64,000 nt of DNA from Aldrovandia affinis (Eukaryota > Chordata > Actinopteri > Notacanthiformes > Halosauridae). A program made the position numbers and the translations under genes. Below the pieces are notes generated by a model, which was not told the DNA's origin, ran no database searches, and saw only the letters and a list, made by a program, of their open reading frames with translations. Each line of letters opens with the position of its first letter. Within the stretch, counting starts at the first letter, position 1. The stretch is taken from assembly GCA_029706075.1 (NCBI GenBank), contig JAINUG010000026.1, positions 1,471,001 to 1,535,000 of the forward strand, read 5' to 3'. This document shows positions 1 to 64,000 of the stretch, piece after piece.

Positions 1-2
1 AT

Positions 3-1792
3 TGTGAAAGCGACGTATCAGAGGAAGAAATTGAGGAAAACGAAATTGACTCGGTGGCTGAGGAGGAATTTCTTGACGGAGGAGACATTATTCTCGACCA
101 GTAAGTATTTTATTATATTATTATAACATATATTGTTGTATATTTAAACATAAATAAGCTCTAGTTTAGTATTTTGTTTGACTGAAGTGTGAAGTGTATG
201 TGTGTGCCTCCCCCCCCCTTTGTGTTTCAATCATTGTATGATATTGTGTGACTGAACTGCTGATGTGAGGCAGCGAGCTGTAAAAAAAGAATACAGAAAA
301 GATGGAAAAGTTTTGTATAGGCAATCATCTGGTTCGGATGAGGATTGGGAGCCCACAGTCAGCAAGCAGCCGCGTATGATGGAGCAGCAGGGCAGTACCA
401 GCAGAAGACCAAGAGGACGGGGGAGACGTAGAGCGAGAGGCAGCTCTGTGGAGGATGCAGCTAACGAGCAAAGGTTACTGCTGATAAGATACTGTAAGGA
501 CAAGCGATGACAAGAATTCCAATATACCTGAACCTGTACTTGTTACACATGGCAAATAAACTTTGTTCTATTCATTTCAAAGGAGAGGCACAGCAGCCTT
601 CGATCGTCTCAGCAAGATCAAGCCCCTCTATGAGGAGATTAGGGAAGCCTGCAAAAGGAATTACCACCCTAGCCAGACCATTGACGAGCGAATGGTTGCC
701 TCCAAAGCCTGCATTGGCCTAAAACAGTACATGCGAAATAAGCCTGTTCGTTGGGGATTCAACTCTCTGTGCTGGCAGACTCCTCAAATGGTTACACGTG
801 GGACTTTTTTGTTTATGAGGGAAAGCTGCAGGGAACCAGTGGCAAGGGGCTCAGTTATGACTCTGTGATGGAGCTAGTCGACACACCGTTGCTGGGCACT
901 GGCTACAAGCTTTTTGTGGACAATTTCTATACAAGTCCCACCCTTTTCCATGACCTCCTACAGAAGAGGATCTGGGCGTGTGGAACCATCTGCACGAACA
1001 GAATTGGATTCCCCTAAACAAAAGTGAACAGTCTGAGCTCAAAATCTCCCCGTGGCAGCATACAATGGATAAGGAAGGACTCAGTCCTCTTTGTCCAGTG
1101 GCGAGACAAACGTGACGTCTTCCTGTGTTCAACCCTCCACACGGCCCATGGGGAGGACACAGTGCGTAGGAGGATCAAAGGCGCAGATGGGCAGTGGGCG
1201 TTGAAGGACGTCACAGTTCCACCAGTAGTGAAGGAGTACAATCAGTACGTACTATATATTCAACCATGTTTCATGTCCATGTTATCATTTGTGTGCTTGA
1301 TATATTTATGTTTTGGTATATTTTTCTCATTGTTGTGTTTGTTTTTTCTGTCCATCCAGGTATATGGGTGGTGTCGACGTATCTGATGCCCTCATAGGGT
1401 ACTATAAAGTCCTTCACAAGACCAAGAAGTGGTACAAAACATTCTTTTATCACTTCATGGACATCGCGATTGTGAACGCCTTCCTCCTCCAGAAAGACAT
1501 TGCAAAGGCAAAAGGATGTGTACCCCTGCACCAGAAGGCATTCAGGGAGACCCTCGTCAAGGAGTTGGCAGGGGTGGGGTCTCACTCCACAGCCAGACCC
1601 GTACCACCTCCTGCCCCACGTGGAGCACATCACAGGCCGGTGCATATCAGTGGGGACAGCACTGCTGGTTGACTGAGGTGCAGGCAATGCCAGGGAAAGA
1701 CACCAGTGAAGTGCTCCTCATGTGATGTGCCTTTGTGCTTTGTCCCCACCCGTGACTGCTACAATGCCTGGCATGTTGCCAAAAACCTATGA
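3..1792 (+). pseudogene. piggyBac transposase, PGBD4-like, broken (element 1)
   Basis: DDE/D transposase of the piggyBac superfamily, which cuts and pastes DNA at TTAA. An acidic first segment (3-100) ends at a GTAAGT donor. A basic segment lies near 265-480, and the catalytic core runs from about 575. Visible core motifs are DERMVASKA, then [12 protein letters not shown] holding the first catalytic Asp, FVDNFYTSP with the second, and YMGGVDVSD with the third. A Cys-rich C-terminal finger (CRQC, CSSCDVPLC) ends at a TGA at 1790. Frames change near 750-770, 1015 and 1670, and much of the N-terminal DNA-binding region between about 480 and 575 is missing, so it is dead. A GT-AG interruption of 115 nt (1245-1359) falls inside YNQ/YMGGVD and restores the frame when removed. 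The 5' part lies outside the window. Family assignment is secure; the subfamily is inferred. Confidence 0.9.
1245..1359 (+). other. Probable spliceosomal intron in piggyBac 1 catalytic domain
   Basis: Begins GTACGT and ends in a pyrimidine-rich tract with CCATCCAG. The flanking exon halves join in phase 2 to give YNQYMGGVD, the expected piggyBac sequence around the third catalytic Asp. The second piggyBac in this window reads the equivalent YNKHMGGVD without interruption. Confidence 0.7.
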
Positions 1793-1950
1793 GGAGGTTA
1801 GGGAGGGACACTCCCTAACCTCTCAGGGATTTTGTAAATATTTTATGTTTGCTGTGTTTTATTTATGCTCTATACTTTTTTTTTTAATGCAAATTTTATT
1901 TTTATTTTCAAAATTGTATTTGTTCAGACAAGAAATACCATGCACCATTC

Positions 1951-1956
1951 AATAAA
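1951..1956 (+). terminator. Polyadenylation signal of piggyBac 1
   Basis: AATAAA about 160 nt after the transposase stop, on the same strand and followed by an A-rich stretch. Confidence 0.6.
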
Positions 1957-2542
1957 GCACAAAAAATGTGTTTATACTTCACTTATTCTGTGTCATTACT
2001 ACTGACAGTGAATCTGTATATGGTAGGATAGCCCTGAGTGTCACCTTCCAGTAGAGCCCAATATGATGCCTGTATGTTGAAAAGTTCAAAAGTTATGGCC
2101 TTTGGTTACGAAAGGTCCTTTTGGAGTCTCCAAACGGCACAGTTTGGGAACGCCTGGTGGTACCCTTCAAAAAAAACTGTAATATGTTCATTTGAGGTTT
2201 TGTTCTGAAATTTGAACCTGAACTTGGTAACACTTCATGCTATGTTCCTATGGTGTTTTCCAGCTTATACCTACCAGCTATAGTCACCTGCAGGCATCCG
2301 TTTCTACAAAAAAATCCAGGCGGAATTTATATCCTTCAAATTCAGCACATTCAGACCACTATTACACAGTGCCAGAGGCACTTAGTGATTCTGATTGTTT
2401 TGCAATAAAAAAATTCAGAGTGTTATCTTTTGAATGAGACCAAAACCAGGCATATACTGCAAGTGGTTGAAGAGCAGCTTTAATTTACTTTTGGGTATGT
2501 CGTTTGGGTGTTTTTGGGTAAATTCACTTAAATGGTAACAGG
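1957..2542 (+). other. Probable 3' non-coding remainder of piggyBac 1
   Basis: No coding signal that I recognise. By position it should hold the 3' subterminal region of piggyBac 1, but I could not find its right inverted repeat with TTAA. The CR1 copy starting near 2543 probably displaced or replaced it. Confidence 0.35.
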
Positions 2543-3892
2543 TTTTTAACTTGCATCATATGCAAAATATTAGAATCTATTATTAAAGATAAACTAGAAG
2601 TATTTCTCGAAAATTACAACATCCTAAGGGATAGCCAGCATGGTTTTTGCAAGGGTAGGTCATGTCTGACAAATCTGCTGACATTTTTTGAGGAAGCAAC
2701 CAAGTGTCTGGATGAGAGAAAGGCGTATGATATTATATACTTAGATTTCCAAAAAGCATTTGATAAGGTGCCACATGACAAACTCATTATCAAAATGAGA
2801 ACAGTAGGAATTACAAGTGGCATTTTAGAGTGGGTTCGGAACTGGTTACGGGATAGAACACAAAGGGTAGTAATAGGCGGGATCTTATCCGAGGAGGGTA
2901 TAGTGGGAAGTGGAGTCCCGCAGGGATCGGTGCTGGGACCACTGCTCTTTATCATTTACATAAATGACATTGATATGGACATTGAAAGTACATTAGTTAC
3001 ATTTGCAGATGATACAAAACTGGGAGGCTTAGCAAATAGTCAGAATCTACTAAAGTAATCCAAGACGATCTGAATAGAATCCAGAAATGGGCAGAAACCT
3101 GGCAAATGAAATTTAATACAACTAAATGTAAAGTTCTACATGTGGGAATAAAAACCTAGGACAGGATTATTTGATGGGAGGTAGAAAACTAGAATGTGCA
3201 CTCGTGAGAAAAAGACCTAGGAGTACTAGTTGATCAAAGCTTGTCAGGGTCTGGTCAATGCGGTAGCAGTTAAAAAAGCCAACAGGATACTGGGATACAT
3301 AGCCAAGAGTATTGAGTACAAATCGAAGGAGATCATACGCACCCTATACAATGCCCTTGTTAGGCCACACTTGGAATATTGTGTGCAGTTCTGGGGACCG
3401 CACTACAAAAAAAGATATAGATGCGCTGGAAAAGGTCCAAAGACGGGCAACCAGACTGATTCCAGGCATAAAAGACAAGTGTTATGAGGAAAGGCTAGAG
3501 ATGCTTGGACTGTTCAAGCTTAGGAAAAGGAAACTTAGGGAGATTTGATTGAGGCTTTTAAATTTATTAAAGGAATTAACAAAGTGAATTACAGGAAATT
3601 ATTCAAGTTGAGTTCGGTTAGCAGAACGAGGGGGCATAAATGGAAACTGACAAAGGGTAAATTTCACACGGACACTAGGAAATATTTTCTCACACAGAGA
3701 GTGATCAATGCATGGAATAGCTTGCCTGGACATGTAGTGGAGGCTGAGACACTAGGGGTATTCAAGGCCAGGCTCGATCCAGTGTTAGACACTCTAGCCT
3801 TTGGGTAAACTAAGCATTGTGAGCAGATTAGTGGTAGGAATGGACGAGCAGTGTTGGGCTGAATGGCCTGTTCTCATCTTCCCCTTATGTTA
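2543..3892 (+). mobile_element. CR1-type LINE, 5'-truncated 3' part
   Basis: Non-LTR retrotransposon remnant encoding the reverse transcriptase and C-terminal region. Readable motifs in order: KILESIIKDKL at the start, YLDFQKAFDKVPH (RT motif A), [13 protein letters not shown] (motif B), FADDTKLGG (motif C), then [27 protein letters not shown], and a C-terminus with TRGHKWKL and VINAWNSLPG ending at a stop near 3806. The frame is broken near 3055, 3160-3230, 3400 and 3545, so it cannot make a protein. A 3' UTR of under 90 nt with AATGGCCTGTTCTC and CTTATGTTATG matches the second copy at 20628-21083. Truncation at the 5' end is the usual outcome of target-primed reverse transcription. The clade assignment rests on motif style and the TTCTTATG-type tail. 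Confidence 0.85.
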
Positions 3893-4155
3893 TGTGGTAG
3901 AGGCTTTTGGAGCAGTGAGACTTTCCGGGGGCAGGTTTGTTACTCTCCCAGGGTGTGAGTGTGAACTGTCGCCGGGAAGGGAGCTCCAAAGGCCTTAATT
4001 GGTTTAATTATCATTTAATTATTTAATTGGTGTCAATCAGTCAATTGATATAGAAGTCAATTGGCTGATTGGGTGTCTGGGTGAGAATGTGAGTTGTGAT
4101 TGGGTGATTGCCTCACAAGTCCCACCTGAGCCAGGCAGAAACTAAGCCTATTTAA
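3893..4155 (+). mobile_element. Solo LTR, left part, split by piggyBac 2
   Basis: Starts TGTGGTAGAGG and runs to TATTTAA, where piggyBac 2 begins. It continues after the transposon at 9081. Rejoined across a single TTAA, the junction reads CTATTTAAGAGCAGG, which looks like an LTR TATA box. No retroviral gene lies next to it, so it is a solo LTR. I found no matching flank duplication; the left flank is CR1 and the right flank is Tc1, so a later rearrangement is likely. Confidence 0.6.
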
Positions 4156-4167
4156 CCCCCTGAGGTC
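4156..4167 (+). repeat. Left terminal inverted repeat, piggyBac 2
   Basis: CCCCCTGAGGTC directly after TTAA; exact reverse complement at 9065-9076. Confidence 0.93.
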
Positions 4168-4670
4168 GGCGCCGATCCAAGCAGCAATACAAGTATATTA
4201 CTATTTCTAACTTCGCGATATTTTATCATACACACGCGGCAAAAACATTGACAGAAACCTTAGAATCGCGACTTTCCGATTTGAGCACTGGCAAATAATA
4301 TGGGATTTTTAAAATTAGATTAATTAGACCAAAAGTAAACCTTGCATTTCACTCTCTTTTTCACCTGGCAGGACCACCCCCCTTCTATTGACATGTTAAC
4401 GAGGTGTTAGTTTCGGGGAGGGGCGTGGGGAGGGGCGTCGGGCCATGTGTGAGAATGCCGGCATAAACACATAAAATGTCCCGACAATTTGAAACACGTT
4501 TTATTCAAGATGGCAAGATTTTCTGCGTTCGAGTGTTTGAGAGCAGTGATGGAAAGCGACGAGGACAACAGCTCATCATGTCCCGATTCTGAAGAGGATT
4601 CAGATGAAGAGAGACAACATTTTCAATTTAGAATTGATCCAGATGAGGACCTTACTGAAGAGTAAGTAAC

Positions 4671-4948
4671 TATATTTTATTTGCCATGTTATCAAATACT
4701 CATGTAAATGTAGCCTATGAGTTCCGCGTCTTGTGACTACATATTACGCTTTTTGCAATGTAACAAAATGCAATATGTAAAAATACTTTTCAAACGGCCT
4801 AAAATGTTTTAAAAACTCTTGTGGCATATTGTCTGTGTTTACGCTTGCGATCTGTATTGTGCCATTTATTTTATTTCGCTTGTTTTCAAATACTCGTGTA
4901 AATATATGAGTTCCGCGTCTTGTGACTACATATTACGCTTTTTGCAAC
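4671..4948 (+). repeat. Direct repeat inside first intron of piggyBac 2
   Basis: Two diverged copies of roughly 85-90 bp, about 189 bp apart, share GAGTTCCGCGTCTTGTG (near 4719 and 4908), followed by a TATTACGC-containing stretch. The second copy runs straight into the exon array, so local duplication in this intron preceded or accompanied array growth. Confidence 0.75.
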
Positions 4949-6770
4949 GTAGAGATTTGTGTATGATGTAAATATCACATTTTCCAATGCCTATTCAATG
5001 TAATGCTCTTATGTATTGTGTGTCCTTACCTTTTGCTTTTTATGTTTACAGTGAGGATGATGTGGAAGAACAAACTAATCCTGCTCCACCAAAAAAGCCA
5101 CACAGGACTCCTACACAAAGGTATGTGTCTTATGTGAATTATTGGTAGGCTGTATGATTTGTAATATGTGGCATTCCTCTGCCAGATGTGATGTTTGTAT
5201 TCTGTAGAGATTTGTGTATGATGTAAATATCACATTTCCCAATGCCTATTCACTGTAATGCTCTTATGTATTGTGTGTCCTTACAACCTTTTGCTTTTTA
5301 TGTTTACAGTGAGGATGATGTGGAAGAACAAACTAATCCTGCTCCACCAAAAAAGCCACGCAGGACTCCTACACAAAGGTATGTGTCTTATGTGAATTAT
5401 TGGTAGGCTGTATGATTTGTAATATGTGGCATTCCTCTGCCAGATGTGATGTTTGTATTCTGTAGATTTGTGTATGATGTAAATATCACATTTTCCAATG
5501 CCTATTCAATGTAATGCTCTTATGTATTGTGTGTCCTTACAACCTTTTGCTTTTTATGTTTACAGTGAGGACGATGTGGAAGAACAAACTAATCCTTCTC
5601 CACTAAAAAGCCACGCAGGACTCCTACACAAAGGTATGGGTCTTATGTGAATTATTGGTAGGCTGTATGATTTGTAATATGTGGCATTCCTCTGCCAGAT
5701 GTGATGTTTGTATTCTGTAGATTTGTGTATGATGTAAATATCACATTTTCCAATGCCTATTCAATGTAATGCTCTTATGTATTGTGTGTCCTTACAACCT
5801 TTTGCTTTTTATGTTTACAGTGAGGACGATGTGGAAGAACAAACTAATCCTTCTCCACTAAAAAGCCACGCAGGACTCCTACACAAAGGTATGTGTCTTA
5901 TGTGAATTATTGGTAGGCTGTATGATTTGTAATATGTGGCATTCCTCTGCCAGATGTGATGTTTGTATTCTGTAGATTTGTGTATGATGTAAATATCACA
6001 TTTTCCAATGCCTATTCAATGTAATGCTCTTATGTATTGTGTGTCCTTACAACCTTTTGCTTTTTATGTTTACAGTGAGGACGATGTGGAAGAACAAACT
6101 AATCCTTCTCCACTAAAAAGCCACGCAGGACCCTACACAAAGGTATGTGTCTTATGTGAATTATTGGTAGGCTGTATGATTTGTAATATGTGGCATTCCT
6201 CTGCCAGATGTGATGTTTGTATTCTGTAGATTTGTGTATGATGTAAATATCACATTTTCCAATGCCTATTCAATGTAATGCTCTTATGTATTGTGTGTCC
6301 TTACAATCTTTTGCTTTTTATGTTTACAGTGAGGACGATGTGGAAGAACAAACTAATCCTTCTCCACTAAAAGCCACGCAGGACTCCTACACAAAGGTAT
6401 GTGTCTTATGTGAATTATTGGTAGGCTGTATGATTTGTAATATGTGGCATTCCTCTGCCAGATGTGATGTTTGTATTCTGTAGATTTGTGTATGATGTAA
6501 ATATCACATTTTCCAATGCCTATTCAATGTAATGCTCTTATGTATTGTGTGTCCTTACAATCTTTTGCTTTTATGTTTACAGTGAGGACGATGTGGAAGA
6601 ACAAACTAATCCTTCTCCACTAAAAAAAGCCACGCAGGACTCCTACACAAAGGTATGTGTCTTATGTGAATTATTGGTAGGCTGTATGATTTGTAATATG
6701 TGGCATTCCTCTGCCAGATGTGATGTTTGTATTCTGTAGATTTGTGTATGATTTAAATATCACATTTCCT
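4949..6770 (+). repeat. Tandem array of seven exon-bearing ~255-bp units in piggyBac 2
   Basis: Each unit holds an intron part starting TTTGTGTATGATGT, a branch/pyrimidine region ending TTTACAG, a small exon encoding EDDVEEQTNP plus a Lys/Pro-rich tail, and a donor GTATGTGT. Exons lie at 5052-5120, 5310-5378, 5566-5633, 5821-5888, 6076-6142, 6330-6396 and 6583-6652, with lengths 69, 69, 68, 68, 67, 67 and 70 nt. Unit spacing falls from 258 to 253 bp. Exons 1-2 read CCTGCTCCACC before six A; exons 3-7 read CCTTCTCCACT before 4, 5 or 7 A. Exon 5 also lacks one T later on. Only 69-nt exons preserve the frame. Copies 3-7 are nearly identical, so they expanded later than the split from 1-2. Confidence 0.93.
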
Positions 6771-8482
6771 AACAACCATTTTTGGTTAGTTCTTACAGTG
6801 GTACCAGAGCGCCTCTACAAGTTGCCACAGAAAAGCCACGCAGGATTCGTACACCAGTATCACAAGCACCCAGGCATCCGCCATGGAAAACCGAGACCGC
6901 TCCTGATGAGGCTCCACCAGTGTCACGGTTCCAGCCTGCACGGCCACCTGGAGTGCAACTGAATTTGGCAGACAACCACACTCCTCTGGACTTGTTCAAA
7001 CTGTATGTTCCTAGAGATGCTGTCAAAACACTGTGTAGGAACACGAACAAGCAGGCTGCCATGGCACAAGCAAAGGGCTCCAAGTACACGTGGACTGATG
7101 TTGGGGTAAAGGAATTCTACAGGTACATTGGACTGCTGTTTTACATGGCCATGGTAAAGCAGCACGAAATCAGGGATTACTGGCGACAGAATACCATCTA
7201 TTCTTTAGCATTCCCGGTGACGATTATGGCCAGGGACAGATAGAGCTATTTCCTGGAATGTACACATGAGTGATCCAGACAAGGACCAAGAAAATGACCG
7301 GAAGCGGGGAACGCCACAGTACGACAAGCTGTTCAGGCTCAGACCTTTCATGGACACAGTTCAGCATGCCTGTAAAACCTTCTTTCATCCTCGCAGGAAC
7401 ATTTCAGTGGATGAAAGAATGGTAGCATGGAAGGCAAACTCCGGTATGACCCAGTACATGAAAGCAAAGCCTATAAAGTGGGGTTTCAAGTTGTTTGTAC
7501 TGTGTGACTCTAGTACTGGGTATACTGTGGACTTTTCTGTGTACCCAGGAAAACTACTTTCAGATAGGACAAGGAGGACTTACATATGACACTAATGTCA
7601 CTTGTGAATCGGGATTACTTGGGTTCTGGATATCATGTGTACATGGACAATTTCTACACAAGCCCAAAGCTCTTCAGGGACTTGCTTGGACTAAACATTG
7701 GTGCTTGTGGGACATATAGGGACAACAGGAAGGACTGTCCACGCACTGATTCAAATGCTTTGACTAAGAAGTCACCCAGAGGAAGTATCAGGTGGATTAG
7801 GGATGGTCCTCTGGTGTTTGTGAAGTGGGTGGACACTAAAGTTGTGCCTGTCTGCTCTACCATCCATGCAGCCTTCGATGGGGACACAACAAAACGGAGG
7901 GTGAAGCAAGATGGTGTCTGGATCACAAAGGACTTTCCGTGCCCTTCACCCATCATCCACTACAATAAGCACATGGGGGGTGTTGATCTGTCTGACCAAC
8001 TGATACAGTACTACACAGCGCAGCACAAAACAATGAAATGGTACCGGAAATTGTTTTTACATTTCTTGACATTGCCGCCATAAATGCATACCTCCTACAC
8101 AAAGAACTGTCATCACTGCGACAACAGGAAGCCATGACGCACAAGGCTTTCCAGGAGGAGCTCATTGCACAGCTGTGTGGTGTCTCACAGAAGATACCCA
8201 GACAACAGGCTACTTTTGATCATGTGCCTGTGCCCACTGGAAAAAAGACTATGGATGTTAGCAAACGGGCTTCTGTTGGTCGCAATAAATGCGTACTCTG
8301 CACGATGTCTGGGAAACAACAGTGCACTCCATGGGAGTGCAAGGCTTGTGATGTGCCCTTGTGCCTACAGTTGACCAGAAACTGTTTTGAGAAGTGGCAA
8401 TCAAGACTGTAAAAACAAGATGTTTTAATGTTTCACCGTGTTTTAATTTAGATTTTTTTTGTATATAGTTTGTGCTGTTTTC

Positions 8483-8488
8483 AATAAA
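8483..8488 (+). terminator. Polyadenylation signal of piggyBac 2
   Basis: AATAAA about 70 nt after the transposase stop, on the coding strand. Confidence 0.7.
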
Positions 8489-9064
8489 TCTTCCAAAATG
8501 AAAAAAGCGTATTTTTTTCTGTCTTCTGCATGACTCACTGACTTGCTTACTGTCAGTGGCTTTTGTCTTTGTCTGATGGCCTGGCCTTTGTGACAGAGAT
8601 GGCCCATCTGACAGATCTTAGAGGTGTGGACAATGAATCATGAATATTCAGGTATTTAGCATTTAGCCCTCCCACAGCCTGAAATAAATGTGACCAGTTC
8701 TGATAAAAACAGGTTTTTAGCTATTTAGATCTCAGATGTGCTAAACTATTTTCACACCTTACATAACCAAGACCTTTGTGAACAAACGACATTGGCAAAA
8801 CAATTCGTCACTATAGTTTAGTGTGTGCTTTCACAACTTTTGTGACAGCAGAAAAATTTACTATTTTTAACTTGTGTTTGTGTTTGTAGATCTATTTACA
8901 AGCTGCATATGATACTGACCAAACTATTGATGGCATACAAATGTAGCTGTGATTGTCCTTCAAATAAAAATATCAAACACTTGAGTAAGTGTGTGTTAAA
9001 TTGATGAAATTGAGATAAATATCAGACCATGCCAAAATCAAAAAACATCTAAAAGCTTAACACG

Positions 9065-9076
9065 GACCTCAGGGGG
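9065..9076 (-). repeat. Right terminal inverted repeat, piggyBac 2
   Basis: GACCTCAGGGGG directly before TTAA; exact reverse complement of 4156-4167. Confidence 0.93.
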
Positions 9077-9879
9077 TTAAGAGCAGGTGGGGCGAGTGGG
9101 GAATCAGTCAGTCTTGTCTTGATGTGTGTGTGAGTGCGCGTGCACGTGCACGTTTGATGTGGAATGTTTGATGTGAAATGTGGATGTTTAATGTTTGGAG
9201 TTTTGTGTGCGTTTGTCGAAAGTGACTGAGTAGAGTGCTTCCTGTGTGAGTGGGGAAGAGGGAGAGGGGGTGCGCTTTAGGTGTCCGCCTCTCTCCCCTG
9301 TGATTATTATGGAGGAGCGAGAGGGTGCCCTGGAAGAGGGTCCGCCTCTCGCCCTCGGTTTTAGTAAAAGAGAGCTCGCACTCGACAGTGGAGAGTAGCT
9401 GAGCAACAGCCCAAGAACTCACTGGAAAAGTGGAGGTGTCTTGGGACTGATTGCCAGAACTCTCACTGTGGGGAGTGACGAGTGTCTCTGGATGAATGAG
9501 TAAGAGAACTCGAACTGAAAAGTTTGAGTGTCTCAGTATAAATGGGTTAAATGGGTGGGAAGCACTTGAAAGGTCACTGGAGATGTGTGCCTGAGGAGGT
9601 TCCAGGGGAACTCCGGAGGAAGAGGCGCGGTGTCTCGTAAGTTTGGTTATTTTAACTTGTTATTTTCGTTTGTTGTTTTTACCCGAAAGCTTCGCGGCGA
9701 GTAGGGTGAAGACTTTGTGTCTGTGTTGGTCTTTGTTATATGTTAACCTGCTACTCCCACTGTCTCTCCCATGTCTGGGGGGAGAGACAGAAAAACGAAT
9801 AAATAAAATCCGGTCCGTAGACCGACAAACTCCACTCCCTGTCTCCTGGCTGTTCTGTTCCCATTCAGGGTTTGTCACA
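9077..9879 (+). mobile_element. Solo LTR, right part, after piggyBac 2
   Basis: Continues the LTR started at 3893. It begins at the second TTAA of the piggyBac insertion and ends GTTTGTCACA, the near inverse of the TGTGGTA start. Overlapping AATAAA signals at 9798-9807 lie about 75 nt before the end, as expected for the R/U5 part of an LTR. Rejoined length without piggyBac is about 1062 bp. The right flank (from 9880) is Tc1 coding sequence. Confidence 0.6.
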
Positions 9880-10047
9880 TGGCGTGTGACAGGCCTCCAC
9901 AGTCACAAGATCTCAGTCCTATCCATAGCTTTCACGTGACGTCACAGGCCAGGAGCGAGCTGCGCTGCCGGGCAAAAGGCACTGCCCGTCAACTGCCCGT
10001 CACGTTATCATAGCACCTGTAACGCTGATGAAGGAGCATTGAAAACC

Positions 10048-10160
10048 ATGCCAGAGAGTTGCTGTGCAATCGGGTGTGCAAACCGGCGAGGAGATAAGCC
10101 TGGGTTGTGTTTTTATAGGATACCCAGTGAAAAAGAAAATAAAGAAAGGAGAAATTTGTC
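10048..10160 (+). pseudogene. THAP-type zinc finger, N-terminal fragment
   Basis: Starts MPESCCAIGCANRRGD and continues LCFYRIPSEKENKERR. The C-x4-C spacing, the following NRR, and the FYRIP motif are typical of the N-terminal half of THAP DNA-binding domains, which begin at the initiator Met. The HxxxxF half and the rest of any transposase are absent; the sequence turns non-coding after about residue 38. It sits close to the left end of the 9923-10821 element, as expected for a transposase start whose body was deleted. Confidence 0.7.
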
Positions 10161-10492
10161 TCTGCATTTAACCCATCCCCTGAGGGAGCAGTGAGCAGCG
10201 CTCGGGCTGTAAATATCTGTGATCAACGTAGCTAGCTAACGTTACCAGAATTAGAGCTATCTACCACAAGATAGTAATTTAGCTGTGTAACGTTAGATAG
10301 ACTAGACAACGTAACATAACGAAAGGCACCTTCGCTTTGACAGCTAACGTTACCGGTTAGCAAGAGGTAGCTACCTTACCACTGACCGTAGCGTAACGTT
10401 AGCTAGCATACCGATAGGCTAGGCTAATTTAACGTCACACACCTTCGCTTTGACAATGAAGAATTTCTTCACTTTCCACACACCAGCATTGT

Positions 10493-10804
10493 TTACCCAG
10501 CCTGAGTGGAAATACTTGTAGCTTTCGGTAGTTTTATAAGCAGGGACTTAGCTGCATTTAGTGGCTCAAACACAGCCGCGGGTGCTAAATATGGATCACA
10601 AGTGCCCAAGATTTGTAGTTTGTCCATGTATCTACCTTTTTCTTCCTGGCTGAGATGATCTAAATAGTCTTTACTGTGTAAAACAGCCGGCAAATTGCTG
10701 GGATTGCGTCCACTCGCCATGTTGCCCCAATGTTTACCATGCGATGACGTCACGTTATCACACTTTTTGCCCGGCAGGTAGGCGGTTACTAGGGAAGAAA
10801 CCAC
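10493..10804 (-). pseudogene. Second frame of the ISL2EU-like element
   Basis: An open frame on the minus strand. A plausible start is MASGRNPSNLPAV at about 10720, followed by YLDHLSQEEKGRYMDKL and GTCDPYLAP. The CDPY segment and following Lys-rich helix resemble the N-terminus of YqaJ/exonuclease-associated proteins in fish transposons, but this is recalled similarity, not a search result. No nuclease residues are present; the frame ends near the deletion point at 10493. The opposite orientation to the THAP start is consistent with a two-gene element. Confidence 0.4.
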
Positions 10805-11055
10805 GTGACTGAAAGCTATGGATAGAGAACCTTTGGGATGTGGTGGAGCGGGAGATTCGCAACATTAATGTGCAGATGAAAAATCTGTAGCGTGACTGCG
10901 TGATGCTATCATGTCAACATGGACCAGAATCTGAGGAATGTTTCCAGCACCTTGTTGAATCCATGCCATGAAGAATTCAGGCTGTTCTAGGGGCAAGGGG
11001 GGATCCTACCCAGTACTAGAAAGGTATACCTAATAAAGTGGCTACTGAGTGTATA

Positions 11056-11805
11056 TACAGTGGCCTTACTGATTTACTGGTTACTTTATGGTAGTACTTG
11101 TCATTCAGGCCAAAGAGTTCCATTTTTGTCTCATTAGAGACCAGAGAATCTTTGTATTTTTTAAGCGCCGTTTTGAAAACTCCAGGCGGGCTGTCATATG
11201 AGTGGCCATTGGGTTCTTGGTCACCTCCCTGTCTAAGGCCCTTCTTTCCTGAGTTTGGCCGAATGGCCAGCTCTAAGAAGAATTGTGGTGCTTCCAAACT
11301 TCTTCCATTTCACAATGATAAAGCCCACTATACTCCTGGGAACTTCCAATACTTTAGCAATGTTTGTATACCCTTTCCCAGATCTATGCCTCGACACAAT
11401 TCTCTTGGTCTATGGACAGTTCCTTGGACTTCATGGCTTGGTTTTTGCACTGACATGCACTGTGAACTGTGGGACCTTATGTAGACAGGTGTGTGCCTTT
11501 CTAAATCATGTCCAATCAATTTAATGTGCCACAGGTGGACTACAATCAAATTCTAGAGACATCTCAAGGATGATCAAAGGGAACAGGATGCATCTGAGCT
11601 CAATTTTGTGTCATAGCAAAGAGCCTGAATACTTATGTAAATGACACAGTTCAGTTTAAAAAAAAATAAGTTTTCACTTTGTCATTATGGGGTATTGTGT
11701 GTAGATTGATGGTAAAAAAATAAATGTAATCCATTTTAAATGAAGTCTAACACAACAAAGTGTGGAAAAAGTGAAGGGGCCTGAATACTTTCCAAAGCCA
11801 CTGTA
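11056..11805 (-). mobile_element. Tc1-like transposon remnant, internally deleted
   Basis: The right end CCAAAGCCACTG followed by TA begins a Tc1 inverted repeat read on the minus strand. The left edge TACAGTGGCC at 11056 looks like the last bases of the other end. Minus-strand coding debris reads KELSIDQENC, then a region like the second helix-turn-helix, EVTKNPMAT, and SNETKMELFGLN around the first catalytic Asp, in three frames. Everything after this up to the left end is deleted. It is inserted directly beside the end of the previous Tc1 family. Confidence 0.7.
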
Positions 11806-11909
11806 TATGTATACAGTATATATATATATATATAACCTTATTTCTGTTCTCTTGAAAGACTTATTCAAGGAGTGTTATACCAGATTGTACATAATGAATA
11901 CTTGATTAT

Positions 11910-12665
11910 TGCTCAGTTAATTAGTGACCATCTAAATCAGGTAAATATCTCAATAGATGGACAATTTGTAGTGGGGATCGAAGGTGGAAGAACCACATGC
12001 AGATCTCACAAGTATCTAAAAGCTGAACGCAAGCGATCAGCCACTAAATTTGAGAACAGACTAGGGAGTGGGGAAAACAGATAGAAAAGAAAAGGAATAA
12101 GGGAACCCTGGAACAAAACTCCACGGGAATAAATCCAACAGAAACAACCCGAATAGGGCGAACACTCCTCACCGAGAAGCGAAGGCAAAAAAAAAAATTA
12201 CCTCAGAGACTTTCGCTCTGGGGGAAATTAGCCCCAACAAACAAAGAATAACTTCTCAAAGGAAAACCACCGAAGTGGCTCCCTTCACCTGGAGACGATT
12301 GATCTCCCTAAAAGGCTACCACAGAGTGGTGAAGCTAAACCTTTATTTTAAGATCAATAAGTTAGTTCCTTCTCTCTTTAACTAAGAGAAACCACAGAGT
12401 GGTCAAGCTATACCTTTGTTCAGAATACCGGCTAGAGCGTAACAATTCGTTTACACAGAAGCGTTTGAGTGAAGGAAGAAGAGACCTTAAGTAGGAGACG
12501 GGATTAATACTGATTGCTCTCAGCTGAGTGCGATCAGAGAACCCACTGACACAAGACCATATAAGGGCGGCAGAAATGACAACGATTCCTTTCAGAAGAA
12601 AGAGGAAAAGACCATCACATGACCACGCGCCCGCCAGAGGCCGAACGAGGTAAAACCGTGACACA
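11910..12665 (-). mobile_element. Solo LTR with 5-bp duplication
   Basis: Starts TGCTCAG and ends CCGTGACACA on the + strand, flanked on both sides by ATTAT (11905-11909 and 12666-12670). Read on the minus strand it begins TGTGTCACGG, a common start for Gypsy-type LTRs, with AATAAA near 12345 on that strand. A weaker case for the + orientation exists (ATATAAGGGC near 12560). A 71-bp-spaced pair of CCACAGAGTGGT motifs lies at 12320 and 12391. No internal retrotransposon genes remain. Confidence 0.65.
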
Positions 12666-12739
12666 ATTATATTCCAACAGATTAAAGAATTGAGGACAAT
12701 TAGTTCCATTGAACTAACTCTTTATTTGATATCTAGCCA

Positions 12740-12815
12740 GATACTGTGTAAGTCGCTCTGGAAAAGAGCATCTGCTAAATGCCTGTAATGTAATGTAATG
12801 TAATAAATAGTTTCA
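12740..12815 (+). repeat. L2-type 3' tail
   Basis: GTCGCTCTGGAAAAGAGC followed by CTAAATGCCTGTAATG and repeated TGTAA. The same tail ends the L2 fragment at 38740-39120. It may be an extremely truncated L2 copy or the tail of a SINE that shares it. Confidence 0.65.
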
Positions 12816-13055
12816 CTATATTGATAACTGATAATTGCCTATTGTTGTCGGTGAAAACTGTTTACACCAGTTTTCTAGAAAACTCACTTAATGATCACAC
12901 AATAAGTAAATGTCTTTTAGCAATGGGTAGTTAAATATATACAGTATAATTAAGTATTGAGATGCAGAGTGATTACCTCTAAGCACTTGTTTTAGCACTC
13001 AACATCGAATATGGAAGTCTACAAGAGTTAACCCATAGAGCACCAGGAGAGTCCC

Positions 13056-13902
13056 GGGGTCTCATTTTTTAAACTTGACGTGAAATTTATTTTATATTCG
13101 AGCATACGCTGAAATCCATGAGTATGCATGAAAAAAGGGATTTATGAAAGTTTTGTATGCCACACGTATGCGTGGTTTCGTTGATAAATCGCACTTGTCC
13201 TATAAATGTGCGAACCTGCGCCAGCTTAGGTTTCACGCCCCGGTAAACACCCTTAATTAGCATTATATGGTGGGCTATTCATGTGCTATTCTTCACCACA
13301 TGGTCACTGAATACACACTCATGCCCAAACTCATTTTATGCCTATACATCCTGTAAGAGTGCTAGTGCGGCATATCACATACCAAACATCACAGAAATAT
13401 GGTGTATTTATTTCAAACTTGTATAATTACTTAATTGCTCACATCGACAGTTCATAGTATATCACGTGTTCCTTGCAGCATGGTATTAGTCTACTATATT
13501 ATTACATTATCATTACCCACTTGTGCTGATGCATTTATTTTTATAGAATACATTATATCCTTTCACTAAACTCTCAATGGTGGATTTGGGTACTCTTCTG
13601 TGAGTAACAGAGTTGGGGGCAATTCTATTTCAACTCAGTCAATTTTATTTCCTGAATTGACTAAATGGAAATGAAACTGACCGCAACCCTGGGAAGTAAT
13701 ATTTATTTATTATTAGTAATATAACTATTTAATCTAATGAAATAATAAGTGTCTGGCTTGCCATTGAACCTTTCTGCCACTAGAGTCATGTATGCATGGT
13801 CTGAAGATTGTGTTAAAATTGGATAAATCCCCAAACGGAATTGAGTGTACGCACAGTTTATACACAAATCTGTCCATATGCATGGTTGATAAATGAGGCC
13901 CC
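13056..13902. mobile_element. Inverted-repeat DNA transposon without genes
   Basis: The left end GGGGTCTCATTTTTTAAAC matches the reverse complement of the right end, GGGGCCTCATTTATCAACC. Subterminal regions contain short palindromes such as ACACGTATGCGTGG and CATATGCATGG. There is no coding region. A GGGG(T/C)CTCATTTAT terminus is typical of small fish Harbinger-like elements, but I see no clear target duplication. It contains a nested ~85-bp stretch (13608-13692) with its own weak inverted ends. Confidence 0.45.
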
Positions 13903-14430
13903 TGGTATGAGCCACAAGGTCTGCTGTTGTTTGATACTCTGCAATTAATCAATGAGTTAAAGCAATTGATCACAAAATGAACACTTCGTTTCACTGGTCT
14001 AAATTGAATGTTGATTTTAAGGTGAAAACAAAAACCAGCAGACCCTGTGGATCGCCAGGGCCAGGGTTGGCCACCTCTTCCATAGAGCATACATAAGATC
14101 TGGAGAGGTGGGAGGGCCAGAACTTGAAGTATCCATTTTCTGTTGCGAGACCATCTTATCGCTATCATCCATCAATTTTAGAGAGTGCAGACTTGCATGC
14201 ACATCCTCTGAAATGCATTCAGCCATCCAGCTGGGAGGCATTGCCCTAGAGAAAAACAAATACTGTGTTGCTGGTTCAGCCGGCAGCAGGTGCCCAACCG
14301 ACTAGAGGAGTTACTATTGCTTGATGAGGCGGGGTATATTATGTTCCCTTCTGAAACCCTTCCTCCTTGATTGATGCTTAGGCCAATCATGCAGCAATGG
14401 CAGGGCTAGCACTCAATTTGAATTTCACAC
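13903..14430. other. Unassigned sequence
   Basis: Short open frames on both strands give no recognisable protein. Nothing supportable found. Confidence 0.3.
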
Positions 14431-14441
14431 ATTCTAAGAGC

Positions 14442-14778
14442 TAGCACTGTCGCCTCACAGCAAGAAGGTCTCGGGTTCGAATCCAGGCCGGGGGCCTTTC
14501 TGTGCGGAGTTTGCATGTTCTCCCCGTGTCCGCGTGGGTTTCCTCCGGGTACTCCGGTTTCTTCCCACAGTCCAAAGACATGCACGTTAGGCTAATTGGA
14601 GAGTCTAAATTGCCCGTAGGTATGAGTGTGTGAGTGAATGGTGTGTGTGCCCTGCGATGGATTGGCGACCTGTCCAGGGTGTATTCCTGCCTCTCGCCCG
14701 GAACGCATGCTGGGATAGGCTCCAGCCCCCCCCCGCGACCCTGACCAGGAATAAGCGGCTTAGACAATGGATGGATGG
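14442..14778 (+). mobile_element. tRNA-derived SINE, copy 1 of family A
   Basis: Flanked by ATTCTAAGAGC on both sides (14431-14441 and 14779-14789), an 11-bp target duplication. Near the start it carries GGGTTCGAATCC, a Pol III B box. It ends in repeated GGAT. It lacks the first ~20 nt with the A box seen in copy 3 (56687-57037). The body is otherwise shared with copies at 34256-34389 and 56687-57037, both on the minus strand. It is a passenger mobilised by a LINE. Confidence 0.88.
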
Positions 14779-14789
14779 ATTCTAAGAGC

Positions 14790-16309
14790 CGCAATTACTC
14801 CTTTCTGTAATAGTGATTGCATAGCTTCCTATGTGTAATGTGTTGTCAAGATCCAGCACCTTGACTCAGCATATCATTGGTCACAAGTTTGATCAGATGT
14901 ATAATGCTGTCTTCTCTCACATTACAGCTCAGCAGTCATTACCAGCATAAGCATTCAGCTATTTTGTAGTCTAAAATTTGATCTATGAACTCAAAATGAA
15001 TGGTTTATTAATTAGATAGCAAGCTATTTAGCAAGCTAAAGAACATCATACAGGCAACATTAAATACAGTCAGATGCAGCAAGCCCATTAAAAATGGTGG
15101 CTTAATGTTTTTTACATTTTTAATATTATTTATTGCCATGTTACACAAGTTACACACAAGGTAATTGGAATTCGTTTTTCTGCATATCTCTCTTAAAAGA
15201 GGTCCGAGCGCAGGGTCAGCCATAGTACGGCGCCCCTGGAGCAGTTAGAGGTTCAGTGCCTTGCTCAAGGGCACTTTGGCAGTGGTTCATTAGTTTGACA
15301 TTTCAAAGTGCATCCTCTATCTGAGTGAGTCTAAATGTTTGTTCAGAGGACTTTCTGTACTATATTGGATGATTCCACAATGATCAGGAGAAGTGTAATT
15401 TGTATTGCTGTGTTTGTGTGTCAGTGAGACACAGAGGTGGGAATTATTAATCAGTTCTGGTAAATCTTTGTGCTGCTATCTGTTGCTCCCTTGTTCAGGG
15501 TCAGAAGAATAACAAGCTCCCAAGATTATTCCACCTGGTAAGATGCAGTTTGTAAATTAATTCATTTTTTCAGGGGCCACTTGGGAATAATGTTCAGTTT
15601 CCGACAGTAAACGGTCCTGTTACACTCTGCCCTCTTAAAAGTTATATATATATATATTTATCACCCCCCAACCCCCCACCCCCACTTAGTGCTTGTAAAA
15701 TGGAGTTCAGTTGATGATTCCATTAGACACTTCTTGACTTAGTTATTTTGATGTGGTCCAGGAGTGTTTCTTCTTGTTACCATAATTACTATATTGAATC
15801 CAATTAGTTTATTTTTTGTATGAACTCAACTCACTTCTCTTCTTACTCTTGAGAATGCAGAGGAGTAAATGTTTAATGTATTCCAAGAGATTAGTGAACA
15901 TCAAAGAAAACAGTGAGCTTTCCACAACAGTATCATGGGGAGGAGGCAATCTATGCATACACAGCGCTTTGGAAGCATCACTGGTTTGGGTACACATTGT
16001 CAGCTTGACAGAGTACAGATGGTCTGCCTTGTGGCTAGCCAGTTTTTCTGTGTGAATCTGATAAAAAAACTGCCTTGGCCATAAATCTAGGATGTCATGT
16101 ATTTAATCAGAGTTTAATAAATATGAGACAAGATATTTGGAAATATTTGAAAGTTGGATGTACGTAGTTATTGTATGCTTGGTCTCAAAGGCAGGGTTTC
16201 AGAAAGATAGACATCAAATGAGACAAAAGTACATTGGAAATGCAAGTGAACCACTTAGTCAATTCAAATAAAAACAAGGCATTAAAGAACCAATATCATC
16301 CAGGTTGTG
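14790..16309. other. Mostly unassigned; one common fish repeat piece near 15196-15290
   Basis: The stretch around 15196-15290 (CCGAGCGCAGGGTCAG, then GGCGCCCCTGGAGCAG and CTTGCTCAAGGGCA) is a repeat piece familiar from fish genomes. A short TA run lies near 15643 and a C-rich run near 15663. The remainder shows nothing that I recognise. Confidence 0.35.
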
Positions 16310-17310
16310 AACTAAAAAATGGAAACACCTATTTAAATTAACTTGATAGGGTGTTGGACCATCGTTTCTGATTAATCTGGGTGTTCTCCATCCTGTTTGA
16401 AATTTGCAATAAAAATGATTGGTGGTTGTTCACCTATTTTTCTTTTTCACGTTAATAAACAGACCTCACGATCCTGGAGTATGCACTTCCACCCACTTTC
16501 GGCCTTTGCTGATGATACCTTTCCTTCAGAGTTCCATGCTGAAATCACCTTAGACACTGTTGCTTGTGAAACAACAAGATGAACTGTCTTGACCAGTGGA
16601 GCTCCTGCCAAACACATCCCAATAATCACCCCTCTTTCAAAGGCAAAGGTCTACTCCTGTAGCCATGCTAGCCATAATGATCGACAACCAGGCTGTGATG
16701 GCGGGAGGGTTTGGAGAGGGGAGTAGAGGGCTGCGCCTCCCCTTTGGCTGCTGTCAGGGGTTCTTGTTTCCTCCCACAGCCTGGGGAGCACTACAGGACC
16801 TTGGACAGCGGTGGCCTTACACACAGGCAGGCTCACCTGAGGCTGATCAGCAATCAATTCAGGTGTTAGCCATTGCCTTCGTTAGGTCTTTATAAAAGCC
16901 CAGCCTGCCATGCCTGGAGAGACTGTTTATTGGGACATAAAGGAAGTAGCGCTGGCTTTTCTTTATTTCTTATCCTATAGATTATAGCCTTTAGTTTGAC
17001 TTTGTTTTCGTGTTTTGTTTTATTAGATTTGTTTTACTACCCCGATAAGGGCAAATAAACCAGCCACCGGCTACTGGAACACTACCTTTGTGTTTTTTTC
17101 CATTCACTCACCACCTGGCATGGTGGCCACCCCTGCCACCCTGCCCCAGAGGCCTATCCAGTATTTTTTTACACATGGCCATGTGCATGCTGGGATGTTA
17201 TTTGTTTAATTAATGGCCAAGCCACACCTGTGTGGTAGCAAGTGCTTTGCATATGCTTGTGGTCTTTCATTTACCAAGGTTTTTCCATTTGTTGTTCACT
17301 ACCTGTACAT
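16310..17310 (-). mobile_element. Tc1-like 5' part, split by a solo LTR
   Basis: On the minus strand the left repeat region (17310 down to about 17154) has ACACAGGTGTGGC and other motifs of an abundant fish Tc1 family. After the LTR at 16694-17148 it resumes with an ATG near 16672, FERGVIIGMCLAG, and the helix-turn-helix ATVSKVISAWNSEGK, to about 16447. The paired-like DNA-binding domain is recognisable; the catalytic domain is absent. A frameshift lies between the ATG and FERG. Confidence 0.75.
16694..17148 (+). mobile_element. Solo LTR inserted in Tc1
   Basis: Starts TGTGATGGCGGG and ends CTGCCCCA, with CAGGC (16689-16693) and GAGGC (17149-17153) outside, a 5-bp duplication with one mismatch. 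It contains TTTATAAAAGCCC near 16890 as a TATA box and AAATAAA near 17054 as polyadenylation signal, both on the + strand, so orientation is +. Length is 455 bp. No internal genes. Confidence 0.7.
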
Positions 17311-18780
17311 CACAAATCTAGGCTCTTTGAGCTGTTTGTGTGATTCTTAACACAAGTAATCCCAACCATAATATAAAAATGGCAAACAAAACTGGCAACA
17401 TGAAGGGAAACCCAGACTATCAGGGGTTGAAGCCAGAAAAACTTCCATGATTGATCTTGGGCCAGTCATTCGCCTACTGATCAATGTTAACGTACACGGG
17501 CGCCACTCCTCAATCATATTGCAATTTCAGTAACCTTCTGTCTTAGCATAATAAAGGTAATATTGGTTCAAATACACATTCCCCATTATTTATTTTAAAT
17601 AATGGGCTATGTGGACATATTGTGAATTTAAGAGAATACAGTACTATGATATAGGTAATATTGATCTGAAAATTCATACTGTAAGTTTACATTGATTGAG
17701 AAGATCTCTGAAGATCGTTAATGCAAACATGTTTGATGCGCTGCATTAAAAGGCGAGAACATTTTTGATTGTTGTCCATGTCAATTCAAACAATTTATGT
17801 TATGTATTAACTAACAAAGTTAGTTAGCTATCAAGTTACAGATAACAATAGCTGTGTCCATAGCTAGCATACCCTGAATATCTCACATACAAACATGGAT
17901 CTTAAAGGTATAGTTTATCTTGTCAAACGATGCATGTCGACCTAAGATGGTTGTAAGTAAACAAGCTGCATCTTTTGGCTGTCAAGACTGTCCTGTGTGT
18001 CCGTGATATGTATTTGAGTGCAGTACAGTAACATTAGCTAGATAGCAAGAGTGGCTAGCTAGCCATATAAATGAATACATGAACAGTGAACATAAAATAA
18101 TGATTAATTTTAAATATCTGAAAAGCCTTGTTTTTATTATTATAACGAAGCATTATTACAAGCTATAGATATATTTAATCACATTTTAGTGGATCTGCAT
18201 TCATCTCAAGAATGATCATTTTCAAGTCCTTGCGGTAATGTGATGGAAAACTTTAACCTGTGGTCTTGACTTGATGATTTAAATCATGTGCTTCATTCAG
18301 TACAAATCCACAATAAAAACCAAAATCAAAACCTTTTCTTATGCAGCTTAGGTACAGTGCATATTTTACAGTTATTTTTCATACTCAAAAACAACAGGCA
18401 CTTGATAAAATCCAATAAAAGCTTATTTGAACAAATTCCAGTTATTGAGTGGTGTAAAATAAAAGATAAGACCTCTAGGATTGCGCCGGAATGAATTTAT
18501 TCAAGGCTTAATACACAATATTGGAAATAAGGGAAAAACAACAAGTTAGATCTACAGCCATTATACACTTTGTCACATTGCTTTTTACACACCAGTGGTG
18601 GCTGGCGAGCTGGGATTAGAAGAGGCTGAAATATTACCTTCATACCGAGCATTGTTCTCAACCGGTTTCCACCTATTTTGCTCAATTAACAAGCATGCCA
18701 ATTAATTTAATAATCCGTTGGAGAGGTTCCTCTTAATTGTGTCTCACTTTCTCTGCCTTCACATCACTTCAGAGCATATA
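17311..18780. other. Unassigned AT-rich sequence
   Basis: No coding or RNA feature found. It contains GGCTAGCTAGCC near 18045, part of a GCTAGC-rich signal that recurs in the window. Confidence 0.3.
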
Positions 18781-18781
18781 A

Positions 18782-18945
18782 ATACATAACATAACACATG
18801 CCACTTAGCAGACACTTTTAGCGAAAGCGCATTACGGTAGTTGATGCATACATTTTTCATGTGGTCCCAATGGGAATCGAACCCGGAACATAAACGTTGT
18901 TAGCGCCATGCTCTACTTACTGAGCCACGTAGAAGAAAAAAGCTT
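18782..18945 (-). mobile_element. tRNA-derived SINE with L2-like tail (family C)
   Basis: On the minus strand: GTGGCTCAGTAAGTAGAGC (A-box region) near 18930, then GGGTTCGATTCCC (B box) near 18880, then a short body and a decayed L2-type tail (TAAAAGTGTCTGCTAAGTGG) near 18800, ending in TATGTTATG-like repeats. The tRNA-like head has lost stem pairing, so it is not a functional tRNA gene. Confidence 0.75.
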
Positions 18946-19256
18946 TGCGAATAAACTTCAGTAAGGTGAAAACGTTGGTGCTTTGTCATGAGCATTAAAC
19001 GACCGGAACAGCACAGGTTAGAGTCACGGATAATTACAAAGTCAATATTGAATTCGGGATTGGAGAATGATCAGTACTTTTATCCACAAGTTCTGTAGAT
19101 GTAAAAAAATGTGAAACAATTTTGAGATGTAAAAAACAAATGCAATACAAAATAAAATTGCTAACAGGTTGAGAGTAATCATCGGTTTAAAGGTATGGGC
19201 CTTAGCCTCCTTTGTTTTAAGCCGATGAATTGCTACTGTAACACACATGCACTTAA

Positions 19257-19372
19257 TCACCTTGCCTTTATCAAACACATACAAATGGGTAAATTTGCCT
19301 TGAACACACACATATACTTCAGTCATTTTGCCTTTAACACACATAAATATGGCCCTCTTTGCCTTTCTTTGA
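19257..19372. repeat. Degenerate ~33-bp minisatellite
   Basis: About 3.3 units, each with TTTGCCTTNAACACACA followed by an A/T-rich spacer. It yields short misleading open frames. Confidence 0.6.
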
Positions 19373-20627
19373 ATCAAAGTCAAATCAAATTAAGTTTTAG
19401 CTCTCATTCTGCCACCACTCATTGACATCATACCTGCCTTCAGGACACCTAGGGATGTCTAGGCCACTATCAGAACTGTCTGAGAGGAAATCCAGCTCAG
19501 ATGAATTGGGTCCTTCTCTAGGGAGTGGGGGGTGCACAGTATATGCGGGACATGTTGCTCCTGCTTATGTTCCAGCAATAATACAGGAGTGAAGGCCCAG
19601 GCGACCTGATAGGTGATTCTCTATGATACCCTTCAATTCCATTAAATTCAGGGTAATTAGCCATTTAATAACAGGGGCATGGAGCAGGGGATAGCAGCGT
19701 TCACTCCGACCCACGGGGAGGCAGAGCAGTAAAAAGGCGATCGAGCTCCAACGGGCAAGCCGCTCCTGCTCAGGTTCGGGGTTAATAACACTTTAAGCCC
19801 TGAGATCACGATAACCAGCCTGTGGCTGAAAGTGTCCTCATAACTCAGGATGGAGATAAGAGCCCATATCTGCGTTGGGACCTCATTCCAATTACAGGAC
19901 AGGCCTTACGGGAGAGACCATGGGGGTCAAGAGCTGAACATAAATCTGAATCAGGGAAGACACGTCCTCTGGAGCATTTCCTGTCTTCCTCCTGGCTATT
20001 TTCATACAACATTCTTTATAACATTTCCGCTGTGGTGCTGTATTTTAGCAAAAATGTGGCCTGCTCACACCCCTCCCAGTTCAAAACTAATATAATTTCT
20101 GCAACATACGTTTTGTTGTAGCCACATCATCTCACTGTTGGAGATCCATAATTTATGATGCATGTTGCTGTTGTGACAGTGTTGTGCACTGCCAGCACAT
20201 CTATTGCACTAATTTAGCACTCTATAGCACTTTTATTATGTCTGGTTGCCAAAATCAATGCTGGATCAGTGTTGTGTAAGGGGATAGAAATGAATGGACA
20301 CCAGACCCGGTGATGAGAGTTGAGGCAGCAGGGTTAATTGCGTTAATTGGACCCTTCAGTCTTCCCAAAGAACAACATGTACAGGCCATTTCCTCCAGGA
20401 AAAATAAATAAATAAACAACCCAAGGCTTTCACATGTCTGTGAAGGTAAGAACAGAAATGAGTGCTTAAAACTATTTCGGAGACAGAATCACTTTGGACT
20501 TATTTTCAGAAACCTGGAAAGAAGTATGGTATCCACACTGAGCTATGAAAAACAAGACTACAAATAAACAGGCATGGATGAGATGTGCAAGATATAAAAA
20601 TAAGATGCGAAGATTCAATCTCTCCTT
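19373..20627. other. Unassigned sequence
   Basis: Somewhat GC-richer between about 19440 and 19960 than its surroundings, with no recognisable coding frame or repeat ends. Confidence 0.3.
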
Positions 20628-21083
20628 CTTGAAAAAGTCCAAAGAAAGGCAACTAAACTGATACCTGGTATGAAAGGTAAAAGTTATGATGATAGACTTA
20701 AGGCACTCAATCTATTTAAACTTAGCAAACGGAGACTTAGGGGGGATTTGATTGAGGTTTTTAAATTCCTAAAAGGGATTAACAAAGTCAAATACCAAAG
20801 ATTTTTTGAGATAAGTGGGGTCAGCAGAACAAGAGGCCACAGGTGGAAATGAGTTAAAGGCAAATTCCGCACAGATATTAGGACGTTTTTCTTTACACAG
20901 AGAGTTGTCAATGCCTGGAACAGCTTGCCAGGTTGGGTAGTAGAGGCAGAAACGCTTGGGCTATTCAAGTCCAGGCTAGATGTAGTACTAGATACTCTTT
21001 AGATTAGGACATGATGAGCCTAGATGGGCCGAACGGCCCGTTCTCATCATTATGTATTCTTATGTTCTTATGTTCTTATGTGA
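20628..21083 (+). mobile_element. CR1-type LINE 3' end, copy 2
   Basis: Encodes KVQRKATKLIPGMKGKSY, LKALNLFKLSKRRLRGDL, then FKFLKGINKV, TRGHRWK, a stop, VKGKFRTDIRTFF and VVNAWNSLPG. It aligns with the C-terminus of the CR1 copy at 2543-3892. The 3' UTR ends GAACGGCCCGTTCTCATC followed by tandem TTCTTATG units at 21058-21083, the 8-bp tail expected of CR1. Heavily 5'-truncated with one internal stop. Confidence 0.85.
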
Positions 21084-21576
21084 ATAGTGGAAGCACAGCC
21101 ATCCCACAGTATTTTCACAAGAAACCCCCTGCACACACATATGCTAACATACAAGAGAATTAAGAAAACCATACATAGAGCTCACAAATACCATATTTAT
21201 TCAGTATTTACAATAAATGGCTCTCATTTTCAGTCAATGTTTCCACATGCTAGCTTGTCAAGTTTGTTAAAAACCTAGGGAGGGTTTATTTGTTCCATTT
21301 ATAGTAAACACATGAATTATTGTGTGTGGTGACAGGCTTGGCTCTAGTAAAAGGAAGAAGTGACCAATTGCATAGCAATATGTATTCTACACTTTCAAGA
21401 GATCTCAAGTGTAGCTTGTGCTTTGTTGTATTCTTTTTTATAAATAAGACACTTCATACAAGCATTCACACAGCAAATAAAGCTTTGAAGTGATAGCACT
21501 GTGGACATGGGCACTGCCATTAAACATAATGATACATAGCAAGCAAGCGCTAAAATGAGTAAAGCTAGTATTATAT
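21084..21576. other. Unassigned sequence
   Basis: No recognisable feature. Confidence 0.3.
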
Positions 21577-21890
21577 TGTAGTGCCATAGCCCCCCTCTAT
21601 GGTGCAGTGACAGTTCAATAGGGTAATGTGTTTATGGGGGGAGGGGTTAAGTTGGGTTAGGGGAGAAGAATATCCATTTTGGGACAGTGTGTTTTTGGAC
21701 TTGAAGAGAGAGCTGCGTGGAGTTGTTGTGCGTGACAGGATCAATAGGGAATTTATTGTTTTCAGAGTTAGAGACACCTCCCAACCCTTCCGTTAGCCTG
21801 TGAGAGTATAGGCAATAAAACAATCAGTTACTGAGTGGTATCACCGCCTCCGAGCCTCCTTTTCCCTGTGGAAAAGGTGTTGACATTACA
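21577..21890 (+). mobile_element. Solo LTR, 314 bp
   Basis: Starts TGTAGTGCC and ends GACATTACA, near inverted ends. AATAAA at 21814-21819 lies about 75 nt before the end. The flanks are ATAT and ATAC, compatible with a 4-bp duplication with one mismatch. No retrotransposon body is present. Confidence 0.6.
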
Positions 21891-22084
21891 ATACTGTAAT
21901 ACTGTGCAGTATAATGCTTATAACTAAGGTACAGCTTGTACTGAATTTTTTTAACTTTAACTTTTTAAAATCTGCTAGATAGTTAGCTGAGTTGTTGATT
22001 AGGCATATATGCTATTGTTTTGTTTGGAATAACCAGCAACTCAGGTAACATTACCTCGCAAACTACCTTACTTAAAGTAGGGTG

Positions 22085-22320
22085 TTAACCCGGTGCCCTG
22101 GCCAAATTCCCAACCCAGACAATATATATACAATTCATTCCCCCCCTCCTCGCCTCTCCACTGTGTATCTGATGTGTGGTGAGTTTGTACTGGTGCACTA
22201 TGGCTGCCGTCGCGTTCACCCAGGTGGGTGCTGCACATTGGTGGTGGTTGAGGTGAGTTGCTCCTATCATTGTAAAGCACTTTGGGTTCCTTGAAAAGCG
22301 CTATATAAATCCAATGTTCA
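22085..22320 (+). repeat. Interspersed fish repeat, probable LINE/SINE 3' tail
   Basis: CTATGGCTGCCGTCGC, CACCCAGGTGGGTGCT, then AAAGCACTTTGGGTTCC and AAAAGCGCTATATAAAT. The AAAAGCGCTATA motif also ends the L2 element at 47160. No coding region. Confidence 0.5.
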
Positions 22321-24068
22321 ATTAAAAAAAGTGTTCATTATTATCATCTGGCTAATGTTAGCAAAGTTCGCTCGATTTAATGTAATGTAGAGCAGGAACG
22401 GTGATTCACTAGCTTGATGTTATTATGTTATTTTGTGTAGCACCGGTGTGCTCCAACTTGATGTTGGAGCCAAACAAATTTCAGGCCAACAGTTATTTAT
22501 TATGTTATTACCACATCATCATCTATCCTTGCTAACCTCTCTCTGTTAATATGCTGTCTTTCCTCTCTTGTCTCCACTGAGATCACAGTCCTTTATCCTG
22601 AAAAAAGTAGCCCTCCACTCATCGCAATGTAACAAATTAAGTGCTATTTTTTTCTCGCTCTTGTTGAAGTTCATCTGTGATTTTATTTCACGGTTATTTT
22701 TGATAACAGCGACAACACTCTTCCTCCTTTCCTTTGAGTTGGACACTGATGCCGACTCTGATGAGTATTGACTCGTGACAGCAGGCAGGCAAAGATTGAT
22801 CTTCTTTGTTTGAGATAATGACCACTCCGGAAACACAGAAAATCACATGTTTTTAACAGATGGCAGATTGAAGGAGACTGCTGTGCTGGGGGCTATAGGG
22901 CAGGAAATTGCGGCACTGTGGCATTGTCAGGGATGTCTGGTGCCGCCCTCCTGTTTAAATCTAAGACCCCTGCTGTGGTGCCAAACTGGCACAGTGCTTT
23001 TAGGGGTGTACAGGTCTTGGATTTTGCTGCAGTCAATGGCTTGCATTCAGTCAACACTTAATTTACAAATAAATGCTAGAAATCATAGGTTGGGGAGCTC
23101 GTTTTGATGATTACTGAACTCACCACACTGAAGAAATTAAACTAACTTTTGCATTTAATTGTAATGTAATTGAGATTAAATGCAAGTTAAGGACTATCAA
23201 AGTGTGCAAGACTGTACCTATACTATACAGGGCATATTGAACTATGACTTTACATTACAATAGTAAATACATACACAGACCTTGTCAAACTGTGACTGCA
23301 CAGTACTCTGGAAACACATACTATGGACACTTATATGATTCATGAAAACATTATTTTATTTTTGTTATAAAGCCTGAACATGATGAACATGACAAAAAGT
23401 CTCTTCATCATTTTCATTTAAAGCAGACTTTGAGTTACCTCTCTACTACTAAAGTCTTAAATTACACAATTTTGTCTTCCTCAATTTAGAGGGAAAATAC
23501 ATCAATCAATTCTATATGAACCATAATTAAGTGAAAGAGTTCAGAGCTCAGATGACCGACACCGACCACACGCAAAATCCACACATCTTAATTTGATCCT
23601 TTTTCCACAGATAGTCCTGCCTTCCAAAAATACATTTTTTATTGAGAATTTATGAACCATGAACACAAATGAATGAGGCCAGAGCCTTTGATGATGTAAT
23701 TCATTGAACAGAACTGAAAAACACCATGGCAAACTGAAGATAAAAAAAACATTATTCCTTATCGTAAATGGCATCTAGCCCCAAATGATTGAATATGCAG
23801 CGTTAAGCTTTAATCATTTGCACATATTTGATGGCATGTGAGAGAATCTGTAATAATAGTTACATTACATTCATGGGGTGAAATATTACATCTTTCACTA
23901 TGCACCGCAATATTAATGGGGAACCACAATTGAAATGTGCTGTCCTTTTTTTCCCTTTTAAGTACGAAGCTGAGGGTAATTTGCAAATGACAGCGCTATC
24001 CATCAACGATTTCTCAATTAATTCAAGAAAATGTATATCACCTGTAAAAGGTGAGTGAACTAAGGTGA

Positions 24069-24070
<2 letters not shown>
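22321..24070. other. Unassigned sequence
   Basis: No recognisable protein, RNA gene or transposon end. Short open frames occur as expected by chance. Confidence 0.3.

Positions 24071-24116
<46 letters not shown>
24071..24116. repeat. (TA)n microsatellite
   Basis: About 23 TA units; creates an Ile-Tyr alternating open frame on the minus strand. Confidence 0.95.
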
Positions 24117-24119
<3 letters not shown>

Positions 24120-25924
24120 AATATCAGTGCAATTGAATGTCCTTAAACTGAAAAATTGTTTAAATTTTTGTAATCTTTTCTGATGGCAAAAACAAAATTG
24201 GCTAAATTGATTTTTGTGAGACGTTATCACATTTTCATTTTTTTCCATCAGAAATAATCGGGATATTGGATTTGCGGTGTGAGATTTTTACATTTTTCAA
24301 ATCTGAAGTTGGGCTAAAAAAAGCAGATTATTCATAAGATTTGATATGAACTCTATTTGAACTGATCTGAACTCTATTCTGTTCAGGTGCTTCATTGGCT
24401 TTACTATTAACATGGGAGACGGCATAAATAAGACTAGAGATTTCCTCAGGGGACAGGTTCTGGACCAGTTTTCTGGCATGTATGGCATTGCATTAGCCCA
24501 TTTCGATCCTGAATCTCAATGAAACCAGACAGAATTCAAGTAATATACAAGCGGTAGTCAGTGTAATATGCAGAGGCCTGCATCAAAGGTACTCAGCAAT
24601 ATTGGATAAAAATAAATCGTATCTCATTATCCCCTCCCTGAACAGTTATATTCACAGATTTCCATTTGAAGAAATATCCTGTGCATCTCCCTAGTCTGTT
24701 ATTGCATGGTTTCAATTAAGCTTAGGTCTGCTTTATGGTCAATTTGGTATTTTATGAAACAGATACTGTTCTCCATTTTGGTGAATCTACGAATTATTAT
24801 AGAAAATGTCATGGCCTGGTGGCTTGATTAGGTGTTATTAAAACTAACAGATGGTAAAACTGTTCATGTAAATCTCCTGTTAGTTTAGTAAGTAGTAAAA
24901 AACTATGGTCTGTTTAGTCACCATTACTTCTGCATTAGTAATCAACTAATAGGAGTGAATAAGAGCACTTATGTGGGGAGCATGAGAGCATTTTTATTAA
25001 TGCATATAATTAATTTGGAAAGAAGCTAAAATCATTACACCAGAAAATAAAACTTTCAGGCCCCAGTAGGACATGCTTTAATCAATGTATGATTTTAGTG
25101 CTATTTTGCACTGTTTGTACATTCTGTCATGTCAGAAAAAAATATTTCCCAGAATACCTGAGTTCAGGAACTCCTGACTGGAAAACATGGACACCTTGTT
25201 TGGCTTGTGTTTATCAAACTAGACTGGATTTATTGGCTTGCTTTTGTGTGTATGACCTTGGATTCTCTAAATAAAAGTGTTGGCTGCTCTGTCCCTGCTT
25301 TGGATGACTACTTGATTATGTGTATGAATTCTTTATTAAATTGATTTTGAAGCCCCTCTAAACCAACTGACAGTGGCAAAATGGGAAATCATAAAGCCAT
25401 CTGTAATCTCTGCTGTAAAGCTATCTGTGGTTCAACCAAAGCCACCTCATTCTGGAGCATCTAGAAATAAGCACATATCTTCGGAGTACATAGGATACAT
25501 AGAACTGATTCGAAAATAACAAATTACATTTCACATATATTTTATGGTATGACATTTTATTTTAATATTCTGATATTCTTGGATTATCAACACATCCAAA
25601 GAATGGTTTTACTTACAAGCCATTAAACAATTGCAGTTATTTCAACAATGCAAAAAGGTCTGTAATGGCTTAGCTGTACCATTCATGTATATTGTAGGAT
25701 ACATTCCTGTTACAGATATTTTTTGTAACTTTTATTAGATGAATATTCAAAACAGGTTACACACGAGTACAAATGTTAGAGATGAGTGTATATCGTACAC
25801 TCTAAAATCAAGGGTAAAATGTGTGATCCTAATGACTCAGGTCAATACCCACTGAGCAATCTGTAAATTATTCCATGCTATTGTAGCCACAATGAGGTGA
25901 AATATTTTATTCCTTCCTCTGTCA
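24117..25924. other. Unassigned AT-rich sequence
   Basis: No recognisable coding region; no left terminus of the neighbouring hAT element was found here. Confidence 0.3.
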
Positions 25925-26720
25925 GGTAAAACATCCTGAACTTCTGTTGGAGCCTGAATCTGGCAGTAGCAGACCAAGGCGTCCTGGACAGAGAACTGCA
26001 AAACCAGTCAAATGGCAGATATCAGACAGCTGCCAAATTGAATTGGCAAAAACTATTGTTAATTTCATTGCTAATGGACTTTATCTGCCTCTATCTACTG
26101 TGGAAAACACTAATTTCCGCAACATTCTCATCTTGGCTCAACCCTCCTTTAATATGCCCACTAGAAAATACTTGAGCCAGAGGCTTTTCCCTGAACATGC
26201 TGCTACTATGAAGGATCAGTTGAGGAATCAAACGCAAAAGGCTGAGTCCATTTGCCTCACTGTAGACATATGGTCTAGCAGGAATATAAGGTCCTATTTA
26301 GGAATCACATGCCACTTTGGTCTGCATTTCACTCTCCAGAGCTTCATGGTAACATGCCAATGGTTCAAGGGAAGGCATACAGCAGAGACCATATGCATAA
26401 TGTATGAAGAGACCATTGCATGCTACAATATTGGAAGAAACGTGTCTGTGATAGTTACAGATAAACATGGTGAAAGCATTCACTCTTTTTCCTCCACTGG
26501 AGACAGATAGTGACACTGATGATGAGGAATCTGACCTTAAAACAGTAGCTGTTGAAGAAGAGATTACATACTTTCCCCCTGAGAAGAAGTCCTTGCTGCA
26601 TCTGCACTGTGCAGCTTGTTGTGTGTGATGCCATTGAGCAAGCAGGTCCTTTAAAACACTGATGGCAAAAAATCCAGCCTGCCCATACAGCCAGATGGAA
26701 CAGCCGGTTGAATATTTTCT
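25925..26720 (+). pseudogene. hAT-family transposase fragment, ZBED-like
   Basis: Encodes HPELLLEPESGSSRP, then KTIVNFIANGLYLPLSTVEN, FRNILILAQPSFNMPTRKYL, ICLTVDIWSSRNIRSYLG (first catalytic Asp region, usually LTTDGWTSR) and VSVIVTDKHGESIHSF (usually TDNASN), followed by a stop at 26508 and shifted frames with DTDDEESDLK and LLHLHCAAC. The order matches hAT transposases between the BED finger and the RNase-H-like core. The BED finger and C-terminal dimerisation region are absent. It could descend from a ZBED host gene, but the stops and surrounding repeats favour a dead transposon. Confidence 0.8.
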
Positions 26721-26890
26721 TTTGGGATTTTTACATGCTTTGATATCTCACATTAATCTTGGATCCAATTAATTATTGCATAGTTAACCCACCTTGGAAT
26801 GAGCCTAAGGATGAAGAGAAACTGAAATCCAAGCTTTGGCTTTGTTGGAAACTGGGTTGTTTTGCTAAATCATGAGTGAGAGGAATAGAA

Positions 26891-27045
26891 AATTCTATTG
26901 AGTCGTGATGTAGATGTGGAAATTTTACTTCGTGCAATTCAATTAAATTCAAATTCTGTTCCTGTCTGTCTCTCAATTCAAATTCAAATTATTTGAATTG
27001 AATTTCAGCAGATTTGGAAATTATGAATTGACCCCAGCCCTGCTG
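26891..27045 (+). repeat. Possible right end of the hAT element
   Basis: AT-rich GAATT-containing repeats end in GAATTGACCCCAGCCCTG at 27045. Its complement begins CAGGGCTGGGG, a hAT-style terminus. The stretch at 13608-13692 ends similarly. The matching left end was not found. Confidence 0.4.
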
Positions 27046-27296
27046 TGCACATGGAGTAAAGTATCAACACTACATGCCTCATGATGTCCAATGTGATAAA
27101 AGCAGAGATTGTATAGTGGTTAAAATATGATAAGTTCAACAAACAGGGAGATGTTGTCGTTCTTTGAATTTTTTTTTTTAATGGATTTGCCCCATAATAA
27201 TGAGAGTAGTTCAATATCCAATGCTCTTTGCTGCATCAGTGGTCACAATCAAGTTGTATGAAGTTGATAATCATTGGTACTGTATATAGCAACTGT

Positions 27297-27316
27297 GTGT
27301 ATGTGTGTGTGTGTTT
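27297..27316. repeat. (TG)n microsatellite
   Basis: Short, imperfect TG run. Confidence 0.7.
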
Positions 27317-27419
27317 TAAGAATCAACTGGCCCCAGCCATAACCTGGTCCCAGTGTGCTCCACAGCGCCACTCTAGGTCCTAGTGTGATATCCTGCCCCA
27401 GCACAGGCTCCAGTACCTC

Positions 27420-29895
27420 CTCTGACTGTTAAATGCAGGCCCATTTATCTCCCCAGAGAGTTTACTGTGGTCATGATCATGGCTGTTTACATCCCACCCG
27501 ATGCTAATGCTAACTCGGCTATCGGACATTTACATGGCAGCATTAGCAGCCAGCAGAGCACATACCCTGACGCTGTGCACATTATAGCAGGGGACTTCAA
27601 TCACGCAAATTTGAAGGCAGCGCTCCCCAAATTCCACCAGCATGTTAAGTGTGCTACCAGAGGAGCTAACACACTGGACAAGGTCTACTCCAACATCAAG
27701 CTAGGCTACAGGGCAAGACCACTACCACACCTGGGTCAGTCTGACCACTTGTCCCTGCTGTTAATCCCTGCGTATGCCCCCCTCAGGAAAACTGCTCCTA
27801 CCATCACAAAAACTGTCCAAACCTGGCCTGTTGGTGCCATCCAGCAGCTGCGGGACTGCTTCGACCAAACTGACTGGGATGTTTTTGAACACCAGGACCT
27901 GGAGGTGTTCGTGTTCTGTGTACTGTGCTACATTATGTTCTGCATAGGTATGGTCACAGTGGACAAACGCATCCGGGTCTATCCCAACCTGGAGCCCTGG
28001 ATGAACCGGGAGGTCCAGCAGCTGGTGAAGGAGAGGAACAGCGCCTTCAGGGCTGGCGACAGGGCCCACTACAGCACGGCCAGAGCTAACCTGAAGAGGG
28101 GCATCAGAGAGGCCAAGGCAGACTACAGGAGGAAGATTGAGGACCACCTGGACAGCAATAACAGCAGGCAGGTGTGGCAGGGAGTCCAGCACATCACCAA
28201 CTACAAGACCAACCTCGGAGCTGCCGAAGGTGACGCCTCGCTGGCAGAGGAGCTGAACCTCTTCTTTGCCCGCTTCGAGGTAGAGCCACCAGAAGCCACC
28301 CCACACCCCACGGTCCACAGCAGCACAACCCTCACAGTGGAGGAGCATGAGGTGAGGTGCACGCTGTGGGCCGTTAACCCGAGGAAGGCTGCTGGACCCG
28401 ACGGCATCCCCGGGCGCGTGCTGAAGGACTGCGCGTACCAGCTGGCTGGAGTCTTCGCAAGGATTTTCAACCAGTCCCTAGCCCAGTCCACTGTCCCACC
28501 CTGTCTGAAATCCTCCACCATAGTCCCCCTGCCCAAGAAACCCCACGTTTCTAGCCTCAACGACTACCGGCCAGTTGCACTTACACCAGTGGTGATGAAA
28601 TGCTTTGAAAAACTGGTCCGTGGTCACATCACATCACTCCTTCCCCGAAGCTTTGATCCCCACCAGTTTGCTTATAGGAGGAACAGATCTACAGAGGACG
28701 CCGTAGCTACAGCCCTCCATGCTGCACTGTCCCATCTGGAGCAGCAGGGGAGCTATGTACGGATGCTCTTCGTAGACTACAGCTCTGCATTCAACACCAT
28801 CCTCCCCCACAAACTGCTGGACAAACTGAGGGACCTGGGACTTCCACACTCCACCTGTATGTGGATCAACAGCTTCCTGACTGATCGCAGCCAGAGGGTC
28901 AGAGTGGGCCATCACACATCCACGGCCCTCAGTGTCAGTACTGGCTCCCCACAGGGCTGTGTGCTGAGCCCTCTGCTGTACACCCTCTACACGCATGACT
29001 GCACCCCCGCCCACCACAGCAACACCATCATCAAGTTTGCGGATGACACCACGGTGGTGGGTCTCATCTCTGGGGGGGACGAGTCAGCATACAGAGATGA
29101 AGTGGAGCAGCTGACAGCGTGGTGCAGAGAGAACAACCTGCTCCTCAACACCTCAAAGACCAAGGAGCTTGTAATAGACTACAGGAAGAAGAAAACAGAC
29201 ATTCCACCACTAACCATCAGCGGGGTCTGTGTGGAGAGGGTGGCCGACTTCCGCTTCCTGGGAGTCCACATGGAGGAGGGCCTGACCTGGGGCGTGAACA
29301 CCGCTGAGCTGCTGAAAAAGGCCCAGCAGAGACTGTACTTCCTGAGGGTGCTCAGGAGGAACAACATCACACAGAGACTGTTGGTGTCCTTCTACCGGTG
29401 CTCTATTGAGAGCATACTGACATACTGCATATGTGTGTGGTACACCAGCTGCACAGCGGCTCAGAGGAAAGCGCTCCAGAGGGTCATCAACACGGCCCAG
29501 AAGATTGTCGGATCCCCTCTCCTCACACTGGAAGACCTACATAGTTCCCGCTCTCTCACAAGAGCTCTGAACATCACAAAGGACACTTCCCACCCTGGAC
29601 ACTCCCTGTTTGAACTGTTGCCGTCAGGCAGACGGTACAGATCCATCAAAGCACGAACAAACAGACTCAAAAACAGTTTCTACCCATCAGCAATAACTAC
29701 ACTTAATGCAGCTACAAAATATGTGCAATGACAGAGAATGTTTGAATGTGTGGTTGTGTGTGTTTTACTTAGTATTTATCTTAGATATATTATTCTGTAT
29801 TCCTGATATTTTTATTCTTAGATGTTTTTATATACTGTTTGGAATATTGCACTGACTGGTTGGCATTTCAATTTCGTTGTACGTGTTACAATGAC
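27420..29895 (+). mobile_element. Rex1/Babar LINE, 5'-truncated
   Basis: Coding can be followed back to LTVKCRPIYLPREF near 27430, just upstream of the long frame, where similarity ends, so the copy lost its N-terminal endonuclease part. The body and C-terminus are intact (see 27467-29731). The 3' UTR ends near TTTCGTTGTACGTGTTACAATGACAAT (29870-29897), the usual end of Rex1 copies. Confidence 0.88.
27467..29731 (+). CDS. Rex1 LINE endonuclease/reverse transcriptase, 754 codons open
   Basis: The longest open frame in the window. Residues 1-110 hold the C-terminal part of an apurinic-type endonuclease: VYIPPDANA, IIAGDFNH and GQSDHLSLL. Reverse transcriptase follows: NDYRPVALTPV, FVDYSSAFNTILPH (motif A with catalytic Asp), TGSPQGCVLSPLLY (motif B), KFADDTTVVG (motif C), then LLLNTSKTKELV and a C-terminus with LPSGRRYRSIKART, stop at 29729. 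The fish Rex1 RT signature around SSAFNT and QQRLYFLR is present. It would copy its own RNA at a nicked target. The first Met is only the first ATG after truncation, not a true start. No stops in 2.2 kb and higher GC than the surroundings indicate a young insertion. Without the endonuclease N-terminus it cannot move alone. Confidence 0.9.
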   Translation: MVMIMAVYIPPDANANSAIGHLHGSISSQQSTYPDAVHIIAGDFNHANLKAALPKFHQHVKCATRGANTLDKVYSNIKLGYRARPLPHLGQSDHLSLLLIPAYAPLRKTAPTITKTVQTWPVGAIQQLRDCFDQTDWDVFEHQDLEVFVFCVLCYIMFCIGMVTVDKRIRVYPNLEPWMNREVQQLVKERNSAFRAGDRAHYSTARANLKRGIREAKADYRRKIEDHLDSNNSRQVWQGVQHITNYKTNLGAAEGDASLAEELNLFFARFEVEPPEATPHPTVHSSTTLTVEEHEVRCTLWAVNPRKAAGPDGIPGRVLKDCAYQLAGVFARIFNQSLAQSTVPPCLKSSTIVPLPKKPHVSSLNDYRPVALTPVVMKCFEKLVRGHITSLLPRSFDPHQFAYRRNRSTEDAVATALHAALSHLEQQGSYVRMLFVDYSSAFNTILPHKLLDKLRDLGLPHSTCMWINSFLTDRSQRVRVGHHTSTALSVSTGSPQGCVLSPLLYTLYTHDCTPAHHSNTIIKFADDTTVVGLISGGDESAYRDEVEQLTAWCRENNLLLNTSKTKELVIDYRKKKTDIPPLTISGVCVERVADFRFLGVHMEEGLTWGVNTAELLKKAQQRLYFLRVLRRNNITQRLLVSFYRCSIESILTYCICVWYTSCTAAQRKALQRVINTAQKIVGSPLLTLEDLHSSRSLTRALNITKDTSHPGHSLFELLPSGRRYRSIKARTNRLKNSFYPSAITTLNAATKYVQ

Positions 29896-30460
29896 AATAT
29901 TTGCAGTTTGATATTGTCACATAACCAATAAGATGGAAGGCCAGTCAAATAATTACTTAAAAGCAAAACTAAAAAGACTTCATGAGCCAAAATAGCGAGC
30001 CATATGAAAGCCTTCTGTTGCCAGCCTCACAGGAAAGCGATGCCAGCTGAAGCGAAGAACGAGAGATACGCCAGACTAGAAACCTTGAACAACAGAAGTG
30101 GGGAGACTGAGCGAGACATCCCTGAGTACCTCGAGGAGGCATTCTTTTCAGAGTGCACGGCCAACATAATGCTGTTGAATACTTCAGGTCACTTCACATA
30201 ATTAAATGCATATTTGCTAATAGGGCGATGCAAAGGGCACTGTCAGCAAATGCATGGAATTGCACATAATATACAATAAAGGCACTCTTGTGTTCCTAAT
30301 ACAGACAATCGGAGTGTGCCAAGTCAAATTGAATGTATTCCAGATCAAACCCCAGCCCCTTCCCCTTTTTTGGAGACCTGAATGAATAGGCATAAGCGAT
30401 AGGGTGACAATTTAACCTAACTGATTAGAGGGCGAAAGGGAGCGCTTACCATATTGCTCA
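29896..30460. other. Unassigned sequence
   Basis: A 65-codon frame at 30004-30201 (ERYARLETLNNRSGETERD) looks protein-like, but I recognise no family and see no splice context. Otherwise nothing. Confidence 0.25.
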
Positions 30461-30462
30461 TA

Positions 30463-30769
30463 CAGTGCCCCTTTAAAGTCTATACCCCATCTAAAAAATG
30501 TAACCTTTTGTTGCCTTACAGTCTGCAATTAAAACATATGCAATTAGAATTTTGTTTTTATTTGCACATTTTATCCAACTTCAATCTAAGTTATTCTAGT
30601 TTTTTATTTTGAATGAATGTTCAGAAATAATTTTTTTCATTTGGAAGTTGTAGGGTAAAATGTGCAAATAAAGGTTGGGAAAGTCTGATTTAATACGTTT
30701 AAATTTCAGGCTGTAAGGCAACAAAAGGTGACATTTTTGAGATTGGGTGTAGGCTTTCAAGGGGCACTG
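30463..30769. mobile_element. Fold-back MITE of Tc1/mariner type, 307 bp
   Basis: TA flanks at 30461-30462 and 30770-30771. The left arm CAGTGCCCCTTTAAAG and the complement of the right arm CAGTGCCCCTTGAAAG begin inverted repeats of about 70 bp, both containing CCTTTTGTTGCCTTACAG. Similarity continues inward with TTTATTTGCACATTTTA, so nearly the whole element can fold on itself. No coding region. Confidence 0.85.
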
Positions 30770-30864
30770 TACCTATTTCATCCTCTCGGATCTCCACAAG
30801 TGTACAGGGGCTAAGCATAGCTAGGGGTGGATTTTGGTTTGGATATTCACAGAACTGTTATTAG

Positions 30865-31146
30865 TTTACCCATTTAAGAGCCAAGAACATCAGCTGTTAT
30901 ACCACTTCTGGGAATTGACATTGACCCATTCTGTTGGTGACCCATAGCCTCTGCTATTTCTGAAAGCTCTTCGGGTGCTGGCCATGTGATGATGGTTGTT
31001 AAAAGACAATCTAGGATTGCATTGCACAACTGACACCTTAATGACCGACCATTCAGAAACATTAAACAAGTGGCACAGACTGATGACTGTATCCTTACAG
31101 CCCAGGAACCTACAGAATGTGGCCAACTTTTTGTGTGGAGCAACAG
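30865..31146 (-). pseudogene. PIF/Harbinger (HARBI1-like) transposase fragment
   Basis: Minus-strand coding in two frames: VATFCRFLGCKDTVISLCHL and FNVSEWSVIKV, then LDCLLTTIITWPAPEELSEI and AEAMGH. The pattern (FLGCKDTVISL..FNVSEWSV, later a ..WP..EE..EIA segment) matches the helix-turn-helix region upstream of the first catalytic Asp in Harbinger transposases. One frameshift lies near 31020. No DDE residues are present; the upstream side is cut by the Tc1-derived element starting at 31147. Confidence 0.6.
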
Positions 31147-31553
31147 TGCCCAACCAGACATATCACACTCTGTTATATAAGCCTCTTCGGCAGGGGCGCC
31201 ACTGCAGAATCTCCCATAAGTGTTGTATTGGGTTGAGATCTGGTAACTGGGACAGCCATAGCATATGGTTTACATTGTTTTTATGCTCACCAAACCATTC
31301 AGTGACCACTCATGCCCTGTGGATGGTTCATTGTCATCCTGGTTGAGGCCACTCCCATCAGCATAGAAATGCTTCACCATAGGATGAAGGTGATCACTCA
31401 GAATGGCTGTATTTATTCACCGTTATGTTGCCTGCTAAGGGGTTGAGTGGACGTACACTATGCCAGGAAAATGCACCCCACACCATAACAGAGCTGCCAG
31501 AACACTTCATTTACTCAAGTGTTTCCTTTATTTTGCAGTTACCTGTGTGTTCC
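31147..31553 (-). mobile_element. Tc1-derived element, family D copy 1
   Basis: Minus-strand remnants of Tc1 transposase: GSSVMVWGAFSWH, then ILSDHLHPMVKHFYADGSGL and NQDDNEPSTGHEWSL, equivalent to the second catalytic Asp region (usually FQDDNAP.HRA). The right end GCAGTTACCTGT is the terminal repeat of the family. The other edge (AGTGCCCAACCAGACAT) is identical to the edge of copy 2 at 39231, so both derive from one shortened master. Stops and frameshifts throughout. Confidence 0.75.
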
Positions 31554-31589
31554 ACATTTTTTATATTATATAAGTAATGCTCTCTCTTA

Positions 31590-31632
31590 TCTCTCTCTCT
31601 CTCTCTCTTTCTCTCTCTCACACACACACAAC
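31590..31632. repeat. (CT)n(CA)n microsatellite
   Basis: CTCTCT run followed by CACACA. Confidence 0.95.
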
Positions 31633-31862
31633 ACCTCTGCAAGACACTGTGGGTGTCTGAATCTGAATTCTAGTTAATCTGCTGCACGTTTACTTCAGAG
31701 CAGCCAGCAGTTGTTAGTTATCAGATTCACTTTCAAAGTTGAGGGACACGGTTCAGCTTATTCAACGTGGTCTTGACTTGTTTAAACAGCATGATAGGTG
31801 CCGTGTATTTGTACTCACAATTTGTACTTCATTACAGCATTGAACTCCTGCCTCGCCACTTA

Positions 31863-32080
31863 CACTGGGTTTAAAAATGTATTCACCCCCTTTGGCATTT
31901 TTCACATTTTATTTTCTTACTTCATGGAATCAAAATTGATTTATTTGGGATTTCTTGCCACTGATCAACTCAAAATACTCTATAATGTCAAAATAAAAAA
32001 CAACAACAACTCTAAATCTTTATCTTAATTCATTGCAAATAAAACACAGACAATAATTGATTCCACGAGTATTTACCTGT
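31863..32080 (+). mobile_element. Left long inverted repeat of a Tc1-like element
   Basis: After TA at 31861, CACTGGGTTTAAAAATG and CTTTGGCATTTTTCAC begin a ~215-bp arm that matches the reverse complement of 37330-37521, including CTTGCCACTGATCAAC and ACAATAATTGATT. Similarity stops at GTATTTACC (32078), where other sequence begins. Long arms like this are typical of fish Tc1 elements. Confidence 0.8.
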
Positions 32081-32162
32081 TATGGATAGGCCGCCACGAG
32101 TGCAAAACAAGCACACCCAGTGACAATGTCAATGCTACCTCGTGTAACAGAGTTGGTTCTGC

Positions 32163-32236
32163 CAGCAGCGAGTTTTGAACCGAGGATCTCGACGCGACAA
32201 GAGAGACGATTAGCCCGCTGAGCTAAAGACTCAAGT
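32163..32236 (-). repeat. tRNA-like sequence, SINE head
   Basis: Minus strand: TTTAGCTCAGCGGGCTAA (A box) and, about 40 nt on, GGTTCAAAACTCG (weak B box). Stems do not pair well, so this is a tRNA-derived SINE or tRNA pseudogene rather than a working tRNA. Confidence 0.5.
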
Positions 32237-32633
32237 CCCTAGCTCTAGGAACTATTCATACCCTTATCGACATCACCCTTCGCAGCGGACGTGACTAACT
32301 TTAACTCACGCCTTCTGAGCTCCGCTACACTCGCCACTTGTTGAAGGTAGCACACCAGCTGCAGCAGAATCTGTGGCTGATGAATCAGTATCGTCGGTGG
32401 AATCATCAGCGCTGCTATTACCCCCATCATCTCAATCTCAATCTCAATCATTCCCCTTAAAGGGACAGAGTAATAGTTACATTTTTAGTTAAAGTTTTAC
32501 TTTGCTTTATTTGTGTTTTGATTTTCCTGTTAATAATGGAGAAAGTAACAGCAATGTTTTTTGGGAGAACTACTTAGTAATTAAGTAGTAGTAATTAAGG
32601 AGGTGCGGGGAATGGTAATAGAGGGGAGGTATG

Positions 32634-32992
32634 TGACGAAATGCTGGCTCCACCCCCAAACCTTAAATGGAGGTCCGGAGGAAATGGGACACACCGGGGA
32701 ACCCCTGACAGCCGATTTCTCGGGGATAAAAGTACCTTTGGGAAAAGCAAGGAGGGTGGTGTGAAGAGTAAAAGTGTAATTTGTATCGGATTTGTGTTTG
32801 ACCTGGATTGCTTGAGAACGACGACTGGATAACGAACTTGGAAACGGACAACGACAGCGAAACTGTTTTTTCCCCTAGTTTTGTGTGCTAAACCCCCCAA
32901 TAAATATAATTATACTTTCATTGACTGTCTAAAGTGTTGTTTTATTATCTAACTTGGTTGCGTGGAAACCCCACACCCCTGTTCTCGCTACA
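32634..32992 (+). mobile_element. Solo LTR, 359 bp
   Basis: Starts TGACGAAATGC and ends TCTCGCTACA; flanks GTATG and ATATG (4 of 5 identical). GGGGATAAAAG near 32721 serves as a TATA box and AATAAA at 32899 as polyadenylation signal. No genes alongside. Confidence 0.6.
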
Positions 32993-32999
32993 ATATGTT

Positions 33000-34250
33000 G
33001 ATTTATTTTTATTTTTATTGTGGTTAGTAACAGTCATAGTCATTCCTAGTGCAAAAACATTCAATATAAACACATCGACTCATTGTGCCACGAGGTTTTT
33101 AAGTAATGATCACAGACGGTCAGGACTTCAGTTTAACATCTCATAACAAAAATATGGTGTCTCCTAAAGCACAGTGTCCCAATCACTTCACAGAATAGTT
33201 AGCTAGTGAACTAGCTAGCCTGGAAGTGGGTTGCACTTGACCCACTAAAAAAAACAATAGTTCATCATTTTTATCTCCAGAAATTTGTTATTAATTTTAA
33301 CTAGCTAGCTAGTTGATACCTTGCAGACAACCAACATTTTTTGTTGTCATGGTTTCTTCCATTATTCATAATTATCTGTTCGAATCCATTCAGTTCATTA
33401 TTTTAGATTTCCCTAAACTCATTATTAATGGTCTCTCTATCTAATGAATCAATCATTGCTTAATCAACCAGGCAGTTGCCATGTTATTTGTTAAACTAGA
33501 GAAGTTTCAGAGACATGTATCAATATTTCATCTGAATTACAGGCAATGGAACCCGGTCTCGTAAGATGCAGGGTCCTAGTAATACAAAACATTGTTTCAT
33601 GAAGCCACACTTATCTTTCTTTGTACTCAAGTGTACAGTTCTTGTGGGTCTTGTTTTAACGGATTATTGTGCGGAGACAGAATAGCCTGTCAATGCTGCT
33701 CCAGAACCACATTCATCATCTAGCTTGGCAAAGCTGGGGAACCTTCCTCTCAACAAACAAACCCCAAAACATAAATGTATGTGTGTGTTTACAAAACGTG
33801 CAAATGTGTTTGCTTGCATAGAGATTGATTTCAGAGAGCAGGAAGACAGGGAATGCTAGTACATGCCACAGATATGGGATGGCTCTTGTTCTCCCAGGCC
33901 ACAGTATGAGAACAAGAGACATGCTGGAAGATGGAAACAGTACTGTACTGCTTTTCATCAGAAGGTCAGAGAAGTCAGGCTAACATATCGATCATGGTGT
34001 TTCAATTTTTCAGGAAACAGCAATGAACCTTCTGTGAGATTGAAACACTCACAAATTACAGTAAACCTAATCAATAAAGTATTAATTTCACATGGAGTAG
34101 ATTAAAATCAATAAAAAATGAAACTCTTCCCTTGGTTGGTGGGGTAATGGGTTATTTTCTGTAATATCTTGTTTTTCCTTAATTCATTTTCATTACAGTT
34201 TACTCATAGACTAATAATAAAAAGAGACAGTTAACAGGTATTGGGTCTCT
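33000..34250. other. Unassigned sequence
   Basis: No recognisable genes; CTAGCTAGCTAG near 33301 belongs to the recurrent GCTAGC signal. Confidence 0.3.
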
Positions 34251-34255
34251 CAAGC

Positions 34256-34389
34256 TCATTCATTCATTCATTCATTCATTATATAACCCGCTTATTCCTG
34301 GTCAGGGTCACGGGGGGCTGGAGCCTATCCCAGCAGGCATTGGGCGAGAAGCAGGAATACATCCTGGACAGGTCGCCAATCCATCGCAG
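34256..34389 (-). mobile_element. SINE family A, copy 2, 3' part
   Basis: On + it starts with CATT repeats and continues CCGCTTATTCCTGGTCAGGG and GGAGCCTATCCCAGCA, the reverse complement of the 3' half of copies at 14442 and 56687. The tRNA-like half is missing. Confidence 0.85.
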
Positions 34390-35592
34390 TCTCTCCAGGT
34401 CACATCTGTTAAATGTATGTGAGGGGATTTGTCCCCACAAAACCACAGCAGGGCATATAATAGCACACGTGGACACTTCTGTAACATGCACAATGGCAGT
34501 TGTGTGTATTAAATATCACAGATGTTTTATCACTTTATTTTCCTGTGCCTAATCCTTCATGTATATTGCGGCAGTTTGCTGAGCTTGGTGTTAATTGTGC
34601 TGCCCCTTTAAGGAATGGCGGCTTGGACTGAGTGCTAAAGAGACTACAAATTCTATAAGGTGGTTGCATACTTGGCCACATGTCAGCATGCGCCAGCTGA
34701 TTAGTGTTTGCAATGAGCCATGTACTCCATTTGAAGGGATGTGAATCAGCAGGGGTGAGGGACAGAGAATAAAGTTGGCACTCTTTGTTGGAGGGAAAGT
34801 GTGGGTATTTGGACAAGCCACTTTTCACCAAGAATGTTTTGTCCCGTTTGGAGGAAGAACACATTTAGGTGGTTACACAGGATCGGAAATTAACCAAGTA
34901 AATGCACTGGGTGTCCTACACAGTTTGTAATGACAAATATTGTAATTTATTTTCCCAAATAAATAGTTGCAGTAAGGAATGTCAGTGACAGTTAGGCACA
35001 TGTGAGAGCTGGGATGTTTTTTTGTTTTCTTGTTTGTAGTACTTTTGCTATGCCATTATCAGTCATAATTTAAGCTTTTTCCTGTAAATATGCAATAAGA
35101 TATGCCATAAGATCAACAAGAAGACATTCTATTTTGGACTGCTCACTTGCCTTCATATGATTAAAACCATGAAAGCCAAAACCTGAAGGCCCACACTTAA
35201 GTATTTTAATACTTCATATATTGTCTAATTCATTATTATATTATTATTATTATTTTTATTTTTTTACAAAATTACATAGAATATCACTAAACCAAAAAAT
35301 ATATTCTTTGTGCTCAGAAAACAATTATTAAAGTTGGCATTTGACCATATTTATTGTTTGTGTGTGATGCTGTTAGTTCCTAACAAGAAACCTTGTTCTG
35401 ACAAGATTACTGATAGATGGAGTGGGGAGGGGGTTACACTCTTAATTTCAGTGTAACTTCTTTCTCTGTTATTGGATAGCACACATTTTTACTCATATTT
35501 GTAGATGGGTGACAATGCAAGAACAAAGTGGAAACCAGTAATATCTCATTTTCCAGCCCCGATACCACTTCATTTCAGTGTAACTACTGTAC
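34390..35592. other. Unassigned sequence
   Basis: No recognisable feature; a TTATTATTATTATT run lies near 35236. Confidence 0.3.
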
Positions 35593-35771
35593 ATTTACAT
35601 TTTACATTTTAAGCATTTAGCAGACGCTCTTATCCAGAGCGACTTACAAGATGTGCATTAATACATGGTAGGAACAATCATAGTTGGCGCAAGAAAATCA
35701 TGGTTCGTGCAAGGCTACTGTCTCAGTTACTGGGTAACAAACCGTAGAAGGGTAGCAACAACAGTGCTTTT
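35593..35771 (-). repeat. L2-type tail of an older minus-strand repeat
   Basis: CATTTAGCAGACGCTC and TTATCCAGAGCGACTTAC are the complement of the L2/SINE tail seen elsewhere. The SINE at 35772-36151 was inserted beside it. Confidence 0.6.
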
Positions 35772-36151
35772 AAAAATTTTTTTTTATATAATTGTATTTT
35801 TCAGGTTTTTCTCCTAATTTGGTAGCCAATTACCCGTGTGCTTAGTTCAATTCCCCTTCCCTCATAGTTCACTGCCGTAGTCCTGTGACCGGCAGTGACA
35901 AGGGCGAAGCGCTGCCTCCTCAGAGACAACACTCGTCATGCCGTCGACTGTAATTCCGGTACCCCAGAACCACTCCTTTGCCCAGCAAACTGTGTGTGTC
36001 GGCTTCCCTCCCCCCTCCCTGGAGTGGACAGCCAATTGCCGCCCCGATGGCACTCCCGACCAGAGCCAACTCTGGCGCGACGGGGAATCGAACCCCGGTC
36101 GCGTGGCCAGCGTCGGACGTTGAAACCAGTAAACCACGTGAGAGGCCTGAA
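35772..36151 (-). mobile_element. tRNA-derived SINE, family B, with 12-bp duplication
   Basis: AACAGTGCTTTT flanks both sides (35760-35771 and 36152-36163). On the minus strand the head near 36147 has CACGTGGTTTACTGG (A-box region) and GGGGTTCGATTCCCC (perfect B box) near 36090. The body is GC-rich. The tail is A/T-rich and ends at a T-run on + near 35775. It creates several open frames on both strands that are not genes. Confidence 0.85.
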
Positions 36152-36163
36152 AACAGTGCTTTT

Positions 36164-36740
36164 TTACATGGTAACATTGAAATGACCTTTCAGTTGGCTA
36201 GTACAAGTTCCATGGTAAAAACCTGCTGATTATTTTAAGTAATTACACAGAAACTCCCATTCAGCTAACCTAGTAATATCACAGAAATTATATTTCTTGT
36301 TACTTGTAATTACCATGTTTTTATCATGTTATTACCCACTTATTCTGAGCTATAAAATAAAGGGCTATCAATATGCCAATCATTAAAATCCATCGCAGTT
36401 TATTGGCTGTGAAATTATGAACTAGATTTACACTCATTATTATGAACTAGATGTACACTCATTATTTTATATTTTATATTATATGGTGCAACTGGAATAT
36501 AGTTCATGCTACTTGACTAACCAATTATTGCTCAGGGTTTTATTGGGAATTTACACATGAAAAAATGGAGGAAATGATGCATAGCTGGTGCAAGCTGCAA
36601 AATGTGAGACATGCCATCTCTGTTGCAAACAAGTTACTATCCACACTATCCTTGCCTTTGACTCATTCTTAAGAACGTTGGCACTTACAGATGGAATGTT
36701 AAATGCATTTCTTGGAGGGTGAAATATTGCCTAGAGTTTG
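36164..36740. other. Unassigned sequence
   Basis: No recognisable feature before the Tc1 fragment. Confidence 0.3.
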
Positions 36741-37521
36741 CGCTGTGGGAGACATGTGGCATGTGGGAGACTCTCAAACCAAGTGGAGGAAGGTTCTATG
36801 GTGCGATGAGACTAAGATTGAACTTTTTGGCATCAATGTTAGGCGCTATTTTTGGCACAAGCCTAACACTGCACCTCATACCAAGAACACTATCCCTACC
36901 GTGAAACATGGTGGTGGGACCTTGATGATATGAGGATGCGTCTCTGCTTCAGGGACTGGAGAAATTGTCAAAATAGAGGGCGAGATGAATGACGCAAGAT
37001 ATAAACAAATCCTGGAGGAAAATCTGCTGCAACCTGCAAGAGACCTGGGACTTGGGAGAAGATTCATATTCTGGCAGGACAATGACTCAGCAAAAGCCAT
37101 ATTAGAGTGGTTTTAGAGTGGCCCAGAGCTCAATCCTATTCAGAATCTGTGGAAAGATTAGAAAAATGCTGTTCACTACCGGTCCCCATCCAACCTGATG
37201 GAGTTCTAATAATTTTGTAAAGAACAATGGGTGAAAATTGCCATGTCCAGATGTGCAAAGCTGGTAGATACTTAGTCAAATAGACACACAGCTCTAATTG
37301 CAGCTAAAGGTGCTTCTACGAAGTATTAAGTCAAGGGGGTGAACACTTATGTAATCAATTATTATCTGTTTTTTATTTGTAATTAATTCAGAAAATAGTT
37401 TTAATTTAACATTATGTTGATCAGTGGCAAGAAATCCGAATTAAACCCATTTTGATTCCAAGAAGTAAGACAATAAAATGTGAAAAATGCCAAAGAGCAT
37501 GAAAACTTTTTATACCCACTA
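36741..37521 (+). pseudogene. Tc1-like transposase, C-terminal two thirds, with right inverted repeat
   Basis: Coding debris: HVGDSQTKWRKVLWCDETKI (first catalytic Asp), ELFGINVRRYFW, TIPTVKHGGGTLMI, a stop, GCVSASGTGEIVKIEG, ILEENLLQPARDLGLGRRF, FWQDND (second Asp), a small deletion, ELNPIQNLWKD (the catalytic Glu position reads Gln, as NPIQN for NPIEN), and CAKLVDT to KGASTKY. Five or more stops are present. The right arm 37330-37521 is the partner of 31863-32080. The N-terminal DNA-binding domain is missing. The two arms may be one element broken apart or two separate copies. Confidence 0.85.
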
Positions 37522-38735
37522 TGGGTGTGAGGTAAGTATCTTTACAATGTGCAATTTGGTTTTATTCTTGTGAATTATTGTTGCTTTCAGAGTGAACACT
37601 GTTAAAATTGCCCATACTATAAAGATGTATTTAAAGGTGACTGTGCCAGCCCCATACACCCCGATCCTGACTCCTGCAGAAACCTCACTGCTAAACACGC
37701 TGCTAATTGTGGCTGATATTACTGAAGATATTACTGAAGTTTATAGTTTGTGGCAGTCTTCTTTCACATAATCACTTTTAATTAATACCCCACTCACCTG
37801 AGAAGAAGAGTACATGCATAGTTTCACAAACATGCAGTAATATGTTTGGATGGCTTTAATAAATTCCCCCCTTCAGTGGTTTATCATATTTCTTTAATAA
37901 ATTATTATAAGGTTATATTCAAAAGGTTTCCAACAAGATAAACATGTTTATAATGGATAGCAATAGCCTAGCATCAATCACATGCTCCTTCATGTATTAA
38001 TACATGATGATAGCCACCAATAAGTGAAATCCTCCGAGAAGGGCACAATTCTAAACTTCACAGGTGTAGGTTTCCTTTTCTAATCACAAGTAATTTTTTT
38101 GTGAGTGAATTATCTCAGCCCCAAGCCTGCTTTAGGAATTTCAGGCTAAACACACAAGATCTTAATGTTGAGATTGGTAAGAGACGGGTGGGCATCTCTA
38201 GACATTTCCGGTCCTTCTTCCCCCCTGCTGAATGCAAGCCATTACTGAGGGATTCGTGCTGTTACTAATGATGATGGTCACTCTCTCAGGCTTCCAGCCC
38301 TGTCCCTATTTACAGTCAGTGAATGAATCCTTGTACTCTCTCTGTCGTGAGGTTTTTCAGGCTGTGGGTCTCTAGAGGTTCCTGTAAAAGGTCTATGGGG
38401 TTTGAGGCAGCAGGTGGTCCTGACAGCCTCTATCTTAGGAAAGCAGATAATGAGAGCGTAGGTGTGTGAGAGAGACACATGGGCTTTCAGTCCTGTGAGA
38501 AACATCACTGCCACGGTGCGATGGAAGCTCTCCATCTACCCCCTGGAGAGAGGTGGAGAATTGTCCTCCTACAGCCTGACCCTGGAGAGATGGAAACATT
38601 GCAAAATTGGATATAAAAAACCTGTATTTTACTGCTGTAAAATTTGAAGATGTGGGCTGTCATATTTCACATTTTCCAGGTGGCAACAGAGTTCATCCCT
38701 AGGATATATGCTCTTAGCATGTAAGATATGGAAGT
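37522..38735. other. Unassigned sequence
   Basis: A GC-richer patch lies around 38270-38590 with open frames on both strands, none recognisable. Confidence 0.3.
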
Positions 38736-38739
38736 GGAA

Positions 38740-39120
38740 GTCAGAACAGCTAAGACCCTGGCCACCTTCAAGCGACGACTGAAGACTCACCTCTTCAGGG
38801 TGCACCTCTCCCCATAGTCCGGTTTTTGTTAACTTAGGTACGTAGTTGCTTAGTATTACACATGTCTACTTGTTTATGTATTGTATTAGGCTTAGGCATT
38901 ATTTTCTGCACTGATTTTCTGCTTTATTGCTACCTTTGAATTGTGGCTACAGATTTACCTACAGGGTCCTAGTTTAACCATGTGGTTGCTCCTAGCACCT
39001 TGGAACTGCACTTCCCGCTAGGGTGGCTTTCAGCTAAACTGTTCTTGATTATGGTTAACACTTTGTTGTACGTCGCTCTGGATAAGAGCGTCTGCCAAAT
39101 GCCTGTAATGTAATGTAATA
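38740..39120 (+). mobile_element. L2-type LINE 3' end
   Basis: Encodes RTAKTLATFKRRLKTHLF to a stop at 38815, the last residues of fish L2 ORF2, followed by a ~300-nt 3' UTR with GTCGCTCTGGATAAGAGC and CTGCCAAATGCCTGTAATG and a TGTAA repeat tail. It identifies the origin of the similar tails at 12740, 18800, 35593 and 42905. Confidence 0.85.
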
Positions 39121-39230
39121 TTCAAGCATTTTGATTTGGTGTTCCAGATCAATTCAGCTGCAATATGTATTGTCCTTCTCTTGAAAATATGCATGTACAT
39201 CATCCAAGATGGACAAAAGAAATCAGAAAT

Positions 39231-39621
39231 TAGTGCCCAACCAGACATGTCACCCTCTGTTATATAAGCCTCTACGACAGGGGCGCGGCTCCAGAATGTC
39301 CCATAAGTGTTCTATTGGGTTGAGATCTGGCAAATGAGACGTCCATGTTTTTATGCTCACTAAACCATTCAGTGACCACCTGTGCCCTGTGGATGGGGCT
39401 TTGTCCTCCCAAAATTAGCCACTCCCATAAGGATAAAAATGCTTCACCATAGGATGAAAGTGATCACAAAATACATTGTTTTGTATTTATTGGCATTTAC
39501 TTTGCCCTCTAAGGGGTTGAGTGGACGTACACCATGGCAGAAAAATGCATCCCACCCCATAACAGAGCTGCCAGACCCTTCATTTACTCAAGTGTTTCCT
39601 TTATTTAGGCAGTTACCTGTA
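39231..39621 (-). mobile_element. Tc1-derived element, family D copy 2
   Basis: Same edges as copy 1: AGTGCCCAACCAGACAT on the left and GCAGTTACCTGT on the right. The transposase-derived middle (SVMVWG region near 39560, FYPYGSG near 39435) is more decayed. It has short deletions relative to copy 1. Confidence 0.75.
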
Positions 39622-42600
39622 CTGTAACAGCTAATCTCTGCTTGCAGCACCTGAAGGTCACTCCAAGTGTTGATATGTGACTACCCCTTCTTGTTGAGGG
39701 CGCAGGGCATGCAATGATGTCAGAATGCCCTCTCTTGTCAAAATGGTGGCAGAGCGGTGATTGTCGCCTCCAGCTGGCACAAGTGTCTTTGGGGCTCCAG
39801 CCAGGGGACCTGTGTAGATCTGTTACATCCATGAACAGCTGGCGAATCCTGCTGCATTGCCATCAAGCAGATGTTCCTGTCATTTTCACTCTCCTCATCC
39901 GTGACCCCAGACCGCCACGCGCTCAGCTGCCAGGGCAGAGAGGAAATTGAGAGGGCCGCAAAGGGCCACTGAGTGTGGCACGTCACTCATAAATACAGAA
40001 ATAACACCATGCGGTAAAGATTTAACCGCCGTCTCTTGGTTCCACAGCACTATTGCCTTGTGCCTCTTGTGGGGTGAAGCAGATGTTTTCTGTAGGTCTT
40101 GTGGAATGGAAGCTCCAGGTGTTCTTATATAATGTCATAGAAAAGGCCGTTAGACCAACACAGTTCAATTTCTTTCAAGGACAAATTAAAAAGAAAGAAA
40201 AAAATAATGTATTATATTTACTGATCTCAAATTAATGAATGTGCAATTTTTTTCATATGCATTTTGTTCCATTTCATTAATTTGGGTTTTTGTCAACAGC
40301 GTGCCAATTTCACACTTTGAGTCTAACACAATCACTGTGATGATTGGGTTTGCTCAAATTTCTGATACAATGAAAGGATCTAAAGTGGAGAAAAACGAAG
40401 GAAAACAAATCAATAAGTAATGTTGCTCTGTGACAAACAGCATTAGATACACAGCGAATTTCAGTATCCATTGAGGAATTACCACCTAAGAAATTCTACA
40501 GTATTTATGTGTAGTTGTTGAATGCAATTAATGTAAAATGGCAGTGATATAATTAACACTCCCATCAGTTATGGCGAACTACTGTTGCCTCAAAGCATTA
40601 GGTAAGTACTCAGACACTCAGTAATTATTTGACATAATTATAAGGAAAAAGCTAAATGCCAGAATACAGAACAGTAATTATTATGTAATACTGTGGTAAA
40701 GGCAAGTACACATTTGCCCCTACTAATCAAAGTTTCCTCATATTGACCAGGGGAGAATGGCATGGATGTGTGTAATACATTTTGTCACCTTCAGCATGGT
40801 CAGTGGTAATCTCTGGCATTGTCACCTCCAGTGTACTCATGCCCAATGTGGTCATTTCAAGTGTGGTAATATCCTGAGAGAGATACATTTTCAATGGCAC
40901 TGTGGTCTGGTCTATTCAATCCAGTTTCCCCCGGAAATAAAACCTGCATTCCATTTCTTCCACCTCATTGGCTTGTCTCATCATCTGGATTCACCTATTA
41001 AAAATTCCGCCAATGGGAAGTTTATGAGAAATAAAGTTCTGGGCTCATATTTTGCATATTTATACAGATATGATCATTATGTGGTTATTACAGAAATTGA
41101 TCAAATCATCACTCATCTGCAGATCTTGGCCCACATCACTGTATAACCAGGGCTATAATTTGGTCATGGAGATTGTGGAAAACATTAAATTAAGATTAAA
41201 TTAAGAAAAACTGAATAAAAGTAGGCCTGGCTCAATCACTGAAAGCATTGTCAATTATTTGTATGTGATTCTACTTTGTTGCTAAGCCAGTAAGATATCC
41301 CAGGTTGAGTTGAGTGTTAGAAGTAAGCATTGAGTTGCCAGAGTTGAAAAAAGCCAATTAGCAGCACATTTCCTGATGCTTCAAGAAGGGGATTCTTGGG
41401 ACTCAAAGGCAATATTTGGTGGCGGATTGATAGTCTGTACAGCATGTAATGCCTTGATAGATTACAAGAGAAAAGCAAGTTGCAACAAACATCTTGAAAG
41501 TGCTTTGCATAAATAAGCTTGCGAATTTGGCAGGACAAAGTACTTCAGTGGTGAGACTGACAACCGTGTTGCTAAGAAATCCCATGTGAAAATAGCAATA
41601 AAATTGAAATCTGTACAGCTTGACTGGTTCTAATAAATATGATCAACAGGCTGCCAGGTTTTGAGTGTTTGAGCCGAGATTAACCACTGACATTACAGGA
41701 CGAAATGTATTTGAATATATTTGTATGTTTTTTTGGATACTGCCCATTATAACACATAGGTGGTAAGTGCCTGTTAACATGTTTTTAAAACAAAATGTTC
41801 CACACTTTTTACATTTTATGGAAGGGGTCTGGCGGCCCTCCCCACAAAACGTTTTTTGCTTACTAAATGTAATTTCCTGCATTTTTACAATATTTAACAT
41901 GAGTGCACTTCTAGTATAGTATTGGAGGTCTAGATTAGATTAGATGCTATAATATGCCTCTGTATCACATTTGAATGGAAATTGGTTTTAAAAAGACATC
42001 TCCAACCCTCAATATGCCTTGGCCAGAAAAAAACATTTTTTTGTGTAATATGAGCCATGTTTTAAAATTCTCCCAATGTTCTTCCAGACTAATTATCCTT
42101 CATTTTGCACCATCCAACATTACATCACCATTTATGCAAACAAACCAATATATCTGTTTCAAGACTGCTTGCTTGCTCCTTGAAACTATATTTATTTAAT
42201 TGAGCCCATGCAACCATATATGTGTATATTTGTTCAGATTATTTTCAGATAATCAATCATTTCTTCTTTTTTGAGTATATAAACCACTTCATGAGTTTGG
42301 AAGTTGAAAAATACATGAATCATACTCATGTCATAAACCATTGTTCTTTTTCTGTTTTAATTTTTGTTTTAATTTTATGTCTGATTTTATATACAGAATT
42401 TGTATATCTGCAGTTACAGTTCAAATTTCTGGAAGAACTATCACATTATGTATGGTGATATTAATGATTAGCAGATTTCTATCTTTTACATAACCCAAAC
42501 GTGTCCCCTTTATGTGAATTAGCTTACATGAAATACATTTAAAATAAATAATTTGGAGCTGTTGCTTGTGCTCCTCCATTATTCTCCCAGTCTCTTGCAC

Positions 42601-42900
42601 AGGTATTGATGCACACTGTTCCATTTAAAATGCAAAGTAAAGTAAGCAGTGAATTATCAGTTGTATATATAGAAACGTCTGCCTGCTTTCTATAGCTAGA
42701 CATATAGCTACAGCTTTCTTAACTAAATATTAGCAAACTGATGCATGTTTCACGAGCTGGGTAACATGCGGCAGCTAAGCAAACAGCAGAGTTGAAACAT
42801 TCAACTGTGCTAAAGCTAGCAAATGTTAGTAACTGGCTAGCCACTAGCAACTGTTGTGTCAGTAGCTAGTCAAGGAAGTTTAAAAAGCTAAAAAACCTTT
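39622..42900. other. Unassigned sequence
   Basis: A GC-richer patch at about 39700-39960 shows no recognisable protein on either strand. The rest is AT-rich intergenic or intronic sequence. I see no repeats with clear ends. Confidence 0.3.
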
Positions 42901-42904
42901 CAAA

Positions 42905-43060
42905 TTCATTACATTACATTGCAGGCATTTAGCAGATGCTCTTATCCAGAGCGACTTATGCAGTTTACATTTCAATCCATTTATACAGCTGGATATTTAC
43001 TGAAGCAGTTCAGGTTAAGTACCTTGCTCCAGGGTGCAATGGCAGTCCTTGTAGCTAGTA
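42905..43060 (-). mobile_element. SINE/L2-tail repeat, truncated
   Basis: On + it begins CATTACATTACATTGCAGG, then ATTTAGCAGATGCTC and TTATCCAGAGCGACTT, then GTACCTTGCTCCAGGG and TGCAATGGCAG. The latter half is the body of a fish tRNA-SINE; the tRNA head expected beyond 43060 is missing. Confidence 0.7.
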
Positions 43061-45065
43061 TGTTTAGCTACCCTAAGTATGCTACTGACAACAGCTGTGG
43101 CAAGTAACAGGCTAGCTAGCTTAAGTCACATTTACTGTGCATAGTTCTTCCACATACTGCTTTCGGATAACTTTTCCCCAGCTCCTCTTGGCTCTTGAAA
43201 TATGGTTCCCCTACATTCCTCACAATCTTTCATTATTTGTCTTTCCAGGTGTTAACATTTTTTAAATATCTTTTTTTGCCTACATACAAACACATTTATA
43301 CTTCCGCAGACAAGTACAGCATCTGCCCCTCCATTCTCAGAAATGTACATATGTTTTATCCACACAAGCCAAATTTAAAATACTGGGGTACCGTCACAAT
43401 TTAGAGAGGGTATCAAATAATGACATGTCATGTTTATCTCGATTTTCACAAAATATGCACATATGCAATTTTTCGTTGCATCGGCTCAATTATATAATTA
43501 TTATTATACGTTAGAAGATTTTCACAATGGCATGCATTAAGCACTGACATCAGCATACATAAAATAACAAGAAAACAGAAATAAAGTAGTGATAATAAGT
43601 AGTAAAACATAACCCCCCCACACACACACACACAACAAGACCTGTTTATGTCTAAATGAAATGCATTAGCCAAACTGACTAAAACATAAGATGTAACACT
43701 AACTAGTTCACTATGAGCCACTTTTATTTTTACATCTAGCCAGCTGAAAAACTAAATACTTCTGTGGAAGCCTCATTGGCTGGACGCAGTCCACAACATC
43801 AGGTTACACTCTTTCTGGTGCTTACATGTTACCTGTTACAATAAAGTTGTTTTATTAAGACGTAAACTCATTTACTCAGTGTAAACCCATCTGCTCACTT
43901 TTACATTTGATTAAGGAGGAAGCAAATGTGTTTTCAGTCAGGAAAAAACTATATTAATGAAGCTAAATACAATGGTTGGTTTGATGTTCGAGGAAATAAG
44001 CAATGTGACTTTGGATGGTAGTGGTACAAAAATAAATAACTTAAGTAAACCACTCACTAGTGGCGGTTTGGGATAATACCTATGTATGGCATGTCATACA
44101 CCCAAACAGTAGCCCAGCAATCGCTACAGAGATTGCCCAGAGATTGCTACACTATTCTATCATGCTAGCTATCAAGCATTAGCGGTTTTAGTTAGATGGC
44201 TGGCTAGCTAGCTAGATTGTCCACAACATTGCTCACCTAGGAAAATTGTATCATGACAAATCAGTCTACAAGTTAATTCTGACATAGCTACATGTTACAG
44301 AAAAAATCTGTGAAAAATTCATTGATTCATCACTCACTTTGTCTTGAAAATATGCCCAAATATCCATCTTAATTTTTTTGACATTTTGAACTGCTGCGTG
44401 TACTGATAATACTTTATACTGCCAGCCATGTGAAAGAAAGCCTGTTCTAGCTTCCAAATCATGTAGACGCCTCGGCCACATCAACAAATCTCTGCATTAG
44501 TTCTACCGAGAGTAAAACATGCCTACAGTTCCAAAAGTGGCCACAGATTCCACATGGTCCTTCTAGAGACATGTTTTTAGTCATATGTATAGTTGAAGTA
44601 GTCTACTTAAATTATCGTGAATGTGGTAGGGACAAAAATACATTCTCCAAAAAGCGATAGGAAGATTTGTGAGTTGTGAGATGTAAATTCAGCGGCAGGA
44701 AATCCTGGCTGACGCATATGCACACGACCCCTGGTTGGATGAAGCCAACTGTCCCCTACCACTATGGACTCCTCATAGTCAGCTAATGATGCAACCCAGG
44801 CGCAAACCTTGTCTAAACTATAGGGCCTAGTCCACGTTTGCTGCAAATGCCTTTACCAACTGAGCCATTTCAGAACTCTGTGAAAGATTTTTTGGGGATA
44901 TCCTGAAGTGCTGACGACATATGTGATATTTACACAGTAGGTTTTCCGATTTCTGATAGAATTAAGCTGTACCAAAGCAAAGACACAAATACACTATATT
45001 ACAAAATTGTCTTGGCAGTATGAGAATGAATCAACAACAGAAAACTGGAAACTGTTGGGATCTAA
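43061..45065. other. Unassigned sequence with GCTAGC clusters
   Basis: A short (CA)n run at 43617-43635 and GGCTGGCTAGCTAGCTAG near 44200. No recognisable gene. Confidence 0.3.
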
Positions 45066-47160
45066 ATATAATTGCATAGTGGAATCTCTTCTAAAGAAAC
45101 CAAATCTTGATCCTGTTAATCTGAAGAACTATAGGCCCATTTCAAATCTGCCCTTTTTGTCAAAAATTTTAGAGAAATCTGTAGCTCAACAATTAACTGC
45201 TTTCCTAAAAACGAATAATCTATATGAAACATTACAATCAGGTTTTAGACCAAACCATAGCACTGAGACAGCACTTATTAAAGTTGTAAATGACTTACTG
45301 TTAGCATTGGACACTGGTTGTGTTTCTATTCTAGTGCTCCTTGACATAAGTGCTGCTTTTGACACTATTGACCACCAGATTCTCCTTCATAGGCTAGAAA
45401 ACCTGGTTGGTTTGCGTGGACGGGCACTCTCATGGTTTAAATCATACTTATTAGACCGGTTTCAATTTGTGCAATTAGATCAAGAGTTCTCTGACTACTC
45501 TCAGGTTAAATATGGTATTCCACAAGGCTCAGTGCTGGGACCATTACTGTTCTCATTATACTTGCTACCACTCGGTAATGTTATTCGTAAACATGGTGTA
45601 AATTTCCATTGCTATGCCGATGATACACAGCTGTACATATCAATGAAACCAGGTGAAACACTTAAACTCACTCAATTAGAGGCTTGTATCTCTGATATAA
45701 AGAACTGGATGACAGTACATTTCCTGCTTTTAAATTCAGATAAAACAGAGATGATGGTTTTGGGCCCCAAAAATTAAGGAACAAGTTGGATCTGCAGTTA
45801 AATGCAGGTGATTGCATAGTTACATCAAGTATTATGGTTAAGAACCTTGGTTTTATTATTGATCAGGACCTTACATTTGACACTCATATTAAAAACACTT
45901 CCAGAGTAGCTTTCTTTTCACCTAAGAAACATAGCTAAAATTCGGCACTTTCTGTCATTAGAGGATGCTAAAACCTTGATGCATGCTTTTGTTGCATCGA
46001 GGCTAGACTATTGTAATGCCTTATTATCCGGCTCCTCTAGTAGCTCTCTAAAGAGTCTTCAACTAGTACAGAATACAGCGGCACGTATTTTGACTAGATC
46101 CAAAAGTATGAGCACATTACTCCAGTGTTAGCATCACTACATTGGCTTCCTATTAAATATCGGGCTGATTATAAAGTACTGTTGCTAACTTTTAAAGCAG
46201 TAAACGGACTTGCACCTTTATATCTGACCGAAATGATTGCCCCTATAAGCCGACACGACTGCTTCGTTCACAAGAAGCCGGCCATCTATTACTCCCTAGA
46301 ATTTTGAAGAGCACAGCTGGTGGTAGAGCCTTCTCTTTTAGAGCTCCTCTGTTGTGGAACGGTTTACCAAGGCATGTTAGGGATTCGGACACAGTTTCAA
46401 TTTTTAAGTGTAGATTAAAAACATATCTTTCAGCCTAGCTTACTGCCAAACATAGTCTAGGTGGAGAGATGGAGAAGGCCGTGCCTTAGTGTCTTATGGA
46501 GTGAGAAACTTTCCATACTGTCACCTCCTCAATGTGTTACCACCACTGTTATGCTGGTTATCCTTGATCAGGTGTGGATTGTTTGGAACTCTCACATGGC
46601 TGCGTGTTTTCTCTGTCCCTCTCCTAATAGGTATGCTGCCATAGCTTACACCTGTTGGGGCTAACTGTATATTTCCTATGCTTGTGCTCCCCTGCTCTTA
46701 CATAATGCTACTGGCTATAGCACTGCTTTTTTTTCTGACTGCATGTTCTCTTCTCTGCCTCGGCCTCTGACTCGGGGGCACCTGCCCCGAGCCCTAGATC
46801 CTGCGAGAAGTGTGAGCTGCCCCCATCAACCCTCACCCCCACGCCAACCCCAGTTCCTGGATCTGGACCCTCTCCGCGTGGTTTAGCCCCCCGCTGACTA
46901 CCTAACTCAGACTAACCTTGGACTGACCATGACATGGTCTTTTTGGACATACCCTGTGCCGGCCAGAAGAGGATGGCTCCCCCTTTTAGTCTGGTTCCTC
47001 CCAAGGTTTCTCCCTACCTAGGAGTTTTTCCTTGCCACTGTTGCCGTAGGCTTGCTTTTGGGGGTCTAGGCCTGGGTTCCCCCTCTGTTAAGCGTTTTGT
47101 GACAATTCTGTTGTGAAAAGCGCTATACAAATAAACTTGATTTGATTTGATTTGATATAT
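45066..47160 (+). mobile_element. L2 LINE, 3' two thirds, near-complete RT
   Basis: Reverse transcriptase reads well from [20 protein letters not shown] through [16 protein letters not shown] (motif A), [19 protein letters not shown] (motif B) and CYADDTQLY (motif C) to [13 protein letters not shown] at 45775. Coding then continues in shifted frames: NLGFIIDQDLTFDTHIKN, HAFVASRLDYCNALLSG, LASLHWLPIKYRADYK, APLLWNGLPRHVRDSD and CRLKTYLSA, stop at 46436. Frameshifts lie near 45768, 45915, 46112 and 46275. The 3' UTR carries CTGGTTCCTCCCAAGG and GTTTTTCCTTGCCACTG, ending AAAAGCGCTATACAAATA and tandem TTGAT units. The 5' end is truncated, removing the endonuclease. A host function is unlikely. 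Confidence 0.92.
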
Positions 47161-47938
47161 ACTGTAATTTGTTTAATTAAGCGTGCATGCACTGGTAATT
47201 GCCTGTAGCTACCCTGCACAGTAGCTATCCTGCACTATTAAAATTAATTTTAAAAAAAATATTTTACCTTAATTCAACCAGGTACTGTATGTCAGCTGAG
47301 AACTTGTTTCTTGTTTGCAGTGATGACTTGGCAAATCAATATGGATAGGGAATGCAAGGGATTATGTAGCTAATCAGAAGTAGGGGATGATTAGGTGGCC
47401 AGATGTAAACAGGCATTTTTTTGCAATAATTTGACCAGGACACAGGGATTAACAGCCCTACTGCCATGACTACAATGGATTGTCCTGTGCTAAAATGGTA
47501 GCCCACAGCATTCTGAAATTTCTAAATAATTAAAATAAGTCACAGTATAAAACATCTGGAATCTCAGACTGTGCTATCAGTTCTGGCGCATGCAGTAAGG
47601 CACAAGATTCGGGTGTCTGGCTTTATGAAACAGTTTCCTCTGGATTTCTTCTGTTTCTGATATCCCTCTGTGCCATTTGTCTGAGGATGACAGGCTGTCA
47701 TATCAGGGCCCCGAGTGAGATGACAGATCACTACATAAGGGCACAGTGCACATTGAACCAAACAAAAAAGCAAAATGCACAAACATCAAAAAGTCAGTGA
47801 GATGTTGTCAATATTACAATAAAATAAAAATATGTAGAAATACATAATAATTGTTTTATTGTTATGTAGCTATTGTAGTATGTAAAAGTAACACCATTAT
47901 CAACCATAAAAACAGAATTAAATAATCATATATCATTC
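47161..47938. other. Unassigned sequence
   Basis: No recognisable feature. Confidence 0.3.
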
Positions 47939-48303
47939 AAAAACACCAATAGAAAGTGTCTTAATTGGATGGATGTCATAGATTCTACAAGTGCCTGGAA
48001 CTCTATTGGAGGGATGCAACATCCCTTGTTCCATCATTTGGTGTTTTTTTGATGGTGATTGAAAACGTTGTCTTATGTGCTGCTCCAGAACCTACCCTCA
48101 TTGTTTTCATGCTCATAAAACCATTCAATTCTTCACGATATATGATTACTCAGAATGGCTTTGTATTTATTGGTGTTTACCTTGCCATCTAAGCGGTTGA
48201 GTGGACCTAAACCATGCCAGGAAAATGCATCATAACAGAGCCACCAAAACCCTTCATTTACTCAAGTGTTTCCTTTTTTGTTACAGTTGCCTGTATATTC
48301 ATC
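47939..48303 (-). mobile_element. Tc1-derived element, family D copy 3, different deletion
   Basis: Unlike copies 1 and 2 it keeps the other end of the family: AACACCAATAGAAAGTGTC and ATAGATTCTACAAGTGCC near 47943-47992. It then jumps via GGTGTTTTTTTGATGG to the transposase-derived part and the end ACAGTTGCCTGTA at 48303. It lacks the segment around the catalytic Glu. Confidence 0.75.
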
Positions 48304-48829
48304 TCCCTGGGGGTAAAGTAGTGAATGGAAAGCTGCTGGAATTGGAGTGCGGACCGCAGGACTAATCTGCTCACACATTCTTTGCACTTCACATACTTCA
48401 TATGACCTTCGAGGCAGGTGATGTTTATATAATTGGGATGTTTAGCTCACAATTCAACCCCAGGCTCCCTGGATTAATTTTGCACCATGCAAAGAGAACA
48501 GCTCCTTGAAGAAATCCTGATCATCTAATATCAGAGAGGAAGTTGCTCCACATTAAATGACTGTATCTGGTGAAAAAAAAAGTTATGGCTAGAAGGCTCT
48601 TATTAAATTGATTATGCCAAAAGGGGAGTGACTTAAAGGCTTGTATAAACATGATTGTCTTGCTTCTTACAAGCGTCTGTGAGGCAAATCAACATTTAAT
48701 GTTATTTTAATCATCATTTTTTGTGGACTGACTCACAGAAAACTCTTCAGACATTGCATATGTACTTATGTACAGACATGTCAGATAAACCACACTGCTC
48801 CACTGAGAGTCTCTGCCTGGTAAACTCTA
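48304..48829. other. Unassigned sequence
   Basis: No recognisable feature. Confidence 0.3.
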
Positions 48830-48849
48830 TTGCAACACAGAATGTGCAT

Positions 48850-49706
48850 GACCACTTATACAATAGTTCAGCTGTGGAACCGCTTGGTCCAGTTGCCAGA
48901 GGAAAGGCTGACCAAAACGATTTTTAATTGGGACCGAGCACACAGTTATCCCTGGTCAAGAGAGGTCTCCGCAATATTTTCTCTTTCTGATTTACATATA
49001 ATTTTTAGGAACAATTTGCAGTGCAATATAAATATAGTCCAAAAAAAATGTTAAAGATCCACAAGGAACAATGGAAGGAGGAGATTTGGAAGAAGCCAAA
49101 GCTTAGAAACTATGTTCAAATTAAAGAAGATTATTTCACAGAACCTTATATAACATTTAATTTAAAGAGAAGGCAGCGGTCCTTATGTGCTCAATTAAGA
49201 GCTGGTACCTTGCCTCTGGCAATTGAGGTAGGCAGATATAAAGGTATTCTTGAAGAGATGCGTTTATGTGTCTTTTGTGATCTTGGTGTTGTTGAGGATG
49301 AATTTAATTTTGTGTTTCACTGCCCCATGTACAGGGATTTGAGGAATAACCTATTTGAAAAAATTGAGTTGAAGAACCCTGATTTGTTTTGGTTGTCGGA
49401 AGGTGATATGTTGAGTTGGCTTTTTAATGAGGAGATTTTTGTCTTAGCAAGATTTATACAAAATGCATGGCAACTAAGACAGAGAATACTGTATCCAATA
49501 TAATATGATACTTCTGGCATGGAAATGGAATGTTTTTGAAATGTTTTCATTTTGTGAATTTGTGGAATTGTGTATTATGATTTGTCATGTGGCCATCCTG
49601 GCTGGTGTTGTTGTTGTTGTCTAGTGTCTTGTAAGCCCATATGGGCTGGGCACCATAAATGGTGCAGGACACTTAAATAAATACATCAATCAATCAATCA
49701 ATCAAT
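48850..49706 (+). mobile_element. LINE C-terminal fragment with ATCA tail
   Basis: The frame IVQLWNRLVQLPEERLTK, then NWDRAHSYPWSREV, then (shifted at about 49022) EEIWKKPKLRNYVQIKEDYF and LKRRQRSLCAQLRAGTLPLA, RLCVFCDLGVVEDEFNFVF, HCPMYRDLRNN to a stop near 49501. The WxxL...KPKLR...RQRS..AQ.R.G.LPL..E segment and the following C-x2-C...H-x-C knuckle are found at the C-terminus of a class of fish non-LTR retrotransposons. The 3' UTR ends with tandem ATCA units (49683-49706). The clade is not certain; RT itself is missing. Confidence 0.65.
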
Positions 49707-52700
49707 ATACACCTTGAGAGTAGTTCAGCTATACCTGCGATTAACTGCATTTTCACATTGAACTGACAAAAGTCTGTAATAATCATCAGAAGGCAACCAC
49801 ACATATGATATAGGGTACAGTGGTCAGGAAAATTAAGTAGTATCATCCAAACTAGTATCCAAAAATAACGCAATACTTGTGTGCCTGCAACAGCAACAAA
49901 AAAGACAAAACTACACCATTTTGCGGAAAAGTGTCATTGCACACATTGAAAATGAATGGAAATTAACTCGTCCGTTCAGTCATATGCTTTCAAGACAATG
50001 TTTAAAGCGCTTTAACAGGCTTTAATTGCATATATTTGTGTCAATTCAGGATAAAACAAATAACTGATTAAATACTGGTTAAATAGTCAACATTTTTATA
50101 CAAGTAAGTCATGTTCATGTGCAGTATATTCCAACAAGACAGATAACATAGTAACATTGCACTGTGCTAGTGTGAATATACATTACTTCCTCAGATGCTG
50201 TTAAGTCACAAATATTATATTCAGTTTGGATGTTTCTGGGAGTGTGAACAAAAATCACCGGAGTCTTGACATATAATTCATGAGATCAGGTTACGTCCAC
50301 AAAGTACCATGAAAAAAATGTCCTAATATCATTGATCAACTTAAACCCCTTTACGAAATATAGATTTACTATGTCCCGTACAATAATATAAGCATCAGGG
50401 ATGAGAACAGGCTGGATATCCACAAACTCCGACATGATGGGCATGTGGATAAAATATGGAGGCACAAAGCAACTTGATGCTTATATTTAGCAAATAAATA
50501 TGTGTAAAATGTCACAGAATACACAACTGCTCAAAGACTAGAATATTGCTTAAGATATTAGTTTGTGGGTGAAGCTATTATTTTTAGAATAATTTCAACC
50601 GGACGACTCATAGCTCCAACCTCAACAAACAGAACATCTAAAACATATCGCATTAGGCAGGCCACTGGGAAATGCTTGAGGTATTGTACATGATACGGTT
50701 CAATCAACGATATGTATGTATGTACGTTTATGTAATCAAACGATCTGACCATGCGTTTATTCGTCAGAATAAAGGAAAATAAGCCTTTACAAGGCTTTGA
50801 AGAATAAACAACAACAACAACCAGAAACTCAAAACAAATACCGAGCTCCCCTCGCAGCATAACTTAAACGACAAACCCTCTCCAACCCTCCGGGCAGCTA
50901 AGCTGCTTGCCTGAGACACACAGTTATAGAGGCAAAAGAATGATCATAGTTCAGGCATGGGTCAGGAGCACAAAGCAGGTCATCCAAAAATGGGTCATAC
51001 ACCAAAAATCACTGTCAGGGGATACAGCACAAATTTCACAGTAAAACCCCACACCACCAGCCAAGGCTTCTCTTCATACATCTGCCAGATGTCAGCATGT
51101 ATACCAATTTCAATGTTTGATGTTTTAAAAAAAAACTATCAAATCTGCTAAAACTATTTAAAATTAACAATACGTATTTACAGTTGACTATTTAACATGC
51201 AGGGTAGTAAAATCAATATAAACAAACATTTGGTAATCCATCATAGCAATATTTTTAGAAACCTCATGAATGGATACATTGAAATTAAAACGTAATCCTG
51301 GTCCTGGAGATCTGCAGAGTATGCTGGTTATTTATTGTTACTCAGCACTTAATTGATCAATAAAGTAGTTGATTACTACTAATATTACAAACCACATTGT
51401 TAACATAAATTGCTGTTGTACTTAGTTCAGAATAAAAATGGCTACAGTATATTTATGCCTGGGAAATATTTAGGACTGCTTAAAAAGCAAATGCTTGAAT
51501 GGATTTAAAAAACAACTCTGAAAATCCCCACGTATCATATTTGATAAATATAATCTGGATCTCAATTGAAATTTGGGCAAGTGAAGCTATCCTGAAGACC
51601 CACATGTAAATGGCTGATCCTGTGGAGATCACAACAAAAAAATAATATTATTATTAAGAAACACGCCAACATCTCCCCTTTTTATAAATACCAAAACATG
51701 GAATTATTGCTTTGGAACAATGCGTGTTTCGTTTCTGTGAAATATACTGATGAAAGTTTAGTTGTATCTTGGCATCATTTTAATATAAATAATTTGATAT
51801 GTAGAAGAATTGATTTTAGGATTTGTGTTATACAGATCTGTACAGAGATGATATGCTTTGCATAATTGAGAAGCGTGGCTTTTTTACATTTAAAATTTTT
51901 TTGTTGAGTGTAGCATGAAATAGGTGTGAGAATATTAATGGCTTTGCATTTCAGAAGTGTGAAGACAATTGAATCATGGCATTATTTTATTTTATATACT
52001 TATTTGAACTATTCAGGACATCATGCATACATTTCACTGAATTAATTAAATAATTGGTGAATATATTCAAGACTTAAGGCAATCTTAAAAAAAAAGAAAA
52101 AAGACTTGACTTGGTTATTTAAAAGTAATCCATCTGCAACAACGGGTAGCATGATTCTTGGCTGAGGCTCGGGCCGTTTCTGGCTAGACACATCTGGCCC
52201 AGATTATTTTTTTGTGATTTGGGCCGATTATGGCTTCTGCATAGCATGGGGAAAATAATAGTCTAAACAAATCAAACCCCCGCTAGCCGATGGTTGTGGG
52301 TCGAGTCTGTTGTGTCGGCACTGTTGGTTGAGTGTCGCTTACGGCAACCGTCATGTGGGCCAATTCTGGCCAGCGCTCAGTACAACTGCAGCTGTGTGGC
52401 CATACAGGCTGTACAGGAGTTGATATCAAGTTCAGTGGACAATTGTGAGGATATTTAGTAATTTTGATATGATGTAATGTAAATGATGATTTTGAATCTC
52501 AACTGAAACTGAGACAATGTCTATCAGTCTCTCATCCTGAGAAGAAAAGCGTTTAGTTGGGTAGGTGTTTCTTCTAAATAGTTAACAGTTTTTGGTCGAT
52601 GCCGTTCACCAAGTTCAGTAAGTCTGTGAGTTGTGATACCTGGTTCTGAGGTAAGTTAGCAAACAATAGCTAGCTAGGCTACATGATTTAACTCCACAGT

Positions 52701-54146
52701 TTGCTAGTTATAGCCAAGTTATATACAGTACATTTCTCAAGAAGCTAATGGCCATATGACTGTAATGCTGGCTTAATCAATATGCAAAGATAATGTTTAA
52801 TCTGACTGCATTTCCTTTACGTATGACAACATTACAGTACCTAGCGTTGGCTATAGCTAAATTATTTAACGTTAGCTAGCCAACAAAAGACAGTTGTTGG
52901 CAGCTGGCTACCTAGCTCAGCTCAGCTGTAATGACCGTCATTATGTTGGTTTGGCATGTTATAGGATTATGCCAATTTTGGCATGTAGCGAAAACTAGCC
53001 ACACAACCAATTATTTTTACAAATAAACATTTGTGTGAAGTTAGGCGCTTTTATAATTTTTCCTAGCTATCTTTGTTCATTCTTTCCCATTAATCAGCAG
53101 CTAGCTACAGGCTAAAAACCCTGTTTTGCTAAAAGTTTTTAAACACGATTAAGTCAGCAAAAGTTATTTAATAATTGTTATGTATCTGTCTGCTGTAACT
53201 TAATACATTTCTGTCAGTTTTGCACTGCAAACAAAAAGGTTGATGATTAAAAAGCTCATGACTTTATTTTTGTTTCTCAGTTGTTTTCAAATATTTTAAG
53301 TTTACACAAGTGTAAGTGATAAATACATTAATAATTATATATATTTGATCATTGTGATATAGAGATATTTGACTTAGCTAATTTTGGCTGCCAGATCCAG
53401 GCCGATTAACGATAGCAAATGTCACTGGCAAGCTAGCTACACTTCTATAGTTTCATTGTAAGTGAACTGCTGGAAGCACTTGTTTTTAATGAAACGTTTT
53501 TTAGCTAGGTTGTGGCAGTTGTATAATTGAAACCTGGCGGATGATGATTTCTACCTGGCTACACCAAAATCTTTTAGGTTTAAGTGTATAAGTTTAGTAC
53601 AGGGTCATACAGCCTACCTTGTAGTCCCGCACTAGCTATCTGAGCCAAAAAACTATGTGATGCAGGGTTTACATGTGAAATGATAAGAAATATATTTTAG
53701 AAATATATTTTTGGTTGGTCACAGATGTAATTATACATCTTCATAAGCAATAGTATTAATATCTTGTTTTTTATGACTAAGTAAGTGAACTAGCTTCCAA
53801 CCCGTAACTGCCATACAAATGTTTATGTTGTGCAGTAATACTCATTAGTGTAAACCTTTATGCTGTGAGGGAACAATTGCTTGTCAAATCATTTTGATTA
53901 TTGGTTCTGCTTTAGACAAACTGTTATGGATGCACTTATCTGGTTTAATAAGTACCGGTAGAGTGAAAGAGTCCAGTGACTTCCCTACTCTCAGTTCAGT
54001 CATAATGGGGTGACCTGTAATGCTTTTCTCTCTCTCTGATTGCTATACTCTTTTCACAATGGCTTCTGACGATAAATGACTCTGTTTCAGCCTAAATTGC
54101 TCTGAAGTGCTTTTGGGACACATTGGTTTTGTTGAGGTTAAATTGC
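49707..54146. other. Long stretch without recognisable genes
   Basis: AT-rich. GGCC-rich repeated phrases occur around 52150-52400 (GGGCCGATTATGGC, GGGCCAATTCTGGC), and GCTAGC/AACGTTAGC words around 52660-52920. No transposase or RT motif, tRNA-like box or clear inverted ends were found. Confidence 0.3.
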
Positions 54147-54300
54147 CTTGGAACACAACCACTTTGTAAAAAGGTCAAAGGAGTTTGGAACACAGCCACT
54201 TTGTGAAGAGGTTAAAGGAGCTTGGAACACCGAATTTTATGAAGAGGTTAAGGTATCTTGGAATACATCAATTTTATGAAGAGGCTAAAGTGGATAGGAA
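54147..54300. repeat. ~37-bp minisatellite, four units
   Basis: Units begin TTGGAACAC and contain TTTTGTGAAGAGGTTAAAGG with variation. They give a short repetitive open frame on + that is not a gene. Confidence 0.8.
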
Positions 54301-55253
54301 AGTGACCATTTCACGAGGACCTTTATCCACTACTGCACAATACTTTAAAACAATGAAATATGCTTGTATATCTTGCAAATGTACTACTTAATGGCAATGA
54401 TTTATTTAAAAATATATATCATTATCCAAGTAAAGATTTGTCTTCATGAGATATTTACTCAAACCACACCAACTGGAAAAACAGGGCTAATTCTGATTGT
54501 ATATGTTTGACTTGTTCATCTGACCTGTGTGTGATTAATGGCAGACCGTGTTGGAGAAAAGCATGAAAAATAGCTCCAGCTCTACAGTCTGTCCCTTTTT
54601 CAGTAGCACTTCTGTCACAAGCCATTTTCCAATCCATTGTAGCATGTACAGTTGTTACTGTGTTCTTTTTCAAGTAAAATGCAGCAGAATATATTATTCG
54701 ATACCTGCTTCTTTCAACAAATTATAGAATACTGGTTCCTCATACTACAAGCTGAATAATGCATTGAGATGATATTCACACTCCCAAAATGTCTATTTTC
54801 TTCTGTTAACCATTCCGAATTGAGTATTCATTCAAGCGGTAGTATAAATATATACAGCTCTGGAAAAAATTAAGAGACCACTGCAGAATGATCAGTTTCT
54901 CTGGTTTTACTATTTATAGGTATGTGTTTGAGTAAAAATGAACATTTTTGTTTTATTCTATAAACTACTGACAACATTTCTCCCAAATTCCAAATAAAAA
55001 TATTGCCATTTAGAGCATTTATTTGCAGAAAATGGTCAACTGTCAAAATAACAAAAAGATGCAGTGTTTTCAGACCTTTAATAATGCAAAGAAAACAAGT
55101 TCATATTCATTTTTAAACAACACAATACTAATGTTTTAACTTAGGAAGAGGTCAGAAATCAATATTTGGTGGAATAACCCTGATTTGCAATCACAGCTTT
55201 CATGCGTCTTGGCATGCTTTCCACCAGTCTTTCACATTGCTGGTGACTTTATG

Positions 55254-55544
55254 CTACTCCTGGCACAAAAAATCAAGCAGCTCAGCTTTGTTTGATGTCT
55301 TGTGACCATCCATCTTCCTCTTGATCACATTCCAGAGGTTTTCAATGGGGTTCAGGTCTGGAGATTGGGCAGGCCATAGCAGGGTCTTGATCTGGTGGTC
55401 CTCCATCCACACCTTGATTGACCTGGCTGTGTGGCACGGAGCATTGTCCTGCTGGAAAAACCAATTCTCAGAGTTGGGGAACATTGTCAGAGCAGAAGGA
55501 AGCAAGTTTTCTTCCAGGATAACCTTGTACGTGGCTTGATTCAT
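55254..55544 (-). pseudogene. Tc1 transposase, catalytic C-terminal half
   Basis: Open over 96 codons with QQDNAPCHTA and NPIENLWNVIKRKM, the D and E of the D-D34-E triad. The first Asp region is missing upstream and no proper start exists. It is followed by a stop and, about 400 bp on, the transposon end. Confidence 0.9.
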
Positions 55545-55592
55545 GCATCACCCCAGCTGCTGTTTGCCATTCTTTTTGTAGGTCACTTGATG

Positions 55593-55823
55593 TCATCCTA
55601 CGGTTGTTGAGTGACATTCGAATGAGTTGGCGGTCATCCCGGTCAGTAGAGTCGTTTTCGCTCGCCCTCTGCCGGTCTGTAACTTTGTTGTCCCCAATGT
55701 CTGCTGCTTGACCTTGTTCTTATGAACCGCCATCTTTGAAATTTGAAGGATAGAAGCAACCTTACCCTCACTGTATCCCTCTGCCAGTAAAGCCAGAATT
55801 GAACCCTTCTTTTCCTCACTCAA
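55593..55823 (-). pseudogene. Tc1 transposase, N-terminal DNA-binding part
   Basis: MSEEKKGSILALLAEGYSEG then KVASILQISKMAVHKN is the first helix-turn-helix of Tc1 transposases, which binds the inverted repeats. The second helix-turn-helix is partly readable (a basic, Thr-rich stretch) before the deletion. Its Met near 55823 is a plausible true start. Confidence 0.8.
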
Positions 55824-56141
55824 CTTTTATTTTCATCTCTTTTGGCATGGTCAATAGTTATTTTTTGATTCCAATTACTTTTGAGGTACTACTAGCACTG
55901 TTTTTTGCAATCCAGCTGGTCCTATTGCAAGAGGATGGTGATGACCACAGCAGTGGTTTTTATACTTTTCCTCGTTAAATAAGATTTGGTTCAGGTGATC
56001 ACCTAATCAGTACTTCCTTAAGTAGAATGAGGTGTGCTTGTGTTGGAATTCAACAGACACTGGAATGGAATGACTGCCATACATGTAGAGATGTTGATTT
56101 AAGAAAAAAATGGAGTGGTCTCTTAATTTTTTCCAGAGTTG

Positions 56142-56675
56142 TATATATATATATATATCAGTATTCCTCTGAGAACAGTTTAAAGACCCATTCCAGAGAA
56201 AATCATGTTTATATATATTTTTTTGCTGAAAACCACAATGCACAAACATTGCCTTTTTAATAAAACATGTTTAACAACATGTTTGGGGGTTTAACTATTT
56301 AAGCTGAAACAAAAAGTCAAATGACATGCCATGAGGGACTTTTGTTGTGTGTGTGTCACACAGAGTTAGTGGCACAGTACACTTTTCTTGTTAGTACATT
56401 TTTTATTTTAGTAATTTCTCTTGTCTTCTCCCTGTTGGTAAATGTGCTGCTAGCTGCTAGCTCATGAACATCAAAGTGCTCTCTCTTCAGTCAAGCTGAC
56501 AGCTCTGGATCTCAAACAAAAATAGGATATAAGACTGTAATCTGGGTACATTTATTCAGAATAAAAAATCTGAGCTTCTAACAAAATGGTTTGAACGTCT
56601 TTAAAGGTACAAATGAGGATTTTGTTTTTTACATAAAAAATCCACAATTAGAAAGCATATAACTGAAATAACGAG
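56142..56675. other. Unassigned sequence
   Basis: A short TA run at 56142-56158; nothing else recognised. Confidence 0.3.
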
Positions 56676-56686
56676 AGGATTTGTTT

Positions 56687-57037
56687 CATTCATTCATTAT
56701 CTCACCCGCTTATTCCTGGTCAGGGTCTTGGGGGGGCTGGAGCGTATCCCAGCATGCATTTGGCGAGAGGAAAGAATACATCCTGGACAGGTCACCAATC
56801 CATCACAGGGCACATACACCATTTACTCACACACTCATACACTCATACCTATTGGCAATTTAGACTCTCCAATTAGCCTAATGTGCATGTCTTTGGACTG
56901 TGGGAGGAAACCGGAGAAAACCCACGCAGACATGGGGAGAACGTACAAACCCCACACAGAAAGGCCCCAGCCGGGATCGAACCCAATACCTTTTTGCTGT
57001 GCGGCGACAGTGCTACCCACTGCACCAACGTGGCGCC
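56687..57037 (-). mobile_element. Full-length tRNA-derived SINE, family A copy 3
   Basis: Flanked by AGGATTTGTTT on both sides (56676-56686 and 57038-57048). Read on the minus strand it begins GGCGCCACGTTGGTGCAG (A box TGGTGCAGTGGG), then GGGTTCGATCCCGGC (B box), a body with CTCCCCATGTCTGCG and CCTCCCACAGTCCAAAG, and a tail of GAATG units. At 351 bp it defines the complete family length; the other copies are 5'-shortened. Confidence 0.92.
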
Positions 57038-57048
57038 AGGATTTGTTT

Positions 57049-58421
57049 AATCCTCTCAATTTTTTGGGGAGATTTCATAATCTATCAACTCATCATTCAA
57101 GCTGTCTTTCATCACTTGGGACAGCCCTTAAAATAGGAACAGCTTTTTTTAATATCGTAACACTTTTTTTTACATTACCATTAACCTTCATAAACTGTAA
57201 AACCTCAGGACAGCACAATGCAATATTCTGTTTGGCCTGTTGGACCTTTGTGGAATAACAGTAATCAGCCTTGGCAGCATCATAATCATTGACCCCTTTT
57301 TCATTTGCCAGTTTTCTCTCTGCGTAGGTCATTTCACCTTTACGGTTGAGAAAAAGAAAAAGATACTGGCTTTATTTCTCTATTCTGTAAGATGGTGGTT
57401 TATGTCTGTCCTTCTGTGGAAGCATGGTATATTTCTCTCTTCATGAGTGGTTTATTTACCTCTTTCTGGGTGTTGTGTATTCCTCTCCTATTCAAAATGA
57501 GTGGTAGCCTGAATGTTTTTGTGTAATTTCTCTTTCTGCAAGATAGTAGAGACAAGAGCAGAGGTCTCGAATGAGTGCCATAGAGGGCCGTGTGTATGCA
57601 GCTTTTCATTCGCAACAATTACTGCTGCCATAGTTGCTTCAACTATGCCATATGCATATACCTCTGTGCATTTTTCAAGTTAAAGCATAACATTCATAAT
57701 AATATTTATGAATTGTGAATTAAGCTAATTATCATTGCGCCGGCATAATTCAGCTCGGAGGCTGACAGGAAGAGGTTAAAATATATTCATATATAAAGTA
57801 CCCCAGGCCTATTGTGAGCATGAATGACAAAGAAACAAACTATTTTAGCATATTAGTTAGTTTTTCATTTTTGAAGCCAGACTGCCATTCGACTGGAAAT
57901 GATAAATTATTAAGGGTTCTAAATAAAAACAGAAAATAAGGTGCAGTGACTGTGGTGATGAATATTTAGCATTCAAAACAGTGTAGGGAATACCATTCTT
58001 CTCAGTTAAGACAAGATAAGTATTCTTACAAATAGACATTAATGGGCTTCTCCTTACATTAAGGACCGGATTCATTTATTTTATACATTTATACTACTGT
58101 CCTGTTACCACAGTTCAATATACGCTGTATAATGTAGGTGCACTCTGCACCATAATTGTTGGACAGCTCCATTGGTAACACAGAGTGCACTAAAATATCT
58201 TACTCATTGGCAAATGACACAGGCCTTGATTCAACCATCATTTGTGTTTAACTTTGGATTAAAAATAAACTTAACTGCTTTGTTTTCCTTATTTGTCCTG
58301 ACAAGCTCATTTTGGTGATTGCTGAACTGGCGATGTTTGTGGAGAAAAAAAGAGAAATAAAACTCATGAATATATTTCAGTCAAATTTAAGGACAAATCT
58401 TTATTCAATCTAGGCCTTAGA
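57049..58421. other. Unassigned sequence, one protein-like frame
   Basis: The minus-strand frame 57332-57093 (MTYAERKLANEKGVNDYD, then AAKADYCYSTKVQQAKQN) has a protein-like composition but no family that I recognise. The remainder is AT-rich and featureless. Confidence 0.2.
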
Positions 58422-58680
58422 ACAGTGGTCGCCAAACTATGAGTCGGGACCCACTGATCAGTCATGTGAGGGGTTGAGGTGAGTAATGAGCTACACATGG
58501 GGAAAAGGAATATTGTACATTAGTATATATTATACACTTTCCATACACAGTCAATTTCTTTACTGCACTAGATATATACATAGATCGAGTTACAGGGTAC
58601 ATGCTGTTGCTTTGGCATATGTTAAAACCATGCAAATTCCATATTTTAGCATATATTAGGCCATGTTTAAGAAGCGGTGG
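58422..58680. mobile_element. Possible small hAT MITE
   Basis: Starts CAGTGGTCGCCAAACT followed by GTCGGGACCCACTG, a hAT-like terminus, with a weak counterpart GTTTAAGAAGCGGTGG near 58664. No 8-bp duplication is evident. Confidence 0.35.
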
Positions 58681-59102
58681 ATCAGAGATAACTACAAGAA
58701 CATAAAGACAATAACAGGATATTATCATGTGTTGCCATTTCACACCCCAAGCTACAGCTTAAATGTGGCATTCTACTAGTCATACTGGTATAGCAATAAT
58801 GCTATTTCAACTTAATAAGAACATTGTGAAGCTGTTCTATTAACATTCTGGAAGAGGTCCCTTGTGTCAGTGTGTGCTACATTGATGTCAATGCATGGTC
58901 TATGATCACAGGCATATGCTGAAAAACATTAAGCTTCTCTAACTGACAGCCCTATTGATTTGACCATTGATGGAAAAATGTTTTTTTTTATTCTGTTGTC
59001 CCAGAGTGCCTCTTTTGAGGCCGTTAGTGTTTGTAGCTGCTCATTAGATTTGTAGTGTCACTCAGAGGAAACCTTAGCCATCTTCATTACCTCAAACACA
59101 TA

Positions 59103-60684
59103 CAGTCAAGTCCATAAATATTTGGACATTGACAAAGTTATTGTTATTTTAGCTGTCTACCACAGCATATTGGAGGTGGAATTAAATAATGAATATGAGC
59201 TCAAAGTGCAGACGTTCAGCTTTAATTTGAGGGTGTTTACATGCAAATCGGGTGAACGGTGTAGGAATTACAGCACTTTTTATATGTGCCCCCCCCCCCC
59301 TTTTTAAGGGACCAAAGGTAATTCGACAATTGGCTGCTCAGCTGTTCCATGGCCAGGTGTGTGTTATTCCCTCATTATTTCATTTACAAGTAAGCAGATA
59401 AAAGGTCTAGAGTTGATTAGAGTTGATTTTAAGTGTGGCATTTGCATTTGGAATCTGTTGCTGTCAACTCTCAATATGAAGTCCAAAGAGCTGCCACTGC
59501 CAATGAAGCAAGCCATCATTTGGCTGAAAAATCTAAACAAACCCATCAGAGAGATAGCAAAAACATTAGGTGTGGCCAAATCAACTATTTGGTACATTCT
59601 ACATTCTATTTGGTACAACGCACTGGTGAGCTCAGGAACACGAAAAGGCCCAGAAGACCACGGAAAACAACCATGGTGGATGACGGAAGAATTATTTCCC
59701 TGGTGAAGAAAAAACCCTTCACAACAGTTGACCAGATCAAGAACACCCTCCAGGAGGTAGGCGTATCTGTGTTAACGTCAACAATCAAGAGAAGACTTCA
59801 CCAAAGTAAATACAGAGGGTTTACCACAAGATGTAAACCATTGGTAAGCCTAAAGAACAGGAGACCAGCTTAGAGATTGCCAAAAAACATCTAAAAAAGC
59901 ATGTACAGTTCTGGATCAACATCCTATGGACAGATGAGACAAAGATCAACTTGTACCAGAATGATGGGAAGAGAAGAGTATGGAGAATGGAATGAACTGC
60001 TCATGATCCAAAGCATACCACCTCATCTGTGAAGCATGGTGGAGGTAGTGTTATGGTGTGGGCATGTATGGCTGCCAATGGAACTGGTTCCCTTGTATTT
60101 ATTGATGATGTGACTGCTGACAAAAACAGCAGGATGAATTCTGAAGTGGACGGCGCTTCACAGTGCAGATGAACAATGACCCGAAGCATACTGTGAAAGC
60201 AACCCAATACTTTTTTAAGACAAGGAAGTGGAATGTTCTGCAATGGCCAAGTCAATCACCTGACCTGAATTCAACAGCATGCATTTCACTTGAAGAAGGC
60301 AAAACTGAAGGCAAAACGCCCCAAGAACAAGCAGGAACTGAAGATAGCGGCAGTAAAGGCCTGGCAGAGCATCACCAGGGAAGAAACCCAGCGTCTGGTG
60401 ATGTCTATGGGTTCCAGACTTCAGGCAGTCATTGACTGCAAAGGATTTGCAACCAAGTATTAAAAATGATAATTTAAGATTATGTTAGTTTGTCCAATTA
60501 CTTTTGAGCCCCTAAAATTGGGGAGGCTTTGTATAAAAATGGTTGTAATTCCTACACGGTTCATACAATGACAAACCCCTTAAATTAAAGCTGAAATTTA
60601 ATCCATTTCAAATCCATTGTGCTGGCGTACAGAGCCAAAATAATGAAAATTGTGTCACTGTCCAAATACTTATGGACCTGACCG
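59103..60684 (+). mobile_element. Full-length Tc1-like transposon, 1.58 kb
   Basis: TA flanks at 59101-59102 and 60685-60686. The inverted ends are CAGTCAAGTCCATAAATA and the complement CGGTCAGGTCCATAAGTA, continuing TTTGGACA. Length fits an autonomous Tc1. The transposase on + is frameshifted (see 59476-60462). Inner subterminal sequence GTAGGAATTAC near 59260 recurs inverted as GTAATTCCTAC near 60546, so the arms are long. Confidence 0.92.
59476..60462 (+). pseudogene. Tc1-like transposase, nearly complete but broken
   Basis: Starts MKSKELPLPMKQAIIWLKN, the helix-turn-helix IREIAKTLGVAKSTIWYIL, then (new frame) TKRPRRPRKTTMVDDGRIIS and LTSTIKRRLHQSKYRGFTTR, stop, LEIAKKHL, ILWTDETKINLY (first Asp), stop, SVKHGGGSVMVWACMAANG, a further shift, MNNDPKHTVKATQYF (second Asp), VLQWPSQSPDLN, then LKAKRPKNKQELK and CKGFATKY, stop near 60460. 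The catalytic Glu segment reads DLNSTA in place of DLNPIE. At least four frameshifts or stops are present. Inactive. Confidence 0.9.
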
Positions 60685-60689
60685 TACAT

Positions 60690-61338
60690 ACTTGCAAAAG
60701 GTCTACCCTCCAAAATACCAATCAGTACTTCCTATCTGCACAACACATGACACAAAACAAAATAGTGTTTATAATCTACCTGTACAATACCTGGACTCAA
60801 CCAAACCAATCAGTGCTTACTTTCTATCCATGTAACACCTGGCCCTCAATCTACCAATCAGTCCAACCAATGTTCTGGAGAGATCACACCCTGGGCAATG
60901 CAACTGCTCAGCTCACCTGCCCTAGCATTTTTTTCTTCATCGTGAAAGGCCCTAAACTCAAATGCCAACATGTTCCCTCTGCATAAATATTGTAAATGAA
61001 ATGGCCTGACACATCTAGCTATTACAAGCAACCTCAGCCTCAGCCACACCTGCCGATTCTTAAAAATGAACTAGCTTTATTTTCCATGCAGTATGCACCG
61101 GAGCACACTGGCCCAACAGTGGCCTGACCAATCGTTACTGAATATGCTCTGCCATGAGAACAAAGTTAACACACTGGAAGGCAGTGGAGCTGCTCTCCTC
61201 TTCACACTCCTGGGTAAATAAAAATGATTTTGGGTCAGCCTTTATCCACACTTCACACACTTGATGCAATGGTTATAGTAGGGAGGACAAGGAGTTTGCG
61301 GTGCTTTTCACATATATCTACTGATATAATATGCGTGT
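60690..61338. other. Unassigned sequence
   Basis: No recognisable feature. Confidence 0.3.
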
Positions 61339-61645
61339 TGAGGTGCAACGTCCAAATATTATATAATTATATAACAAACACATGGGGGGTGTAGACTTCG
61401 CTGACAAAAAAATTGCCTGTTGCAAGAGACAAACAAAGTCACTAAAGTGGTACTATAAAATAATTTGGTACATGCCTGACATCGCTATCCTAAATGCTTG
61501 CATTGTTTACAATAAAGCTCATAATACAAAGATGAAATTGCGCGACTTCAGAGAGTCTCTATCAACAAACTTGACAGGTATAAGCTACAGGAAAGCAATA
61601 GGAACTCAACAGGATCCCAACGGACACAACAAACAAAAAAACTAA
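61339..61645 (+). pseudogene. piggyBac transposase C-terminal fragment (element 3)
   Basis: Reads EVQRPNII, a stop, LYNKHMGGVDFADKKIACC (third catalytic Asp), then KSLKWYYKIIWYMPDIAIL and NACIVYNKAHNTKMKLRDFR to a stop at 61643. The HMGGVD..D, KWY and DIA..NA motifs match piggyBac transposases, but the remaining sequence differs clearly from elements 1 and 2, so this is a third lineage. The upstream core and the C-terminal Cys-rich finger are absent, and no TTAA-bounded ends were identified. Confidence 0.85.
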
Positions 61646-64000
61646 TAACAAAATTAAGAATGAGATGAACTTGTGACATTACAGAGAGTGATACGGACTC
61701 AATTCATTGAAATATAACTCTTCACGTCACATTTCTAAATGGTTACATGTGAATGTAGATGTGCCAAATAAATGTAAGATTGTACACATTTTTCTGTACA
61801 TAATTGTACATCAATTTTTCTGTACTACTTTGTTCAAACGTTTAATTGATATGACATACCATATATTTCCACAAATTATGTATTATTATAAATTATGTAC
61901 AAATACATATTTTCACATTTTCATAATTTGTATATGAGGTTTTTCAATTGCAACTTTATTGTGATTGGGCATAACACATCAGTTTATACATCAAAATAAA
62001 AATCATTTCGTTCTCTTTCCAATGATACATCATTTGTTTCTCTTTCCATTTCCAAGAGGGAAGTGTTTGATTGAAGGTTGGCTGAGTGTGAATGAATGTG
62101 TTATGTGGCTAGGCACACACTGTGTTTATACAGAATAATTCATTAGGAGGATATGGGTTAAGATACCAAACTAACCATCTGCTTGTGTTTCTGTTAGAGC
62201 ACTATGGATCATCCCAGAAAATGTGAACAGATTTATCTCTAGAATAGGTTACATTTCTAGAATATAATTTTTGTATAGCAAATGGTGAAAGCAATGTCTA
62301 TGCCTTCTCTGCCAAGGTGTTTATTACACAGAAGCTCAAATGATCCTCATGTTGTTCCCGCCTTCTCTATGATTGGTTCAGCATTTTAAGTGTCTTTGCT
62401 GCCTTCCGGCTCACATAACGGCTCCACACTATGTCTATCCAGGAGCAAATGGTATGAACAACCAACTGGCTTGTCACATATACAGTAGTTGTCTAGATTT
62501 TTGAATCATATGGTATAAGCTTACCTGCACTGTATTCTGAGAATAGTCTTTGGGCAGTTGAGCTGTGTAATAATGCTGTAGTAATTTCCACCATTTTCTC
62601 TGAAAATTAGAATGCTATTGCGCAATAATCCTGTAATCAGTTCCACCATATTTACTAAGGGCAGCGATACCATTGTGTAATAATCCTATAGTCACTTTCT
62701 ACATCTCTACTTTGGGTGACAGTGGCAATATGTAATAATCCTGTAATCACTATTGCTTATATCAGAGCAACAGTGAATTCTGCAGCATCAGGGCCTCAGA
62801 GGCAAGGACACCTTTCACAGACAATTAGCTTTGGGGACGACTGGTGGTGAGGATTACACCATACATCAATATTCTCTTCCACTCTGCCTCCCCCTTCAGT
62901 TCCAGATAATGGGATTTACTCACACTCTTTGCTGTTCAGTCATGAAACTGGCAGGATGGTCAGATACTCTTTAGATGTTTGAACCCATTACATGTATTGG
63001 CTTTGGAATTCAAATGGTTCAAATTGAAACTATTACTTGGCCATGTTTCGATTAGAGATGTCGAGATTCATAGATTGGCTTTCACCTGCTATAAAAAGAA
63101 TGAATGTCTGATTGGCTCTTTCAATGAAATGATGTGTGTGACTCTTCAGTTGACTGTTGTATGACTGGCGCATCAATTGAACGGATTAGTGCTTATACAT
63201 TGTTACAATGTATATTTAGTTTGGAAACATTATACCTTTCTTCCCAAATTTGATTGTTTTTCACTGCTGCAGTCAGTAGAAGTTTAAAAACTTTGCAGGT
63301 AAGAAAAAAATGCATGTTCAATCTGTGAGCACTTATTCTATGTTTTCCCCATTGTAGAGTCTCCATAGTTGTTGCGGTCCTGTTAGAAGACGGATGGCAT
63401 TGAGTTTGTGGAAAATTCAAGTTAATATGAAAGGCTGATCTCTGCATTGTGGTACCTCTGTGCAGGTCTAGTTTACATAATACCAGGGAAATAATATATT
63501 ACAGATGCAGCAGGGGGACATGATCCAGCTCATGATAATTATGCCATCCAAACTCAGAGAACAAGCAGGGTTCACAACCCTTCAGTTCATCCTTTGAGAC
63601 ACAAAGACTCTGTGTTCCACAGGATGTAATTGCTCTATGGTTACCAGTGTCCTAATGGAGACAAATCTATGATGCTGCTTGCTCACATTTAAAGAGAACA
63701 GAGTTTATACACAGTATATCACTGAGGTTATACACAGTATGTCAGGATAACCGCTCCTCTGAAAGGATGTGGAGTATAGTGTCTTGAAAATCTTTTCCAC
63801 TTCACAAAGGAAATTTATCTCTTGCCCTTTTCACAGTAAAGTGAATGGATGCTGTTTTTCCAACTTGAAAGGTGTCAATCCCAACTGCCCTTGAACTGGC
63901 ACCAAGGCGCAGCCGCCTGTAATTGTATTTCGAAGGTGATGTATCGCCAGTGTTTGTATCATGTATTTAAAGGAGTACTGGATTTAAATTCATTTCTCTT
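61646..64000. other. Unassigned sequence
   Basis: AT-rich, with no recognisable genes, RNA genes or transposon ends to the edge of the window. Confidence 0.3.

Follow-up and report, generated by a model that had tools for sequence, protein, structure and literature searches.

We found that a complete 4.9-kb piggyBac element in the genome of the halosaur Aldrovandia affinis, a deep-sea fish, encloses a tandem array in which a whole exon is repeated together with both of its splice sites. The repeated segment, which comprises exon 2 of a three-exon transposase gene with the end of intron 1 before it and part of intron 2 after it, occurs head to tail in one to seven copies in different elements, the highest numbers being reached in two lineages. 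We consider it likely that the array is an exon-bearing variable-number tandem repeat of a young piggyBac family, which is carried along with the element, whose instability is tolerated, and whose exons are predicted to be included by splicing. All positions given below are those of the window, i.e. the whole stretch of 64,000 nucleotides analysed here.

The array of the window occupies positions 4953 to 6767 of the forward strand. Tandem Repeats Finder reports a period of 255, 7.1 copies, 98% matches and a score of 3443, the runner-up array of the window scoring just 148; the unit spacings are 255, 256, 255, 255, 254, 254 and 256. All seven units have the acceptor TTTACAG and the donor GTATG, the latter extended to GTATGGG in unit 3 and to GTATGTG in the other units. 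The unit exons lie on the forward strand at 5052..5120 and 5310..5378 (69 nt each, in frame), 5566..5633 and 5821..5888 (68 nt each), 6076..6142 and 6330..6396 (67 nt each) and 6583..6652 (70 nt), hence only units 1 and 2 have a length that is a multiple of three. The original prediction of seven complete cassettes, each with an acceptor, a 67–70-nt exon and a donor at a period of 255, is confirmed by these data. The exon had been described there by its acidic segment EDDVEEQTNP. The acidic part stands, but the whole exon encodes an acidic half and then a basic one (EDDVEEQTNP / APPKKPRRTPTQ); the net charge per unit is -1 in the subfamily of the window and 0 in its sister subfamily.

The surrounding element extends between TTAA sites from 4152 to 9080 on the forward strand, and its 16-nt terminal inverted repeats (left, 4152..4167, forward strand; right, 9065..9080, reverse strand) are 100% complementary with the TTAA included. 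With up to three errors tolerated, both ends with TTAA were located in 18 of 26 copies of the element, one end in 7 and neither in 1. Exon 1 (4510..4661, forward strand) has 152 nt, i.e. 50 codons and 2 nt, and ends in phase 2 at the donor GTAAGTA. It is near-identical in the nine relatives where exon 1 or its start was found (of nine copies asked besides copy L034, two gave none) and is also present in the annotated protein P0040. Intron 1 (4662..5051, forward strand) is 390 nt long here and has other lengths in relatives. The last exon (6799..8412, forward strand) encodes the remaining linker, the DDE_Tnp_1_7 catalytic domain and the C-terminus, and is broken here by small indels. Exon 1 ends in phase 2 and the last exon resumes there at 6799, in agreement with the predicted phase-2 symmetry of exon 2.

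The assignment to piggyBac transposases is likewise borne out. PF13843 (DDE_Tnp_1_7) matches three of the four last-exon pieces of the window copy and is present in the proteins P0001, P0002, P0004 and P0040. From residue 64 or 58 onward, the last exon of copy L034 aligns to transposases of known structure, those of piggyBat and piggyBac, and the aspartates of its VDERM, YMDNF and GVDLSD motifs, which are presumably the catalytic ones, align with aspartates of piggyBat. Since the structural match begins at residue 64 or 58 of the last-exon product, the product of exon 2 precedes this match and belongs to the N-terminal tail. The zf-Tnp_2 domain was detected in the eel protein P0004 and not in P0001, P0002 or P0040; L034 terminates in a cysteine-rich stretch. 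In P0001 and P0040 the last exon begins with three extra residues (SYS) before GTRAP, an extension that would correspond to an in-frame alternative acceptor 9 nt upstream, at about 6786–6799 of the window.

The number of units varies widely between copies of the element. A genome search with the array as query, in which 40 of 519 candidates were scored, led to 26 measured copies of 30; the other four (L026, L027, L028 and L030), which lie on the other strand and were left unturned, gave no units and no flank. In subfamily A, to which the window copy belongs, twelve copies were found with 7, 6, 6, 5, 4, 4, 4, 4, 3, 3, 2 and 2 unit exons, the counts of L037 (without its 3' part) and L043 (in which a deletion cuts the array) being minima. 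A genome pattern search for the most frequent exon start of the A type revealed no other A arrays than these twelve, although an array made of b-type units only would escape it. Outside the array, 54 pairs among eleven subfamily-A copies (L037 has too little flank and was left out) differ by 0.07–0.86%, and 30 of the 54 by at most 0.44%. Pairs with 6 and 3 units, 7 and 6 units, and 7 and 2 units differ by 0.07% over 2818 columns, 0.22% over 2230 columns and 0.28% over 2839 columns, respectively. Variation of unit number among near-identical copies, the check that the original prediction had proposed, was thus observed over a range of two to seven units. Since its units stand head to tail and vary in number among copies that are otherwise alike, here within one genome, the array is a variable-number tandem repeat.

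In the sister lineage B, ten copies were measured. Six of them have 2 units, three (L034, L035 and L036, the fifth unit of the last being cut) have 5, and L038 has 6 recognisable units. Outside the array, the difference between L034 and L035 is 0.04% over 2817 columns, and the two sit at unrelated TTAA sites. When flanks of up to 600 bp were compared for the copies with an end found, the only match was one of 205 bp at 92% linking L033 and L044, which we interpret as a dispersed repeat. Near-identical copies at different sites would reflect past transposition of the family.

The original prediction had left room for a private duplication, with one exon in all other family members; eleven further copies of the subfamily have two to six units. 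According to this explanation, the window copy is a decayed element with a chance array of no wider meaning, which would suit its out-of-frame catalytic region and the five of seven unit exons that are not multiples of three. However, L034 with its five units has an open catalytic exon, and the explanation is ruled out by the eleven other copies together with the arrays of up to six units in the sister lineage; the probability that we leave to it is negligible.

The genome contains 206 unit acceptors within one mismatch. Besides the full-length copies, L024 and L029 are short non-autonomous derivatives, in which a complete unit plus the beginning of another is fused to late coding sequence, and L023 and L025 give the same partial match. 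The length of these derivatives is 1.5–2.1 kb in the three for which both ends were found.

The arrays differ in composition as well as in length. In subfamily A the unit types follow each other in the consistent order a-b-c. Type c occurs as many as five times, some copies lack a or b, and L041 has three b units and no c. In arrays of lineage B it is the upstream side that sets the first unit apart, and the units after it are copies. Such an order resembles that of a minisatellite with a stable 5' end. A second tandem repeat, non-coding and with a unit of about 190–212 bp (around 205 bp), is located in intron 1 upstream of the array, at 4662–4952 of the window, where about two degenerate copies were recognised by eye from self-similar pieces. 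Intron 1 was measured in 18 copies; it is 2161 nt long in L036 and 202–209, 390–413, 604–643 or 795 nt long in the other 17. These steps would correspond to one to about four copies of the repeat (L022, L031–L050). As the non-coding repeat of intron 1 varies too, the exon is not needed for instability. Regional instability can explain the variation in the absence of selection, and therefore variation alone is not evidence of function.

An origin of the differences in long-read assembly errors, either in unit number or in the frameshifts, has to be weighed against the structure of the arrays. The 2.3-kb 3' part of seven subfamily-A copies contains 42 small indels versus 37 substitutions, and in the same part L035 differs from its twin L034 by six indels and zero substitutions. 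An excess of indels over substitutions is typical of uncorrected long reads, and runs such as six A are places where long-read assemblies err. The indel excess suggests that many of the small frameshifts in subfamily A come from assembly error; the broken catalytic exon of the window copy is perhaps partly of this kind. However, the excess concerns frameshifts of one or two bases and not 500–1800 bp of array at separate sites. Moreover, the variant units occur in a consistent order, the twins L034 and L035 have equal counts, and the older B copies L038 and L047 show an ordinary ratio of 54 substitutions to 10 indels. Assembly error was therefore rejected as the cause of the array, for which we consider it very improbable, and retained as the likely cause of many frameshifts.

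The original prediction that any number of units could be used in frame is not supported for the window copy as assembled. Its frame is open into the last exon for 4 of the 128 subsets of the seven unit exons (none, 1, 2, and 1 with 2), and its catalytic region is split across four successive open frames. Among all 26 copies, 62 of 85 measured unit exons are a multiple of three; of 91 unit matches, five without a clear exon end and one 50-nt exon of L038 were omitted from this count. In 21 of the 23 frame-losing exons the length of the six-A run is changed. In L034 exon 1 is intact, the last exon is open, and two of the five unit exons are in frame.

The lost frames could also be taken as a sign that the repeat is purely intronic, with unit exons that are skipped or mis-spliced as passengers of a minisatellite. 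This explanation, which we consider unlikely, would fit the varying non-coding repeat of intron 1 as well as the degree of conservation, the whole exon being no more conserved than its introns. It would also fit the outcome of genome pattern searches for a spliced retrocopy, which was not found by the unit-unit, unit-last exon or exon 1-last exon joins. The unit-unit join CARAG/TGAGGAYGATGTGGAA, with up to two mismatches, matched 48 times in the genome; the twelve known arrays account for 43 of these matches, as ordinary acceptors, and the other 5 lie elsewhere. Joins of exon 1 or of a unit to the last exon gave 0 matches with up to two mismatches. On the other side, the concentration of frame losses in the six-A run argues against exons that have decayed as passengers. 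TTTACAG is retained in 85 of 86 measured units and GTATGT in 82 of 86, an observation of little power in copies so young. A query with an N-terminal stretch of 125 residues retrieved three annotated A. affinis proteins among 2956 candidates (gene models only), and three gene models, P0001, P0002 and P0040, include the exon in frame.

We favour a tolerated, exon-bearing tandem repeat, and propose the following course of events. The whole stretch of intron 1 and exon 2 would be unstable, and the number of units would shift by slippage or unequal exchange during replication or repair. The gap left by excision of the element could perhaps assist the change, although excision of piggyBac is usually resealed without DNA synthesis, which counts against such a step. 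The element would bear the instability since whole numbers of intact units keep the frame and the encoded piece lies outside the catalytic fold, in the N-terminal tail; tolerance is thus most likely due to the symmetry of the exon and its place in a disordered linker. Transcripts would include varying unit exons and give rise to transposases with zero to several acidic-proline-basic modules of 23–24 residues.

To infer the ancestral state, the last intron together with the beginning of the last exon served as query; 40 of 110 candidates were scored, and 32 copies, matching from the first query base to at least base 343, were informative. Units were counted by repeated donor-side matches beside each last-exon match, the count of L038 being taken from the array measurement. 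One unit is present in 14 copies, two in 6 and three or more in 11, with units beyond an insertion escaping the count; one copy, on C2, has two acceptors 1.46 kb apart and was left unclassed. The one-unit copies are 88–97% identical to the window and the subfamily-A copies 99–100%. Reading of L051 to L054 showed a single exon 2 in each, although L053 lacks the exon 1 side and may have had more units, and the eel relative P0004 has one comparable segment as judged by eye. A single exon 2 is therefore probably ancestral, to judge from the older one-unit relatives and the eel protein.

The exon itself has a counterpart in the same gene. In L051, which shares its contig with the annotated protein P0002, a 40-nt match at 92.5% links the 3' half of exon 2 to the beginning of the last exon. 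The window exon 2 matches its last-exon start at 24 of 27 nt, which none of 1000 shuffles equalled. The intron end of the unit and that of the last exon align weakly (28 of 1000 shuffles are as good), and the alignment of the donor side of the unit with the last exon is not beyond chance (951 of 1000 shuffles are as good). These matches define a segment common to exon 2 and the last-exon start, which probably stems from an older duplication.

Between the subfamilies the whole exon differs by about 9.5%, versus 3.6–4.8% for the flanking intron columns compared; the intron columns were restricted, as a figure of 8.1% is inflated by the first units of lineage B, whose upstream intron is non-homologous. 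An exon more divergent than its introns is not predicted by plain neutrality. The variability is located in the acidic half, where 7 of 34 columns vary among three subfamily consensuses versus 4 of 143 intron columns (p 0.001), and 11 of 34 versus 5 of 143 with a fourth consensus added (p 6e-6). In the basic half, 1 column of 35 is variable; the division into halves was made after seeing the data. The acidic half may reflect diversifying selection, or a mosaic history.

The divergence of the acidic half is one of several observations that would suit a tunable transposase, with unit number (and splicing) under selection as the modules regulate the enzyme, for instance by adding CK2-type sites to an autoinhibitory tail, short forms being active and long forms damped. 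A study of piggyBat describes the N-termini of the superfamily as non-conserved and predicted to be disordered, and reports that the N-terminal tail of piggyBac and piggyBat carries CKII motifs whose removal stimulates transposition (PMC11707139). In the array, the join between units creates TQSEDD, and each further unit adds two S/T-x-x-D/E motifs. However, two such motifs per unit are ordinary for the composition, being reached by 21% of shuffles, and the count is not significant; the two halves of the exon, as stated, were defined with the data in view, and the non-coding neighbour in intron 1 varies as well. Selection on single copies would also be weakened by the action of the transposase in trans. 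We regard a tunable transposase as possible but doubtful.

Repeats at the same place in other fish bear on this question from the protein side. An N-terminal repeat, defined by at least 9 of 12 matching residues (zero found in five shuffles per protein), is present in 13 of 120 relatives among the matches listed; since 107 of 120 lack one, arrays are not general. Two of the 13 proteins are from A. affinis itself and some others are low-complexity, which weakens their weight for a tunable linker. In the smelt protein P0084 (Hypomesus transpacificus), the same place is occupied by four modules, each about 32 residues long and passing from acidic to basic. Its N-terminus as query retrieved four more proteins, each of which matches only 40% of the 230 residues at the N-terminus of P0084. 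Counts by eye for P0084, P0086 and P0091 gave four modules of about 32 residues for smelt, some five short modules for sardine and two of 16 residues for silverside. Repetition of the linker thus recurs, at the protein level, in a minority of fish piggyBacs. Going further, one might envisage a self-multiplying regulatory exon. Jumps and repair would re-draw the number of modules, joins would add CK2-type sites, and splicing would give a ladder of lengths, by which the family would explore its own activity, the same having arisen independently in the smelt, sardine and silverside relatives. To this proposal we assign little probability.

The window probably contains other mobile elements. A second, different piggyBac-like gene lies in pieces upstream, at 1–1800 (by eye). 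Open frames with the reverse transcriptase domain PF00078 are found at 2522–3058, 27389–29731 and 44941–45777 and probably belong to LINE elements; the reverse transcriptase frame of 780 residues also matches PF09004.

The transposon is of a known kind; what is new is that an entire exon cassette forms a variable-number repeat and is carried through transposition. The element belongs to the piggyBac superfamily and is related to fish PGBD4-like proteins; with piggyBac (PDB 6x67) and piggyBat (9c0f) it shares the TTAA target, terminal inverted repeats, DDE_Tnp_1_7 and an N-terminal tail. In contrast to these, it has a three-exon gene whose middle exon is present in tandem copies, the number of which differs between copies of the element. 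The DNA transposons Tetris and Galileo likewise contain tandem repeats inside the element. There the repeated sequence is non-coding and terminal or sub-terminal in position, whereas the unit described here is a whole exon with both splice sites inside a transposase gene. In Dscam-like arrays of host genes, exons stand head to tail with their own splice sites, which is the same layout; here, by contrast, the gene is mobile and the one to seven exons are nearly identical and vary in number within one genome. A mutually exclusive choice of exons is not indicated for this array. The PGBD4-like isoform X3 of Hypomesus transpacificus (P0084) likewise has acidic-then-basic modules between the N-terminus and the catalytic domain, but their sequence is another one and they are known here from the predicted protein. 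Literature searches, judged by titles and the starts of abstracts, brought up no account of a repeat that carries an exon within a transposase gene.

The family thus presents elements in which the copy number of an exon differs while hardly any bases have changed, and one of its lineages keeps a trace of the possible origin of this exon, the 3' half of which matches the start of the last exon. Its copies, otherwise nearly identical, form a natural length series of a transposase linker within one genome, which would allow a direct test of how transposition depends on the length and the phosphorylation sites of the N-terminus.
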